Assembly (NCBI RefSeq): GCF_003574085.1 | Contig: NZ_QWKZ01000008.1 | Coordinates: forward strand, 1 to 43,761 | Length of the DNA stretch: 43,761 nucleotides | From: Meiothermus luteus | Lineage (GTDB): Bacteria; Deinococcota; Deinococci; Deinococcales; Thermaceae | Direction: 5' to 3' | In this document: piece by piece, positions 1 through 43,761 of the stretch | Position numbering within the stretch: position 1 is the stretch's first letter | How the letters are laid out: every line of letters starts with the position of its first letter | Program-made: the position numbers and the translations under genes | Notes under the pieces: generated by a model | What the model was told of the DNA's origin: nothing | What the model saw: only the letters and a program-made list of their open reading frames with translations | Database searches by the model: none

Positions 1-682
1 GTGTTGGGACCAGCTCCTTCCAGCCGATGTGGCCCTTTTCCAGCAGGCCCTTGACCGTCCCCACCCCCACCCCGGCTGCACGGGCCAGGGCCGCCAGGCT
101 TTCGGCCTGGCCCAGGTCGCGCAGGGCGTGCCAGGCCGCTTTGGCCCTCTCGCCCAGCTTTTCCGGGGGTTCTCCTAAGGCCACCAGCACCCGCCGCGGG
201 GCACGCCGCTCGGCCACCTCTTCCTCCAGAACCCCGCCCTCCCGCAGGTAGTCCAGCAGCTTGGGGTCGAGGCCCCGGGCGTCCTGCCAGCCTTCGGCTA
301 GGGCCTCCAGGCCCCGAGGCAGCACCGCTGGGTCGGCCCCCGGCAACAGCCGCACACGGTGCAGCAGAGGGGGCTCGAGGAACGGCAGCAGGTCATCCAG
401 AAGGGTGCCCAAAGGGCAGAAGCTGTCCCGCGCGGCGGCCTGGAGGAAGTCCAGCTCCTCTTGACGCAGCCAGGGAAAGGGGTCTAGGTAGGCTACGGCC
501 TCGCGCAGGGCAAAGCCCTTTTGGGGCCCCTCCTCGTACCCCAGCACCAGGCCTACCCGCAGCTCCCCCCGCCAGGGCACCACCACCCGGCGCCCTAGGC
601 CCTCTGTCCTTTCCTCGCCGTGGGGCGGGAGGTAGGACATGGGCTCGAGGGGTAAGGGCAAGGCTACCTGCAGGCGCCGCAT
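1..682 (-). CDS. priA: Primosomal protein N' (PriA), N-terminal part, cut by the window edge
   Basis: PriA is the replication restart helicase that reloads the replisome at stalled forks. Reading leftwards from ATG at 682, the frame stays open to base 1 (227 codons). The first ~100 residues look like the PriA 3'-DNA-end-binding domain: a beta-rich start with VVVPWRGELRVGLVLG at about residues 33-48. Next comes the linker and winged-helix-like region (AALARAAGVGVGTVKGLLEKG near residue 205 onward). The helicase motifs would lie outside the window. The start is 5 nt after the uvrA stop, so the two are almost certainly cotranscribed. The family call rests on the N-terminal domain only. Confidence 0.8.
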   Translation of the reverse strand, partial: MRRLQVALPLPLEPMSYLPPHGEERTEGLGRRVVVPWRGELRVGLVLGYEEGPQKGFALREAVAYLDPFPWLRQEELDFLQAAARDSFCPLGTLLDDLLPFLEPPLLHRVRLLPGADPAVLPRGLEALAEGWQDARGLDPKLLDYLREGGVLEEEVAERRAPRRVLVALGEPPEKLGERAKAAWHALRDLGQAESLAALARAAGVGVGTVKGLLEKGHIGWKELVPT

Positions 683-687
683 CTGCT

Positions 688-3627
688 TTAGTCGGCGGCC
701 ACCTCGAGCCGCTGCCCAATCTCGGGGATGCGGGCCAGGAAGGACCCGGTGGGGCTGCCAGAGCGGGCTACCTCCTCCGGAGTGCCCTCGGCCACAATCT
801 CCCCACCCCGGGCCCCACCCTCCGGGCCCAGGTCAATCACCCAGTCGGCAGTCTTGACTACGTCCATGTTGTGTTCAATCACCACCACGGTATTGCCCCC
901 GTCCACCAGCCGGTGCAGCACCGAGAGCAGCTTGGCGGTGTCCTCAAAGTGCAGGCCGGTGGTGGGCTCGTCCAGGATGTAGAGGGTGCGCCCGGTGGAG
1001 CGACGGCCTAGCTCGGTGGAGAGCTTAATCCGCTGGGCCTCGCCGCCCGAGAGGGTGGGGGAGGGCTGGCCTAGCTTCATATAGCCCAGACCCACGTCTA
1101 CCATAAGTTGGAGCTTGCGGGCGATGGTGGGGATGTTCTCAAAGAAGGCCAGGGCCTCCTCCACGGTCATGTCCAGCACGTCGGCGATGTTCTTGCCCCG
1201 GAGCTTTACCTCGAGGGTTTCCTTGTTGTAGCGCTTGCCTTTGCAGACTTCGCAGGGCACGTAGAGGTCGGGCAGAAAGAGCATTTCAATTTTCACCGTG
1301 CCGTCCCCACCGCAGGCCTCGCAGCGCCCGCCCTTGACGTTAAAGCTGAAGCGTCCGGCCTCGTAGCCGCGCTTGCGGGCCTCGGGGGTTTTGGCGAAGA
1401 GCTCGCGGATTTCATCAAAGATGCCGGTGTAGGTGGCGGGATTGGAGCGGGGGGTGCGGCCGATGGGCGACTGGTCAATCTCAATCACCTTGTCCAGATG
1501 CTCCACCCCCTCGAGGCCCTCAAAGCGGCCGGGGATGGTTTTGGCCCGCATCAGGTCGCGGGCTAAGGCCGCATAAAGGATGTCGTGCACGAGGGTTGAC
1601 TTGCCTGAGCCCGAGGGGCCGGTGATGGCCACGAACTTGCCCAGAGGGATTCTCAGGTTCACCCCCTTTAGGTTGTGCTCGCGGGCCCCCTTGAGCACCA
1701 GCCACTTGCCGTTGCCCTTGCGGCGGGTTTTGGGGACCGGGATGCGCTTGCTGCCCCGCAGGTAGGCCCCGGTCAGGCTTTCCGGGTGGGCCAGGATGTC
1801 CTCGAGCCGCCCCTCGGCCACCACCTCCCCCCCGTGTACCCCGGCCCCTGGCCCCATGTCCACAATCCAATCGGCCTCGCGCATAGTTTCTTCGTCGTGC
1901 TCTACCACCAAGAGGGTGTTACCTAGGTCGCGCAGCTTCTTGAGGGTGGCCAGAAGGCGCTGGTTGTCGCGGGGGTGCAGCCCGATAGAGGGCTCGTCCA
2001 GCACGTAGAGCACCCCGGTCAGGCCCGAGCCCACCTGGGTAGCCAGCCGGATGCGCTGGGCCTCGCCGCCCGAGAGGGTGTTGGCCGCACGGTCAAGGGT
2101 CAGGTAGTCCAGGCCCACGTCCTCCAGGAAGCCCAGCCGGTTCACAATCTCCCGCCAGATGGGGGCCGCCACCTGCATTTGGAACTCGTTCAGGTTGCGT
2201 TTCTCGCGAGGCTCGGCCAGACCCTCTAGCCGGATGCGGTAGGCGCTGAGCTGGGCCTCGGTCTCCACCACCCGGTTCTCCGCCAGGGCCTCAAAGAACC
2301 GCTTGGCCTCCCGTACTGGCATGGACGAAACCTCGGCGATGTTGAAGGGCCCCACCCGCACCGAAAGCACCTCCCGCTTGTAGCGGGTGCCCCCGCAGCC
2401 CGGGCAGGGTTTTAGGGTCATGTAGGCCTCGTAGGCTTCGCGCAGCCCTTCGGACTCGGTCTCGTGGTAGCGGTGGTGCAGCCAGGGAATTACCCCCTCG
2501 TAGCTCACCGAGACCCGCAGGGTCTCGCGCCCGCCCCGGCGGTACACCACCTCAAAGGGTTCGGGCAGGCCGTACAGCACCGCCCACTGGGCCTCCTGGG
2601 GAAGCTGCTTGAAGGGGGTTCTCATGTCAAAGCCCAAATGTTCCGCGAGGGCCCGCAGCCGATCCCACAGGTACCCCTTGCCGTTGTCCCGGCCCCGGCT
2701 CCAGGGGAGGATGGCCCCTTCGGCCAGCGAGAGCTCGGGGTTCACCACCAGCTCGGGGTCGAAGACCTGATTGTAGCCCAGGCCCGAGCAGTCGGGGCAG
2801 GCCCCGTAGGGGGCGTTGAAGGAGAAGATGCGGGGCTCGAGCTCCTCCAACACGCTGCCGTGCTCCGGGCAGGCGAACTTCTCCGAGAAAAGCTCCTCGT
2901 GGCCTGTATCGGGGTACAGAACCCGCATCAGCCCCTCGCCGCGCAGGAGGGCCAGCTCCACCGACTCGGCGATGCGGGCCCTTTCCTCCGGCTTCAGGAC
3001 CACCCGGTCCACCACCAGGTCTATGTCGTGTTTCTCGTACCTTTCTAGCCTGAGCCCCAGGGCTTCCTCGAGGGTGTAGATTACGCCATCTACCCGCACG
3101 CGGGCGTAGCCCTCTTTTTGCAGTTGCTGAAACTCCTTGCGGTACTCGCCTTTGCGCCCCCGCACCAGAGGGGCCATCAGGATAGCCCTGGTGCCCTCGG
3201 GCTTTTGGAAAAGCCGGTCGGTAATCTCCGAGGCCGACTGTCGCTCAATGGGCCGCCCGCAGTGGGGGCAGTAGGCGGTGCCTACCCGGGCGAACAGGAG
3301 GCGCAGGTAGTCGTGGATTTCGGTTACGGTGCCCACGGTGGAGCGGGGGTTGTGCGAGGTGGTCTTCTGGTCAATGGAGATGGCCGGGGAAAGCCCCTCA
3401 ATGCTCTCCACATCGGGCTTCTCCATCACCCCTAGGAACTGCCGGGCGTACGAGGAGAGGCTTTCCACGTACCGACGCTGCCCCTCGGCATAAATGGTGT
3501 CAAAGGCCAAGGTGCTCTTGCCCGAGCCCGAGACCCCCGTGATGACGATGAACTGCCCCCGCGGCAGCTCAACGGTAATGTTTTTCAGGTTGTGCTCCTT
3601 GGCCCCGCGGACGATAATTCTGTCCAT
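688..3627 (-). CDS. uvrA: UvrABC excinuclease subunit A
   Basis: UvrA is the damage-recognition ATPase of nucleotide excision repair; the UvrA dimer loads UvrB onto lesions. The 979 aa length is normal for the family. Two ABC ATPase modules are visible: Walker A GVSGSGKS at residues 31-38 and a second, GPSGSGKST, in the C-terminal half. Each has its LSGGEAQRI signature followed by LDEPSIGLH or LDEPTTGLH. Zinc-binding cysteines are seen in CPHCGRPI and in CEACGGDG...CEVC. It has its own promoter (TATATT 6 nt before the ATG), which suggests a leaderless message, and it reads straight into priA. Nothing is missing. Confidence 0.98.
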
Positions 3628-3633
3628 CTGCGC

Positions 3634-3661
3634 AATATAACACCTGGCCGTGCTTATGTAA
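3634..3661 (-). promoter_or_regulatory. uvrA promoter, leaderless type
   Basis: On the minus strand TATATT (3634-3639) lies 6 nt upstream of the uvrA ATG, with TTACAT (3656-3661) 16 nt further upstream as a fair -35. With a normal -10 to +1 distance, transcription would begin at or next to the ATG, so no ribosome binding site is needed or seen. Confidence 0.65.
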
Positions 3662-3708
3662 ATAACATATACCCCTTGGAAAAAGGGTGTAGAATGAGGC
3701 TTTACTTT

Positions 3709-4311
3709 TTAGCGCACCGCCAGGTCGGCCACCCAGACGATCTCACAGGCCCCGTTGCCGCTGTCGTGCCGGGTGGTAGAGGTGCGCCAGTGGAAGCCGT
3801 CGGGCCGGCTCACGTTCACCAAGAACCCCTCTATTCGGACCAGGTGGCCGGGCTTCAGGCGCTTTAGGCGGAGTTCAATGTTGGGGTTGGCCGGAATCAT
3901 GTGCATGTTGGCGCTGCTAACGATGATTTCTTCTGGTGGGATGGGCGGTTCCCCACGCCAGGCGTAGAAGTAGAAGCGGTCCGACTGCCAGATGTGCAGC
4001 TTGCGGATAACGCTGGTGTCGGACATCCGCCCCCAGCCTAGGGCCAGGTCCACCGGGGAGAGGGCCGAGGCGGCGTCAAAGCGGTAGAGCCGCTTGGAGA
4101 GGACCCGGGCCTCGAGCAGGAAGTAGGCCACCGGCTCCAGCCGATAGCCGGGCTTTTCCAGCCGCACCACACTTTCAGGGCTGAGCTGGGCTTGCAGGGG
4201 GGCCCTGGGCGCCAGCACCCCTGGTCGGCGGGCGAGGGGCTGGTTTTGCAACCAGACGATAAAACCGGCGGTAGCCCCTGCGAGGAGGAGCAGCCAGCCC
4301 AGAAGCCTCAT
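3709..4311 (-). CDS. Conserved membrane-anchored protein of unknown function
   Basis: The product is 200 aa with one N-terminal hydrophobic segment (about residues 3-21), best read as an uncleaved anchor with the rest outside the membrane. The soluble part contains GWGRMSD, SSANMHMIPANPN and a C-terminal region with TSTTRHDSGNGACEIVWV. This order of motifs looks like a conserved family, but I do not know a function. The ATG is 36 nt after the dnaB stop on the same strand, and the gene ends upstream of the uvrA promoter, so it probably rides on dnaB transcription. No catalytic motif is recognised. Confidence 0.75.
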   Translation of the reverse strand: MRLLGWLLLLAGATAGFIVWLQNQPLARRPGVLAPRAPLQAQLSPESVVRLEKPGYRLEPVAYFLLEARVLSKRLYRFDAASALSPVDLALGWGRMSDTSVIRKLHIWQSDRFYFYAWRGEPPIPPEEIIVSSANMHMIPANPNIELRLKRLKPGHLVRIEGFLVNVSRPDGFHWRTSTTRHDSGNGACEIVWVADLAVR

Positions 4312-4347
4312 CCCCGCAGTTTAGCGAAGGGAAGCGGAAAGGCCTGG

Positions 4348-5700
4348 TCAAATTTCGTCCTTGGCCAGGTCGTTGAAGCGCACATGCTGGGCATGGAATT
4401 GTAGCTCCACCACCCCGGTAGGGCCGTTGCGCTGCTTGCCCACGATGATCTCAGCAATGCCGGCCTTTTCGGAGTGCTGGTTGTAGTATTCGTCGCGGTA
4501 GATGAACATGACCAGGTCAGCGTCCTGCTCAATGGAGCCGCTTTCCCTAAGGTCGGAGAGCATGGGGCGCTTGTTGGGCCGTGACTCCACCGCCCGGGAT
4601 AGCTGCGAGAGGGCGATGACCGGGATGTTGAGCTCACGGGCCAACCCCTTTAGACCGCGGGAAATCTGGGCAATTTCCTGCTGTCGGTTTTCACCGGCGT
4701 TTTTCCCACCGCCGGGGCCCGACATTAGCTGGAGGTAGTCAATCACGATCAGGCCCAACCGGTGGTGGGCGTGCAGCCTGCGGGCCCGGGCCCGCAGCTC
4801 CATGAGGGTCAGGTCGGAGGTATCGTCAATCAGAATGGGGGCCTCGGCGATGCGGCCGGCCACGTCCACCAGCCGGGAGAAGTCGCGGTCGGTGAGCTGG
4901 CCCTGGCGCAGGCGGTTCATGTCAATCCGGGCCTCTGAGCAGAGCATGCGGGTGACGAGCTGCACCGCAGGCATCTCCAGGGAGAAGATGGCCACCCCCA
5001 CACCCTCCCTGAGGGCCACATTCTGGGCGATGGTGAGGGCAAAGGCGGTTTTGCCCATGCTGGGGCGGGCGGCGATGATGTTGAGGGAGCCGGGGGTGAG
5101 GCTGCCGATGATGGCGTCGAGGTCGCGGAAGCCGCTCCGCACCCCGTCCATCTGGCCCTTGTGCTCGTAGAGGCGCTGGATGTGCTCAAAGGTCTGGTGC
5201 ACCAGCTCCCGCATGTTCTGGAACTCCGAGCGGCTCCCCTGGGTGGAAACCTCCAGCACCTTCCGCCCTGCCGCGTCGAGGATGTCCTCCAGGCTCCCCT
5301 CCTCCTCGTAGGCCATGCGCATGGCCTCACCGGCTGCGGCTATGAGCCTGCGCAGCGTCCACTTCTCGGCCACGATGCGCCCGTAGAAGTCGGCATAGGC
5401 CGCGGTGGGGGTGTTCTCGGAAAGCCCCACCAGGTAGGAGAGACCGCCCACGCTTTCCAGCTCCCCAGCCTGGCGCAGGGCCTCAGAGACCGTGACCAGG
5501 TCAATGGGTTCCCGCCGAGCCCGAAGCCCCACCATGGCCTCCCAGATTTTGCGGTGGGCCTCTTTGTAGAAGGCCTCGGCGGTGATGTAGCCCTCGAGCC
5601 TGTCCAGCACCTCGCTGTCCAGCAGAACCGCGCCCAGTAGGCTGGCCTCTGCGTCCAGGTTGTGGGGGGGCACGCGGCCCTCTAGGGAGGTGGAGGTCAT
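4348..5700 (-). CDS. dnaB: Replicative DNA helicase DnaB
   Basis: DnaB is the hexameric 5'-3' helicase that unwinds DNA at the fork and binds primase through its N-terminal domain. The 450 aa product has the N-terminal domain (PPHNLDAEASLLGAVLLD at about residues 11-28), a linker, and a RecA-like C-terminal domain with Walker A ARPSMGKT at 211-218, Walker B LIVIDYLQLM near residue 322, and the late motif SDLRESGSIEQDADLV. No intein interrupts it. GGAG precedes the ATG by 6 nt. It lies 52 nt downstream of a DNA methyltransferase gene on the same strand. Confidence 0.98.
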   Translation of the reverse strand: MTSTSLEGRVPPHNLDAEASLLGAVLLDSEVLDRLEGYITAEAFYKEAHRKIWEAMVGLRARREPIDLVTVSEALRQAGELESVGGLSYLVGLSENTPTAAYADFYGRIVAEKWTLRRLIAAAGEAMRMAYEEEGSLEDILDAAGRKVLEVSTQGSRSEFQNMRELVHQTFEHIQRLYEHKGQMDGVRSGFRDLDAIIGSLTPGSLNIIAARPSMGKTAFALTIAQNVALREGVGVAIFSLEMPAVQLVTRMLCSEARIDMNRLRQGQLTDRDFSRLVDVAGRIAEAPILIDDTSDLTLMELRARARRLHAHHRLGLIVIDYLQLMSGPGGGKNAGENRQQEIAQISRGLKGLARELNIPVIALSQLSRAVESRPNKRPMLSDLRESGSIEQDADLVMFIYRDEYYNQHSEKAGIAEIIVGKQRNGPTGVVELQFHAQHVRFNDLAKDEI

Positions 5701-5752
5701 GGCAGACTCCCACTTTAGCCGAGGCGGATGGGTTTGGAAAGCCGTCCGGCCC

Positions 5753-6826
5753 CTAGCCGCCTAGGGCCAGTTTGGCCGTGGGTTCCCCTTGAGCTAGGGC
5801 CAGGGCAACGGCCCGTTTTTGCGAGGCCACGAACAGGAATTCGCGGTTTTCGGTGTGGGAAACCTGCCCCACCTTTACCCCTTGAGGGTTATAGATGCCG
5901 ATCCGGGCCCCCACGTAGCGGCGGTGGGGTCGGGAGAGCCGCACCACGAAGCCCCACCCCTCGAGCAGAGCCTCTATCTCCTCGGGCCGGAAGAAACCCT
6001 CGTCGCTAAAGGACAGCACCAGGTGAGGGGCCTTTATCCTCGCCAGGAGCTGCTCCAGGGCAGCCTTGGCTTCCTTCTTGGAGTTGAAGGGGCTTTTGCG
6101 CTCCCGCACATCGGTCCGCTTCTGGGCCACCCCATAGGTGGCGGGGTTGTCAAAGCGCACCAGGGTCTCCCAGACGTGGTAGTTGCCCAGGTAGGAGTGG
6201 GCGTTGTAGGGAGGGTCTAGGTAGAAGAGGTCCCCCTCCAGAGCCCCTGCCACCTCCAGCGCATCGCCCAGGTGGGCCTCGCCGGAGCCTGGCAGAAGGG
6301 GCGGGTAGGCCAGGTGGAGCTCGTTCCAGGCCCTAGGGGCCCAGCGCTTGAGGTAGGCCATCTGGATCCCGGTGGTGGAGTCCACCTTGTCGGCAGCCAA
6401 AAGCAGGCTGGTGAGGAGGATAGCCCTTAGGGTGGGGTCGGCCTGGTACGCCTCTATGGCCTCGCGTATGGCCTCTATGCGAGCGCCGTTTTTGGGCTGA
6501 AAGTAACGGGCCTTTAGGCAGTAGGTCTGGGTGAACCAACCGGTTTTGGGCTTGAGGGCGGCCAGCCTTTCCAGGATGGGCTGGATTTTGCCCACTGGGT
6601 ACTTCCGCGCGTCGGCCCCCACCAGGGCCTGGGCTAGGACTTGGGCGTAGGCGTTGTGGTCGTTGGCGATCACGTAGAACCCCTGGGCTTTCAGCGCGTG
6701 GCCCACCCGGGCGCTGCCGGAGAACAGGTCAACCACCCTGCGCAGGGGGGTGACCTGGCTTACCCTGCAAATCGTCTCGGTAATCCAGGGAACGAGGACC
6801 CGCTTGGAACCGATGTACTTAATCAT
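5753..6826 (-). CDS. D12-class DNA adenine methyltransferase, solitary
   Basis: The 357 aa product has the two hallmarks of N6-adenine methyltransferases of the D12 (Dam-like) class: the SAM-binding motif DLFSGSARVG at residues 33-42 and catalytic DPPY at 204-207. The N-terminal KYIGSKR replaces the usual KWxGGK loop. It is larger than Dam (about 270 aa), with an insert between the motifs that probably forms the target-recognition region. ATG 6826 is chosen over an in-frame TTG at 6838 because family members start close to the MIKYIGSK segment. No restriction endonuclease adjoins it; the neighbours are dnaB and a molybdoenzyme. It could be an orphan regulatory methylase or the remnant of a restriction system. 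Confidence 0.85.
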   Translation of the reverse strand: MIKYIGSKRVLVPWITETICRVSQVTPLRRVVDLFSGSARVGHALKAQGFYVIANDHNAYAQVLAQALVGADARKYPVGKIQPILERLAALKPKTGWFTQTYCLKARYFQPKNGARIEAIREAIEAYQADPTLRAILLTSLLLAADKVDSTTGIQMAYLKRWAPRAWNELHLAYPPLLPGSGEAHLGDALEVAGALEGDLFYLDPPYNAHSYLGNYHVWETLVRFDNPATYGVAQKRTDVRERKSPFNSKKEAKAALEQLLARIKAPHLVLSFSDEGFFRPEEIEALLEGWGFVVRLSRPHRRYVGARIGIYNPQGVKVGQVSHTENREFLFVASQKRAVALALAQGEPTAKLALGG

Positions 6827-6916
6827 GGTGCATCGCAAAAGTCCCTGCTCGGGCAGGCTATATTATTTGTACCCCTGATTACTCGAGCCGGGCGGCCTTG
6901 GAGGTAGGTTGAGGGC
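6827..6916. promoter_or_regulatory. Divergent promoter region between the methyltransferase and molybdoenzyme genes
   Basis: This 90-nt gap between divergent genes has an AT-rich core (6857-6870) in otherwise GC-rich DNA. Rightward, TATATT lies at 6859-6864; leftward, the opposite strand reads TAATAT at 6860-6865. The two -10 boxes would overlap, so the genes could compete for polymerase. A small inverted repeat (CCTGC/GCAGG around CCGA) lies in the leftward leader. No good -35 is evident. Confidence 0.45.
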
Positions 6917-7522
6917 GTGTTCGGTTCCTTTTACAAGCCCAAGCACCCGGCCCACCGGGTTCCGCCGGGGCAGGTGCTCACCGACAAGTTTCCCGTGCTC
7001 ACCTATGGCCCCACCCCCAGCCTGCGCCCCGAGGAGGTACGGCTGGAGGTCGGTGGGCAGGTGGAGAACCCTTTGAGCCTAGGTTGGGATGAGCTTATGG
7101 CCCTGCCCCAGACCGGGCTAAAGGCCGATTTCCATTGCGTGACCCGGTGGAGCCGGCTGGACGTGGAATGGCAGGGGGTGCGGGTCCTCGAGCTGCTCCA
7201 GCAGGCCCGCCCCAGACCAGAGGCCCGGTACGTGCTGGTCTACTGCTACGGCGGCTACACCACCAGTCTGCCCCTAGAGGACTTCGCCCGCGAGGAAAAC
7301 CTGCTGGCCCATACCCTCTTCGGCCAGCCCCTGCCCCGCGAGCACGGAGGGCCGCTACGGTTGGTGGTGCCCCACCTCTACGCCTGGAAGAGCGCCAAGT
7401 GGGTGCGGGGTTTCCAGCTGTTGGAGCGGGAGGAGCTGGGTTTTTGGGAGCGGAACGGATACCACCGAAGGGGCGACCCCTGGAGGGAAGAGCGCTTTAG
7501 TAGCCCCGGCGAAAACCTTTAG
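6917..7522 (+). CDS. Molybdopterin-dependent oxidoreductase, sulfite-oxidase fold (YuiH-like)
   Basis: The product is 201 aa and corresponds to a single oxidoreductase molybdopterin-binding domain. The Mo-coordinating cysteine is probably C74 in DFHCVTRWSRLDVEWQGV, with a following conserved stretch VPHLYAWKSAKWVRGF near residues 151-166. There is no Tat or Sec signal peptide and no heme or dimerisation domain, so this is the small soluble version; the substrate is unknown. GTG 6917 is taken as the start because it directly precedes the conserved N-terminus; GGAGGT lies 12 nt upstream of it. It is transcribed divergently from the methyltransferase. Confidence 0.85.
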   Translation: MFGSFYKPKHPAHRVPPGQVLTDKFPVLTYGPTPSLRPEEVRLEVGGQVENPLSLGWDELMALPQTGLKADFHCVTRWSRLDVEWQGVRVLELLQQARPRPEARYVLVYCYGGYTTSLPLEDFAREENLLAHTLFGQPLPREHGGPLRLVVPHLYAWKSAKWVRGFQLLEREELGFWERNGYHRRGDPWREERFSSPGENL

Positions 7523-7562
7523 AGAGGGGCATCCTAGCTAACCTCGGGCTTGTGAGCTGCTA

Positions 7563-7568
7563 TACAAT
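7563..7568 (+). promoter_or_regulatory. plsY -10 box, leaderless type
   Basis: TACAAT ends exactly 6 nt before the plsY GTG. There is no Shine-Dalgarno sequence and no convincing -35. The same arrangement is repeated at the next gene downstream. Confidence 0.6.
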
Positions 7569-7574
7569 GCCTGC

Positions 7575-8171
7575 GTGGAACTGGCGGCCTTACTCTTAGC
7601 CTACTTGTTCGGGGCCATCCCTGCGGGGGCCTGGCTGGCCCGGGGCTACGGGGTGGACATCCAGAAGGTAGGCTCGGGCAACATAGGGGCGACCAATGTG
7701 CTGCGCACCTTAGGGGCAGGCCCGGCCCTACTGGTAGCGGCTTTTGATGTGCTCAAAGGGGGTATTGCGGTCTTGGTGGCCCGGTGGATGGGCCTCGAGG
7801 GGCCCCTTTTGGGAGGGGTGGCGGTGGCCGCGGTGCTTGGGCACAACTACTCGGTCTTTCTGCGCTTCACGGGAGGTAAGGGAGTGGCCACCAGCTTCGG
7901 CACGCTCCTCTTCCTAGACCCAGGGGTAGCCTTGCTGACCTTTCCGGTAGGGGTACTGACCATGTTCTTGACCCGCTTTGTCTCGGCAGGCAGCCTGGTG
8001 GGGGGGGCGACCGCGGTGGTGCTGGCCTTTGCCATGGGGCGGCCGCTTTGGCTGGTGGCCACTGTGGGCCTTTTGGCGGGGCTTATCTTCTGGACGCATC
8101 GGGAAAACATCCGGCGTCTTCAGCAGGGCAGCGAGCGCCGTTTAGGTGAGAAAGCCACCCCCCCTCGTTGA
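7575..8171 (+). CDS. plsY: Acyl-phosphate:glycerol-3-phosphate acyltransferase PlsY
   Basis: PlsY makes 1-acyl-glycerol-3-phosphate from acyl-phosphate in the inner membrane, the first acylation step of phospholipid synthesis. The 198 aa product has about five hydrophobic segments and three family motifs: GSGNIGATN (about residues 34-42), [20 protein letters not shown] (from about residue 91), and the C-terminal HRENIRRL. The start is GTG, set by the TACAAT box 6 nt upstream. It is followed 24 nt later by an independently promoted diguanylate cyclase gene. Confidence 0.96.
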
Positions 8172-8183
8172 GGGCTTCTGCCG

Positions 8184-8189
8184 TAGAAT
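8184..8189 (+). promoter_or_regulatory. Diguanylate cyclase gene -10 box, leaderless type
   Basis: TAGAAT ends 6 nt before the GTG start at 8196, in the short gap after plsY. No ribosome binding site is present. Confidence 0.6.
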
Positions 8190-8195
8190 GCCCTT

Positions 8196-9227
8196 GTGCA
8201 GGGGGAAGCCCAGAGCATAAAGCGCGGTTTTTACCTGGCCGCGTTGCTGGTGGCCCTGCCGGTGGTGGGGCTTACCTGGTGGTTGAACCAGGAGCACCCC
8301 TACGTGCGCTACACCTATCCCCTATTCCTGGGAGGCTTCTGCTTATGGGCCTGGCGGCTTTGGGCGGGGGCCAGGCTCGAGCGTATTGAGCGGGAGGTCA
8401 TCCTTGCGGTGGGCTTGGTCTTTTTGGGGAAGCTGGCCTACGGCTTTTTCTCCCCGGAGCCGGACTGGTCCGAGATCGAGAGCGCCTACTGGGTGCTGGC
8501 CTTTGTGATGGTGCTGGTCTACCTGTCCTTCTCCCCGCGGCAGGGGCTTTGGGTCGGGTTGGGGGTGGTGGGCCTGACCCTGGTCCTGGGGCTGCTCCGA
8601 TTTGGCGGGGAGTGGGCTTCCTCGGAATTCTTGTCCTTTTTGCGCAGCGAAACGCGGCTTTTGGCCATGGCCGGGTTGCTCTACCTGCTGGCGGCGGTAA
8701 AGGACCACCTGGCCCGGGCGAACCGCCAGGTAGAGGAGATGCACACCTTGGCCCGCACCGACCCCCTGACCGGTCTGCCCAACCGCCTGGCCTTAAGCGA
8801 GCGGCTCGAGGCGGAGATTCAGTCCCCTCACGGGCTTTTCCTGGCGCTTTTGGATGTTGACCACTTCAAGCAGATCAACGACCGCCACGGCCACGCCACG
8901 GGCGATGCGGTGCTCAAGGAGGTGGCCCGCCGGCTGCAGGCTGGCCTGCGGGAGGGGGATGTGCTGGGCCGCTGGGGCGGGGAGGAATTCATGATCCTCC
9001 TGAGGGAGGAAAGCCTGCAGAACGTGCTGGCGGCGCTGGAGCGCATGCGGGAGAGCATCGCTTTCTGGCCCTTTGAGGGGGTGGGGGCGGTTTCGGCCAG
9101 CTTTGGGGTGGCCGAGGCCCAGTTTGGTGATACGGTTCACGGCCTGCTCGAGCGCGCCGACCAGGCCCTTTACCAGGCCAAGAGGATGGGCCGCAACCGG
9201 GTGGAGCTGGCCGGCCTGAGCCCCTAG
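8196..9227 (+). CDS. Membrane-bound diguanylate cyclase (GGDEF)
   Basis: The 343 aa product has an N-terminal membrane part of about six helices (residues 12-165), a short coiled stretch, and a complete GGDEF domain beginning at LARTDPLTGLPNR (about 185-197). The active site is GGEEF at 261-265, a catalytically competent variant. REGD at 252-255 is the RxxD inhibitory c-di-GMP-binding site, so product inhibition is expected. The metal-binding aspartate lies in LLDVDHFKQIND. It should make c-di-GMP from two GTP. No sensory domain other than the membrane helices is recognisable. The stop codon interlocks with that of the convergent vanW-like gene (CTAG, 9224-9227). Confidence 0.93.
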   Translation: MQGEAQSIKRGFYLAALLVALPVVGLTWWLNQEHPYVRYTYPLFLGGFCLWAWRLWAGARLERIEREVILAVGLVFLGKLAYGFFSPEPDWSEIESAYWVLAFVMVLVYLSFSPRQGLWVGLGVVGLTLVLGLLRFGGEWASSEFLSFLRSETRLLAMAGLLYLLAAVKDHLARANRQVEEMHTLARTDPLTGLPNRLALSERLEAEIQSPHGLFLALLDVDHFKQINDRHGHATGDAVLKEVARRLQAGLREGDVLGRWGGEEFMILLREESLQNVLAALERMRESIAFWPFEGVGAVSASFGVAEAQFGDTVHGLLERADQALYQAKRMGRNRVELAGLSP

Positions 9228-10933
9228 TCGCTGGCCGCTTCGGGGGTCTTTGGGCCCACTAGGTAGACCGCCCGCCAAGGGCGGAAGTTGGAGTGAAGCT
9301 CGTGGACCTCCACGCTGCCGTCTGGGCGGGTAATGGTGCGGGTGATGCGAGTGCGGAAGCCGTCCACCGCCCAGTCTACCTGCTTCACCTCGCCGGGGCG
9401 CAGGCTGGGGTCCACGATGTACTGGGGGGGAGGGTGGGGGGTGCGGGAGAGGATGACCGGGGGAGAAACGGTGACCTTCCGGCCGTCGGGGATGCCGTAA
9501 AGCCGCACGGTCAGGCTCGAGCGGGTGTAGGCGGTGCGCACCACCAACGGGCCTGGGGTGTCGTTCTGGGCCCGCAGGTTCAAATAGGGCTGGTAAACCG
9601 CCGCGTCGTAGCCCACGATGGGGTCGTACCAGCGCACCCGGTAGGCGTGCGGGTTGCGCTCAACGATGGGCAGCCCGGCCTGGTAGAGGGCCCGGAAGGC
9701 GGTGGTGGAAACCTGGCAGACCCCGCCCCCGACCCCTTTCACGGTTCGCCCGCCGGAGATAACCAGGGCTTCCTTGAAGCCGTTTTCGGGACTGATGTGG
9801 CCCACCGCTTGGTTGAAGTCAAACATCCCCCCTGGCGGTACGACGTAGCCGTCTAGGTTGCGCGCAGCGGCGTGGACGTTGGCGATGCGCTCAGGGCTCG
9901 AGCCCGCGTAGGTGGTGGTGGCCTCGGCTAAGAGCTGGAGGTCTTCAGGACGGGGTAGGTCGGTCACCCGCACCTGGGCCCGCTTGGGCACCGCCACCAG
10001 GCGGAACTCGCTCAGGTCAGGGCGCAGGAGCTGGACCTCTAGGCGTCTTAGGCTCTCGGGCTGATTGAGCTTGAAGCCGTCCTTTTCCGGGCGTACCTCC
10101 AGCCGGCCCCCCGGGCCCACCACGTAGCGGGCGTTCTCGGGTAGGCGGTCGTGGCGGGCGGCCAGTTGCTCGAGCAGGCGGCCCAGCCTCTTACGGTTCA
10201 CTTGGAGCTCTTCCCCTACTTGGAGCAGAGCCGCCACCTGGTCCACCCCCAGGGTGTGCCGGTGGGTTTGTCCGCCGGGCTCCTCGTAGACCAGGACAAT
10301 CGGGCGCAGGAGCTGGTTGGCCTGGGTGGCGATCCCCTCGAGCATCCCCGCGGTGAGGCGAGGGGCGACGGGACGGGGGAAGAACTCCAGGGTTCTCAGC
10401 CCGGGGTGGCGCAGGTAGGTTTCCAGCGCTGCTTGGACATCAAGCTGGAGGCCCACCTCCTCGGGCAGCACCTGGTAGCGGCCCTTTTGGTAGACCACCC
10501 GGGCATCCCGGGGGGGACGCTCGAGGCGCTTCGCGATGGCCCTCAGGCGCTCCGCCACGGCTTTGGGGTCTAGACGGGCCACCAGCGGAACTTCCACCTG
10601 TCCCCTTAGGGCGGCCAGCCGTTCGGCCAGGCGGCCACGCCCCACTGCAAAGGCCTGCTCCGCGGTGGCCTTGGGGTCGGGCTGCCAGCCCAGCTCCGTT
10701 GCAAGGACCTCTAGGCTCTGCTCCCCCGCTTTGAGGGTGAGCCGGGGCGGGGCCTGGTGTTCTACAGTAGCAGCGATTCGGGCGGTGGCCTCCTCCACGG
10801 TCAGTCCCCCCACCTGCACCCCCGCGGCCACCACGCCAGGGTATATCCGCTGCTGGTGCAGGTATTCAAATAGGGCCCAGCCCAGCGCCAGCCCCGCAAG
10901 TCCAGCGGTGCCTAGCAACCACGCCCGCCTCAT
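9224..10933 (-). CDS. VanW-family protein with N-terminal anchor and peptidoglycan-binding-like repeats
   Basis: The 569 aa product starts with a signal-anchor (about residues 4-22). A long alpha/beta region follows that resembles the putative peptidoglycan-binding domain usually found before VanW. The VanW domain is centred on PGGMFDFNQAVGHISPENGF and the cysteine-containing GGGVCQVSTTAFRALYQAGL. The C-terminal ~80 residues look like a G5-type beta domain. The protein is expected at the outer face of the cytoplasmic membrane. VanW proteins are of unknown biochemical function; the name comes from a vancomycin-resistance cluster and does not imply resistance here. TATACT lies 9 nt before the ATG. 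Confidence 0.9.
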   Translation of the reverse strand: MRRAWLLGTAGLAGLALGWALFEYLHQQRIYPGVVAAGVQVGGLTVEEATARIAATVEHQAPPRLTLKAGEQSLEVLATELGWQPDPKATAEQAFAVGRGRLAERLAALRGQVEVPLVARLDPKAVAERLRAIAKRLERPPRDARVVYQKGRYQVLPEEVGLQLDVQAALETYLRHPGLRTLEFFPRPVAPRLTAGMLEGIATQANQLLRPIVLVYEEPGGQTHRHTLGVDQVAALLQVGEELQVNRKRLGRLLEQLAARHDRLPENARYVVGPGGRLEVRPEKDGFKLNQPESLRRLEVQLLRPDLSEFRLVAVPKRAQVRVTDLPRPEDLQLLAEATTTYAGSSPERIANVHAAARNLDGYVVPPGGMFDFNQAVGHISPENGFKEALVISGGRTVKGVGGGVCQVSTTAFRALYQAGLPIVERNPHAYRVRWYDPIVGYDAAVYQPYLNLRAQNDTPGPLVVRTAYTRSSLTVRLYGIPDGRKVTVSPPVILSRTPHPPPQYIVDPSLRPGEVKQVDWAVDGFRTRITRTITRPDGSVEVHELHSNFRPWRAVYLVGPKTPEAASD

Positions 10934-10942
10934 CAGGAGCTG

Positions 10943-10948
10943 AGTATA
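10943..10948 (-). promoter_or_regulatory. vanW-like gene -10 box
   Basis: On the minus strand TATACT lies 9 nt before the ATG at 10933, implying a leader of at most a few nucleotides. No strong -35 is seen. GGCCC/GGGCC repeats a little further upstream have no assigned role. Confidence 0.5.
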
Positions 10949-11008
10949 GCGGCTTGGCCCGTGGGCCGTGTGAAGTGGGTCCCTAAGTTCTGTTAAGCCG
11001 GCCTTCAG

Positions 11009-12268
11009 CTAAGGCCCTGAAGAGAGGCTTCTGAAGCGCATCCGCAGGGATTTTAGCCGTTCCCGCACCCGCTCTTCCCAACCCTCCCCATGGGCCTCGT
11101 AGAAGGTCAACCCCTCCAGCCCTTCGGGCAGGTAGGGCTGGGCAAAGCTGCCCTCGGGGTCGTCGTGGTAGTAGGCGTAGCCGTGGCCGTGGCCCAGCCC
11201 CTTAAGTAAGGCGGTGGGTGCGTTGCGCAGGTTTAGGGGCACGGGTGAGTCTGGGTAGCGCTGCGCAGCCTGCTGAGCCTTTTCCCAGGCCACGTAGACG
11301 CTGTTGGACTTGGGGGCTAAGGCCAGGTAGACCACCAGCTCGGCCAGCGCCAGCTCCCCTTCGGGGCTGCCCAGCAGCTCATAGGCCTCCTTGGCCGCCA
11401 CGGCCAGCCGCAGGGCCAGGGGGTCGGCCAGCCCAACGTCCTCTACCGCAATGCGCACCAGTCGGCGGGCCAGGTAAAGCGGGTCGGCCCCCGCGGCGAG
11501 CATCCGGGCCAGGTAGTACAGCGCGGCGTCCACATGGCTGCCCCGCACGGCCTTGTGCAGCGCCGAGATAAGGTCGTAGAAGGCGTCCCCCCCCTTGTCA
11601 AAGGCCAGGGTCCCGCGCCCCAGGGCTTCCTTCGCGTGTTCTATGCCGATTCTCCCACCCCCCAGGCTGGCGGCCAGCTCGAGGGCCGAAAGGGCCCGGC
11701 GTGCGTCCCCTGAGGAGGCTTGGGCGATGAGCTGGAGTGCTTCGGGGCTGGCCTCTGCCCGCAGGCCCTCAGGGTGGGCCAGGGCCCGCTCCAGCAAGCG
11801 GTACAGCGCCGCCTCGTCCAGCGGGTTGAGCACGTACACCCGGGCCCGCGACCGCAGGGCCGGGTTGACCTCAAAGGAAGGGTTCTCGGTGGTGGCCCCA
11901 ATCAGGGTCAGAAGCCCTGATTCCAGGTGGGGCAGGAGGGCGTCCTGCTGGGACTTGTTGAAGCGGTGAATTTCGTCTAGGAGGAGGACCAGCCCCCCTT
12001 GGCGCTGGGCCTGGGCCACGGCTTCTCGGATTTCCCGGACCCCCACCTCTACCGCTGAGAGGGCCTGGGTGGCCCGTCCCGCCTCCTGGGCCAGCAGCCG
12101 GGCCAGGGTGGTCTTGCCGCTGCCAGGGGGGCCCCAGAGGATGAGGGAGGAAAGGCGGCGGGTCTCCACCATTCTCCGCAGAGGCTTTCCTGGTCCGGTG
12201 AGGTGTTCCTGGCCCACCACCTCGTCCAGGCTGCGGGGCCGCAGGCGCTCGGCCAAGGGTACGCTCAC
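11009..12268 (-). CDS. rarA: Replication-associated recombination protein A (RarA/MgsA), AAA+ ATPase
   Basis: RarA acts at stalled forks and interacts with SSB. From GTG 12268 the product is 419 aa, the usual length. It has an N-terminal [20 protein letters not shown], Walker [10 protein letters not shown], Walker [20 protein letters not shown], sensor 1 GATTENPSF, and the C-terminal tetramerisation region with [12 protein letters not shown]. The longer reading from 12322 adds 18 unlikely residues. TACAAT placed 6 nt before GTG 12268 fixes the shorter start. Confidence 0.96.
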
Positions 12269-12274
12269 GCCGAG

Positions 12275-12280
12275 ATTGTA
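12275..12280 (-). promoter_or_regulatory. rarA -10 box, leaderless type
   Basis: On the minus strand TACAAT lies 6 nt before GTG 12268. It is the main reason for choosing that start. It is divergent from a second box at 12326-12331. Confidence 0.6.
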
Positions 12281-12325
12281 CCAGGGCACGGGCTTATCCC
12301 CAGCGACATCCCTAGGCCCCAACCG

Positions 12326-12331
12326 TATGCT
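12326..12331 (+). promoter_or_regulatory. -10 box of the membrane/degenerate-GGDEF gene, leaderless type
   Basis: TATGCT lies 7 nt before ATG 12339. The two divergent -10 boxes are 45 nt apart, so regulation of this gene and rarA may be linked. Confidence 0.5.
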
Positions 12332-12338
12332 GTTGGGT

Positions 12339-13052
12339 ATGGGGCTATCGTTTCTTCCCTGGGCGCTTACGCTGCTGGGGCTGCTCCCCCTTTGGTTTTT
12401 CCCTAGGCAACAAAGCCTCTACCCCGGCGTGCTGTTCCTCCTGGCGGCCCTTCTACTGGCCACCGCGGCCAGCCTTTACGCGCGGGCGCCCCTGGGGCCT
12501 AAGGTGCGCTTTTTCTGGGTGCTGGGGGTTTCCAGCGTGGCCGTCCAAGCGGCGTTTCTGGCCAGCGGTGAGCTGGCCCAAGTGCCCGATGACCTGGTGG
12601 TGACGGCCTCGGTGGCCAGCCTAATCGCTCCTGCCCTCTTCCTCGCGGGCCTTTTTGTCCTCCTTCGGGGGGAGGCGCTCGGCCCCCTGCCGGTGCAGGG
12701 CGAGGGAGGGGTGCTGTCCCAGAGCGCTTTGCAAGCCCTGGCCCCGAGCCTTGAGGCCCTCTCGAGGGTGCGGCCGGTGACGCTTCTTTTGCTGCACACC
12801 CACCCGGACCAGCCAGGGGCCTCCCTTTTGCGGTTTTTGCGTCGGCCGGACCTGGTCTTTGAGCTAAGGCCAGGGCATTTCCTGGTGGTCCTGCAAGGGA
12901 GCGGCCCCGAGGGGGCCCAGGTGGTGTTCCGCCGCATCCGGCAGAGCCTGGCGATAAGGGCCTATGCTGTCTTGCCTCTTCAGGGCACCGTTCAGCAGGT
13001 CCTGCGGCAGCTCGAGGGGGAACTGGCCCACTACTATCTAACCCAGCACTAA
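12339..13052 (+). CDS. Four-helix membrane protein with a probable degenerate GGDEF-like domain
   Basis: The 237 aa product has an N-terminal half of four hydrophobic helices (about residues 4-110) and a soluble C-terminal half. The soluble part follows the GGDEF layout: a hydrophobic strand [14 protein letters not shown], then [14 protein letters not shown] where RPGHF sits at the GGDEF position, then [12 protein letters not shown] resembling the following helix. The GTP/metal residues are absent, so no cyclase activity is expected. ATG 12339 is preferred over in-frame ATG 12327 because of the TATGCT box. Its 3' end overlaps the convergent aminotransferase gene by 15 nt. The GGDEF relation is my reading and needs a structure-level comparison. 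Confidence 0.7.
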
Positions 13053-14153
13053 CCCCAGCCGTTCCTCAAAGGCCCTCTCCAGCCCGCTTAGCCCCAGCAC
13101 CTCCCCCAGCGCCCAGAAGAAAACCCGGTAGTGTTCGGGCCGGGCGCTTTCGCCCATCAAGCCCAGCCGCAGCACCTTACCGGCGGTAGGGCCGATGCCG
13201 CCGGCCACGGAAACCCCTCTGGCGTACAGCCCTTTGCGGATCTCGGCCTCGGTGAGCCCCTTGGGGGGGCGCACCACCAGCACAGTGGGTAGGCGGGCCT
13301 CAGGGGCCGCGTAGGCGCTGAAACCCAGCTCCTCTAGGAGCGAGAGCACCGTGGCGTACATCTGCTGGGCCCGCTTTTTGCGGTTCTCCAAGCCCTCTTC
13401 CAGGGCCAGCCGAAGGGCTTCCTCCAGGGCGTAGTGCAGCAGCACCGGGGAGGTGCAGAAGTACCCTTCCTGCTCCCAGTAGACCGCCACCCGGGAGAGG
13501 TCGGAGTACCACCCCCGCACCTGTCCCAAGCACTCCCGCCCCCGCTCGGAGAGGGCGAAGGGGGCCAGGCCAGGCGGGGCCGAGAGGCACTTCTGGCTCC
13601 CGGTGAAGGCGTAGTCAACACCTAGCTGCTGCATGGAAAGGGGCATCATCCCAGCGGTGGTCACCGCGTCCAGCATGAGGAGGGCCCCGTGCTCCTGCAC
13701 TATGGGTGCGATGGCCTCCACCGGGTTTAGCACCCCGGTGCTGGTCTCGCCGTGGACCAGGGCCACCAGCTTGTAGGGGCGGTGCTTGAGCTCCTCGGCA
13801 ACCGCCTGGGGGTCAATGGGGTGGCCCGGCTCGGAGCGCAGCACCCGGTAGTCCAGGCGGTAGGCGTGGGCGATCTCCACCATCCGCTCGCCAAAGGTGC
13901 CGCTTACTAGGAGGAGGACGGGGTCGCCCTCGTCGGCCAGGTTGGTCAAGCCGGCTTCCATGCCCAGGCTTCCCGAGCCGGGCAAGGCGGCCAGCAGGGC
14001 CCCTTCACCCGGGTCAAACAGGTGGCTCAGGTAGCCACGGATGCGTCGGTTGGAGGCCAGGACCTCGGGGTCAAGGTGGCCGCGCATCTCCTTGCTGAGC
14101 GCGGCCTGGACCCGGGGGTGGATGGGGGTGGGGCCGGGGGTTAGAAGCACCAT
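13038..14153 (-). CDS. Class V PLP-dependent aminotransferase (alanine/serine-glyoxylate type)
   Basis: The 371 aa product has the fold-type I, class V pattern: N-terminal LLTPGPTPIHPRV, PLP-contacting D162 in LMLDAVTTAG, and Schiff-base lysine K188 in FTGSQKCLSAPPGLAP. This sequence style is typical of alanine-glyoxylate, serine-glyoxylate and serine-pyruvate aminotransferases; substrate choice cannot be settled here. ATG 14153 is chosen because GGAGG lies 8 nt upstream and the protein then begins at the conserved GPTP segment; a 13-residue longer reading has no such support. An unusually long structured leader precedes it. Confidence 0.92.
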   Translation of the reverse strand: MVLLTPGPTPIHPRVQAALSKEMRGHLDPEVLASNRRIRGYLSHLFDPGEGALLAALPGSGSLGMEAGLTNLADEGDPVLLLVSGTFGERMVEIAHAYRLDYRVLRSEPGHPIDPQAVAEELKHRPYKLVALVHGETSTGVLNPVEAIAPIVQEHGALLMLDAVTTAGMMPLSMQQLGVDYAFTGSQKCLSAPPGLAPFALSERGRECLGQVRGWYSDLSRVAVYWEQEGYFCTSPVLLHYALEEALRLALEEGLENRKKRAQQMYATVLSLLEELGFSAYAAPEARLPTVLVVRPPKGLTEAEIRKGLYARGVSVAGGIGPTAGKVLRLGLMGESARPEHYRVFFWALGEVLGLSGLERAFEERLGLVLG

Positions 14154-14315
14154 GCTCGTTTCCTCCAAACAAAAAGGTGCCCCACCGAGCAAACCTGCGC
14201 GGCCTCTTCCCTATGGGAAGAGCGCCGTTAGCGGGTAGCTCGAGCGGGGCGGCTGTTCATCGCGTTCCCTGGGCGGCCCCTTGGTCGGCTTGAGTCCGCA
14301 CGGGGGGCCGCTTCT
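14154..14315 (-). ncRNA. Structured 5' leader of the aminotransferase mRNA, candidate attenuator or riboswitch
   Basis: From the promoter at 14322-14351 the expected leader is about 160 nt. Read on the minus strand it holds, in order: an 8-bp stem GCGGCCCC/GGGGCCGC enclosing ~23 nt; a possible 10-codon uORF (14228-14260); a perfect 8-bp hairpin CTCTTCCC-ATA-GGGAAGAG (14204-14222); and a short hairpin GGTG-GGG-CACC (14176-14186) followed by five T residues (14171-14175), just before the ribosome binding site. The last element could be a weak terminator. I could not match it to a known riboswitch or a T-box. Confidence 0.45.
14228..14260 (-). CDS. Possible leader peptide (10 codons) in the aminotransferase leader
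   Basis: ATG at 14260 opens a 10-codon frame (MNSRPARATR) ending in TAA, preceded by AGGGA at a workable distance. Its start overlaps the TGA of another possible small frame beginning at GTG (ATGA arrangement). It ends a few bases before the 8-bp hairpin. It is too short to be sure of, and its codons show no obvious run of one regulatory amino acid apart from three arginines. Confidence 0.25.
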   Translation of the reverse strand: MNSRPARATR

Positions 14316-14321
14316 GCCCTG

Positions 14322-14351
14322 AATATACCCGGGGGCTTTAGGCTTTGTCAA
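14322..14351 (-). promoter_or_regulatory. Promoter of the aminotransferase gene
   Basis: On the minus strand, consensus TTGACA (14346-14351), an 18-nt spacer, then TATATT (14322-14327). It is one of the best sigma-A-type promoters in the window and sits about 170 nt from the start codon, which is why a long leader is inferred. Confidence 0.75.
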
Positions 14352-14398
14352 AGACGGGGCTAAGTGCCTAGTGCCACAGGAAAAATACCTAAGCCTGC

Positions 14399-14404
14399 TA
14401 GACT
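14399..14404 (+). promoter_or_regulatory. Possible dnaJ -10 box
   Basis: TAGACT lies 8 nt before the dnaJ ATG; a second candidate, TAAACT, is closer still. No ribosome binding site is visible, so a leaderless or nearly leaderless message is likely. No CIRCE-type heat-shock operator is seen. Confidence 0.4.
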
Positions 14405-14412
14405 AAACTTCG

Positions 14413-15480
14413 ATGAACGACTACTACGCAATACTGGGGGTGGAGAGGAACGCTAGCCCAGAGGAGATCAAGCGAGCCTACCGGAGGTTGGCCCTAAAGT
14501 ACCACCCCGATAAAAACCCGGGGGATAAGGAGGCTGAGGAGAGGTTCAAGCAGATCAACGAGGCCTACGCGGTGCTCTCTGACCCGGAGAAGCGTGCTCA
14601 GTACGACCGCTACGGTACGGCCGCGCCGGCTGGAGGAGGGATAGGAGGGGTGGGGGACCTCTTTGACCTCTTTGAGCAGGTCTTCGGCTTTCGCTCCCCA
14701 GGAGGGGGGCGGGCCCCGCGGGGTGAGGACCTCGAGGTACGCCTCGGGCTCGAGCTCTCCGACCTACTCCACGACGGCGAGAAGGAGCTAGAGTACGACC
14801 GGTTGGTGCCCTGTGAGGCCTGTGGGGGTCAGGGCGGCCGGCGCCAGGCCTGCCGGAGCTGTGGCGGCCGGGGCACCTTGGAGCAGATACAGCGCACCTT
14901 TTTCGGCAGCATGGTGACCCAGGTACCCTGCGGGACCTGCCGGGGACGAGGGTATGTGCTGAGCGAAGCCTGTGCTGCGTGTCGGGGCCAGGGCCGGGTC
15001 CGGCGCAGGGAACGCATCCGGGTTACCGTTCCGGCCGGCATAGAGGAGAACCAGCTCCTTAGGGTCTCGGGTTACGGCAACATCGGCCCGGGGGGGCCAG
15101 GGGACCTCTTCGTGCGCCCGGAGATACGCCCACACCCCCACTTGGTGCGGCAGGGGGCCAATCTGGTCTATGAGCTTAGGTTGGGTCTGGCCCAAGCGGC
15201 CCTGGGAGCCCGGGTGCAGATACCCGGTCTAGAGGGAGAAGTGGCCTTTGAGGTGCCCCCAGGTACCGGTGAGGGGGAGGTGTTTGAGCTGGAGGGCCAC
15301 GGCCTGCCCCGTCCCGGGGGCCGTGGTCGGGGTAAGCTGCAGGTGGTGACCCGGATTGAGGTGCCCCGCAACCTGCCCAAAAAGGCCCGCGAGCTCCTGC
15401 GGCAGTACGCACAGGAGGTAGGTGAGGAGGTGGCCCCAGAGGGTTTTTGGGAAAAGGTCAAGCGGGTATTCAAAGGTTAA
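14413..15480 (+). CDS. dnaJ: Chaperone protein DnaJ (type I, zinc-binding)
   Basis: This is the Hsp40 co-chaperone that stimulates DnaK ATPase and delivers substrates. The 355 aa product has a J domain with HPD at residues 31-33, a glycine-rich linker ([14 protein letters not shown]), and four zinc motifs [24 protein letters not shown] and CAACRGQG. C-terminal substrate-binding domains follow, with a GxGEG-type turn. dnaK and grpE are not adjacent, so this is a stand-alone dnaJ locus. Its stop interlocks with that of the convergent csaB (TTAA, 15477-15480). Confidence 0.96.
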
Positions 15481-16472
15481 GGGCTCTTCACCCGCCCACG
15501 GTGGCTTTTGGATAGGACCTGGTCAAAGCTGGCCCGGGCCCGGGTTTTCATCTCCTCAATGGCCTTCCAGTTTGGCTGATGGCGGGCCAACACTGCGCTG
15601 GCCAAGACCTCTGGGTCGCCGGGTGCTTCCACGAAGGCCGCTCCCGCGTCGCGGCAGAACCCGGCTACCTTGGGGTCGTAGGCGATGCCCACGAAGGGGG
15701 TGTGGGCGGCGGCGGCCAGGATGGCCCCGTGCAGCCGGACTGAGACCACATACCCAGCCTGGGCCAGCAGGTAGCTTACCCGCCGGGGGTCCCAGGCCAG
15801 CTCCCGGGTAAAGCTCCTGAACCGCTCCAGCACCGGCTCGTCAAAGCCCGGCTGGAGCGCCAGCACCACCACCTCGTAGCCTTCTCCCTTCAGCCGGTCG
15901 GCCAGTTTGTGCAGGTTGGCGTTGGCCGCCTCGGTGCCGTACTTGGGGATTAGCACCACCATGTTGGGCTCGCGCTCCACGGGGGGCGGGGAGAGGAGCA
16001 AGGCGGGGTCGGCCCCTAGCTGGGCCTCCAGACCCAACCGACGGGCGTAGGCCAAGGAGTCCCCGTCCCGGAAAAGGCAGGGCACACCCCGCAGGGCCCG
16101 CTGCACCCGCCGCTCGCCCCAGGGGCTTAGCGGGCCTAGGGACTGATTGAAGACGAACACGGGTTTGCCCCGCCGCCGGGCCAGCCCGATGATGGTCAGG
16201 TAGTACCACAGGCTTGTCCGGGAGGTTTTGTCCTGTAAGAGCCCTCCTCCGCCCGAGAGGAGCAGGTCTATCCGGCCTAAAGAGCGCCAGACCTCGAGGG
16301 GATGGGCACGCTTTGCTGCTTCCACCCCGTAGCGAGCTGCGGTCTCGCGGGGGTCACCGGAGAGCACCAGCGGTTCATGCCCGCGGGCTTTTACCTCCTG
16401 CACGATGGCCTCTAGAATAGCCTCGTCGCCTGCGTTTTTGAACCCGTAATAGCCGCTCACCCCCACGCGCAT
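15477..16472 (-). CDS. csaB: Polysaccharide pyruvyl transferase CsaB
   Basis: CsaB-family enzymes add a pyruvate ketal to secondary cell-wall polysaccharide, which S-layer proteins bind through SLH domains. The 331 aa product begins [20 protein letters not shown], typical of the family. It has [20 protein letters not shown] near residues 77-96 and the C-terminal [23 protein letters not shown] 16472 is chosen for its ribosome binding site GGAGGG 5 nt upstream; an 11-residue longer reading is unlikely. It is last in the operon udk-DUF5693-csaB. A TATATA-containing stretch just upstream could be an internal promoter. Confidence 0.93.
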
Positions 16473-16524
16473 GGCAACCCTCCGGACAATGCTATATATT
16501 GGCACGCCCAGCGGGGGCCTGCCC

Positions 16525-18258
16525 CTACCTGAACCACCATTGGCGCAACCGCCGGATGAGCCAAACCCCCGCTAGACCCAGGCCCAGGCCGATCAGGATG
16601 CCGTTGAGCACCCGGAAGAAGGAGATGCTGAGGGGGGTGTGGTAGTGGGAGAAGGTGTTTAGGATGGAGCCCATGCCCACCGCCACCAGGACCAGGAGGG
16701 TGTTCCTGAGCCAGTTGGGCCAGGGCAGGAGGAGGGCCACCGGGGCCAGGGCATGGGCGAAGATTTCCTTGAAGCGGGGCCGCACCATCACGTCCTGCAG
16801 GAAGGCCCTAAGCTGTAGCTCCCACTCCGGCACCAGGCTGGGGGCCGCATCGTTCCCGCGCCGGAGTACCGCCAGCCCCACCAGGGCCAGCCCCACCAGG
16901 GCCAGCCCTACCTCGCCCAGCCGTAGGGGATGGTTGTACAAGGCGGTGAGGGCAGGCTTGTAGGCGCGGGGTAGGAAGGAGAGGGCCACCAGCAGGGGAG
17001 GAACCAGCAGGGTGAGCGAGACCCCTCGGAACGGCTCCAGGCCCAGCACGCTCTCAGGGGTGCTGCCCAGGGCGGCCAGGAACACCACGCCGGCGAGCGC
17101 GTAGAGCACCCCGAGAAGCCACAGCCTGAGCCCTGGCTGGCGCTCCAGGAACCCTAGGGCTGGGAAGACCATGGCCGCCAACAGAGGTCCGGCTCCCTCT
17201 TGGGCCACCCCTAGGGCCAGCAGCACCAAGAACCCTGCCACCGGAAGGCCCAGGGGTTGGGGCAGGCTCAGCGCCAGCAAGGCCAGCCCTGACGCCACCC
17301 CTACCCAGGCCAGATGGCGCAGGGGCCAGGGGGCAAAGTCGCGGCTTTGGGGCTCGCCGAGGGGAATGTGGGAGCGCTCGAGGTCGTGCCTAAGGATGCG
17401 CAGGAAGGCCTCGGTGTCCCCAGGTTCCCGGTAGGGCCGTAGATACAGGAGTTGGTGCCCCCGTTCCCGGGCGGCCAGTACGAATTTGTCGGCCGTCTCG
17501 GCAGGGGCCAGCCGGTCTTGCCACTCCGGGCGGATGCTGAAGAGGCGGCGCACCGGTAAAGTCTGGGCCAAGGTGGCGAAACCGCGTTGGGGGGTTCCCT
17601 CAATCCAGGCGATGGGCTTTCCTGCTAGGCCCGAGGCCACCTCCTCTAGGTGGGCCTTGTAGCCCAACACGTCTAGACCGGTAAAAATCACCACCTCTGC
17701 CTCGGGGGGCACCAGCTCCACGTCGTAGCGGCGGTAAGGGTGGTCAAAGGGGCGGGCGGCCAGGTAGAAGCCCTGGTCCTTCAGGGCCCGGGCTAGGGCC
17801 TGGTCGTACCCGGCCGGAAAAAACTCCACGTTGACCGGGGTGGCCAGCCAGCTTTGACCGCCAAACTCCGCTCGTTCGGTGGGGATGGTCCAGCGGGCGG
17901 CTAGCTGGTCCAGCCACTCCCTAGGGCCGCCCAGGTAGAACCAGCCCGGGCGGAGGGGGGCCTCTGGGTAGAGCAGCCTCAGGGTGTTGTAGGGGTGGTA
18001 GACGAGCATCCCCCGGTTGACCCAGCTTCGCACCGGCTGCTCGTAGAGGGCCACCCCCTCTACCCCCAGGGTCCGGTAAGCTTGCATGAGCTCCAGGAAG
18101 TCCTTGCCCTGGGCCCTAGCCCGCTCCGCTACTTCCTCCCCATCCATGATGAGCACCACCGGGCCGGGACGCTCAACCTGCATGCGGGGCAGCAGGGCCG
18201 GGAAGGAGAGCAGCGCCGAGGCCGCTACTGTGATTCGCAACAGGGGTTTCCAGTCCAC
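16525..18258 (-). CDS. DUF5693 family multipass membrane protein
   Basis: The 577 aa product has an N-terminal hydrophobic segment (about residues 8-24), an extracytoplasmic alpha/beta region of roughly 300 residues, and then about eight to ten membrane helices. The soluble region starts PGPVVLIMDGEEVAERAR and looks like a distant TIM-barrel or polysaccharide-processing fold, without catalytic residues I can name. DUF5693 genes commonly sit next to csaB, which suggests a role in making, exporting or modifying the pyruvylated wall polymer. The start is GTG with AGGAGG 7 nt upstream, 11 nt after the udk stop. Confidence 0.85.
   Translation of the reverse strand: MDWKPLLRITVAASALLSFPALLPRMQVERPGPVVLIMDGEEVAERARAQGKDFLELMQAYRTLGVEGVALYEQPVRSWVNRGMLVYHPYNTLRLLYPEAPLRPGWFYLGGPREWLDQLAARWTIPTERAEFGGQSWLATPVNVEFFPAGYDQALARALKDQGFYLAARPFDHPYRRYDVELVPPEAEVVIFTGLDVLGYKAHLEEVASGLAGKPIAWIEGTPQRGFATLAQTLPVRRLFSIRPEWQDRLAPAETADKFVLAARERGHQLLYLRPYREPGDTEAFLRILRHDLERSHIPLGEPQSRDFAPWPLRHLAWVGVASGLALLALSLPQPLGLPVAGFLVLLALGVAQEGAGPLLAAMVFPALGFLERQPGLRLWLLGVLYALAGVVFLAALGSTPESVLGLEPFRGVSLTLLVPPLLVALSFLPRAYKPALTALYNHPLRLGEVGLALVGLALVGLAVLRRGNDAAPSLVPEWELQLRAFLQDVMVRPRFKEIFAHALAPVALLLPWPNWLRNTLLVLVAVGMGSILNTFSHYHTPLSISFFRVLNGILIGLGLGLAGVWLIRRLRQWWFR
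16871..16908 (+). repeat. Tandem 15-bp repeat inside the DUF5693 gene
   Basis: The unit GCCAGCCCCACCAGG occurs twice in a row (16871-16885, 16886-16900), followed by a partial copy. In the gene's frame it encodes LALVG repeated within a predicted membrane helix, so copy-number change would alter the helix by five residues without shifting the frame. Confidence 0.9.
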
Positions 18259-18269
18259 CTTGGGGCCTC

Positions 18270-19910
<1,641 letters not shown>

Positions 19911-19919
19911 ATTGTCCGC

Positions 19920-21065
19920 TCAGACCTGGGCCAGCGAGCGGGCGTCCTGGGCCATGGCGTGGCCGATGGCCTTCTCGTGGCCATCCACCTCAAAAGCGTG
20001 CAGCTTCCCGGTGTCAATAAGGAGCTCTACGGTGTCCCCGGGGCGCACCACGGCGTGGCCGTCCACCTTGGCGGTAAGCATGTGGCCGCCGATTTCGGCG
20101 TGGATTTCGGTATCGGCCCCCAGCGGCTCCACCACCTCCACCTTAGCCCGCACCACGTTTTCCCCCTCTGGGATGGAGGTCCAGCCTTTCAGGCCGATGT
20201 GTTCAGGGCGAACGCCCATCCAGACCTCCTTGCTGTTGTAGGGCATCAGGCTGGTCCCCAGGGTGCTGTTGGTCCGTACCTTGAAGCCTTCGCCCACCAG
20301 ATAGACGTTGCCCCCTTCTAGCTGCACCCTGGCGCGGATGAAGTTCATGGAGGGGGAGCCGATAAAGCCCGCCACGAACTTGTTGCCCGGGTAGTCGTAG
20401 AGGTTGAGGGGGGTGTCCACCTGCTGGATCTCCCCGTCCTTCATCACCACGATGCGCTGCCCTAGGGTCATGGCCTCCACCTGGTCGTGGGTGACGTAGA
20501 TGGTGGTCACCCCCAGCCGGCGCTGGAGCTTGGCGATCTCGGCGCGCATCTCCACCCGCAGCTTGGCGTCGAGGTTGGAAAGGGGTTCGTCGAACAGGAA
20601 GACCTTGGGCTCGCGCACGATGGCACGGCCCATGGCCACCCGCTGGCGCTGGCCGCCCGAGAGCTCGCGGGGCTTGCGCTGCAAAAGGTGGTCAATCTTG
20701 ATGATGCGGGCCGCTTCTTTTACCCGCCGGTCAATCTCGTCCTTGGGCACCCGGCGCAGCCTCAGGCCAAAGGCCATGTTCTCGTAGACGTTCATGTGGG
20801 GGTAGAGGGCGTAGTTCTGGAAGACCATGGCGATGTCCCGGTCTTTGGGGGGCACATCGTTCACCAGCCGGTCGCCGATGTAGAGCTTGCCCTCGGTGAT
20901 GTCCTCCAGGCCCGCGATCATGCGGAGGGTGGTGGTCTTGCCGCAGCCCGAGGGGCCTACAAAGACCACGAACTCGCCGTCTTCGGTCTCGAGGTTGAAG
21001 TCCTTGACCGCCGTGACCTTGTTGCCGTAGCGCTTGTAGACGTGCTCCAGCCTAATTTTTGCCAT
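19920..21065 (-). CDS. Sugar ABC transporter ATPase (MalK/UgpC/MsiK type), orphan
   Basis: The 381 aa product contains Walker A GPSGCGKT at 37-44, Q-loop VFQNYALYPHMNV near 81-93, signature LSGGQ at 135-139, Walker B VFLFDE at 155-160, and a C-terminal OB/TOBE domain of about 140 residues, as in carbohydrate importers. No permease or binding-protein gene is nearby. This suggests a shared ATPase serving several sugar transporters, like MsiK of actinobacteria. A strong ribosome binding site AGGAGG lies 5 nt before the ATG. Confidence 0.93.
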   Translation of the reverse strand: MAKIRLEHVYKRYGNKVTAVKDFNLETEDGEFVVFVGPSGCGKTTTLRMIAGLEDITEGKLYIGDRLVNDVPPKDRDIAMVFQNYALYPHMNVYENMAFGLRLRRVPKDEIDRRVKEAARIIKIDHLLQRKPRELSGGQRQRVAMGRAIVREPKVFLFDEPLSNLDAKLRVEMRAEIAKLQRRLGVTTIYVTHDQVEAMTLGQRIVVMKDGEIQQVDTPLNLYDYPGNKFVAGFIGSPSMNFIRARVQLEGGNVYLVGEGFKVRTNSTLGTSLMPYNSKEVWMGVRPEHIGLKGWTSIPEGENVVRAKVEVVEPLGADTEIHAEIGGHMLTAKVDGHAVVRPGDTVELLIDTGKLHAFEVDGHEKAIGHAMAQDARSLAQV

Positions 21066-21144
21066 TTCGGCCTCCTAGTAGTACCCCTCCCACGCTGTGA
21101 GTCGCCGCAGTGCGGGCCCATCGGGGATTGCTGGGTACACCGCC

Positions 21145-21174
21145 AGTTTACCCGGCCATGGGAGTCGCCCGCAA
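21145..21174 (-). promoter_or_regulatory. Probable promoter of the orphan ABC ATPase gene
   Basis: On the minus strand TTGCGG (21169-21174), an 18-nt spacer, then TAAACT (21145-21150). The leader would be about 75 nt and carries the AGGAGG ribosome binding site near its end. The promoter lies just beyond the end of the Uma2 pseudogene. Confidence 0.5.
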
Positions 21175-21187
21175 GGGTAGCCTGGGG

Positions 21188-21740
21188 CTACCTGGCTGGA
21201 AGACCCCGGTAGAGTTCTTCCAGGCTCACGGCTACGTTGACGCAGGGCAGCCACAAGGCCCCCTTCTCTACCGCCTCATAGCGTCAGCCACCGTCTTCCA
21301 TCCGCCGGTAGATTCCCAGCCGTTTCTCGAGCTGGGAGGCCAGCACGTAGGCCTGCAAACCCGGCAGCTTCTGATAAGCGAGCAGTTTTTCGCCCCGGTC
21401 AATGGCTTCTGTGGAGTCAGAAAGTACCTCCACCACCAAGCGGGCGGTTCTCTTGAAGCTCGCCCCCTCGAGGGGCTCTTCACGGCACAAACACATCCGG
21501 GTAGTAGGCCGCGGAATCCACTTTGAGCAACATGTTTTCGGAAAAAGTCTCGCAGCCTGCCTCTTCGCCAGCATTGAAAATCGTGAGCAATAAGCGGGTA
21601 ACCAGTCGGTTGTGGTAGTCGGTCCTGCCCGCCATGGCGAACACGAACCCGTCCACAAACTCATGCCGGGTCTGGGATTTGGCCTCCAGTTCAAGAAACT
21701 CTTCAAAGGTTGCCTGGCGAACAGGGTTCTGCCTGGGCAT
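21188..21740 (-). pseudogene. Uma2-family (DUF820) endonuclease-like gene, broken
   Basis: Uma2 proteins have a PD-(D/E)XK-like fold and are multicopy in some bacteria. The first frame, from ATG 21740, encodes about 86 residues to YYPDVFVP and then stops. The conserved continuation (REEPLEGASF, ARLVVEVLSDSTEAIDRGEK, YVLASQLEKRLGIYRR) is in the next frame, so a frameshift lies near 21480-21490. After EDGG that frame meets TGA where the family has tryptophan, then continues RYEAVEKGALWLP to a TAG at 21188-21190. Two lesions argue for real decay rather than one read error. The promoter box is intact. Confidence 0.85.
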
Positions 21741-21746
21741 GGCTAC

Positions 21747-21752
21747 AGTGTA
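21747..21752 (-). promoter_or_regulatory. Uma2 pseudogene -10 box, leaderless type
   Basis: On the minus strand TACACT lies 6 nt before the ATG at 21740, the same geometry as at the intact leaderless genes. Confidence 0.5.
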
Positions 21753-21770
21753 GCAAAACCCAAATAAAGC

Positions 21771-23828
21771 CTAGTCTGTGGCCTCACCCGCTTTGGCGGG
21801 CTCGCGTTTGAGGTTTTGCACCACCAGCTCGGAGATGTCCAGCACGCGGGGGGCCTGGCCTTCGGGCTCCTGGGTGGCTTCCAGGTTCATCATCTGCATA
21901 CAGAAGGGGCAGCCCACCGCGATGGTTTTGGCCCCGGTTCCTTTGAGCTCGCGGTAGCGCTTCGTGGAAACCCGCTCGTCGCCGGGTTCTTCTTCCTTCC
22001 AGAACTGGGCCCCGCCCGCGCCACAGCAGAAGCTCTCCTTGCCGTGCCGGGGGGGTTCTTGCAGCTTAAGACCGGCGGCTTGAATGACCTGGCGGGGTTC
22101 GGCGAACACCCCGTTGTGCCGGCCCAGGTAGCAGGGGTCGTGGTAGGTGACTTCGCCGGCCATGGGGAGGAGCTCGAGCCGCTTGGCGCCAATGAGCTCG
22201 GCAATGAACTCGGTGTGGTGCTTGACGGTGTAGACACCGCCAAAGTCCCGGTACTCGTTGGCCAGCGTGTGGAAGCAGTGGGGGCAGGTGGTCACGATGG
22301 TCTTGGGTTTGGCCTCCATGGCGGCGTTGAGCGTCGCTACGTTCTCAGTGGCAAGCTGCATGAACAAAAACTCGTTGCCGGCCCGCCGGGCCGCATCCCC
22401 GGTGCAGCGCTCCTCCTTGCCCAGCACCGCCCAGCTCACCCCGGCCTCGTGCAGGATTTCCGCAAAGGCTCGAGCGGTCTTCTGGGCCCGGGGGTCGTAG
22501 GCGGGGGCGCAGCCCACCCAGTAGAGCACCTCAGCCTCGGGGTTCTGGGAGAGAGTCTTGACCTCAAAGGGGAGGCCCTCCGCCCAGGCCAGGCGCTTGT
22601 CGGCCCCTAGGTTCCAGGGGTTGCCGTTGCGCTCCATGCCCCGGAAGGCGTTGTTGAGCTGAGCCGGGAACTCGCCCTGCATCATCACCCGCTCGCGCCG
22701 CACATCCAGGATGTGCAGCATGGGCTCGTTGCCCACCGGGCAGACCTCCACGCAGGCGTTGCAGGTGGTGCAGGCCCAAAGGGCCTCCTCGTTCAGGGCG
22801 AACTCCATCAGGGGCCGTGGGCTCTCCTTGCCGGCGGCAAAGTCGGGGAGAATTTGGTTCAGCTCGTAGCGCTCGCTGATCAGGATGGCCGCCGGGGAGA
22901 GGGCCTTGCCGGTGGTGTAGGCTGGGCAGACCTCCTGGCAGCGGTTGCACATGATGCAGCTGTAGGCGTCCAGCAGCCGGGGCCAGGTGAAGTCCTCCAG
23001 CTTGGCCACCCCGAACTTCTCCATCTTTTCCAGCGCCTCAAAGTCCTGGGCGATGGGCAAAAGGGCCCCCGGTTTTTCCTTTTTGAAGGCCAGGTTCAAA
23101 GGGGCCAGGAACAGGTGGATGTGCTTGGAGCGGGCAAAGTAGGGGATGAAGAGCAGAATAGAGCCGATGGCGAACCACCAGAAGAGATGCTCGAGGATCA
23201 CAATCCGGTCCACATCCACCCAGAGGAAGAGCCCTGAGGCCAGGCTGGCCACCGGCTGGTAGGGGTCGGGGCCGTAATCCAGGTTGGCGGCCTGGGCCGC
23301 TTTGTGGAGCAGCCGGCTGCCCACGTGAAAGAGGATGAAACCCCCCACGATGGCGCTGTCGGTGGGGATGCCCTGCCGCACCCGCTCGTGCAGGGGGGTC
23401 TTCGGGTTCCAGCTAAAGGTCTTGCGGCCCGCAGGGGAGTAGCGCCGGATTAGCAGGCCCACGATGCCCAGCAGAATTAGGGCGGTGAGGAGGTCGGCCA
23501 CCAGGTTGTAGCCGTTCCAGAAGCCCCCCCGGGCCTTGAAGGGAAAGAAGCCCTCGAGCACGTCCACCAGGTTCACGCTCAGGTAAAACACAAAGCCGTA
23601 GAACACAAAAGCGTGCAAGAGGCTTACCCAGGGCCGCTTCTTGAAGACCGTCTGCATGGTGAGGGTCTGCCAGAGGGCCCTACCAAGACGCGCGGGCAGG
23701 TGGTCAAAGCGGTCTTCCGGCTGGCCACGGCGGATGGCCCGGTAGACGCGCAACAGCGCCCCGCCGCCGAAGTAAAGCGAGCCCAGCAGCAGGAGCAGGA
23801 AGAGGACTTTTTCAGGTACGGTCAGCAT
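21771..23828 (-). CDS. Membrane Fe-S oxidoreductase with CCG domains, candidate ETF:menaquinone oxidoreductase
   Basis: The 685 aa product has an N-terminal membrane part with about six helices (residues 6-232) resembling the NarI/DsrM cytochrome b type, with helix histidines H72, H168 and H214 as possible heme ligands. Two [4Fe-4S] ferredoxin motifs follow: C291, C294, C297, C301 and C353, C356, C359, C363. Two cysteine-rich (CCG) domains come next; the second keeps FCCGAGG, while the first reads ERCTGD. This layout matches heterodisulfide-reductase D-like proteins, including those that pass electrons from electron-transfer flavoprotein to menaquinone, the usual Thermaceae quinone. That specific role is inferred. 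The start has AAAGGAG 4 nt upstream. Confidence 0.85.
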
Positions 23829-23850
23829 GGAACTCCTTTTGGGCTACAAA

Positions 23851-23868
23851 ATTATACTTGGTACAAGT
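23851..23868 (-). promoter_or_regulatory. Promoter -10 with adjoining palindromic operator for the Fe-S oxidoreductase gene
   Basis: On the minus strand a consensus TATAAT occupies 23851-23856. A perfect 5-bp inverted repeat ACTTG-GTA-CAAGT (23856-23868) covers the adjoining spacer. A repressor bound there would block polymerase. The -35 is poor. The binding protein is unknown. Confidence 0.5.
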
Positions 23869-23935
23869 TTATCCACGCCCCCGCTTTCCGGCAAGATAGG
23901 CCCCGCGCGTGTGTACCTATCCCCGCTTGCGCCCT

Positions 23936-23964
23936 TCGACAGGGGGAGGGGCAGCCGTTATTAT
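23936..23964 (+). promoter_or_regulatory. mdh promoter
   Basis: TCGACA (23936-23941), a 17-nt spacer, then TATTAT (23959-23964). The leader is about 40 nt and carries a good ribosome binding site. It is divergent from the Fe-S oxidoreductase promoter about 70 nt away. Confidence 0.6.
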
Positions 23965-24009
23965 CGTGAGCGGCAAAGACGGGCGAAAGCCCGGAAAGGA
24001 GCTTTAGCG

Positions 24010-24999
24010 ATGAAATCCCCTGTGCGTGTAGCGGTAACTGGTGCGGCGGGCCAAATTGGGTACAGCTTGCTCTTTCGCATCGCGGCGGGCGAGATGCTGG
24101 GCAAGGACCAGCCGGTGATTCTCCAGCTTTTGGAAATCCCCCCAGCGATGAAGGCCCTGAATGGGGTGATTATGGAGCTGGAGGACTGTGCCTTCCCCAC
24201 CTTAGCGGGCATTGTGGCCACCGACGACCCCATGGTGGCCTTTGCCGATGCCGATTATGCCCTGCTCGTGGGGGCAATGCCCCGCAAGCAAGGCATGGAG
24301 CGGGCCGACCTGCTGCAGGCCAATGGGGCCATCTTCACCGCCCAGGGGCGGGCCCTCTCGGAGGTGGCCCGGCGGCAGGTGAAGGTGCTGGTGGTGGGCA
24401 ACCCAGCCAATACCAACGCCCTCATCACCTACAAGAATGCCCCCAACCTCTCGCCCCGCCAGATTCACGCCATGACCCGCCTTGACCACAACCGGGCCAT
24501 CTCCCAGCTGGCCGCCCGGCTGGGGGTGCCGGTGGGCGAGATTAGGCGGATGACCGTCTGGGGCAACCACTCCCTTACCCAGTACCCTGACCTCTTCCAC
24601 TGCGAGGTGGGGGGCAAGAACGCCTACGAGCTGGTGGGGGACCACGACTGGTACGTCAACACCTACATCCCCAAGGTGGCCCGGCGGGGGGCGGAGATCA
24701 TAGAGGCTCGAGGGGCCTCCTCAGCGGCGAGCGCAGCCAGCGCCGCCATTGACCACATGCGGAACTGGGCCTTGGGCACCCCTGAGGGCGACTGGGTGAG
24801 CATGGCGGTGGCCTCCGATGGCTCTTACGGGATTCCCGAAGGGTTGGTCTACAGCTACCCCTGCGTTTGTAAGGACGGCGACTTCCAAATTGTGCAGGGG
24901 TTGGAGATTAACGAGTTCAGCCGCGCCCGGATGGACGCCAGCGCCAAGGAACTGGCCGAAGAGCGGGATGCGGTGTTGCAACTCGGGCTGATTAAGTAG
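24010..24999 (+). CDS. mdh: Malate dehydrogenase
   Basis: It interconverts malate and oxaloacetate with NAD(H) in the TCA cycle. The 329 aa product has the Rossmann start [16 protein letters not shown] (10-25), [13 protein letters not shown] with substrate-binding arginines, R156/D159 in MTRLDHNRA, and the catalytic H187 in [11 protein letters not shown]. It closely resembles the cytosolic-type enzyme of Thermus. ATG 24010 is chosen because AAAGGAGC lies 7 nt upstream; the same frame runs open further upstream but crosses the promoter. Confidence 0.97.
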
Positions 25000-25035
25000 C
25001 CAGGCGGCTGGCCGCGCGGGTCTGGGGGCCTGTGC

Positions 25036-25041
25036 TACCCT
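25036..25041 (+). promoter_or_regulatory. -10 box of the small exported-protein gene, leaderless type
   Basis: TACCCT lies 7 nt before ATG 25049. A 5-bp hairpin (GCCAG/CTGGC) lies a little upstream, without a T-run. Confidence 0.4.
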
Positions 25042-25048
25042 GGGGTAG

Positions 25049-25429
25049 ATGCGCCGCCGGGCCTTCTTGGGGCTTCTTTTGGCTGGAATTCTGGTGACCG
25101 GGGGGGGCGGGAAGGCCCCGGATGGTCCACCCCGGGCCTACAGCGCCACGGCCCAGGTGGTGGCCTTAAGGCCCCTGGAGGGTGGGGGATGCTGGGTGCG
25201 GGTGCGGCTACACCAGTGGGTTTCTCTCAGCCAAGGCTTTGCCTTGGGGGAGATACCCCAGCGCGGCCGGTTTTATGTCCTTTGGGCCAGCTCTGAAGGG
25301 TGTGTAGCCCTCCAGGTGGCTCAGGCCGAGGCCGCAGGGCACATCTACTACCAGGCCCGCGAGGCCCCCCGGGGGGGCTGGCGTATGAGCGGCGTTCCTG
25401 CCGTTCCGCTGGGATGCGCTGGGCCTTAG
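25049..25429 (+). CDS. Small exported protein of unknown function
   Basis: The 126 aa product starts [18 protein letters not shown], a convincing signal peptide, but has no cysteine for a lipobox. The mature part is a short beta-rich domain ([40 protein letters not shown]) with three cysteines, of which two or three could pair outside the cell. No family is recognised. Its stop interlocks with that of the convergent ispG (TTAG, 25426-25429). Confidence 0.65.
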
Positions 25430-26646
25430 GCGGGCTTGGGGCCATACCGTTTTTGGATGTACTCCTCCACCATCGCGATGAACTCCTCGGCGATGCGATC
25501 GCCCTTTAAGGTAGTGGCGAGCTGGCCGTCTATATAGACCGGGGCCCTCGGGGCCTCTCCGGTACCGGGCAACGAAATGCCGATGTCGGCGTGTTTGGAC
25601 TCCCCAGGGCCGTTGACCACGCACCCCATTACGGCCACCTTTAGGTTTTCCACGCCGGGGTAGAGGCTCCGCCAACGGGGCATCTGGGCGCTGAGGTAGC
25701 TTGACACCCGTTGGGCGAGCTCCTGGAAGAAGGTGCTGGTGGTGCGGCCACAGCCGGGACAGCTTGCCACGCTGGGGGCGAACTGCCGGACCCCCACCGC
25801 TTGTAGGATTTCCAAGGCCACCTCTACCTCCTTGGTGCGGGGCTCGCCGGGGGCAGGGGTGATGGAGACCCGGATGGTGTCCCCGATACCCTCGGCCAGC
25901 AGGGGCACCAGCCCGGCCGTGCTGTTGACGATGCCGCTGACCCCCATCCCTGCTTCGGTGAGGCCGAGGTGGAGGGGGGCAGGGGTGCGCCGAGCCAGCT
26001 CCCGGTAGACCCACCAGAGGTCGGGGGCTCGGGAGACCTTGGCCGAGAGGATGATCTGGTCTTCGCCAAGGCCGTACCTCAGGGCCCACTCGTAGCTGCG
26101 CACCGCCGACTCCACGATGGTCTTTAGGGTTACCTGGTGGGCTTCCTGAGGTTCGGGGAGCTTGGCGTTGGCCTCCATCATCTCGTCCAGCAGCTCCGCG
26201 TCCAGCGAGCCCCAGTTCACACCAATCCGCACCGGTTTGCCGAACTCCAGGGCCACCTCGCACATGGTGCGGAAGTTAGGGTCTTGCTGCTTGCCCCGGC
26301 CCACCGTGCCCGGGTTGATGCGGTATTTGTCCAGGGCCTGGGCCATCCCGGGGTACTTGCGGAGGAGGATGTGGCCGTTGAAGTGAAAGTCCCCCACCAA
26401 GGGCACCTCTACCCCCAGGTCAAGGAGCCTGCGTTTGATCTCGGGCACCGCCCGGGCAGCCTCGTCGTGGTTGACGGTCATGCGCACCACCTCGGAGCCG
26501 GCTCGAGCCAGGGCCCAGACCTGCCCTACCGTGGCCTCCACGTCGGCGGTGTCGGTGTTGGTCATGGATTGCACGATCACCGGGTGATCGCCCCCTATGG
26601 GTACCTTGCCCACCCAGACCGTAGGGGTTTTGCGGCGCTTCACCAT
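25426..26646 (-). CDS. ispG: 4-hydroxy-3-methylbut-2-enyl-diphosphate synthase (IspG/GcpE)
   Basis: It reduces methylerythritol cyclodiphosphate to HMBPP in the non-mevalonate isoprenoid pathway, using a [4Fe-4S] cluster. The 406 aa product has [18 protein letters not shown] near the N-terminus. In the C-terminal domain the three cluster cysteines lie in [12 protein letters not shown] and [11 protein letters not shown], with the cluster-coordinating glutamate in the latter. It is a single-domain pair of TIM barrel plus reductase, without the plant-type insert. ispH, the next pathway step, is 5 kb away on the other strand. Confidence 0.97.
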
Positions 26647-26695
26647 ACCTGTCCCAGTCTAATACGCGCCCCGGTTCGGTGAGTGGGTGGCGTAG

Positions 26696-26737
26696 GCTTT
26701 TTCGCAGACGAAAAAGCAGAGCGGTTCCCCGCTCCGC
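26696..26737 (-). terminator. Tandem rho-independent terminator of rplS
   Basis: On the minus strand, just after the rplS stop, a 9-bp GC-rich stem (26716-26737, loop GGAA, one GU pair) is followed by TTTTT. That T-run starts a second perfect hairpin GCTTTTTCG-TCTG-CGAAAAAGC (26696-26717). Confidence 0.85.
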
Positions 26738-26756
26738 AAGGGCAAGAAGGCGAGGG

Positions 26757-27197
26757 CTAGGCCGGCTCTTGGGGAGTGGGCTCGGCCTTGGCCTTTGCGG
26801 CTTCGCGGGCCGCCTGGGCTTTGGCCTCCACGTCCTGGTTGAGCCGCTTGCGGTCGCCTTTGATGCGGGCCGCTTTTCCGCGCAGGGCGCGCAGGTAGTA
26901 GAGCTTGGCCCGGCGTACCTTCCCCCGGCTGACCACCTGGACGCTCTCAATAAGGGGGGAGTTGAAGGGGAAGATTCGCTCTACCCCTTCGTTAAAGGAG
27001 ATCTTGCGCACCGTGAAGGAGCTGTTGTAGCCATTGCGCTTGATCTTGATGACCACGCCCTCGTAGGCCTGGATGCGGCTACGGTTGCCCTCCACGACCT
27101 TGTAGTTGACCCGCACGGTGTCGCCGGGTTTGAACTCTGGGATATCGGTGCGGGTGTACTTCCTCTCAACCACCTTGAGCAAAGCGCCACGGTTCAT
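26757..27197 (-). CDS. rplS: 50S ribosomal protein L19
   Basis: L19 sits at the 30S-50S interface. At 146 aa it carries a lysine/alanine-rich C-terminal tail (from about residue 115) beyond the bacterial core, as in Thermus L19. The core is recognisable by [40 protein letters not shown] and [18 protein letters not shown]. The ribosome binding site GAGGAG lies 5 nt before the ATG. It is transcribed alone, without rimM-trmD beside it, and divergently from rplJ-rplL. Confidence 0.97.
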
Positions 27198-27295
27198 GTT
27201 TTCTCCTCAGCTCCAGCGGAACCTTCTTTGGGGTTCATGGAAAGGGGCCCTGGGGCGTATCCGCCAAGCAGATACTCGGGCGAAACCAACGCTAG

Positions 27296-27324
27296 ATTCT
27301 AGCAGCCACAGGAGGGCTTGTCAA
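27296..27324 (-). promoter_or_regulatory. rplS promoter
   Basis: On the minus strand, consensus TTGACA (27319-27324), an exact 17-nt spacer, and TAGAAT (27296-27301). The leader is about 90 nt and contains a 14-codon frame overlapping the rplS start. Confidence 0.85.
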
Positions 27325-27332
27325 AAACCGGC

Positions 27333-27361
27333 TTGAAGGATGGGGGCCTACCCCTTATAAT
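27333..27361 (+). promoter_or_regulatory. rplJ-rplL promoter
   Basis: TTGAAG (27333-27338), a 17-nt spacer, and consensus TATAAT (27356-27361). Its -35 box is only 8 bp from the -35 of the divergent rplS promoter. Confidence 0.85.
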
Positions 27362-27367
27362 CCCAGC

Positions 27368-27522
27368 TTGGCACTCGTTTGGAGTGGCCGAAGACAGCGA
27401 CGGGCCATGGCCTTAAAAATGTCGCCGAGGCGCTAGTAGGGAAGCGTTTTCGCAACCTTAGGCTTCGGATTTCCCTAAATCCGAGCGGTTTTGGCTGCGC
27501 TTGAAGCGCGAGAGGAGGGACT
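27368..27522 (+). ncRNA. Leader of rplJ-rplL, probable L10 autoregulatory site
   Basis: The untranslated leader is about 155 nt. It contains a perfect 7-bp hairpin CGGATTT-CCCT-AAATCCG (27466-27483) and a 5-bp hairpin GCGCT/AGCGC (27497-27509) ending one base before the ribosome binding site region. In many bacteria the L10(L12)4 complex binds this leader and represses translation. The position and structure fit, but I did not match the known consensus base by base. Confidence 0.5.
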
Positions 27523-28047
27523 TTGCCGAGTAAGCGCAACGTAGAGAACCTCGAGGCGCTCACTGGGGCCCTTAGGGCTGCGCAGGGTTCGTTCTTCCTG
27601 GTGAACTACCAGGGGCTGGCGGCGGGGCCTACCGGCAAACTTCGCAAGGCCGTGCGGGAGAAGGGTGGGGAGCTTATCGTGGCCAAAAACACCCTGATTC
27701 GCAGGGCTATGGGCGACCTGGGGCTACCCCCCATTGAAGGGCTTAGCGGCCCTTCGGCGGTGGTGGTCTTCAACGACCCGGCCGCTGTGGCCAAAGCTCT
27801 AAAGGAGTTTGCCAAGACGAACGACAAGGGCATTCCGGCCTTCAAAGCGGGGATGCTCGCGGGCCAGGTTCTGACGGCCAAACAGGTGGAGGCCCTGGCT
27901 GATCTGCCCAGCCAAAAGGAGCTGCAGGCTGAGCTGGTGGGAGTGCTTTCGGCCACACTCTCCAACCTGGTGGGTGTGCTGGGGGCCAAGGCGCAAGAGC
28001 TGGTGGGCATCCTAGAAGCCCGGGTACAGAAGCTAGAAGCTGCGTAA
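27523..28047 (+). CDS. rplJ: 50S ribosomal protein L10
   Basis: L10 anchors the L7/L12 stalk to 23S rRNA. The 174 aa product begins [20 protein letters not shown] after a TTG start. AGGAGG lies 4 nt before the TTG, and no ATG or GTG is available upstream at the family's N-terminus. The core contains [32 protein letters not shown] and the C-terminal helix that binds L12 dimers. It is followed after 12 nt by rplL. Confidence 0.97.
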
Positions 28048-28059
28048 GGAGGTACAAGG

Positions 28060-28443
28060 ATGGCTTTGGATATCGCTGCGATTAAGGCCCAACTTTCCAA
28101 CGCGACCGTTTTGGAACTCAAGCAGCTCATTGACGAGCTCAAGGAGGAGTGGGGGGTAACCGCGGCTGCTCCGGTGGCCGTGGCTGTTCCGGGGGCTGCT
28201 GCGGGCGGGGCCGCAGCTCCGGCGGCCGAGGAGAAGACGGAGTTTGACGTGGTCCTCAAAGAGGCCGGTGCCAACAAGCTCAACGTCATCAAGGAGCTGC
28301 GGGCCATCACCGGCCTGGGCCTGAAGGAGGCTAAGGACCTCGCCGAGCAGGGCGGTGTGGTGAAGGAAGGCGTTTCCAAGGAAGAGGCTGAGAAGATTAA
28401 GAAGCAGCTCGAGGACGCCGGGGCTAAGGTGGAACTCAAGTAA
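28060..28443 (+). CDS. rplL: 50S ribosomal protein L7/L12
   Basis: This is the stalk protein that recruits translation GTPases. The 127 aa product has an N-terminal dimerisation segment, an Ala/Pro/Gly hinge (about residues 38-54), and the C-terminal globular domain with [20 protein letters not shown] and [15 protein letters not shown] very strong AAGGAGG lies 7 nt before the ATG. A good terminator follows. Confidence 0.98.
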
Positions 28444-28458
28444 GCGCGGCGCTAGAGA

Positions 28459-28483
28459 CCCCCGGCCATCGCCGGGGGTTTTT
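28459..28483 (+). terminator. Rho-independent terminator of rplJ-rplL
   Basis: An 8-bp perfect stem CCCCCGGC/GCCGGGGG with loop CATC is followed by five T residues, 15 nt after the rplL stop. Confidence 0.93.
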
Positions 28484-28496
28484 CCCGTGCTTCGGG

Positions 28497-28520
28497 GGCC
28501 CCCGGGGAAACCCGGGGGCC
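28497..28520 (-). terminator. Very stable hairpin between convergent rplL and ftsH
   Basis: A 10-bp perfect stem GGCCCCCGGG/CCCGGGGGCC has a tetraloop that reads GAAA on the plus strand. It lies 17 nt past the ftsH stop. No T-run follows on the minus strand, so it may protect the ftsH 3' end or act with the neighbouring terminator. Confidence 0.5.
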
Positions 28521-28537
28521 TCCTCTGGGTAGGGGAG

Positions 28538-30403
28538 CTAGCCCTCGGGCTGCAGGGCGGTGGGGGCTATGGCCTCGGGGGCTTGGGTCTGGGCGAGGAT
28601 TTCCCTTACCCGCTCGCCCTGCACCACCTCCCGCTCCAGCAGCTCGGCGGCCAGCTTGTGCACCGCTTCGGCGTGGGCCGCTAAGACCTCCTTGGCCCGT
28701 TCATAGGCCCGGTCCAGGATAGCCCGGATGTCGGCGTCAATGAGGCGGCTGGTTTCCTCGGAGTGGTCCTGCTTTTTGGCGATTTCCTCGCCCAGGAAGA
28801 TGGGCCCCGTGTTGGAGCCCCAGGCCACGTTTTTGAAGTGGTCGCCCATGCCCCAGTCCAAAACCATCTGTTTGGCCAGGGCGGTGGCCTGCTTGAAGTC
28901 GCCTGCAGCGCCAGTGGTAATGGTTCCCACAAAGAGCTCCTCGGCCGCCCGGCCCGCCAGGGTCATGGCCAGGCTGTCCTCGAGGTGTTCCTTGCTCATC
29001 AGGATGCGCTCCTCGGGCCTGCTCCAGCGTACCCCCAAGGCCATCCCGCGGGGCACGATGGAGACTTTCTCGGTCTTATCGGCATAGGGCAGCACCTCGC
29101 CGGCGATGGCGTGCCCGGCCTCATGGTAGGCCACCGCCCGCTTTTCCTGCTCGCTGAGCTTTAGGGTGCCCCGCTCGAGCCCCAGCATAATCTTGTCCAG
29201 CGCGGCCTGGAAGTGGGCCTGGGTGATCTCGCTGGCGTTCTCGCGGGCGGCCTGTAGGGCAGCCTCGTTGACCAGGTTCTTGAGGTCAGCCCCGCTGAAC
29301 TGCGGGGTGAGGCGGGCCAGGGCCTCTATGTCCACGTCGGGGCCGAATTTCTTGCCCCGCATGTGCACCTGCAGTATCTCCTTCCGCTCCTCCAGGGTGG
29401 GCAGGCCAATCACCACCTGCCGATCAAAGCGGCCCGGGCGCAGCAGGGCTGGGTCCAGGATGTCGGGGCGGTTGGTTGCGGCCAGCACAATCACGCTGCT
29501 GTCCTTTTCAAAGCCGTCCATCTCGGAGAGGATTTGGTTTAGCGTCTGCTCACGCTCGTCGTGGCCCCCGCCGATGCCAGCCCCCCGCTTGCGCCCAATT
29601 GAGTCAAGCTCGTCTATGAAGATAATCGCCGGGGCGTTGCGTCGGGCCTCCTCAAAAAGGGTGCGAACCCGGCTGGCCCCCACCCCCACGAACATCTCCA
29701 TGAACTCCGAGGCCGAAACCGAGAAAAAGGGCACGCCGGCCTCCCCCGCCACCGCCCGGGTCAGGAGGGTCTTGCCGGTGCCGGGCGGTCCCACCAGGAG
29801 CACCCCTTTTGGAATCTCCGCGCCGATGGCGATGTATTTTTGGGGATTCTTCAAAAAGTCCACCACCTCCATCAGCTCTCGCTTAGCCTCGGTGTGGCCC
29901 GCTACGTCCTTGAAGGTGGTGTTGACCCGCTTCTCCTTCCCGTATAGCCGGGCCCGGCTCTGTCCGAACTGCATCACCTGGCCGGCCCCGCCCTGGGCGC
30001 GCATGAAGAAAAACCACCAGAAGCCGATAAGCACCAGGATGGGCACCAGCGTATAGAGGAGCTGGGGCCAGATGCTCGGGGGGCGGTTCTCAATGACCAC
30101 GCCGTTTTGCCGCAGGAGCTGGGTGAACTGGGGGTCGGTGTAGCCCGAGGGCAGCGCAATCACCGTGAAGCGGTCGGTGGTTTCAGTGGAGTTGCCCACC
30201 CGGACCCGCTCGGGGGCCTTGAAGAAGCCGTTGATGCGGCCCTCCTGCAGGATGACCCGGGCTACCTTGCCCTGCTCCACATAGGTAAGAAAGTCGGTGT
30301 AGGAGATGTTGCTGCGGGTGTTGCTGCTGCCGAAGAGGGTAAAAAGCCAGTAGGCCAGGATTACGACAAGAACCAGGCTCCAAGGGTTGATGCGTGTAGG
30401 CAA
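28538..30403 (-). CDS. ftsH: ATP-dependent zinc metalloprotease FtsH
   Basis: FtsH is a membrane-bound AAA+ protease for quality control of membrane and regulatory proteins. From TTG 30403 it is 621 aa. Membrane helices lie at about 9-24 and 113-134 with a ~90-residue external domain between. Walker A GPPGTGKT is at 205-212, Walker B IIFIDE at 260-265, the second region of homology follows, and zinc site HEAGH is at 427-431. The TTG start is chosen because GGAGG lies 7 nt upstream and helix 1 then starts near the N-terminus. A 25-residue longer reading lacks a ribosome binding site and overruns the promoter. Confidence 0.95.
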
Positions 30404-30462
30404 AACCAGACCTCCGTGGGATACCCTAAGTGGGGCGCCGACTACCTTGCGCCCAGACCCGC

Positions 30463-30468
30463 AGTATA
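30463..30468 (-). promoter_or_regulatory. Probable ftsH -10 box
   Basis: On the minus strand TATACT gives a leader of about 55 nt carrying the GGAGG site. The -35 region is weak. Confidence 0.4.
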
Positions 30469-30560
30469 TGGTACCCAATTTGCCATCAGGGAATGGGTGC
30501 TAGGGGGGGTTGGCGGGAAAGTGGGTTGGCTCACCCCCAGGGGTTCTGGGGCTTCCCCCT

Positions 30561-30566
30561 TATCAT
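30561..30566 (+). promoter_or_regulatory. TPR-protein gene -10 box, leaderless type
   Basis: TATCAT lies 6 nt before ATG 30573. This fixes the start in a frame that runs open further upstream. Confidence 0.55.
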
Positions 30567-30572
30567 GGGGTG

Positions 30573-31937
30573 ATGCGGGTGGTTTTGGAAGCCCTCCACC
30601 AGGGAGACTACGATACCGCTTTCGATGTGCTGGTGCGCACCTTGGCGCTGGCCCAGGGCGAGGAGGCGGCGGAGGTGGCCATGCTTCTGGCCGAGGCCTA
30701 CTCGCTTTATGGGGAAGGCGGGATAGAAGGGGTCAACCGGGCCCTGGAGGAGGGATTGGAGAGTTCGCCGGGCCTCGAGGCCCACCCTCGCTACCGCTCG
30801 CTTCTGGGAGAGGTTCGGGCTTTGGAGGGGGCCTCCGAGGAGGATGTGCGGCGCCTTTTGCCTGAAACCGACGACCCACAGGCGCTTTACCACCAAGCCC
30901 AGGCCCTGATGTACCTGGGCTTGGTGGAGGAGGCGTTGGGGATACTGGAGCGGCCCCTCGAGCTGCCCGCGTTCCTCCAGTGGCGGGCCCACACCCTAAG
31001 GGGCAAGGCCTACGAGCGACTGGGCCGGGCCGCTGAGGCGGCTTGGGCCTATAAGGAGGCGGCCCGGTTGGCAGTGGGAATGGAGCGCTACTGGAACCTG
31101 ATTGACGCCGCGGCGATGTTCGTGGAGGCCGGGATGGGGCAGGAGGCCCTGGAAACCCTGCGCGAGGCAGCTTCCGAGACCCTCGAGCTGGAGGACCCCG
31201 AGGACGCCGCCACCCGCTTTTACCTCGAGGCCCGCAGCCATCTCTTACTGGGCAACCCCGGGCTGGCCCTGGAGGCCATCCAACGGGCTTTGGAGCGGGA
31301 ACGGCAAGGGGCCGAGCCCGCCTATGGAACCCCCTTGGTCCACGGCCAGACCCTTATGCAGCTCGGCCAGCCTGCGGAGGCTGCGGAGGCTTTTCGCGAG
31401 GCGGTGCGCCGCGCTGAGCCCTCTGAGCGGAGCTACGCCCTACACGAGCTGGCAGTGGCCTACTTGGAGGCGGGCAAGCTGGCCGACGCCGAGGCCACCC
31501 TGCGGGAGGTGCTGCGCGACCCGGAGTACGGCTACCAGGGGGAGGCCTACGGTGACCTGGCCGAGACCCTCTACCGCCAAGGGCGCTACGAGGAGGCGGA
31601 GCAGGCTGCCCGTCAGGCCATCCGGCTGGGCAACGCGGGGACCGGCTACCTCATCCTGGGCAACCTGGCCTATGACCTGATGCACTACGAGGAGGCCCTC
31701 GAGCACTACACCAAGGCCTGTGAAGAGGCCCCTGAGGGCAGCCGGGACTGGATTACCGCCCAGCAGATGGTGGTGGACACCCTAGCCCAGCTCGGCTTTC
31801 GCCGACCCGAGGAGATTATTTCCCGCAGCGAGGCGGTGCTGCCGTACATCCACCCCTCCGACGAGTGGTACCAGACCCTGAGCAGCTACGCCGAGCGGGC
31901 CCGGAATCTAATGGGGGGGAGCCGGACGCTGAACTGA
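30573..31937 (+). CDS. Tetratricopeptide-repeat protein
   Basis: The 454 aa product is almost wholly helical and without signal peptide or membrane helix. TPR-like units are visible through the length, for example [59 protein letters not shown] and [19 protein letters not shown] estimate seven to nine. TPR arrays bind partner proteins, so no enzymatic role is assigned. ATG 30573 is chosen by its leaderless -10 box. ispH follows in the same direction, but with its own promoter. Confidence 0.85.
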
Positions 31938-31974
31938 GCGGCGGTGGCTTACAGAGGCGTCTTTCGGTTTGTGC

Positions 31975-31980
31975 TATGGT
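31975..31980 (+). promoter_or_regulatory. ispH -10 box, leaderless type
   Basis: TATGGT lies 7 nt before ATG 31988. A closer in-frame ATG (31976) falls inside this box and is therefore not the preferred start. Confidence 0.5.
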
Positions 31981-31987
31981 GCCGGTT

Positions 31988-33016
31988 ATGGTTGAGCGTG
32001 TTTACCTGGCTAAGCCCCGGGGGTTCTGCGCCGGCGTGGTGATGGCCATTGAGGCGGTGGAGAAGGCGGCGCAGACCTTGCGGGAAGAAGGGGAGCTGGT
32101 GGTCTACCACGCCATCGTGCACAACGAGGTGGTGACCCGGCGCCTCCAGGAGCGCTACGGCGTACACTTTGTGGAGGACCTGGCTGAGGTAGACCGCCTG
32201 CGCGAGGAACGGGCCAAGGAGGGCAAGAAGCTTGCCAACACGGTGGTCTTCTCGGCCCACGGAATCCCCCCTTGGCTGCGCGCTGAGGCGGCGGAGCGCA
32301 ACCTCTACCAGATAGACGCTACCTGCCCTTTGGTCACCAAGGTACACAACGAGGCTAAGCGCTACGCCCGCGAGGGGTACTGGATTCTCCTGATCGGCGA
32401 TTCTGCGGACCACCAGGAGATTAAAGGCACCCGCGGGGAGGCCCCGGAGCGCACCATCCTGGTGGCGGTGCACACCCAGGTGGGCCGTGACCCACGTCTG
32501 GCCGACCCCCACACGGTGGAGGTGCCGGACCCGGAGAGGGTGGTGGTGCTGACCCAGACCACCCTCTCGGTGGACGATACCCTGGCCACCATTGCGATTC
32601 TGAAAGAGCGCTTTCCTAAGCTGGTGGTGCCCGCTCGCAGCGACCTTTGCTACGCCACCAAAAACCGCCAGGATGCGGTGAGGCGCATCGCCCCGCACGT
32701 GGACCTTTTCCTGGTCCTCACCAGCCCGGCCTCTTCTAACGGGATGCGCCTCTTGGAGCTGGCCCGGGCTTTGGTGGGCCGGGCCGAGCGCATAAACACC
32801 GTGGAGGATATCCGGCTCGAGTGGCTTCAAGGGGTGCGCTCGGTGGGGGTTACCTCGGCGGCCTCCACCCCGGACGACCTGGTGCAGGAAGTGGTGGCCT
32901 ACTTCCGGCAACAAAACCCCCGCTTGGAGGTTGTGGAGGAGGGGGAGTGGGAGGACATTGAGTTCCGTGAGCCCAAGCGGGTATCCCCCGAGGAGTGGTG
33001 GGCCAGCCAGCGTTAA
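31988..33016 (+). CDS. ispH: 4-hydroxy-3-methylbut-2-enyl diphosphate reductase (IspH/LytB)
   Basis: This is the last step of the non-mevalonate pathway, giving IPP and DMAPP. The 342 aa product has three [4Fe-4S] ligand cysteines in [34 protein letters not shown] and [24 protein letters not shown] and FSAHG supply the conserved active-site histidines. The C-terminus contains [12 protein letters not shown]. It is longer than the E. coli enzyme through an insert between the first two cysteine motifs, as in other LytB proteins of this group. A restriction-modification module starts 5 nt after its stop. Confidence 0.97.
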
Positions 33017-33021
33017 CTCCA

Positions 33022-33822
33022 ATGTGGCCCTTAGCAACCCCCCAGCCCCTATTTGCGCCCCCCCTGAAGTGGGCCGGGGGCAAGCGTTGGTTAGCCCCTT
33101 TGATCCGGGAGCGTTTCTGGGAGAAGCACAGCGGACGGCGTTTGGTAGAGCCGTTCGTGGGTGGGATGGCGGTTGCCCTTTCGCTGCTGCCACGGAGGGC
33201 TTTGCTCAACGACATGAACCCTCCATCTGATCAACTTCTACCGGCACCTCAAAAGAGGCCTGAGGGTTCAAGGGGTGCGGTTTGAGAACAGCCGCGAGGT
33301 TTACCTGGCTAATCGGAAGCGCTTCAATACGCTTATCAAGGAGGGGCAGGCCGAGAGTGAGGAGGCCGCTTTGCTGTTCTATTACCTAAACCGAACGGGC
33401 TATAATGGGCTTTGCAGGTTTAACCGGGAAGGGCTTTTCAATGTTCCTTTCGGTAAGTATAGAAGCGTTGCCTATAGTAAGGACTTTGGAGCCTACGCCT
33501 CCTTGCTCAGGGAGTGGACTTTTTAGGGGACTTTGCCTCCCTTTCCGTAGAGCCAGGGGATTTTGTCTATGCTGATCCGCCCTACGACGTAGAATTCACT
33601 CAGTACAGCGCAGAGGGTTTCGGGTGGGACGATCAGGTGCGGCTAGCGCATTGGCTGGCTGCCTTAGACGTGCCTGTGGTGGCCTCCAACCAGGCCACGG
33701 ATCGTATTCTCGCCCTGTACTCAGACCTAGGCTTCAAAGTGGAAACCATTCAAGCACCTAGAAGAATTAGCTGCAACGGCGACAGAACACCTGCTAGGGA
33801 GATGGTGGCTTACAAGGTATAG
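33022..33822 (+). pseudogene. D12-class adenine methyltransferase with two compensating frameshifts
   Basis: Three consecutive pieces together make one Dam-like methylase of about 266 residues. Piece 1 (frame of ATG 33022) has the SAM loop LKWAGGKRWLAPLI and EPFVGGMAVAL. Piece 2, one frame on, has [10 protein letters not shown] and [20 protein letters not shown]. Piece 3, back in the first frame, has DFVYADPPYDVEF and RRISCNGDRTPAREMVAYK. The shifts lie at 33219-33224 (one extra base) and in the T5 run 33520-33524 (one base short). Total length stays a multiple of three. Either the gene is dead or two read errors occurred. The gene ends directly against the endonuclease start. Confidence 0.85.
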
Positions 33823-36283
<2,461 letters not shown>

Positions 36284-36315
36284 AGCACGCCCTAGGATAG
36301 CCGATGGGGTAGGTC

Positions 36316-36321
36316 TATACT
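36316..36321 (+). promoter_or_regulatory. era -10 box, leaderless type
   Basis: TATACT lies 6 nt before the GTG start of era; no ribosome binding site is present. Confidence 0.6.
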
Positions 36322-36327
36322 GAAGAA

Positions 36328-37224
36328 GTGAGGGAAGGAACCACCTATTCCGGCTTTGTGGCCCTGGTGGGCAAGCCCAACGTGGGCAAGTCCACCTTGC
36401 TCAACGTGATGCTGGGGGCCAAGGTGGCCCCCATCAGCCCCAAGCCCCAGACCACCCGCAAGCGGGTGCGGGGGGTCTACACCGAGGACAACCGCCAAAT
36501 TGTGTTTGTGGATACCCCAGGCTGGCACGAGGCCGAGGATGCCTTGGGGGAGTATATGATCCGCCAAATTACCGAGGCCTTGGCCGAGGTGAATGCGGTG
36601 GTCTGGGTGGTTGACCTGCGCCATCCACCTACCCCGGAGGACGAGCGGGTGGCCCGGGCCTTGGCGCCCTTGCGGGGCCAGGTGCCCATTTTGTTGGTGG
36701 GCAACAAGGTGGATGCGGCCAAGTATCCAGAGGAGGCCATGCGGGGCTACGCGGACCTCCTGCCGGGCCTGGAGACCCGCATGATATCGGCCCAGGATGA
36801 GCGGGATGCCCGGTCCCTGCGCGGTGAGCTTTTGGCCCTTTTGCCTGAGGGGCCCTTTTTCTACCCTGAGAACTACGCCCGGGGCGACCAGAGCGCGGAG
36901 GAGTGGGCTGCCGAGATTGTGCGCGAGGAGGCCATGAAGCGTCTAAAGGAGGAGGTTCCCTACACCATCGCCACCAAAACCGAAGAATTTGAGCCGCGCG
37001 AGAACGGGATGTTCTACATCCGGGTGAACATCTACGTGGAGCGGGAGAACCACAAGCCAATCCTAATTGGGGCGGGGGGGCGGATGCTCAAGGAGATTGG
37101 GGCGGCGGCGCGCAAACAGCTCGAGGTCTTCCTAGGCCGCAGGGTTTACCTGGACCTTCAGGTCAGGGTCTACCCCAACTGGCGCAAGGACCCCGAGGCC
37201 CTGCGGGAGCTGGGGTACATTTAG
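36328..37224 (+). CDS. era: GTPase Era
   Basis: Era is an essential 16S rRNA-binding GTPase for 30S assembly. The 298 aa product has G1 GKPNVGKS at 15-22, G3 DTPGWHEA, G4 NKVD, and a C-terminal KH domain with [20 protein letters not shown]. The start is GTG, fixed by the TATACT box. A DUF2905 gene follows 26 nt later with its own ribosome binding site. Confidence 0.97.
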
Positions 37225-37250
37225 CGCGGGCAGGCTTGGAGGGTTTGAGG

Positions 37251-37472
37251 ATGGAAGTGGGCCGGTTGCTGCTGTGGGTAGGGTTTATTTTGGTGCTGCT
37301 GGGCCTCATCTGGTTGTACGCCCCGGGGCTTTTGGGCTGGTTTGGCCGGTTGCCGGGGGATATTCGCATTGAGCGGGATGGGTTTCGCTTGTACTTTCCC
37401 CTTACCTCCATGCTCCTACTGAGCCTGGTTCTGAGTCTGGTTTTCAACCTTCTCCAGCGCTTTTTCCGCTAG
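37251..37472 (+). CDS. DUF2905 family small membrane protein
   Basis: The 73 aa product has two membrane helices (about residues 5-28 and 50-70) separated by the polar hairpin FGRLPGDIRIERDGFRLYFP, the hallmark of DUF2905. Its function is unknown. ATG 37251 is chosen with GGAGG 8 nt upstream. It is probably cotranscribed with era. Confidence 0.9.
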   Translation: MEVGRLLLWVGFILVLLGLIWLYAPGLLGWFGRLPGDIRIERDGFRLYFPLTSMLLLSLVLSLVFNLLQRFFR

Positions 37473-37567
37473 AATCCGCCAAAAGCCCCAGGCTGGCTGG
37501 GCTGGCCGTTGGGAGGTGTTGCCGCTGGCTGGACCGGCGCTGAGGCTGGCTAGGGCTTTTGGTCTGC

Positions 37568-37573
37568 TAGACT
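37568..37573 (+). promoter_or_regulatory. Possible promoter of the deoxyhypusine-synthase-like gene
   Basis: The 160-nt gap 37473-37632 holds a TAGACT at 37568-37573 followed by a T-rich stretch, which gives a leader of about 55 nt ending in GGAGG. No clear -35 is found, and nothing else is recognised in the gap. Confidence 0.35.
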
Positions 37574-37632
37574 TTTTTAGCCCCGGGCCACGGGGAGCCT
37601 CCCCTGGCCGCCCCGAGTTCGGAGGTATAGCT

Positions 37633-38610
37633 ATGGCAAACGCGCCCGTCACCCAGTTCCTCAAGCACCATTTCCGTCATTTCAACGCCGCTACCCTGGT
37701 GGAGGCGGCCGAAGCCTACCGGGCCCACCTGGAGGGAGGTGGGGCGATGATGGTCACCCTGGCCGGGGCCATGAGCACCGCCGAGCTGGGCCTGTCCTTG
37801 GCCGAGATGATTCGCCAGGAAAAGGTCCACGCCATTAGCTGCACCGGGGCCAACCTGGAGGAGGACCTCTTCAACCTGGTGGCCCACCACCACTACGAGC
37901 GCATTCCCAACTGGCGCGAGCTGACCGCCCAGGACGAAAAAAGGCTGCTGGACCGCCACCTCAACCGGGTGACGGATACCTGTATTCCCGAAATGGAGGC
38001 CATGCGGCGGCTCGAGGCAGCCCTTTTGGAAGAGTGGGTGGCCGCCGACAGGGCAGGGGAGTGCCGCTTTCCCCACGAGTTTGTCTACCGCGTCCTTCGC
38101 TCGGGGCGGCTCGAGCCCTATTACCAGATTGACCCCCGGGATAGCTGGGTGGTGGCCGCTGCGGAAAAGGAGCTTCCCATCTATGTGCCAGGCTGGGAGG
38201 ACTCCACCACCGGCAACATGTACGCCGGCCACTGCCTGAGCGGAACCATCAAAAACGTGCACACGGTGCGCACCGGGATTGAGTACATGATGGAGCTGGC
38301 CCGGTGGTACGAGCAAACCAGCAAGACCCGCTCCATCGGCTTCTTTCAGATTGGCGGGGGGATTGCCGGGGACTTCCCCATCTGCGTGGTGCCCATGCTG
38401 CACCAGGACATGGGCCGGGCCGACATCCCGGTCTGGGGCTACTTCTGCCAGATTTCTGACTCCACCACCAGCTACGGCTCCTACTCGGGCGCGGTGCCCA
38501 ACGAGAAGATTACCTGGGGCAAGCTGGGGGTAGAGACGCCCAAGTTCATGATTGAGTCCGACGCCTCCATCGTGGCCCCTCTGGTTTTCGCCATCGTGTT
38601 GGGTTGGTAG
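37633..38610 (+). CDS. Deoxyhypusine-synthase-like protein lacking the catalytic lysine
   Basis: The 325 aa product belongs to the deoxyhypusine synthase (DHS) fold family, which includes bacterial homospermidine synthases. Alignable segments are VHAISCTGANLEEDLFNLVA (NAD/spermidine site), PGWEDSTTGNMYAGH and SGAVPNEKITWGKL, which matches the conserved DHS block before the C-terminus. The human enzyme forms its covalent intermediate on the lysine of GGGVVKHH; here that place reads GGGIAGD, so the lysine is a glycine. The bacterium has no eIF5A, so hypusine formation is not expected. It has GGAGG 7 nt before the ATG. The real reaction is unknown. Confidence 0.88.
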   Translation: MANAPVTQFLKHHFRHFNAATLVEAAEAYRAHLEGGGAMMVTLAGAMSTAELGLSLAEMIRQEKVHAISCTGANLEEDLFNLVAHHHYERIPNWRELTAQDEKRLLDRHLNRVTDTCIPEMEAMRRLEAALLEEWVAADRAGECRFPHEFVYRVLRSGRLEPYYQIDPRDSWVVAAAEKELPIYVPGWEDSTTGNMYAGHCLSGTIKNVHTVRTGIEYMMELARWYEQTSKTRSIGFFQIGGGIAGDFPICVVPMLHQDMGRADIPVWGYFCQISDSTTSYGSYSGAVPNEKITWGKLGVETPKFMIESDASIVAPLVFAIVLGW

Positions 38611-38619
38611 AGGCCGGCC

Positions 38620-38648
38620 TTGACAACCCTGGCCCTGGGGTGTAGCTT
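38620..38648 (+). promoter_or_regulatory. Promoter of the iclR-dctPQM-pxp operon
   Basis: Consensus TTGACA (38620-38625), a 17-nt spacer, and TAGCTT (38643-38648). The leader is about 35 nt. It is the only strong promoter found before the operon, so IclR probably controls its own expression along with the transport genes. Confidence 0.75.
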
Positions 38649-38689
38649 TGCCCCCAGTGGGTTCAATCAGCAGCTAGGTGGTTCTTCCA

Positions 38690-39505
38690 ATGAAACCCGA
38701 CCGCTCCGTCCCCACCCTCGAGCGCCCCCTGTACCTGCTGGGCTTCTTCAGCGAGGAACGGCCCTACTGGGGGCTTTCGGAGCTGGCCCGGGCCAGCGGG
38801 TGGTCCAAGGCCACCTGCCTGCGCAGCCTCCGGGTGTTGGAGCGCTATGGGATGCTGGTGCGGGAGAACGGGCGCTATCGGTTGGGCACCCGGTTTTTGC
38901 ACCTGGGCACCCTGGTCAAAGCCGCCTACCCGGCTCGAGGGGTGGCCCTACCCCTGATGCAGGCCCTGCGCGACGCCACGGGCCAGTCGGTGCAGTGGGT
39001 GGTGCGGGATGGCCTGGAGGGGGTGTACCTGGAGGTCTTGGAGGCCCGGGTAAGGGTGCGGCTCTACATCGCCCCAGGCCGGCGGGCCCCCCTTTACGCC
39101 GGAGCCTCTACCCGGCTCTTGCTGGCCTTCGCGCCGGAGGAGGTGCAAAAGGCGGTTTTCTCCGCCGAGCGCAAGGTCTACACCCCAGCCACCCCGGTAG
39201 ACCCGGTGCGGCTGCGGGAGCTCTTGGCGCAGACCCGAGGAACCGGTTTTGCGGCCAGCTTTGGCGAGCTCGAGCCCCACTCCGCCGAGCTGGCCGCTCC
39301 TGTTCGCGGGCCGGAAGGGGAGGTGTTGGCGGCCTTGAGCTTAGCCGGCGCGGAGGCCCTCTATCGGGAGGGGAGGCGGCTTGGGGAGTACCTGCACGCT
39401 CTAAACCGGACGGCCTTAGAGGTTTCGCGGCGGCTCGGCTTCGCCGGTGCTTGGCGGGCCGACCCCGAGGGTTTTTTGGCGTCGCTTGCGGCGAAGGTGC
39501 CGTAG
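38690..39505 (+). CDS. IclR-family transcriptional regulator
   Basis: The 271 aa product has an N-terminal winged helix (about residues 8-70: LERPLYLLGFFSEER, LSELARASGWSKATCLRSLR, YGMLVRENGRYRLGTRF) and a C-terminal GAF-like effector domain of about 180 residues. IclR members usually bind small organic acids and control the adjacent catabolic genes. ATG 38690 is preferred to GTG 38678 because it has AGGTGG at a normal distance. The next gene, dctP, starts 16 nt after its stop. Confidence 0.92.
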   Translation: MKPDRSVPTLERPLYLLGFFSEERPYWGLSELARASGWSKATCLRSLRVLERYGMLVRENGRYRLGTRFLHLGTLVKAAYPARGVALPLMQALRDATGQSVQWVVRDGLEGVYLEVLEARVRVRLYIAPGRRAPLYAGASTRLLLAFAPEEVQKAVFSAERKVYTPATPVDPVRLRELLAQTRGTGFAASFGELEPHSAELAAPVRGPEGEVLAALSLAGAEALYREGRRLGEYLHALNRTALEVSRRLGFAGAWRADPEGFLASLAAKVP

Positions 39506-39521
39506 CGCAAAGGAGGTTCTT

Positions 39522-40487
39522 ATGCAGCGATGGATTGGAGTTTTGGCAGGCCTAGCCCTGGGCATCGCCAGTGCCCAGACCCAGACCTGGACGATGGCGA
39601 CCCCTTACCCCGACGGGAACTTCCACACCGTCAACATCCGCGAGTTCGCCAAGGATGTGGAGACCGCCACCCAGGGCCGTTTGGTCATACGGGTGAACAG
39701 CGGGGGCTCCTTGCTGCCCCACCCCCAGATTCTGCCCGGGGTACGCAACGGGCAGGTGCAGCTGGGCGAGGTGCTGATCTCGTTGCTGGCCAACGAGAAC
39801 CCCATCTTCGCCCTAGACTCCATTCCTTTCCTGGTGGGTAGCTATGAGGATGCCCAGCGGCTTTACCGGGTTTCCAGGCCTGAGATAGAGAGCTGGCTGG
39901 CCCGGCGAGGCATGGTGCTCTTGTTCTCGGTGCCTTGGCCTGGGCAGGGCCTTTACACCAAGCAACCGGTGAATAGCGTGGCCGACCTCCGGGGGGTGCG
40001 CTTCCGGGCCTACAACCCGGCCACCGCCCGCATCGCCGAGCTCACTGGCATGGTGCCCACCCAGGTGGAGGCTGCCGATATCCCCCAGGCCTTCGCCACC
40101 GGCATTGTCGCGGCCATGATCACCTCTCCCTCCACAGGAGTAGACAGCCAGGCCTGGGACTTTGCCCGCTACTACTACGACCTTAGGGCCTGGATTCCCA
40201 AGAACATGGTGATCGCGAACCGGCGGGCCCTGGACGCCCTGAGCCCTGCTGACCGCGAAGCGGTGCTGGCAGCCGCCCGCCGGGCCGAACAGCGGGGCTG
40301 GCAAGCCAGCCAGCAAGAGGCGGCCAGCAAGACCGCCATCCTGGCCCAGCGGGGTATGCAGGTTTTGCAGCCCAGCCCGCAGCTTGCGGCCGACCTCAAA
40401 AAGGTGGGGCAGACCATGGCGAACGAGTGGCTCCGCCGGGCCGGGGCCACCGGGGTCAAGATCTACCGGGAATACCTAGGCAGATAG
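39522..40487 (+). CDS. dctP: TRAP transporter substrate-binding protein DctP
   Basis: This is the extracytoplasmic solute receptor of a TRAP transporter. The 321 aa product has a signal peptide with cleavage probably after IASA (about residue 18). It keeps the DctP core: FAKDVETATQGRLVIRVNSG, VRNGQVQLGEVLISLLA, LRGVRFRAYNPATARIAELT (with the arginine that normally binds the substrate carboxylate) and PQAFATGIVAAMITSPSTGV. A strong AAAGGAGG lies 4-5 nt before the ATG. The linked 5-oxoprolinase genes make pyroglutamate the likely ligand; DctP proteins that bind pyroglutamate are known in Bordetella. Confidence 0.95.
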   Translation: MQRWIGVLAGLALGIASAQTQTWTMATPYPDGNFHTVNIREFAKDVETATQGRLVIRVNSGGSLLPHPQILPGVRNGQVQLGEVLISLLANENPIFALDSIPFLVGSYEDAQRLYRVSRPEIESWLARRGMVLLFSVPWPGQGLYTKQPVNSVADLRGVRFRAYNPATARIAELTGMVPTQVEAADIPQAFATGIVAAMITSPSTGVDSQAWDFARYYYDLRAWIPKNMVIANRRALDALSPADREAVLAAARRAEQRGWQASQQEAASKTAILAQRGMQVLQPSPQLAADLKKVGQTMANEWLRRAGATGVKIYREYLGR

Positions 40488-40493
40488 GCTTGC

Positions 40494-40537
40494 GGCCCCT
40501 GGCGCCCTGGGGGGTTTTACCTGCAGCGCTGGGGGCC
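40494..40537 (+). other. Stem-loop in the dctP-dctQ gap
   Basis: A 12-bp stem (40494-40505 with 40526-40537; two GU pairs) encloses 20 nt. No T-run follows. Such hairpins after the binding-protein gene commonly stabilise its message and lower read-through to the permease genes. Confidence 0.6.
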
Positions 40538-40558
40538 CTGCCCTTTTGAGGGGGGGTT

Positions 40559-41065
40559 GTGCGCAGGTTTTTGGATGCCCTGTACCGCTTCTCGAGCTTT
40601 GTGGCGGCGGCCCTGGTGATTTTTATCTTTCTGGTCATCCTAGCCCAGATTGTGGGTCGGCAGTTTGGCCTCGTTGTTCCTTCGGCCAACGAGCTCTCTG
40701 GTTTCGCTACGGCGGGGGCGGTCTTCCTTGCGTTGGCCCCCACCCTGCGGGCTGGGGGGCATATCCGGGTAGGGGTGCTGTTGCGCCGGCTGCAGGGCCG
40801 GGCCCGGCTTTGGGTGGAGGCCGTCGCGGGGGGGGGTTCTCTGCTGGTCTCGCTGTACGCCGCTTTTCACCTCTGGCGGCTGGTTTTGGACTCCCACGCC
40901 TACGGCGACCTGGCCCCAGGTCTGCTGCCCTTGCCGCTCTGGCTGCCCCAGAGCTTTTTGGCCCTGGGTATGAGCGTCTTTTGTGTTGCCCTAGCCGAGG
41001 CCTGGGTGGCCTTGTTGCGGGGTGAGGTCCCGGCCCACCTTTCTGAGGGCGGGGGGCAGGAGTAG
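40559..41065 (+). CDS. dctQ: TRAP transporter small permease DctQ
   Basis: The 168 aa product has four predicted helices and the DctQ signature pattern (SANELSGFATAGAVFLALAP, RAGGHIRVGVLLRRL). It forms the membrane complex with DctM. GTG start with a G-rich ribosome binding site. It ends 3 nt before dctM. Confidence 0.93.
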   Translation: MRRFLDALYRFSSFVAAALVIFIFLVILAQIVGRQFGLVVPSANELSGFATAGAVFLALAPTLRAGGHIRVGVLLRRLQGRARLWVEAVAGGGSLLVSLYAAFHLWRLVLDSHAYGDLAPGLLPLPLWLPQSFLALGMSVFCVALAEAWVALLRGEVPAHLSEGGGQE

Positions 41066-41068
41066 GCC

Positions 41069-42373
41069 ATGGAGCTGACCCAGGTTGCGCTTTTTCTGGT
41101 TCTACTGCTGCTCTTGCTCCTGGGTGGAGGGGTCTGGATCGCCCTGGCCCTGCTGGGGGTGGGCTGGGTGGGGTTGCAGTTCTTCACCAACACCCCCCCG
41201 GGGGCCAGCGTGGCGGGAAGCCTTTGGAGTTCGGTTTCTAGTTGGTCCCTGGCGGCTTTGCCGATGTTCATCTGGATGGGGGAGATTCTCTACCGCACCC
41301 GCCTGGCCGCCGACCTCTTTGAGGGGCTTTCCCCCTGGCTGCGCAGCATCCCGGGCCGCCTATTGCACATCAACGTGCTGGCCTCGGGCATCTTTGCGGC
41401 GGTGATCGGCTCTTCCGCGGCCACCACCGCCACCGTGGGCAAGATTGCCCTGCCCGAGCTGCTTAAGCGCGGCTACCCCGAGCGGCTGGTGCTGGGCTCG
41501 CTGGCTGGTTCGGGCACCCTGGGCCTCCTGATTCCCCCCTCGGTGGTGATGATTGTCTACGGGGTGGCCGCTGAGGTCTCGGTGGCGCGGCTCTTCATTG
41601 CGGGTCTGCTGCCGGGTCTGTTGGTGATGCTCCTGTTCATGGGCTGGGTGATGCTCGCAGGGCTCCTAAACGCGAAGAGAATGCCCCCACCTGACCCGCC
41701 TATGCCGCTTGGGCAGCGCCTGCGCGGGCTTCTGAAGATTCTGCCGGTGCTGCTTTTGATAGTGGCCGTCATTGGCTCCATTTATGCGGGTGTAGCCACC
41801 CCTACCGAGGCGGCCAGCCTAGGGGTGCTGGGGGCCCTTTTAATCGCCTTTTGGACGCGCAGCCTGAGCTGGCAGGGGCTTCTGGAGAGCCTGATGGGGG
41901 CGGTGCGCACCACCAGCATGATTGGGTTTATCCTGGCCGGGGCCGCGGTGCTCTCCATCGCCATGGGCTTTACCGGAATCCCGGCGGCGATGGCGGCCTG
42001 GGTGGCGGAGCTGGGGCTTTCTAAGTACGCCCTGCTGGCGGTGCTGATGGCTCTGTTTCTGGTGCTGGGGGCCTTCCTAGACGGCATTTCCATCATTGTG
42101 CTGACCACCTCGGTGATCCTGCCGCTGGCCAAGGCGGTGGGGATAGACCTGCTGTGGTTTGGCATCTTCCTGGTGATTGCGGTGGAGCTGGCCCAGATTA
42201 CCCCGCCGGTGGGCTTTAACCTGTTTGTGCTGCAGGGCCTTTCGGGACGGGACATCTTCACGATTGCCCGTTCGGCCCTGCCGTTTTTGTTCTTGCTGCT
42301 CCTGGCGGCGGCCATCATCACGGTCTTTCCGGAGATTGTGACCTGGTTGCCGCGGAACATGGTGGGGCAGTAG
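41069..42373 (+). CDS. dctM: TRAP transporter large permease DctM
   Basis: The 434 aa product has about 12 hydrophobic segments and the conserved DctM segments FAAVIGSSAATTATVGKIAL, GSLAGSGTLGLLIPPSVVMI, GVATPTEAASLGVLGALL and ITPPVGFNLFVLQGL. It is the sodium-coupled translocating subunit. GGAG lies 6 nt before the ATG. Complete. Confidence 0.96.
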   Translation: MELTQVALFLVLLLLLLLGGGVWIALALLGVGWVGLQFFTNTPPGASVAGSLWSSVSSWSLAALPMFIWMGEILYRTRLAADLFEGLSPWLRSIPGRLLHINVLASGIFAAVIGSSAATTATVGKIALPELLKRGYPERLVLGSLAGSGTLGLLIPPSVVMIVYGVAAEVSVARLFIAGLLPGLLVMLLFMGWVMLAGLLNAKRMPPPDPPMPLGQRLRGLLKILPVLLLIVAVIGSIYAGVATPTEAASLGVLGALLIAFWTRSLSWQGLLESLMGAVRTTSMIGFILAGAAVLSIAMGFTGIPAAMAAWVAELGLSKYALLAVLMALFLVLGAFLDGISIIVLTTSVILPLAKAVGIDLLWFGIFLVIAVELAQITPPVGFNLFVLQGLSGRDIFTIARSALPFLFLLLLAAAIITVFPEIVTWLPRNMVGQ

Positions 42374-42388
42374 CCTTGGCGAGGCACC

Positions 42389-43141
42389 ATGTGGATTGAC
42401 CTGAACGTTGATGCAGGCGAGTCTTTTGGCAACTGGAAGCTGGGCCAGGACGAGGAACTATTCCCTTTGGTCAGCTCGGTCAATGTGGCCTGCGGTTTTC
42501 ACGCCGGCGACCCGCTCACCATGAGGCGGACCCTCGAGCTGGCCCAGCGGGCGGGGATTGCGGTGGGGGCGCACCCCGGTTTCCCTGACCTGGTGGGCTT
42601 TGGGCGGCGGGAGATGGCCGCTGGGCCTGAGGAGGTGTACGCAGACGTGCTATACCAAGTGGGGGCCCTGGCCGCCTTTCTCAAGGTGGCCGGGATGCCC
42701 CTGCACCATGTGAAGCCCCACGGGGCCCTTTATAACCGGGCCACCCGCGACGCCCCTACCGCGGCGGCCATCGCCAGGGCGGTTCGGGACTACGACCCCG
42801 GCTTGCCGCTGGTGGTGCTGCCCGGCACGCCCCTCGAGGCGGAGGCCCAGAGGCTGGGTTTGCGGACCGTGGCCGAGGCCTTCCCTGAACGGGGCTACAC
42901 CCAGGACGGCCGGCTGGCCCCCAGGGGGACGCCGGGGGCCTGGATTCACGACCCGGAGCTGGCTGCCCGGCGAGCGGTGCAGATGGTGCTTTGGGGCCGG
43001 GTGGAGGCGGTGGACGGGGGGGTGGTGCCGGTGCGGGCCCAGACGCTTTGCATCCACGGCGACAACCCCCAGGCCTTGGCCATCGCGAAGGCGGTGCGGG
43101 AGGCCCTGGAGCGGGAAGAGGTCGCCATCCGCACCTACTGA
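42389..43141 (+). CDS. pxpA: 5-oxoprolinase subunit A (LamB/YcsF family)
   Basis: PxpA acts with PxpB and PxpC to hydrolyse 5-oxoproline (pyroglutamate) to glutamate with ATP. The 250 aa product has the family pattern: IDLNVDAGESFGNW at the start, VNVACGFHAGDPLTM, VGAHPGFPDLVGFGRR, VKPHGALYNRA, FPERGYTQDGRLAPRG and CIHGDNPQAL at the end. It lies 15 nt after dctM and 15 nt before pxpB. Confidence 0.96.
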   Translation: MWIDLNVDAGESFGNWKLGQDEELFPLVSSVNVACGFHAGDPLTMRRTLELAQRAGIAVGAHPGFPDLVGFGRREMAAGPEEVYADVLYQVGALAAFLKVAGMPLHHVKPHGALYNRATRDAPTAAAIARAVRDYDPGLPLVVLPGTPLEAEAQRLGLRTVAEAFPERGYTQDGRLAPRGTPGAWIHDPELAARRAVQMVLWGRVEAVDGGVVPVRAQTLCIHGDNPQALAIAKAVREALEREEVAIRTY

Positions 43142-43156
43142 GGTGGCGGCTTTCGC

Positions 43157-43761
43157 ATGGCCCTGCGTGGTTTTTACCTGGCCTTCTCCGAGAGGCTGGA
43201 CCCCAAGGCCAACGCCCGGATGCTGGCCCTGCTGCGCCTCTGGCTGGTGAGCCCACCGCCTGGGGTGACCGACCTGGTCCCGGGGTACCGCAACCTTTAC
43301 CTGGAGTTTGACCCTGAGCGAACCTCCTTGGCCCGCCTGCGGGGCTTGGTGCAGCGGGCCCTACGGGAGCTGCCCGAGGGGGAGGAGGGCCAGGAGGTGG
43401 AGGTGCCCGTCCGCTACGACGGCCTGGACCTGGCCTGGGTGGCCGAGCAGACGGGGCTCTCGGTGAAGGAGGTGGTGGGGCTCCACAGCCAGCCCCTCTA
43501 CCGGGTCTTCGCCACCGGTTTCACCCCTGGGTTTCCCTTTTTGGGGCCGCTGCCCGAGCGCCTTCGGCTGCCCCGGCGGGCCACCCCGCGCCCGCAGGTT
43601 CCCGCCCACGCGGTGGCCATCGCGGGGGATCAAACCGGCATCTACCCCCTACCCTCCCCAGGCGGGTGGCACTTGCTGGGTACGGCCCTGGTGCAGGTGT
43701 ACAACCCCCATCGCCCCCAGCCCTTCTACCTTCAAGCCGGCGACCGGGTGCGCTTCGTTCC
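43157..43761 (+). CDS. pxpB: 5-oxoprolinase subunit B (KipI family), cut by the window edge
   Basis: From ATG 43157 the frame is open for 201 codons to the last base. The KipI/AHS1 pattern is clear: an N-terminal domain, then FATGFTPGFPFLGPLPERL, HAVAIAGDQTGIYPLPSPGG and a C-terminal AGDRVRF that is about to end. PxpB normally pairs with PxpC, whose gene should follow outside the window. Little of the protein is missing, given a family length near 210-240 aa. Confidence 0.93.
   Translation, partial: MALRGFYLAFSERLDPKANARMLALLRLWLVSPPPGVTDLVPGYRNLYLEFDPERTSLARLRGLVQRALRELPEGEEGQEVEVPVRYDGLDLAWVAEQTGLSVKEVVGLHSQPLYRVFATGFTPGFPFLGPLPERLRLPRRATPRPQVPAHAVAIAGDQTGIYPLPSPGGWHLLGTALVQVYNPHRPQPFYLQAGDRVRFV

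Follow-up and report, generated by a model that had tools for sequence, protein, structure and literature searches.

Textbook attenuators carry runs of sensing codons, T-boxes typically control synthetase and amino-acid genes, and arrest peptides such as SecM contain the dipeptide Arg-Ala. The attenuation of amino-acid and aminoacyl-tRNA operons was reportedly treated by Lopatovskaya et al. in 2010, and a Deinococcus deserti study is said to concern leaderless mRNA. The sole precedent found for the leader described here is AlaL, a leader peptide (MNVIGRNIFATARATSSPVAAA*; asterisks mark stop codons) annotated before an alaS gene in Streptomyces lividans TK24 and termed a type not previously described (PMC8079986). 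In S. lividans, trpL2 contains a single Trp codon, and a leader with one Trp codon is listed before trpS (PMC8079986), so that single-codon leaders are conceivable.

The window analyzed here, a 43,761-nt stretch of Meiothermus luteus DNA, contains a class V aminotransferase gene preceded by a leader that is real and conserved (Table 1). The nearest solved relatives of the enzyme are annotated as class V, alanine-glyoxylate or serine-pyruvate aminotransferases, and the enzyme would help to supply alanine. A sequence-only reading of this DNA had placed a strong promoter about 170 nt from the start codon, followed by a stem, a 10-codon upstream open reading frame (uORF) overlapping a second small frame by ATGA, a perfect 8-bp hairpin with a 3-nt loop, and a short hairpin with T5; all of these elements were recovered where it had put them, on the minus strand. 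The promoter (TTGACA at 14351-14346, an 18-nt spacer, TATATT at 14327-14322; 11 of 12 matches) is the sole promoter-like site in 3.1 kb, against an expectation of 0.2. The 167-nt leader folds with -81.7 kcal/mol (z = -4.1 relative to dinucleotide shuffles), a stability equaled by none of 200 shuffles.

Table 1. Features of the aminotransferase leader, in window coordinates
Feature	Position	Strand	Basis
Promoter TTGACA-18-TATATT	14322..14351	-	Sequence; equivalent promoter position in relatives
Hairpin GCGGCCCC...GGGGCCGC between promoter and uORF	14273..14311	-	Lineage-specific
Upstream small frame, GTG start, 14 codons	14257..14301	-	ATGA overlap with uORF
uORF MNSRPARATR*, proposed sensor	14228..14260	-	Conserved frame, start, stop, and Arg-Ala codons in relatives
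P1 5' arm GCCCCGC, within uORF	14244..14250	-	Pairing kept in relatives
CGA-GCU codon pair (Arg-Ala), rare CGA plus proposed alanine-sensing codon	14237..14242	-	Invariant in 31/31 alignment rows; codon usage
P3/P4 hairpin CGGC-G-CTCTTCCC-ATA-GGGAAGAG-GCCG	14200..14227	-	Covariation
P1 3' arm GTGGGGC, just ahead of T-run	14179..14185	-	Pairing kept in relatives
T5 of terminator	14171..14175	-	Sequence
Ribosome binding site GGAGG of aminotransferase	14160..14170	-	Sequence
Class V aminotransferase, regulated gene	13041..14153	-	Closest solved structure 2YRI/2YRR, E = 2.9e-131

The uORF of the window (ATGAACAGCCGCCCCGCTCGAGCTACCCGCTAA, 10 codons) belongs to a conserved series. The search for aminotransferase orthologues covered first 61 relatives and later 111 genomes of the class, spanning the Thermaceae (f1; Meiothermus, Calidithermus, Thermus), the Trueperaceae (f3), and further families designated f2, f4, and f5. 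A short uORF containing CGA and an Ala codon (Arg-Ala), followed by a stop, was found in 71 of the 79 Deinococci genomes with an aminotransferase gene and readable upstream DNA (48/48 Thermaceae, 1/1 f4, 3/3 f5, and 19/25 Trueperaceae), and nearly all of these 71 leaders include a terminator as well. The codon pair is CGA-GCU in every one of the 48 Thermaceae. Examples from this family are MRFSARATL*, MRLSARAIR*, MRPARAIR*, and MRLLRAIR*; outside it, the frames read MRLFVRATP* in f4, MLLTARA* and VKLTARAR* in f5, and MFAAARATR*, MKMGRAT*, MIGAPLRAS*, or MRCAPRATRPR* in Trueperaceae. No Arg-Ala uORF was found before the aminotransferase in two f2 genomes and in the Trueperaceae genus g23. In one upstream region (L064, genome G110), a promoter-proximal frame without Arg-Ala, MTYNYIILGRPMGLNFVAFGLLRL*, occupies the expected uORF site.

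Conservation is seen at the level of a reading frame. The distance from the uORF start to CGA is 12, 15, 18, 21, or 99 nt and is in frame every time, each of the three stop codons is used in one relative or another, and five Trueperaceae genomes have the synonymous GCG in place of GCU. The 99-nt case (L061, genome G080) is a stretched version of the leader, with a uORF of approximately 43 codons that encodes Ser-Ala-Arg-Ala-Ala (CGA-GCG) close to its end. In most genomes, the AUG lies 6-12 nt past the -10 box across the families (7-11 nt in most Thermaceae), and therefore translation would begin with, or close to, the first nucleotide of the RNA. Within the window, a start codon, three to seven codons, CGA-GCN, zero to three codons, and a stop (start-x3-7-CGA-GCN-x0-3-stop) occur together only once on both strands, at the uORF itself. 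In the window, 4.8% of Arg codons are CGA and 8.2% of Ala codons are GCT; of its 113 Arg-Ala pairs, not one is written CGA-GCT. An attenuator would have a short translatable frame between promoter and gene, and the conserved start, frame, and stop are consistent with one; the uORF is likely the sensor rather than an accessory.

The sequence-only reading had put forward the layout of an attenuator or ligand-sensing RNA and had called for a covariation analysis of orthologous leaders, which supports the attenuator. In an alignment of 31 Thermaceae leaders (24 from aminotransferase and 7 from alaS genes), a four-helix structure was found in which 17 of 26 pairs are changed on both sides. Its cells are paired in 87.9% of cases; the figure for shuffles is 80.1%, and it does not exceed 62% once the structure is slid along the alignment. 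Of 500 shuffles, 0 reach any of five measures; the shuffles ignore relatedness, whereas the slid versions preserve it and yet score far lower. Helix 4 has 95.9% of its cells paired and changes on both sides in 9 of its 12 pairs, and the perfect hairpin CTCTTCCC-ATA-GGGAAGAG (14222-14204) lies in the covarying P3/P4 element. Support for P2 is uncertain because MAFFT misaligns it in some rows.

P1 pairs uORF codons upstream of CGA-GCU with the arm directly preceding the U-run, and the 5' arm of the terminator is therefore coding. The short hairpin and T5 noticed earlier are both present, but this hairpin is probably not the main terminator: GTGGGGC pairs better with GCCCCGC in the uORF than within the short hairpin, and the P1 pairing is kept in relatives, so that P1 replaces it in that role. 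The f5 leaders have the same arrangement in unrelated sequences (CTTCTGAC in the uORF, GTCAGAAG-T7 after it). U-runs are short in Thermus leaders. Trueperaceae leaders have a GACC...GGTC hairpin, separate from the uORF, as terminator. The Trueperaceae leaders L041, L043-L046, L055, L058, L060, L063, L066, L224, and L229 have in common AUGACC...GGUCGUUUU terminators, which come after a hairpin downstream of the uORF stop.

One alternative would be a riboswitch-type aptamer that recognizes alanine or some metabolite close to it, in which the conserved CGAGCU forms the binding site and the uORF is incidental. Such an aptamer would explain why CGAGCU is almost invariant in its nucleotides and why GGGUUUGC is conserved downstream of it in Thermaceae. 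However, the downstream structures differ wholly between families, yet the reading frame is kept; stop codons interchange and GCU is replaced synonymously by GCG. The Rfam search that the sequence-only reading had suggested returned no gathering-level match to any family, known riboswitches including the glycine riboswitch among them, in the window and 11 relatives, and for the leader of the window nothing plausible among hits with E as high as 5. We therefore regard an aptamer as unlikely.

The nature of the signal is suggested by a second set of leaders. A pattern scan of 50 Thermaceae genomes identified five second copies of the core, each upstream of an alanyl-tRNA synthetase gene. A covariance model applied to 111 genomes recovered the aminotransferase leader; in 15 of the genomes it also hit a copy immediately before alaS, as located by coordinates (E < 1e-6 in 13 of them, 0.003-0.005 in the other two). 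Five of these alaS copies and two others from the same survey had been used in training the model; the other eight alaS matches lay outside it. The remaining matches, three in Thermus with E > 0.007, were taken as noise, and no copies at genes other than aminotransferase or alaS were detected in the 111 genomes with this Thermaceae-built model, which misses f3 and f5 leaders. Beyond the Thermaceae, an Arg-Ala uORF precedes alaS in one f5 genome (L203; MKHTARA*, with ACACTGC inside the uORF and GCAGTGT before the T-run) and in one Trueperaceae genome (L219; MMCSINTQPERAI*). A number of alaS copies have low scores and seem degenerate; most of those in Meiothermus are degenerate or lost, and only a remnant precedes alaS in the genome of the window, as if the attenuator had been lost from this gene in part of the genus. 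In three alaS upstream regions (L150, L134, and L138), the window genome included, the 3' half of the leader alone is left (GTTTGC..., a T-run, and ATGCTGG).

Given that alaS is the other gene under the leader, and that an Ala codon is what stays constant in the coding content of the uORF, alanine, in the form of tRNA-Ala charging read by the ribosome, is the signal to which gene content and codons point best. The glycine, serine, or glyoxylate sensing proposed earlier is not supported, in view of the alaS association and the uORF codons. The tRNA-Ala anticodons in the genome of the window are GGC, TGC, and CGC. A codon for alanine, which the regulated genes would make or use, is conserved, even if many leaders have a single Ala codon, which is a point against alanine attenuation. 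A leader-peptide attenuator responsive to arginine by way of its rare CGA codon would agree with CGA being the most constant codon and with the two or three Arg codons in many uORFs. This reading is slightly less probable again than an aptamer, since the second regulated gene is alaS and not an arginine gene and since Arg is lost while Ala is kept in two Trueperaceae alaS leaders (MLTCSTIKAAI* and MLIYSTTQAAI*) and one aminotransferase leader (MHSA*).

The constancy of CGA exceeds even that of the Ala codon, which alanine sensing alone does not account for; nor is the constancy of CGA accounted for by the peptide alone. A further alternative is a metabolite- or drug-dependent arrest peptide, in which nascent Arg-Ala would stall the ribosome. 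Arg-Ala is the sole conserved element of the peptide and, as in SecM, occurs in known arrest peptides, but the CGA codon itself would be unnecessary, the dipeptide lies anywhere from 0 to 8 codons from the stop, and flanking residues are not conserved, making this explanation a poor candidate, marginally behind arginine sensing.

For an alanine attenuator with a single sensing codon, we tentatively suggest, as a minority possibility, that the invariant CGA acts as a brake. An inosine-adenine pair in the P site, formed when CGA is read by tRNA-Arg(ICG), would render the ribosome hypersensitive to the supply of alanyl-tRNA at the next codon, so that, speculatively, one Ala codon could suffice. 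The A:I wobble pair was reportedly a subject of work by Curran in 1995. Searches identified tRNA-Arg(ACG), on which wobble inosine would be formed, in one Thermus genome and one f4 genome, and 7 of 7 genomes tested have a TadA-type deaminase domain. The P-site tRNA can influence A-site decoding, and many inhibitory codon pairs in yeast include CGA, decoded by an I-A pair (reviewed in PMC12868832). In B. subtilis, however, CGA runs did not hinder translation (PMC10454642), and the effect cannot be taken for granted in bacteria.

Taken as a whole, the leader is probably an alanine-responsive, ribosome-mediated transcription attenuator. A ribosome would translate the uORF as RNA polymerase transcribes the leader. 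When alanyl-tRNA is ample, the ribosome would pass CGA-GCU, reach the stop codon, and leave; the freed uORF RNA would then pair with the arm before the U-run (P1 enclosing P2-P4), forming the terminator and turning the gene off. With alanyl-tRNA in short supply, the ribosome would halt with the Ala codon in its A site and cover the 5' arm of P1, which would block the full terminator and permit transcription of the aminotransferase gene and, where the second copy exists, of alaS. Ribosome stalling, the direction of the response, and alanyl-tRNA as the signal are features that we infer.

When a ribosome footprint on the Ala codon was masked in silico, P1 was lost, usually with approximately 20 kcal/mol or more of folding energy, part of which reflects covered bases simply being unable to pair. 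Weak local hairpins ahead of the U-run persist in some leaders, including the T5 hairpin of the window. These results do not include L021, L029, L053, L057, and L066, where no U-run was scored, and the U-run was misassigned in L203 and L219. The terminator arm overlaps the uORF in Thermaceae and f5; in Trueperaceae, masking leaves the separate terminator untouched, and no dependence on ribosome position was seen in silico. This result, the residual hairpin before T5, the short Thermus U-runs, the decayed alaS copies of Meiothermus, and the absence of the leader from two f2 genomes and g23 weigh against the model.

Between promoter and uORF, the window departs from most relatives. The 8-bp GCGGCCCC/GGGGCCGC stem of the sequence-only reading does exist (14311-14304 pairing with 14280-14273), but it is missing from most relatives, whose uORF starts directly after the promoter, and in isolation it folds at chance level (z = -0.57); confined to its lineage, it was rejected as a core element. 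A sister genome (L002) has another stem at this position. In both the window and the sister, the promoter-proximal uORF start is lost and an internal ATG, preceded by possible Shine-Dalgarno sequences (AGGGAA, AAGGAA), preserves the frame. The GTG frame reads as the relic of an insertion, and L010 has an ATGA overlap comparable to that between this frame and the uORF. A similar insertion of approximately 60 nt, with ATGAAACCCCT...GCTCGAG at its end, interrupts the uORF in L010 and L014 (aminotransferase) and in L129, L146, and L147 (alaS); in the leaders of both genes it provides a second start, in some with an ATGA overlap, and it may have been exchanged between them.

More generally, the leaders define a candidate two-gene alanine regulon, aminotransferase and alaS, across much of the class Deinococci, and an uncharacterized class V aminotransferase related to 2YRI gains a testable role in alanine supply. 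The leader is short, begins at the promoter in most species, and is present in the genetically tractable Thermus. With it, one can ask in a natural setting whether a single codon pair, CGA plus a sensing codon, can replace the textbook codon run; if the CGA brake is true, regulation would operate through two adjacent codons instead of a series of sensing codons.

Among known systems, T-box riboswitches likewise link tRNA charging to synthetase and amino-acid genes, but direct binding of uncharged tRNA-Ala by a T-box-like leader, with no ribosome involved, is highly improbable here, since the Rfam T-box family gave no gathering-level match in the window or relatives, and none with E as high as 5 for the leader of the window, and the leader instead has a conserved, translatable frame. 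AlaL is closer in kind, as a leader peptide with Ala codons before alaS that was proposed as an attenuator and that likewise holds Ala-Arg-Ala-Thr (PMC8079986), a likeness at the level of the peptide. It differs in its length of 22 amino acids with six Ala, in being a single annotated case without a covariation study (PMC8079986), in its phylum, and in having no aminotransferase tie. The CGA-Ala rule was not found in the readable alaS upstream regions of an Actinobacteria sample, in which many gene starts were not located, except at one possible paralogous alaS (L318, genome G234). There, a small upstream frame, MATGVGRRASRAE..., has an in-frame CGA-GCT and is possibly a related leader or chance. 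With the trp, his, leu, and ilv attenuators and the leaderless leader peptides of Actinobacteria, the Deinococci leader shares a sensing-codon uORF, a downstream terminator, and the predicted coupling of ribosome and RNA polymerase. What appears new compared to these attenuators is an invariant, rare CGA before an often single Ala codon, and a terminator whose 5' arm lies inside the uORF, such that no separate antiterminator hairpin would be needed.
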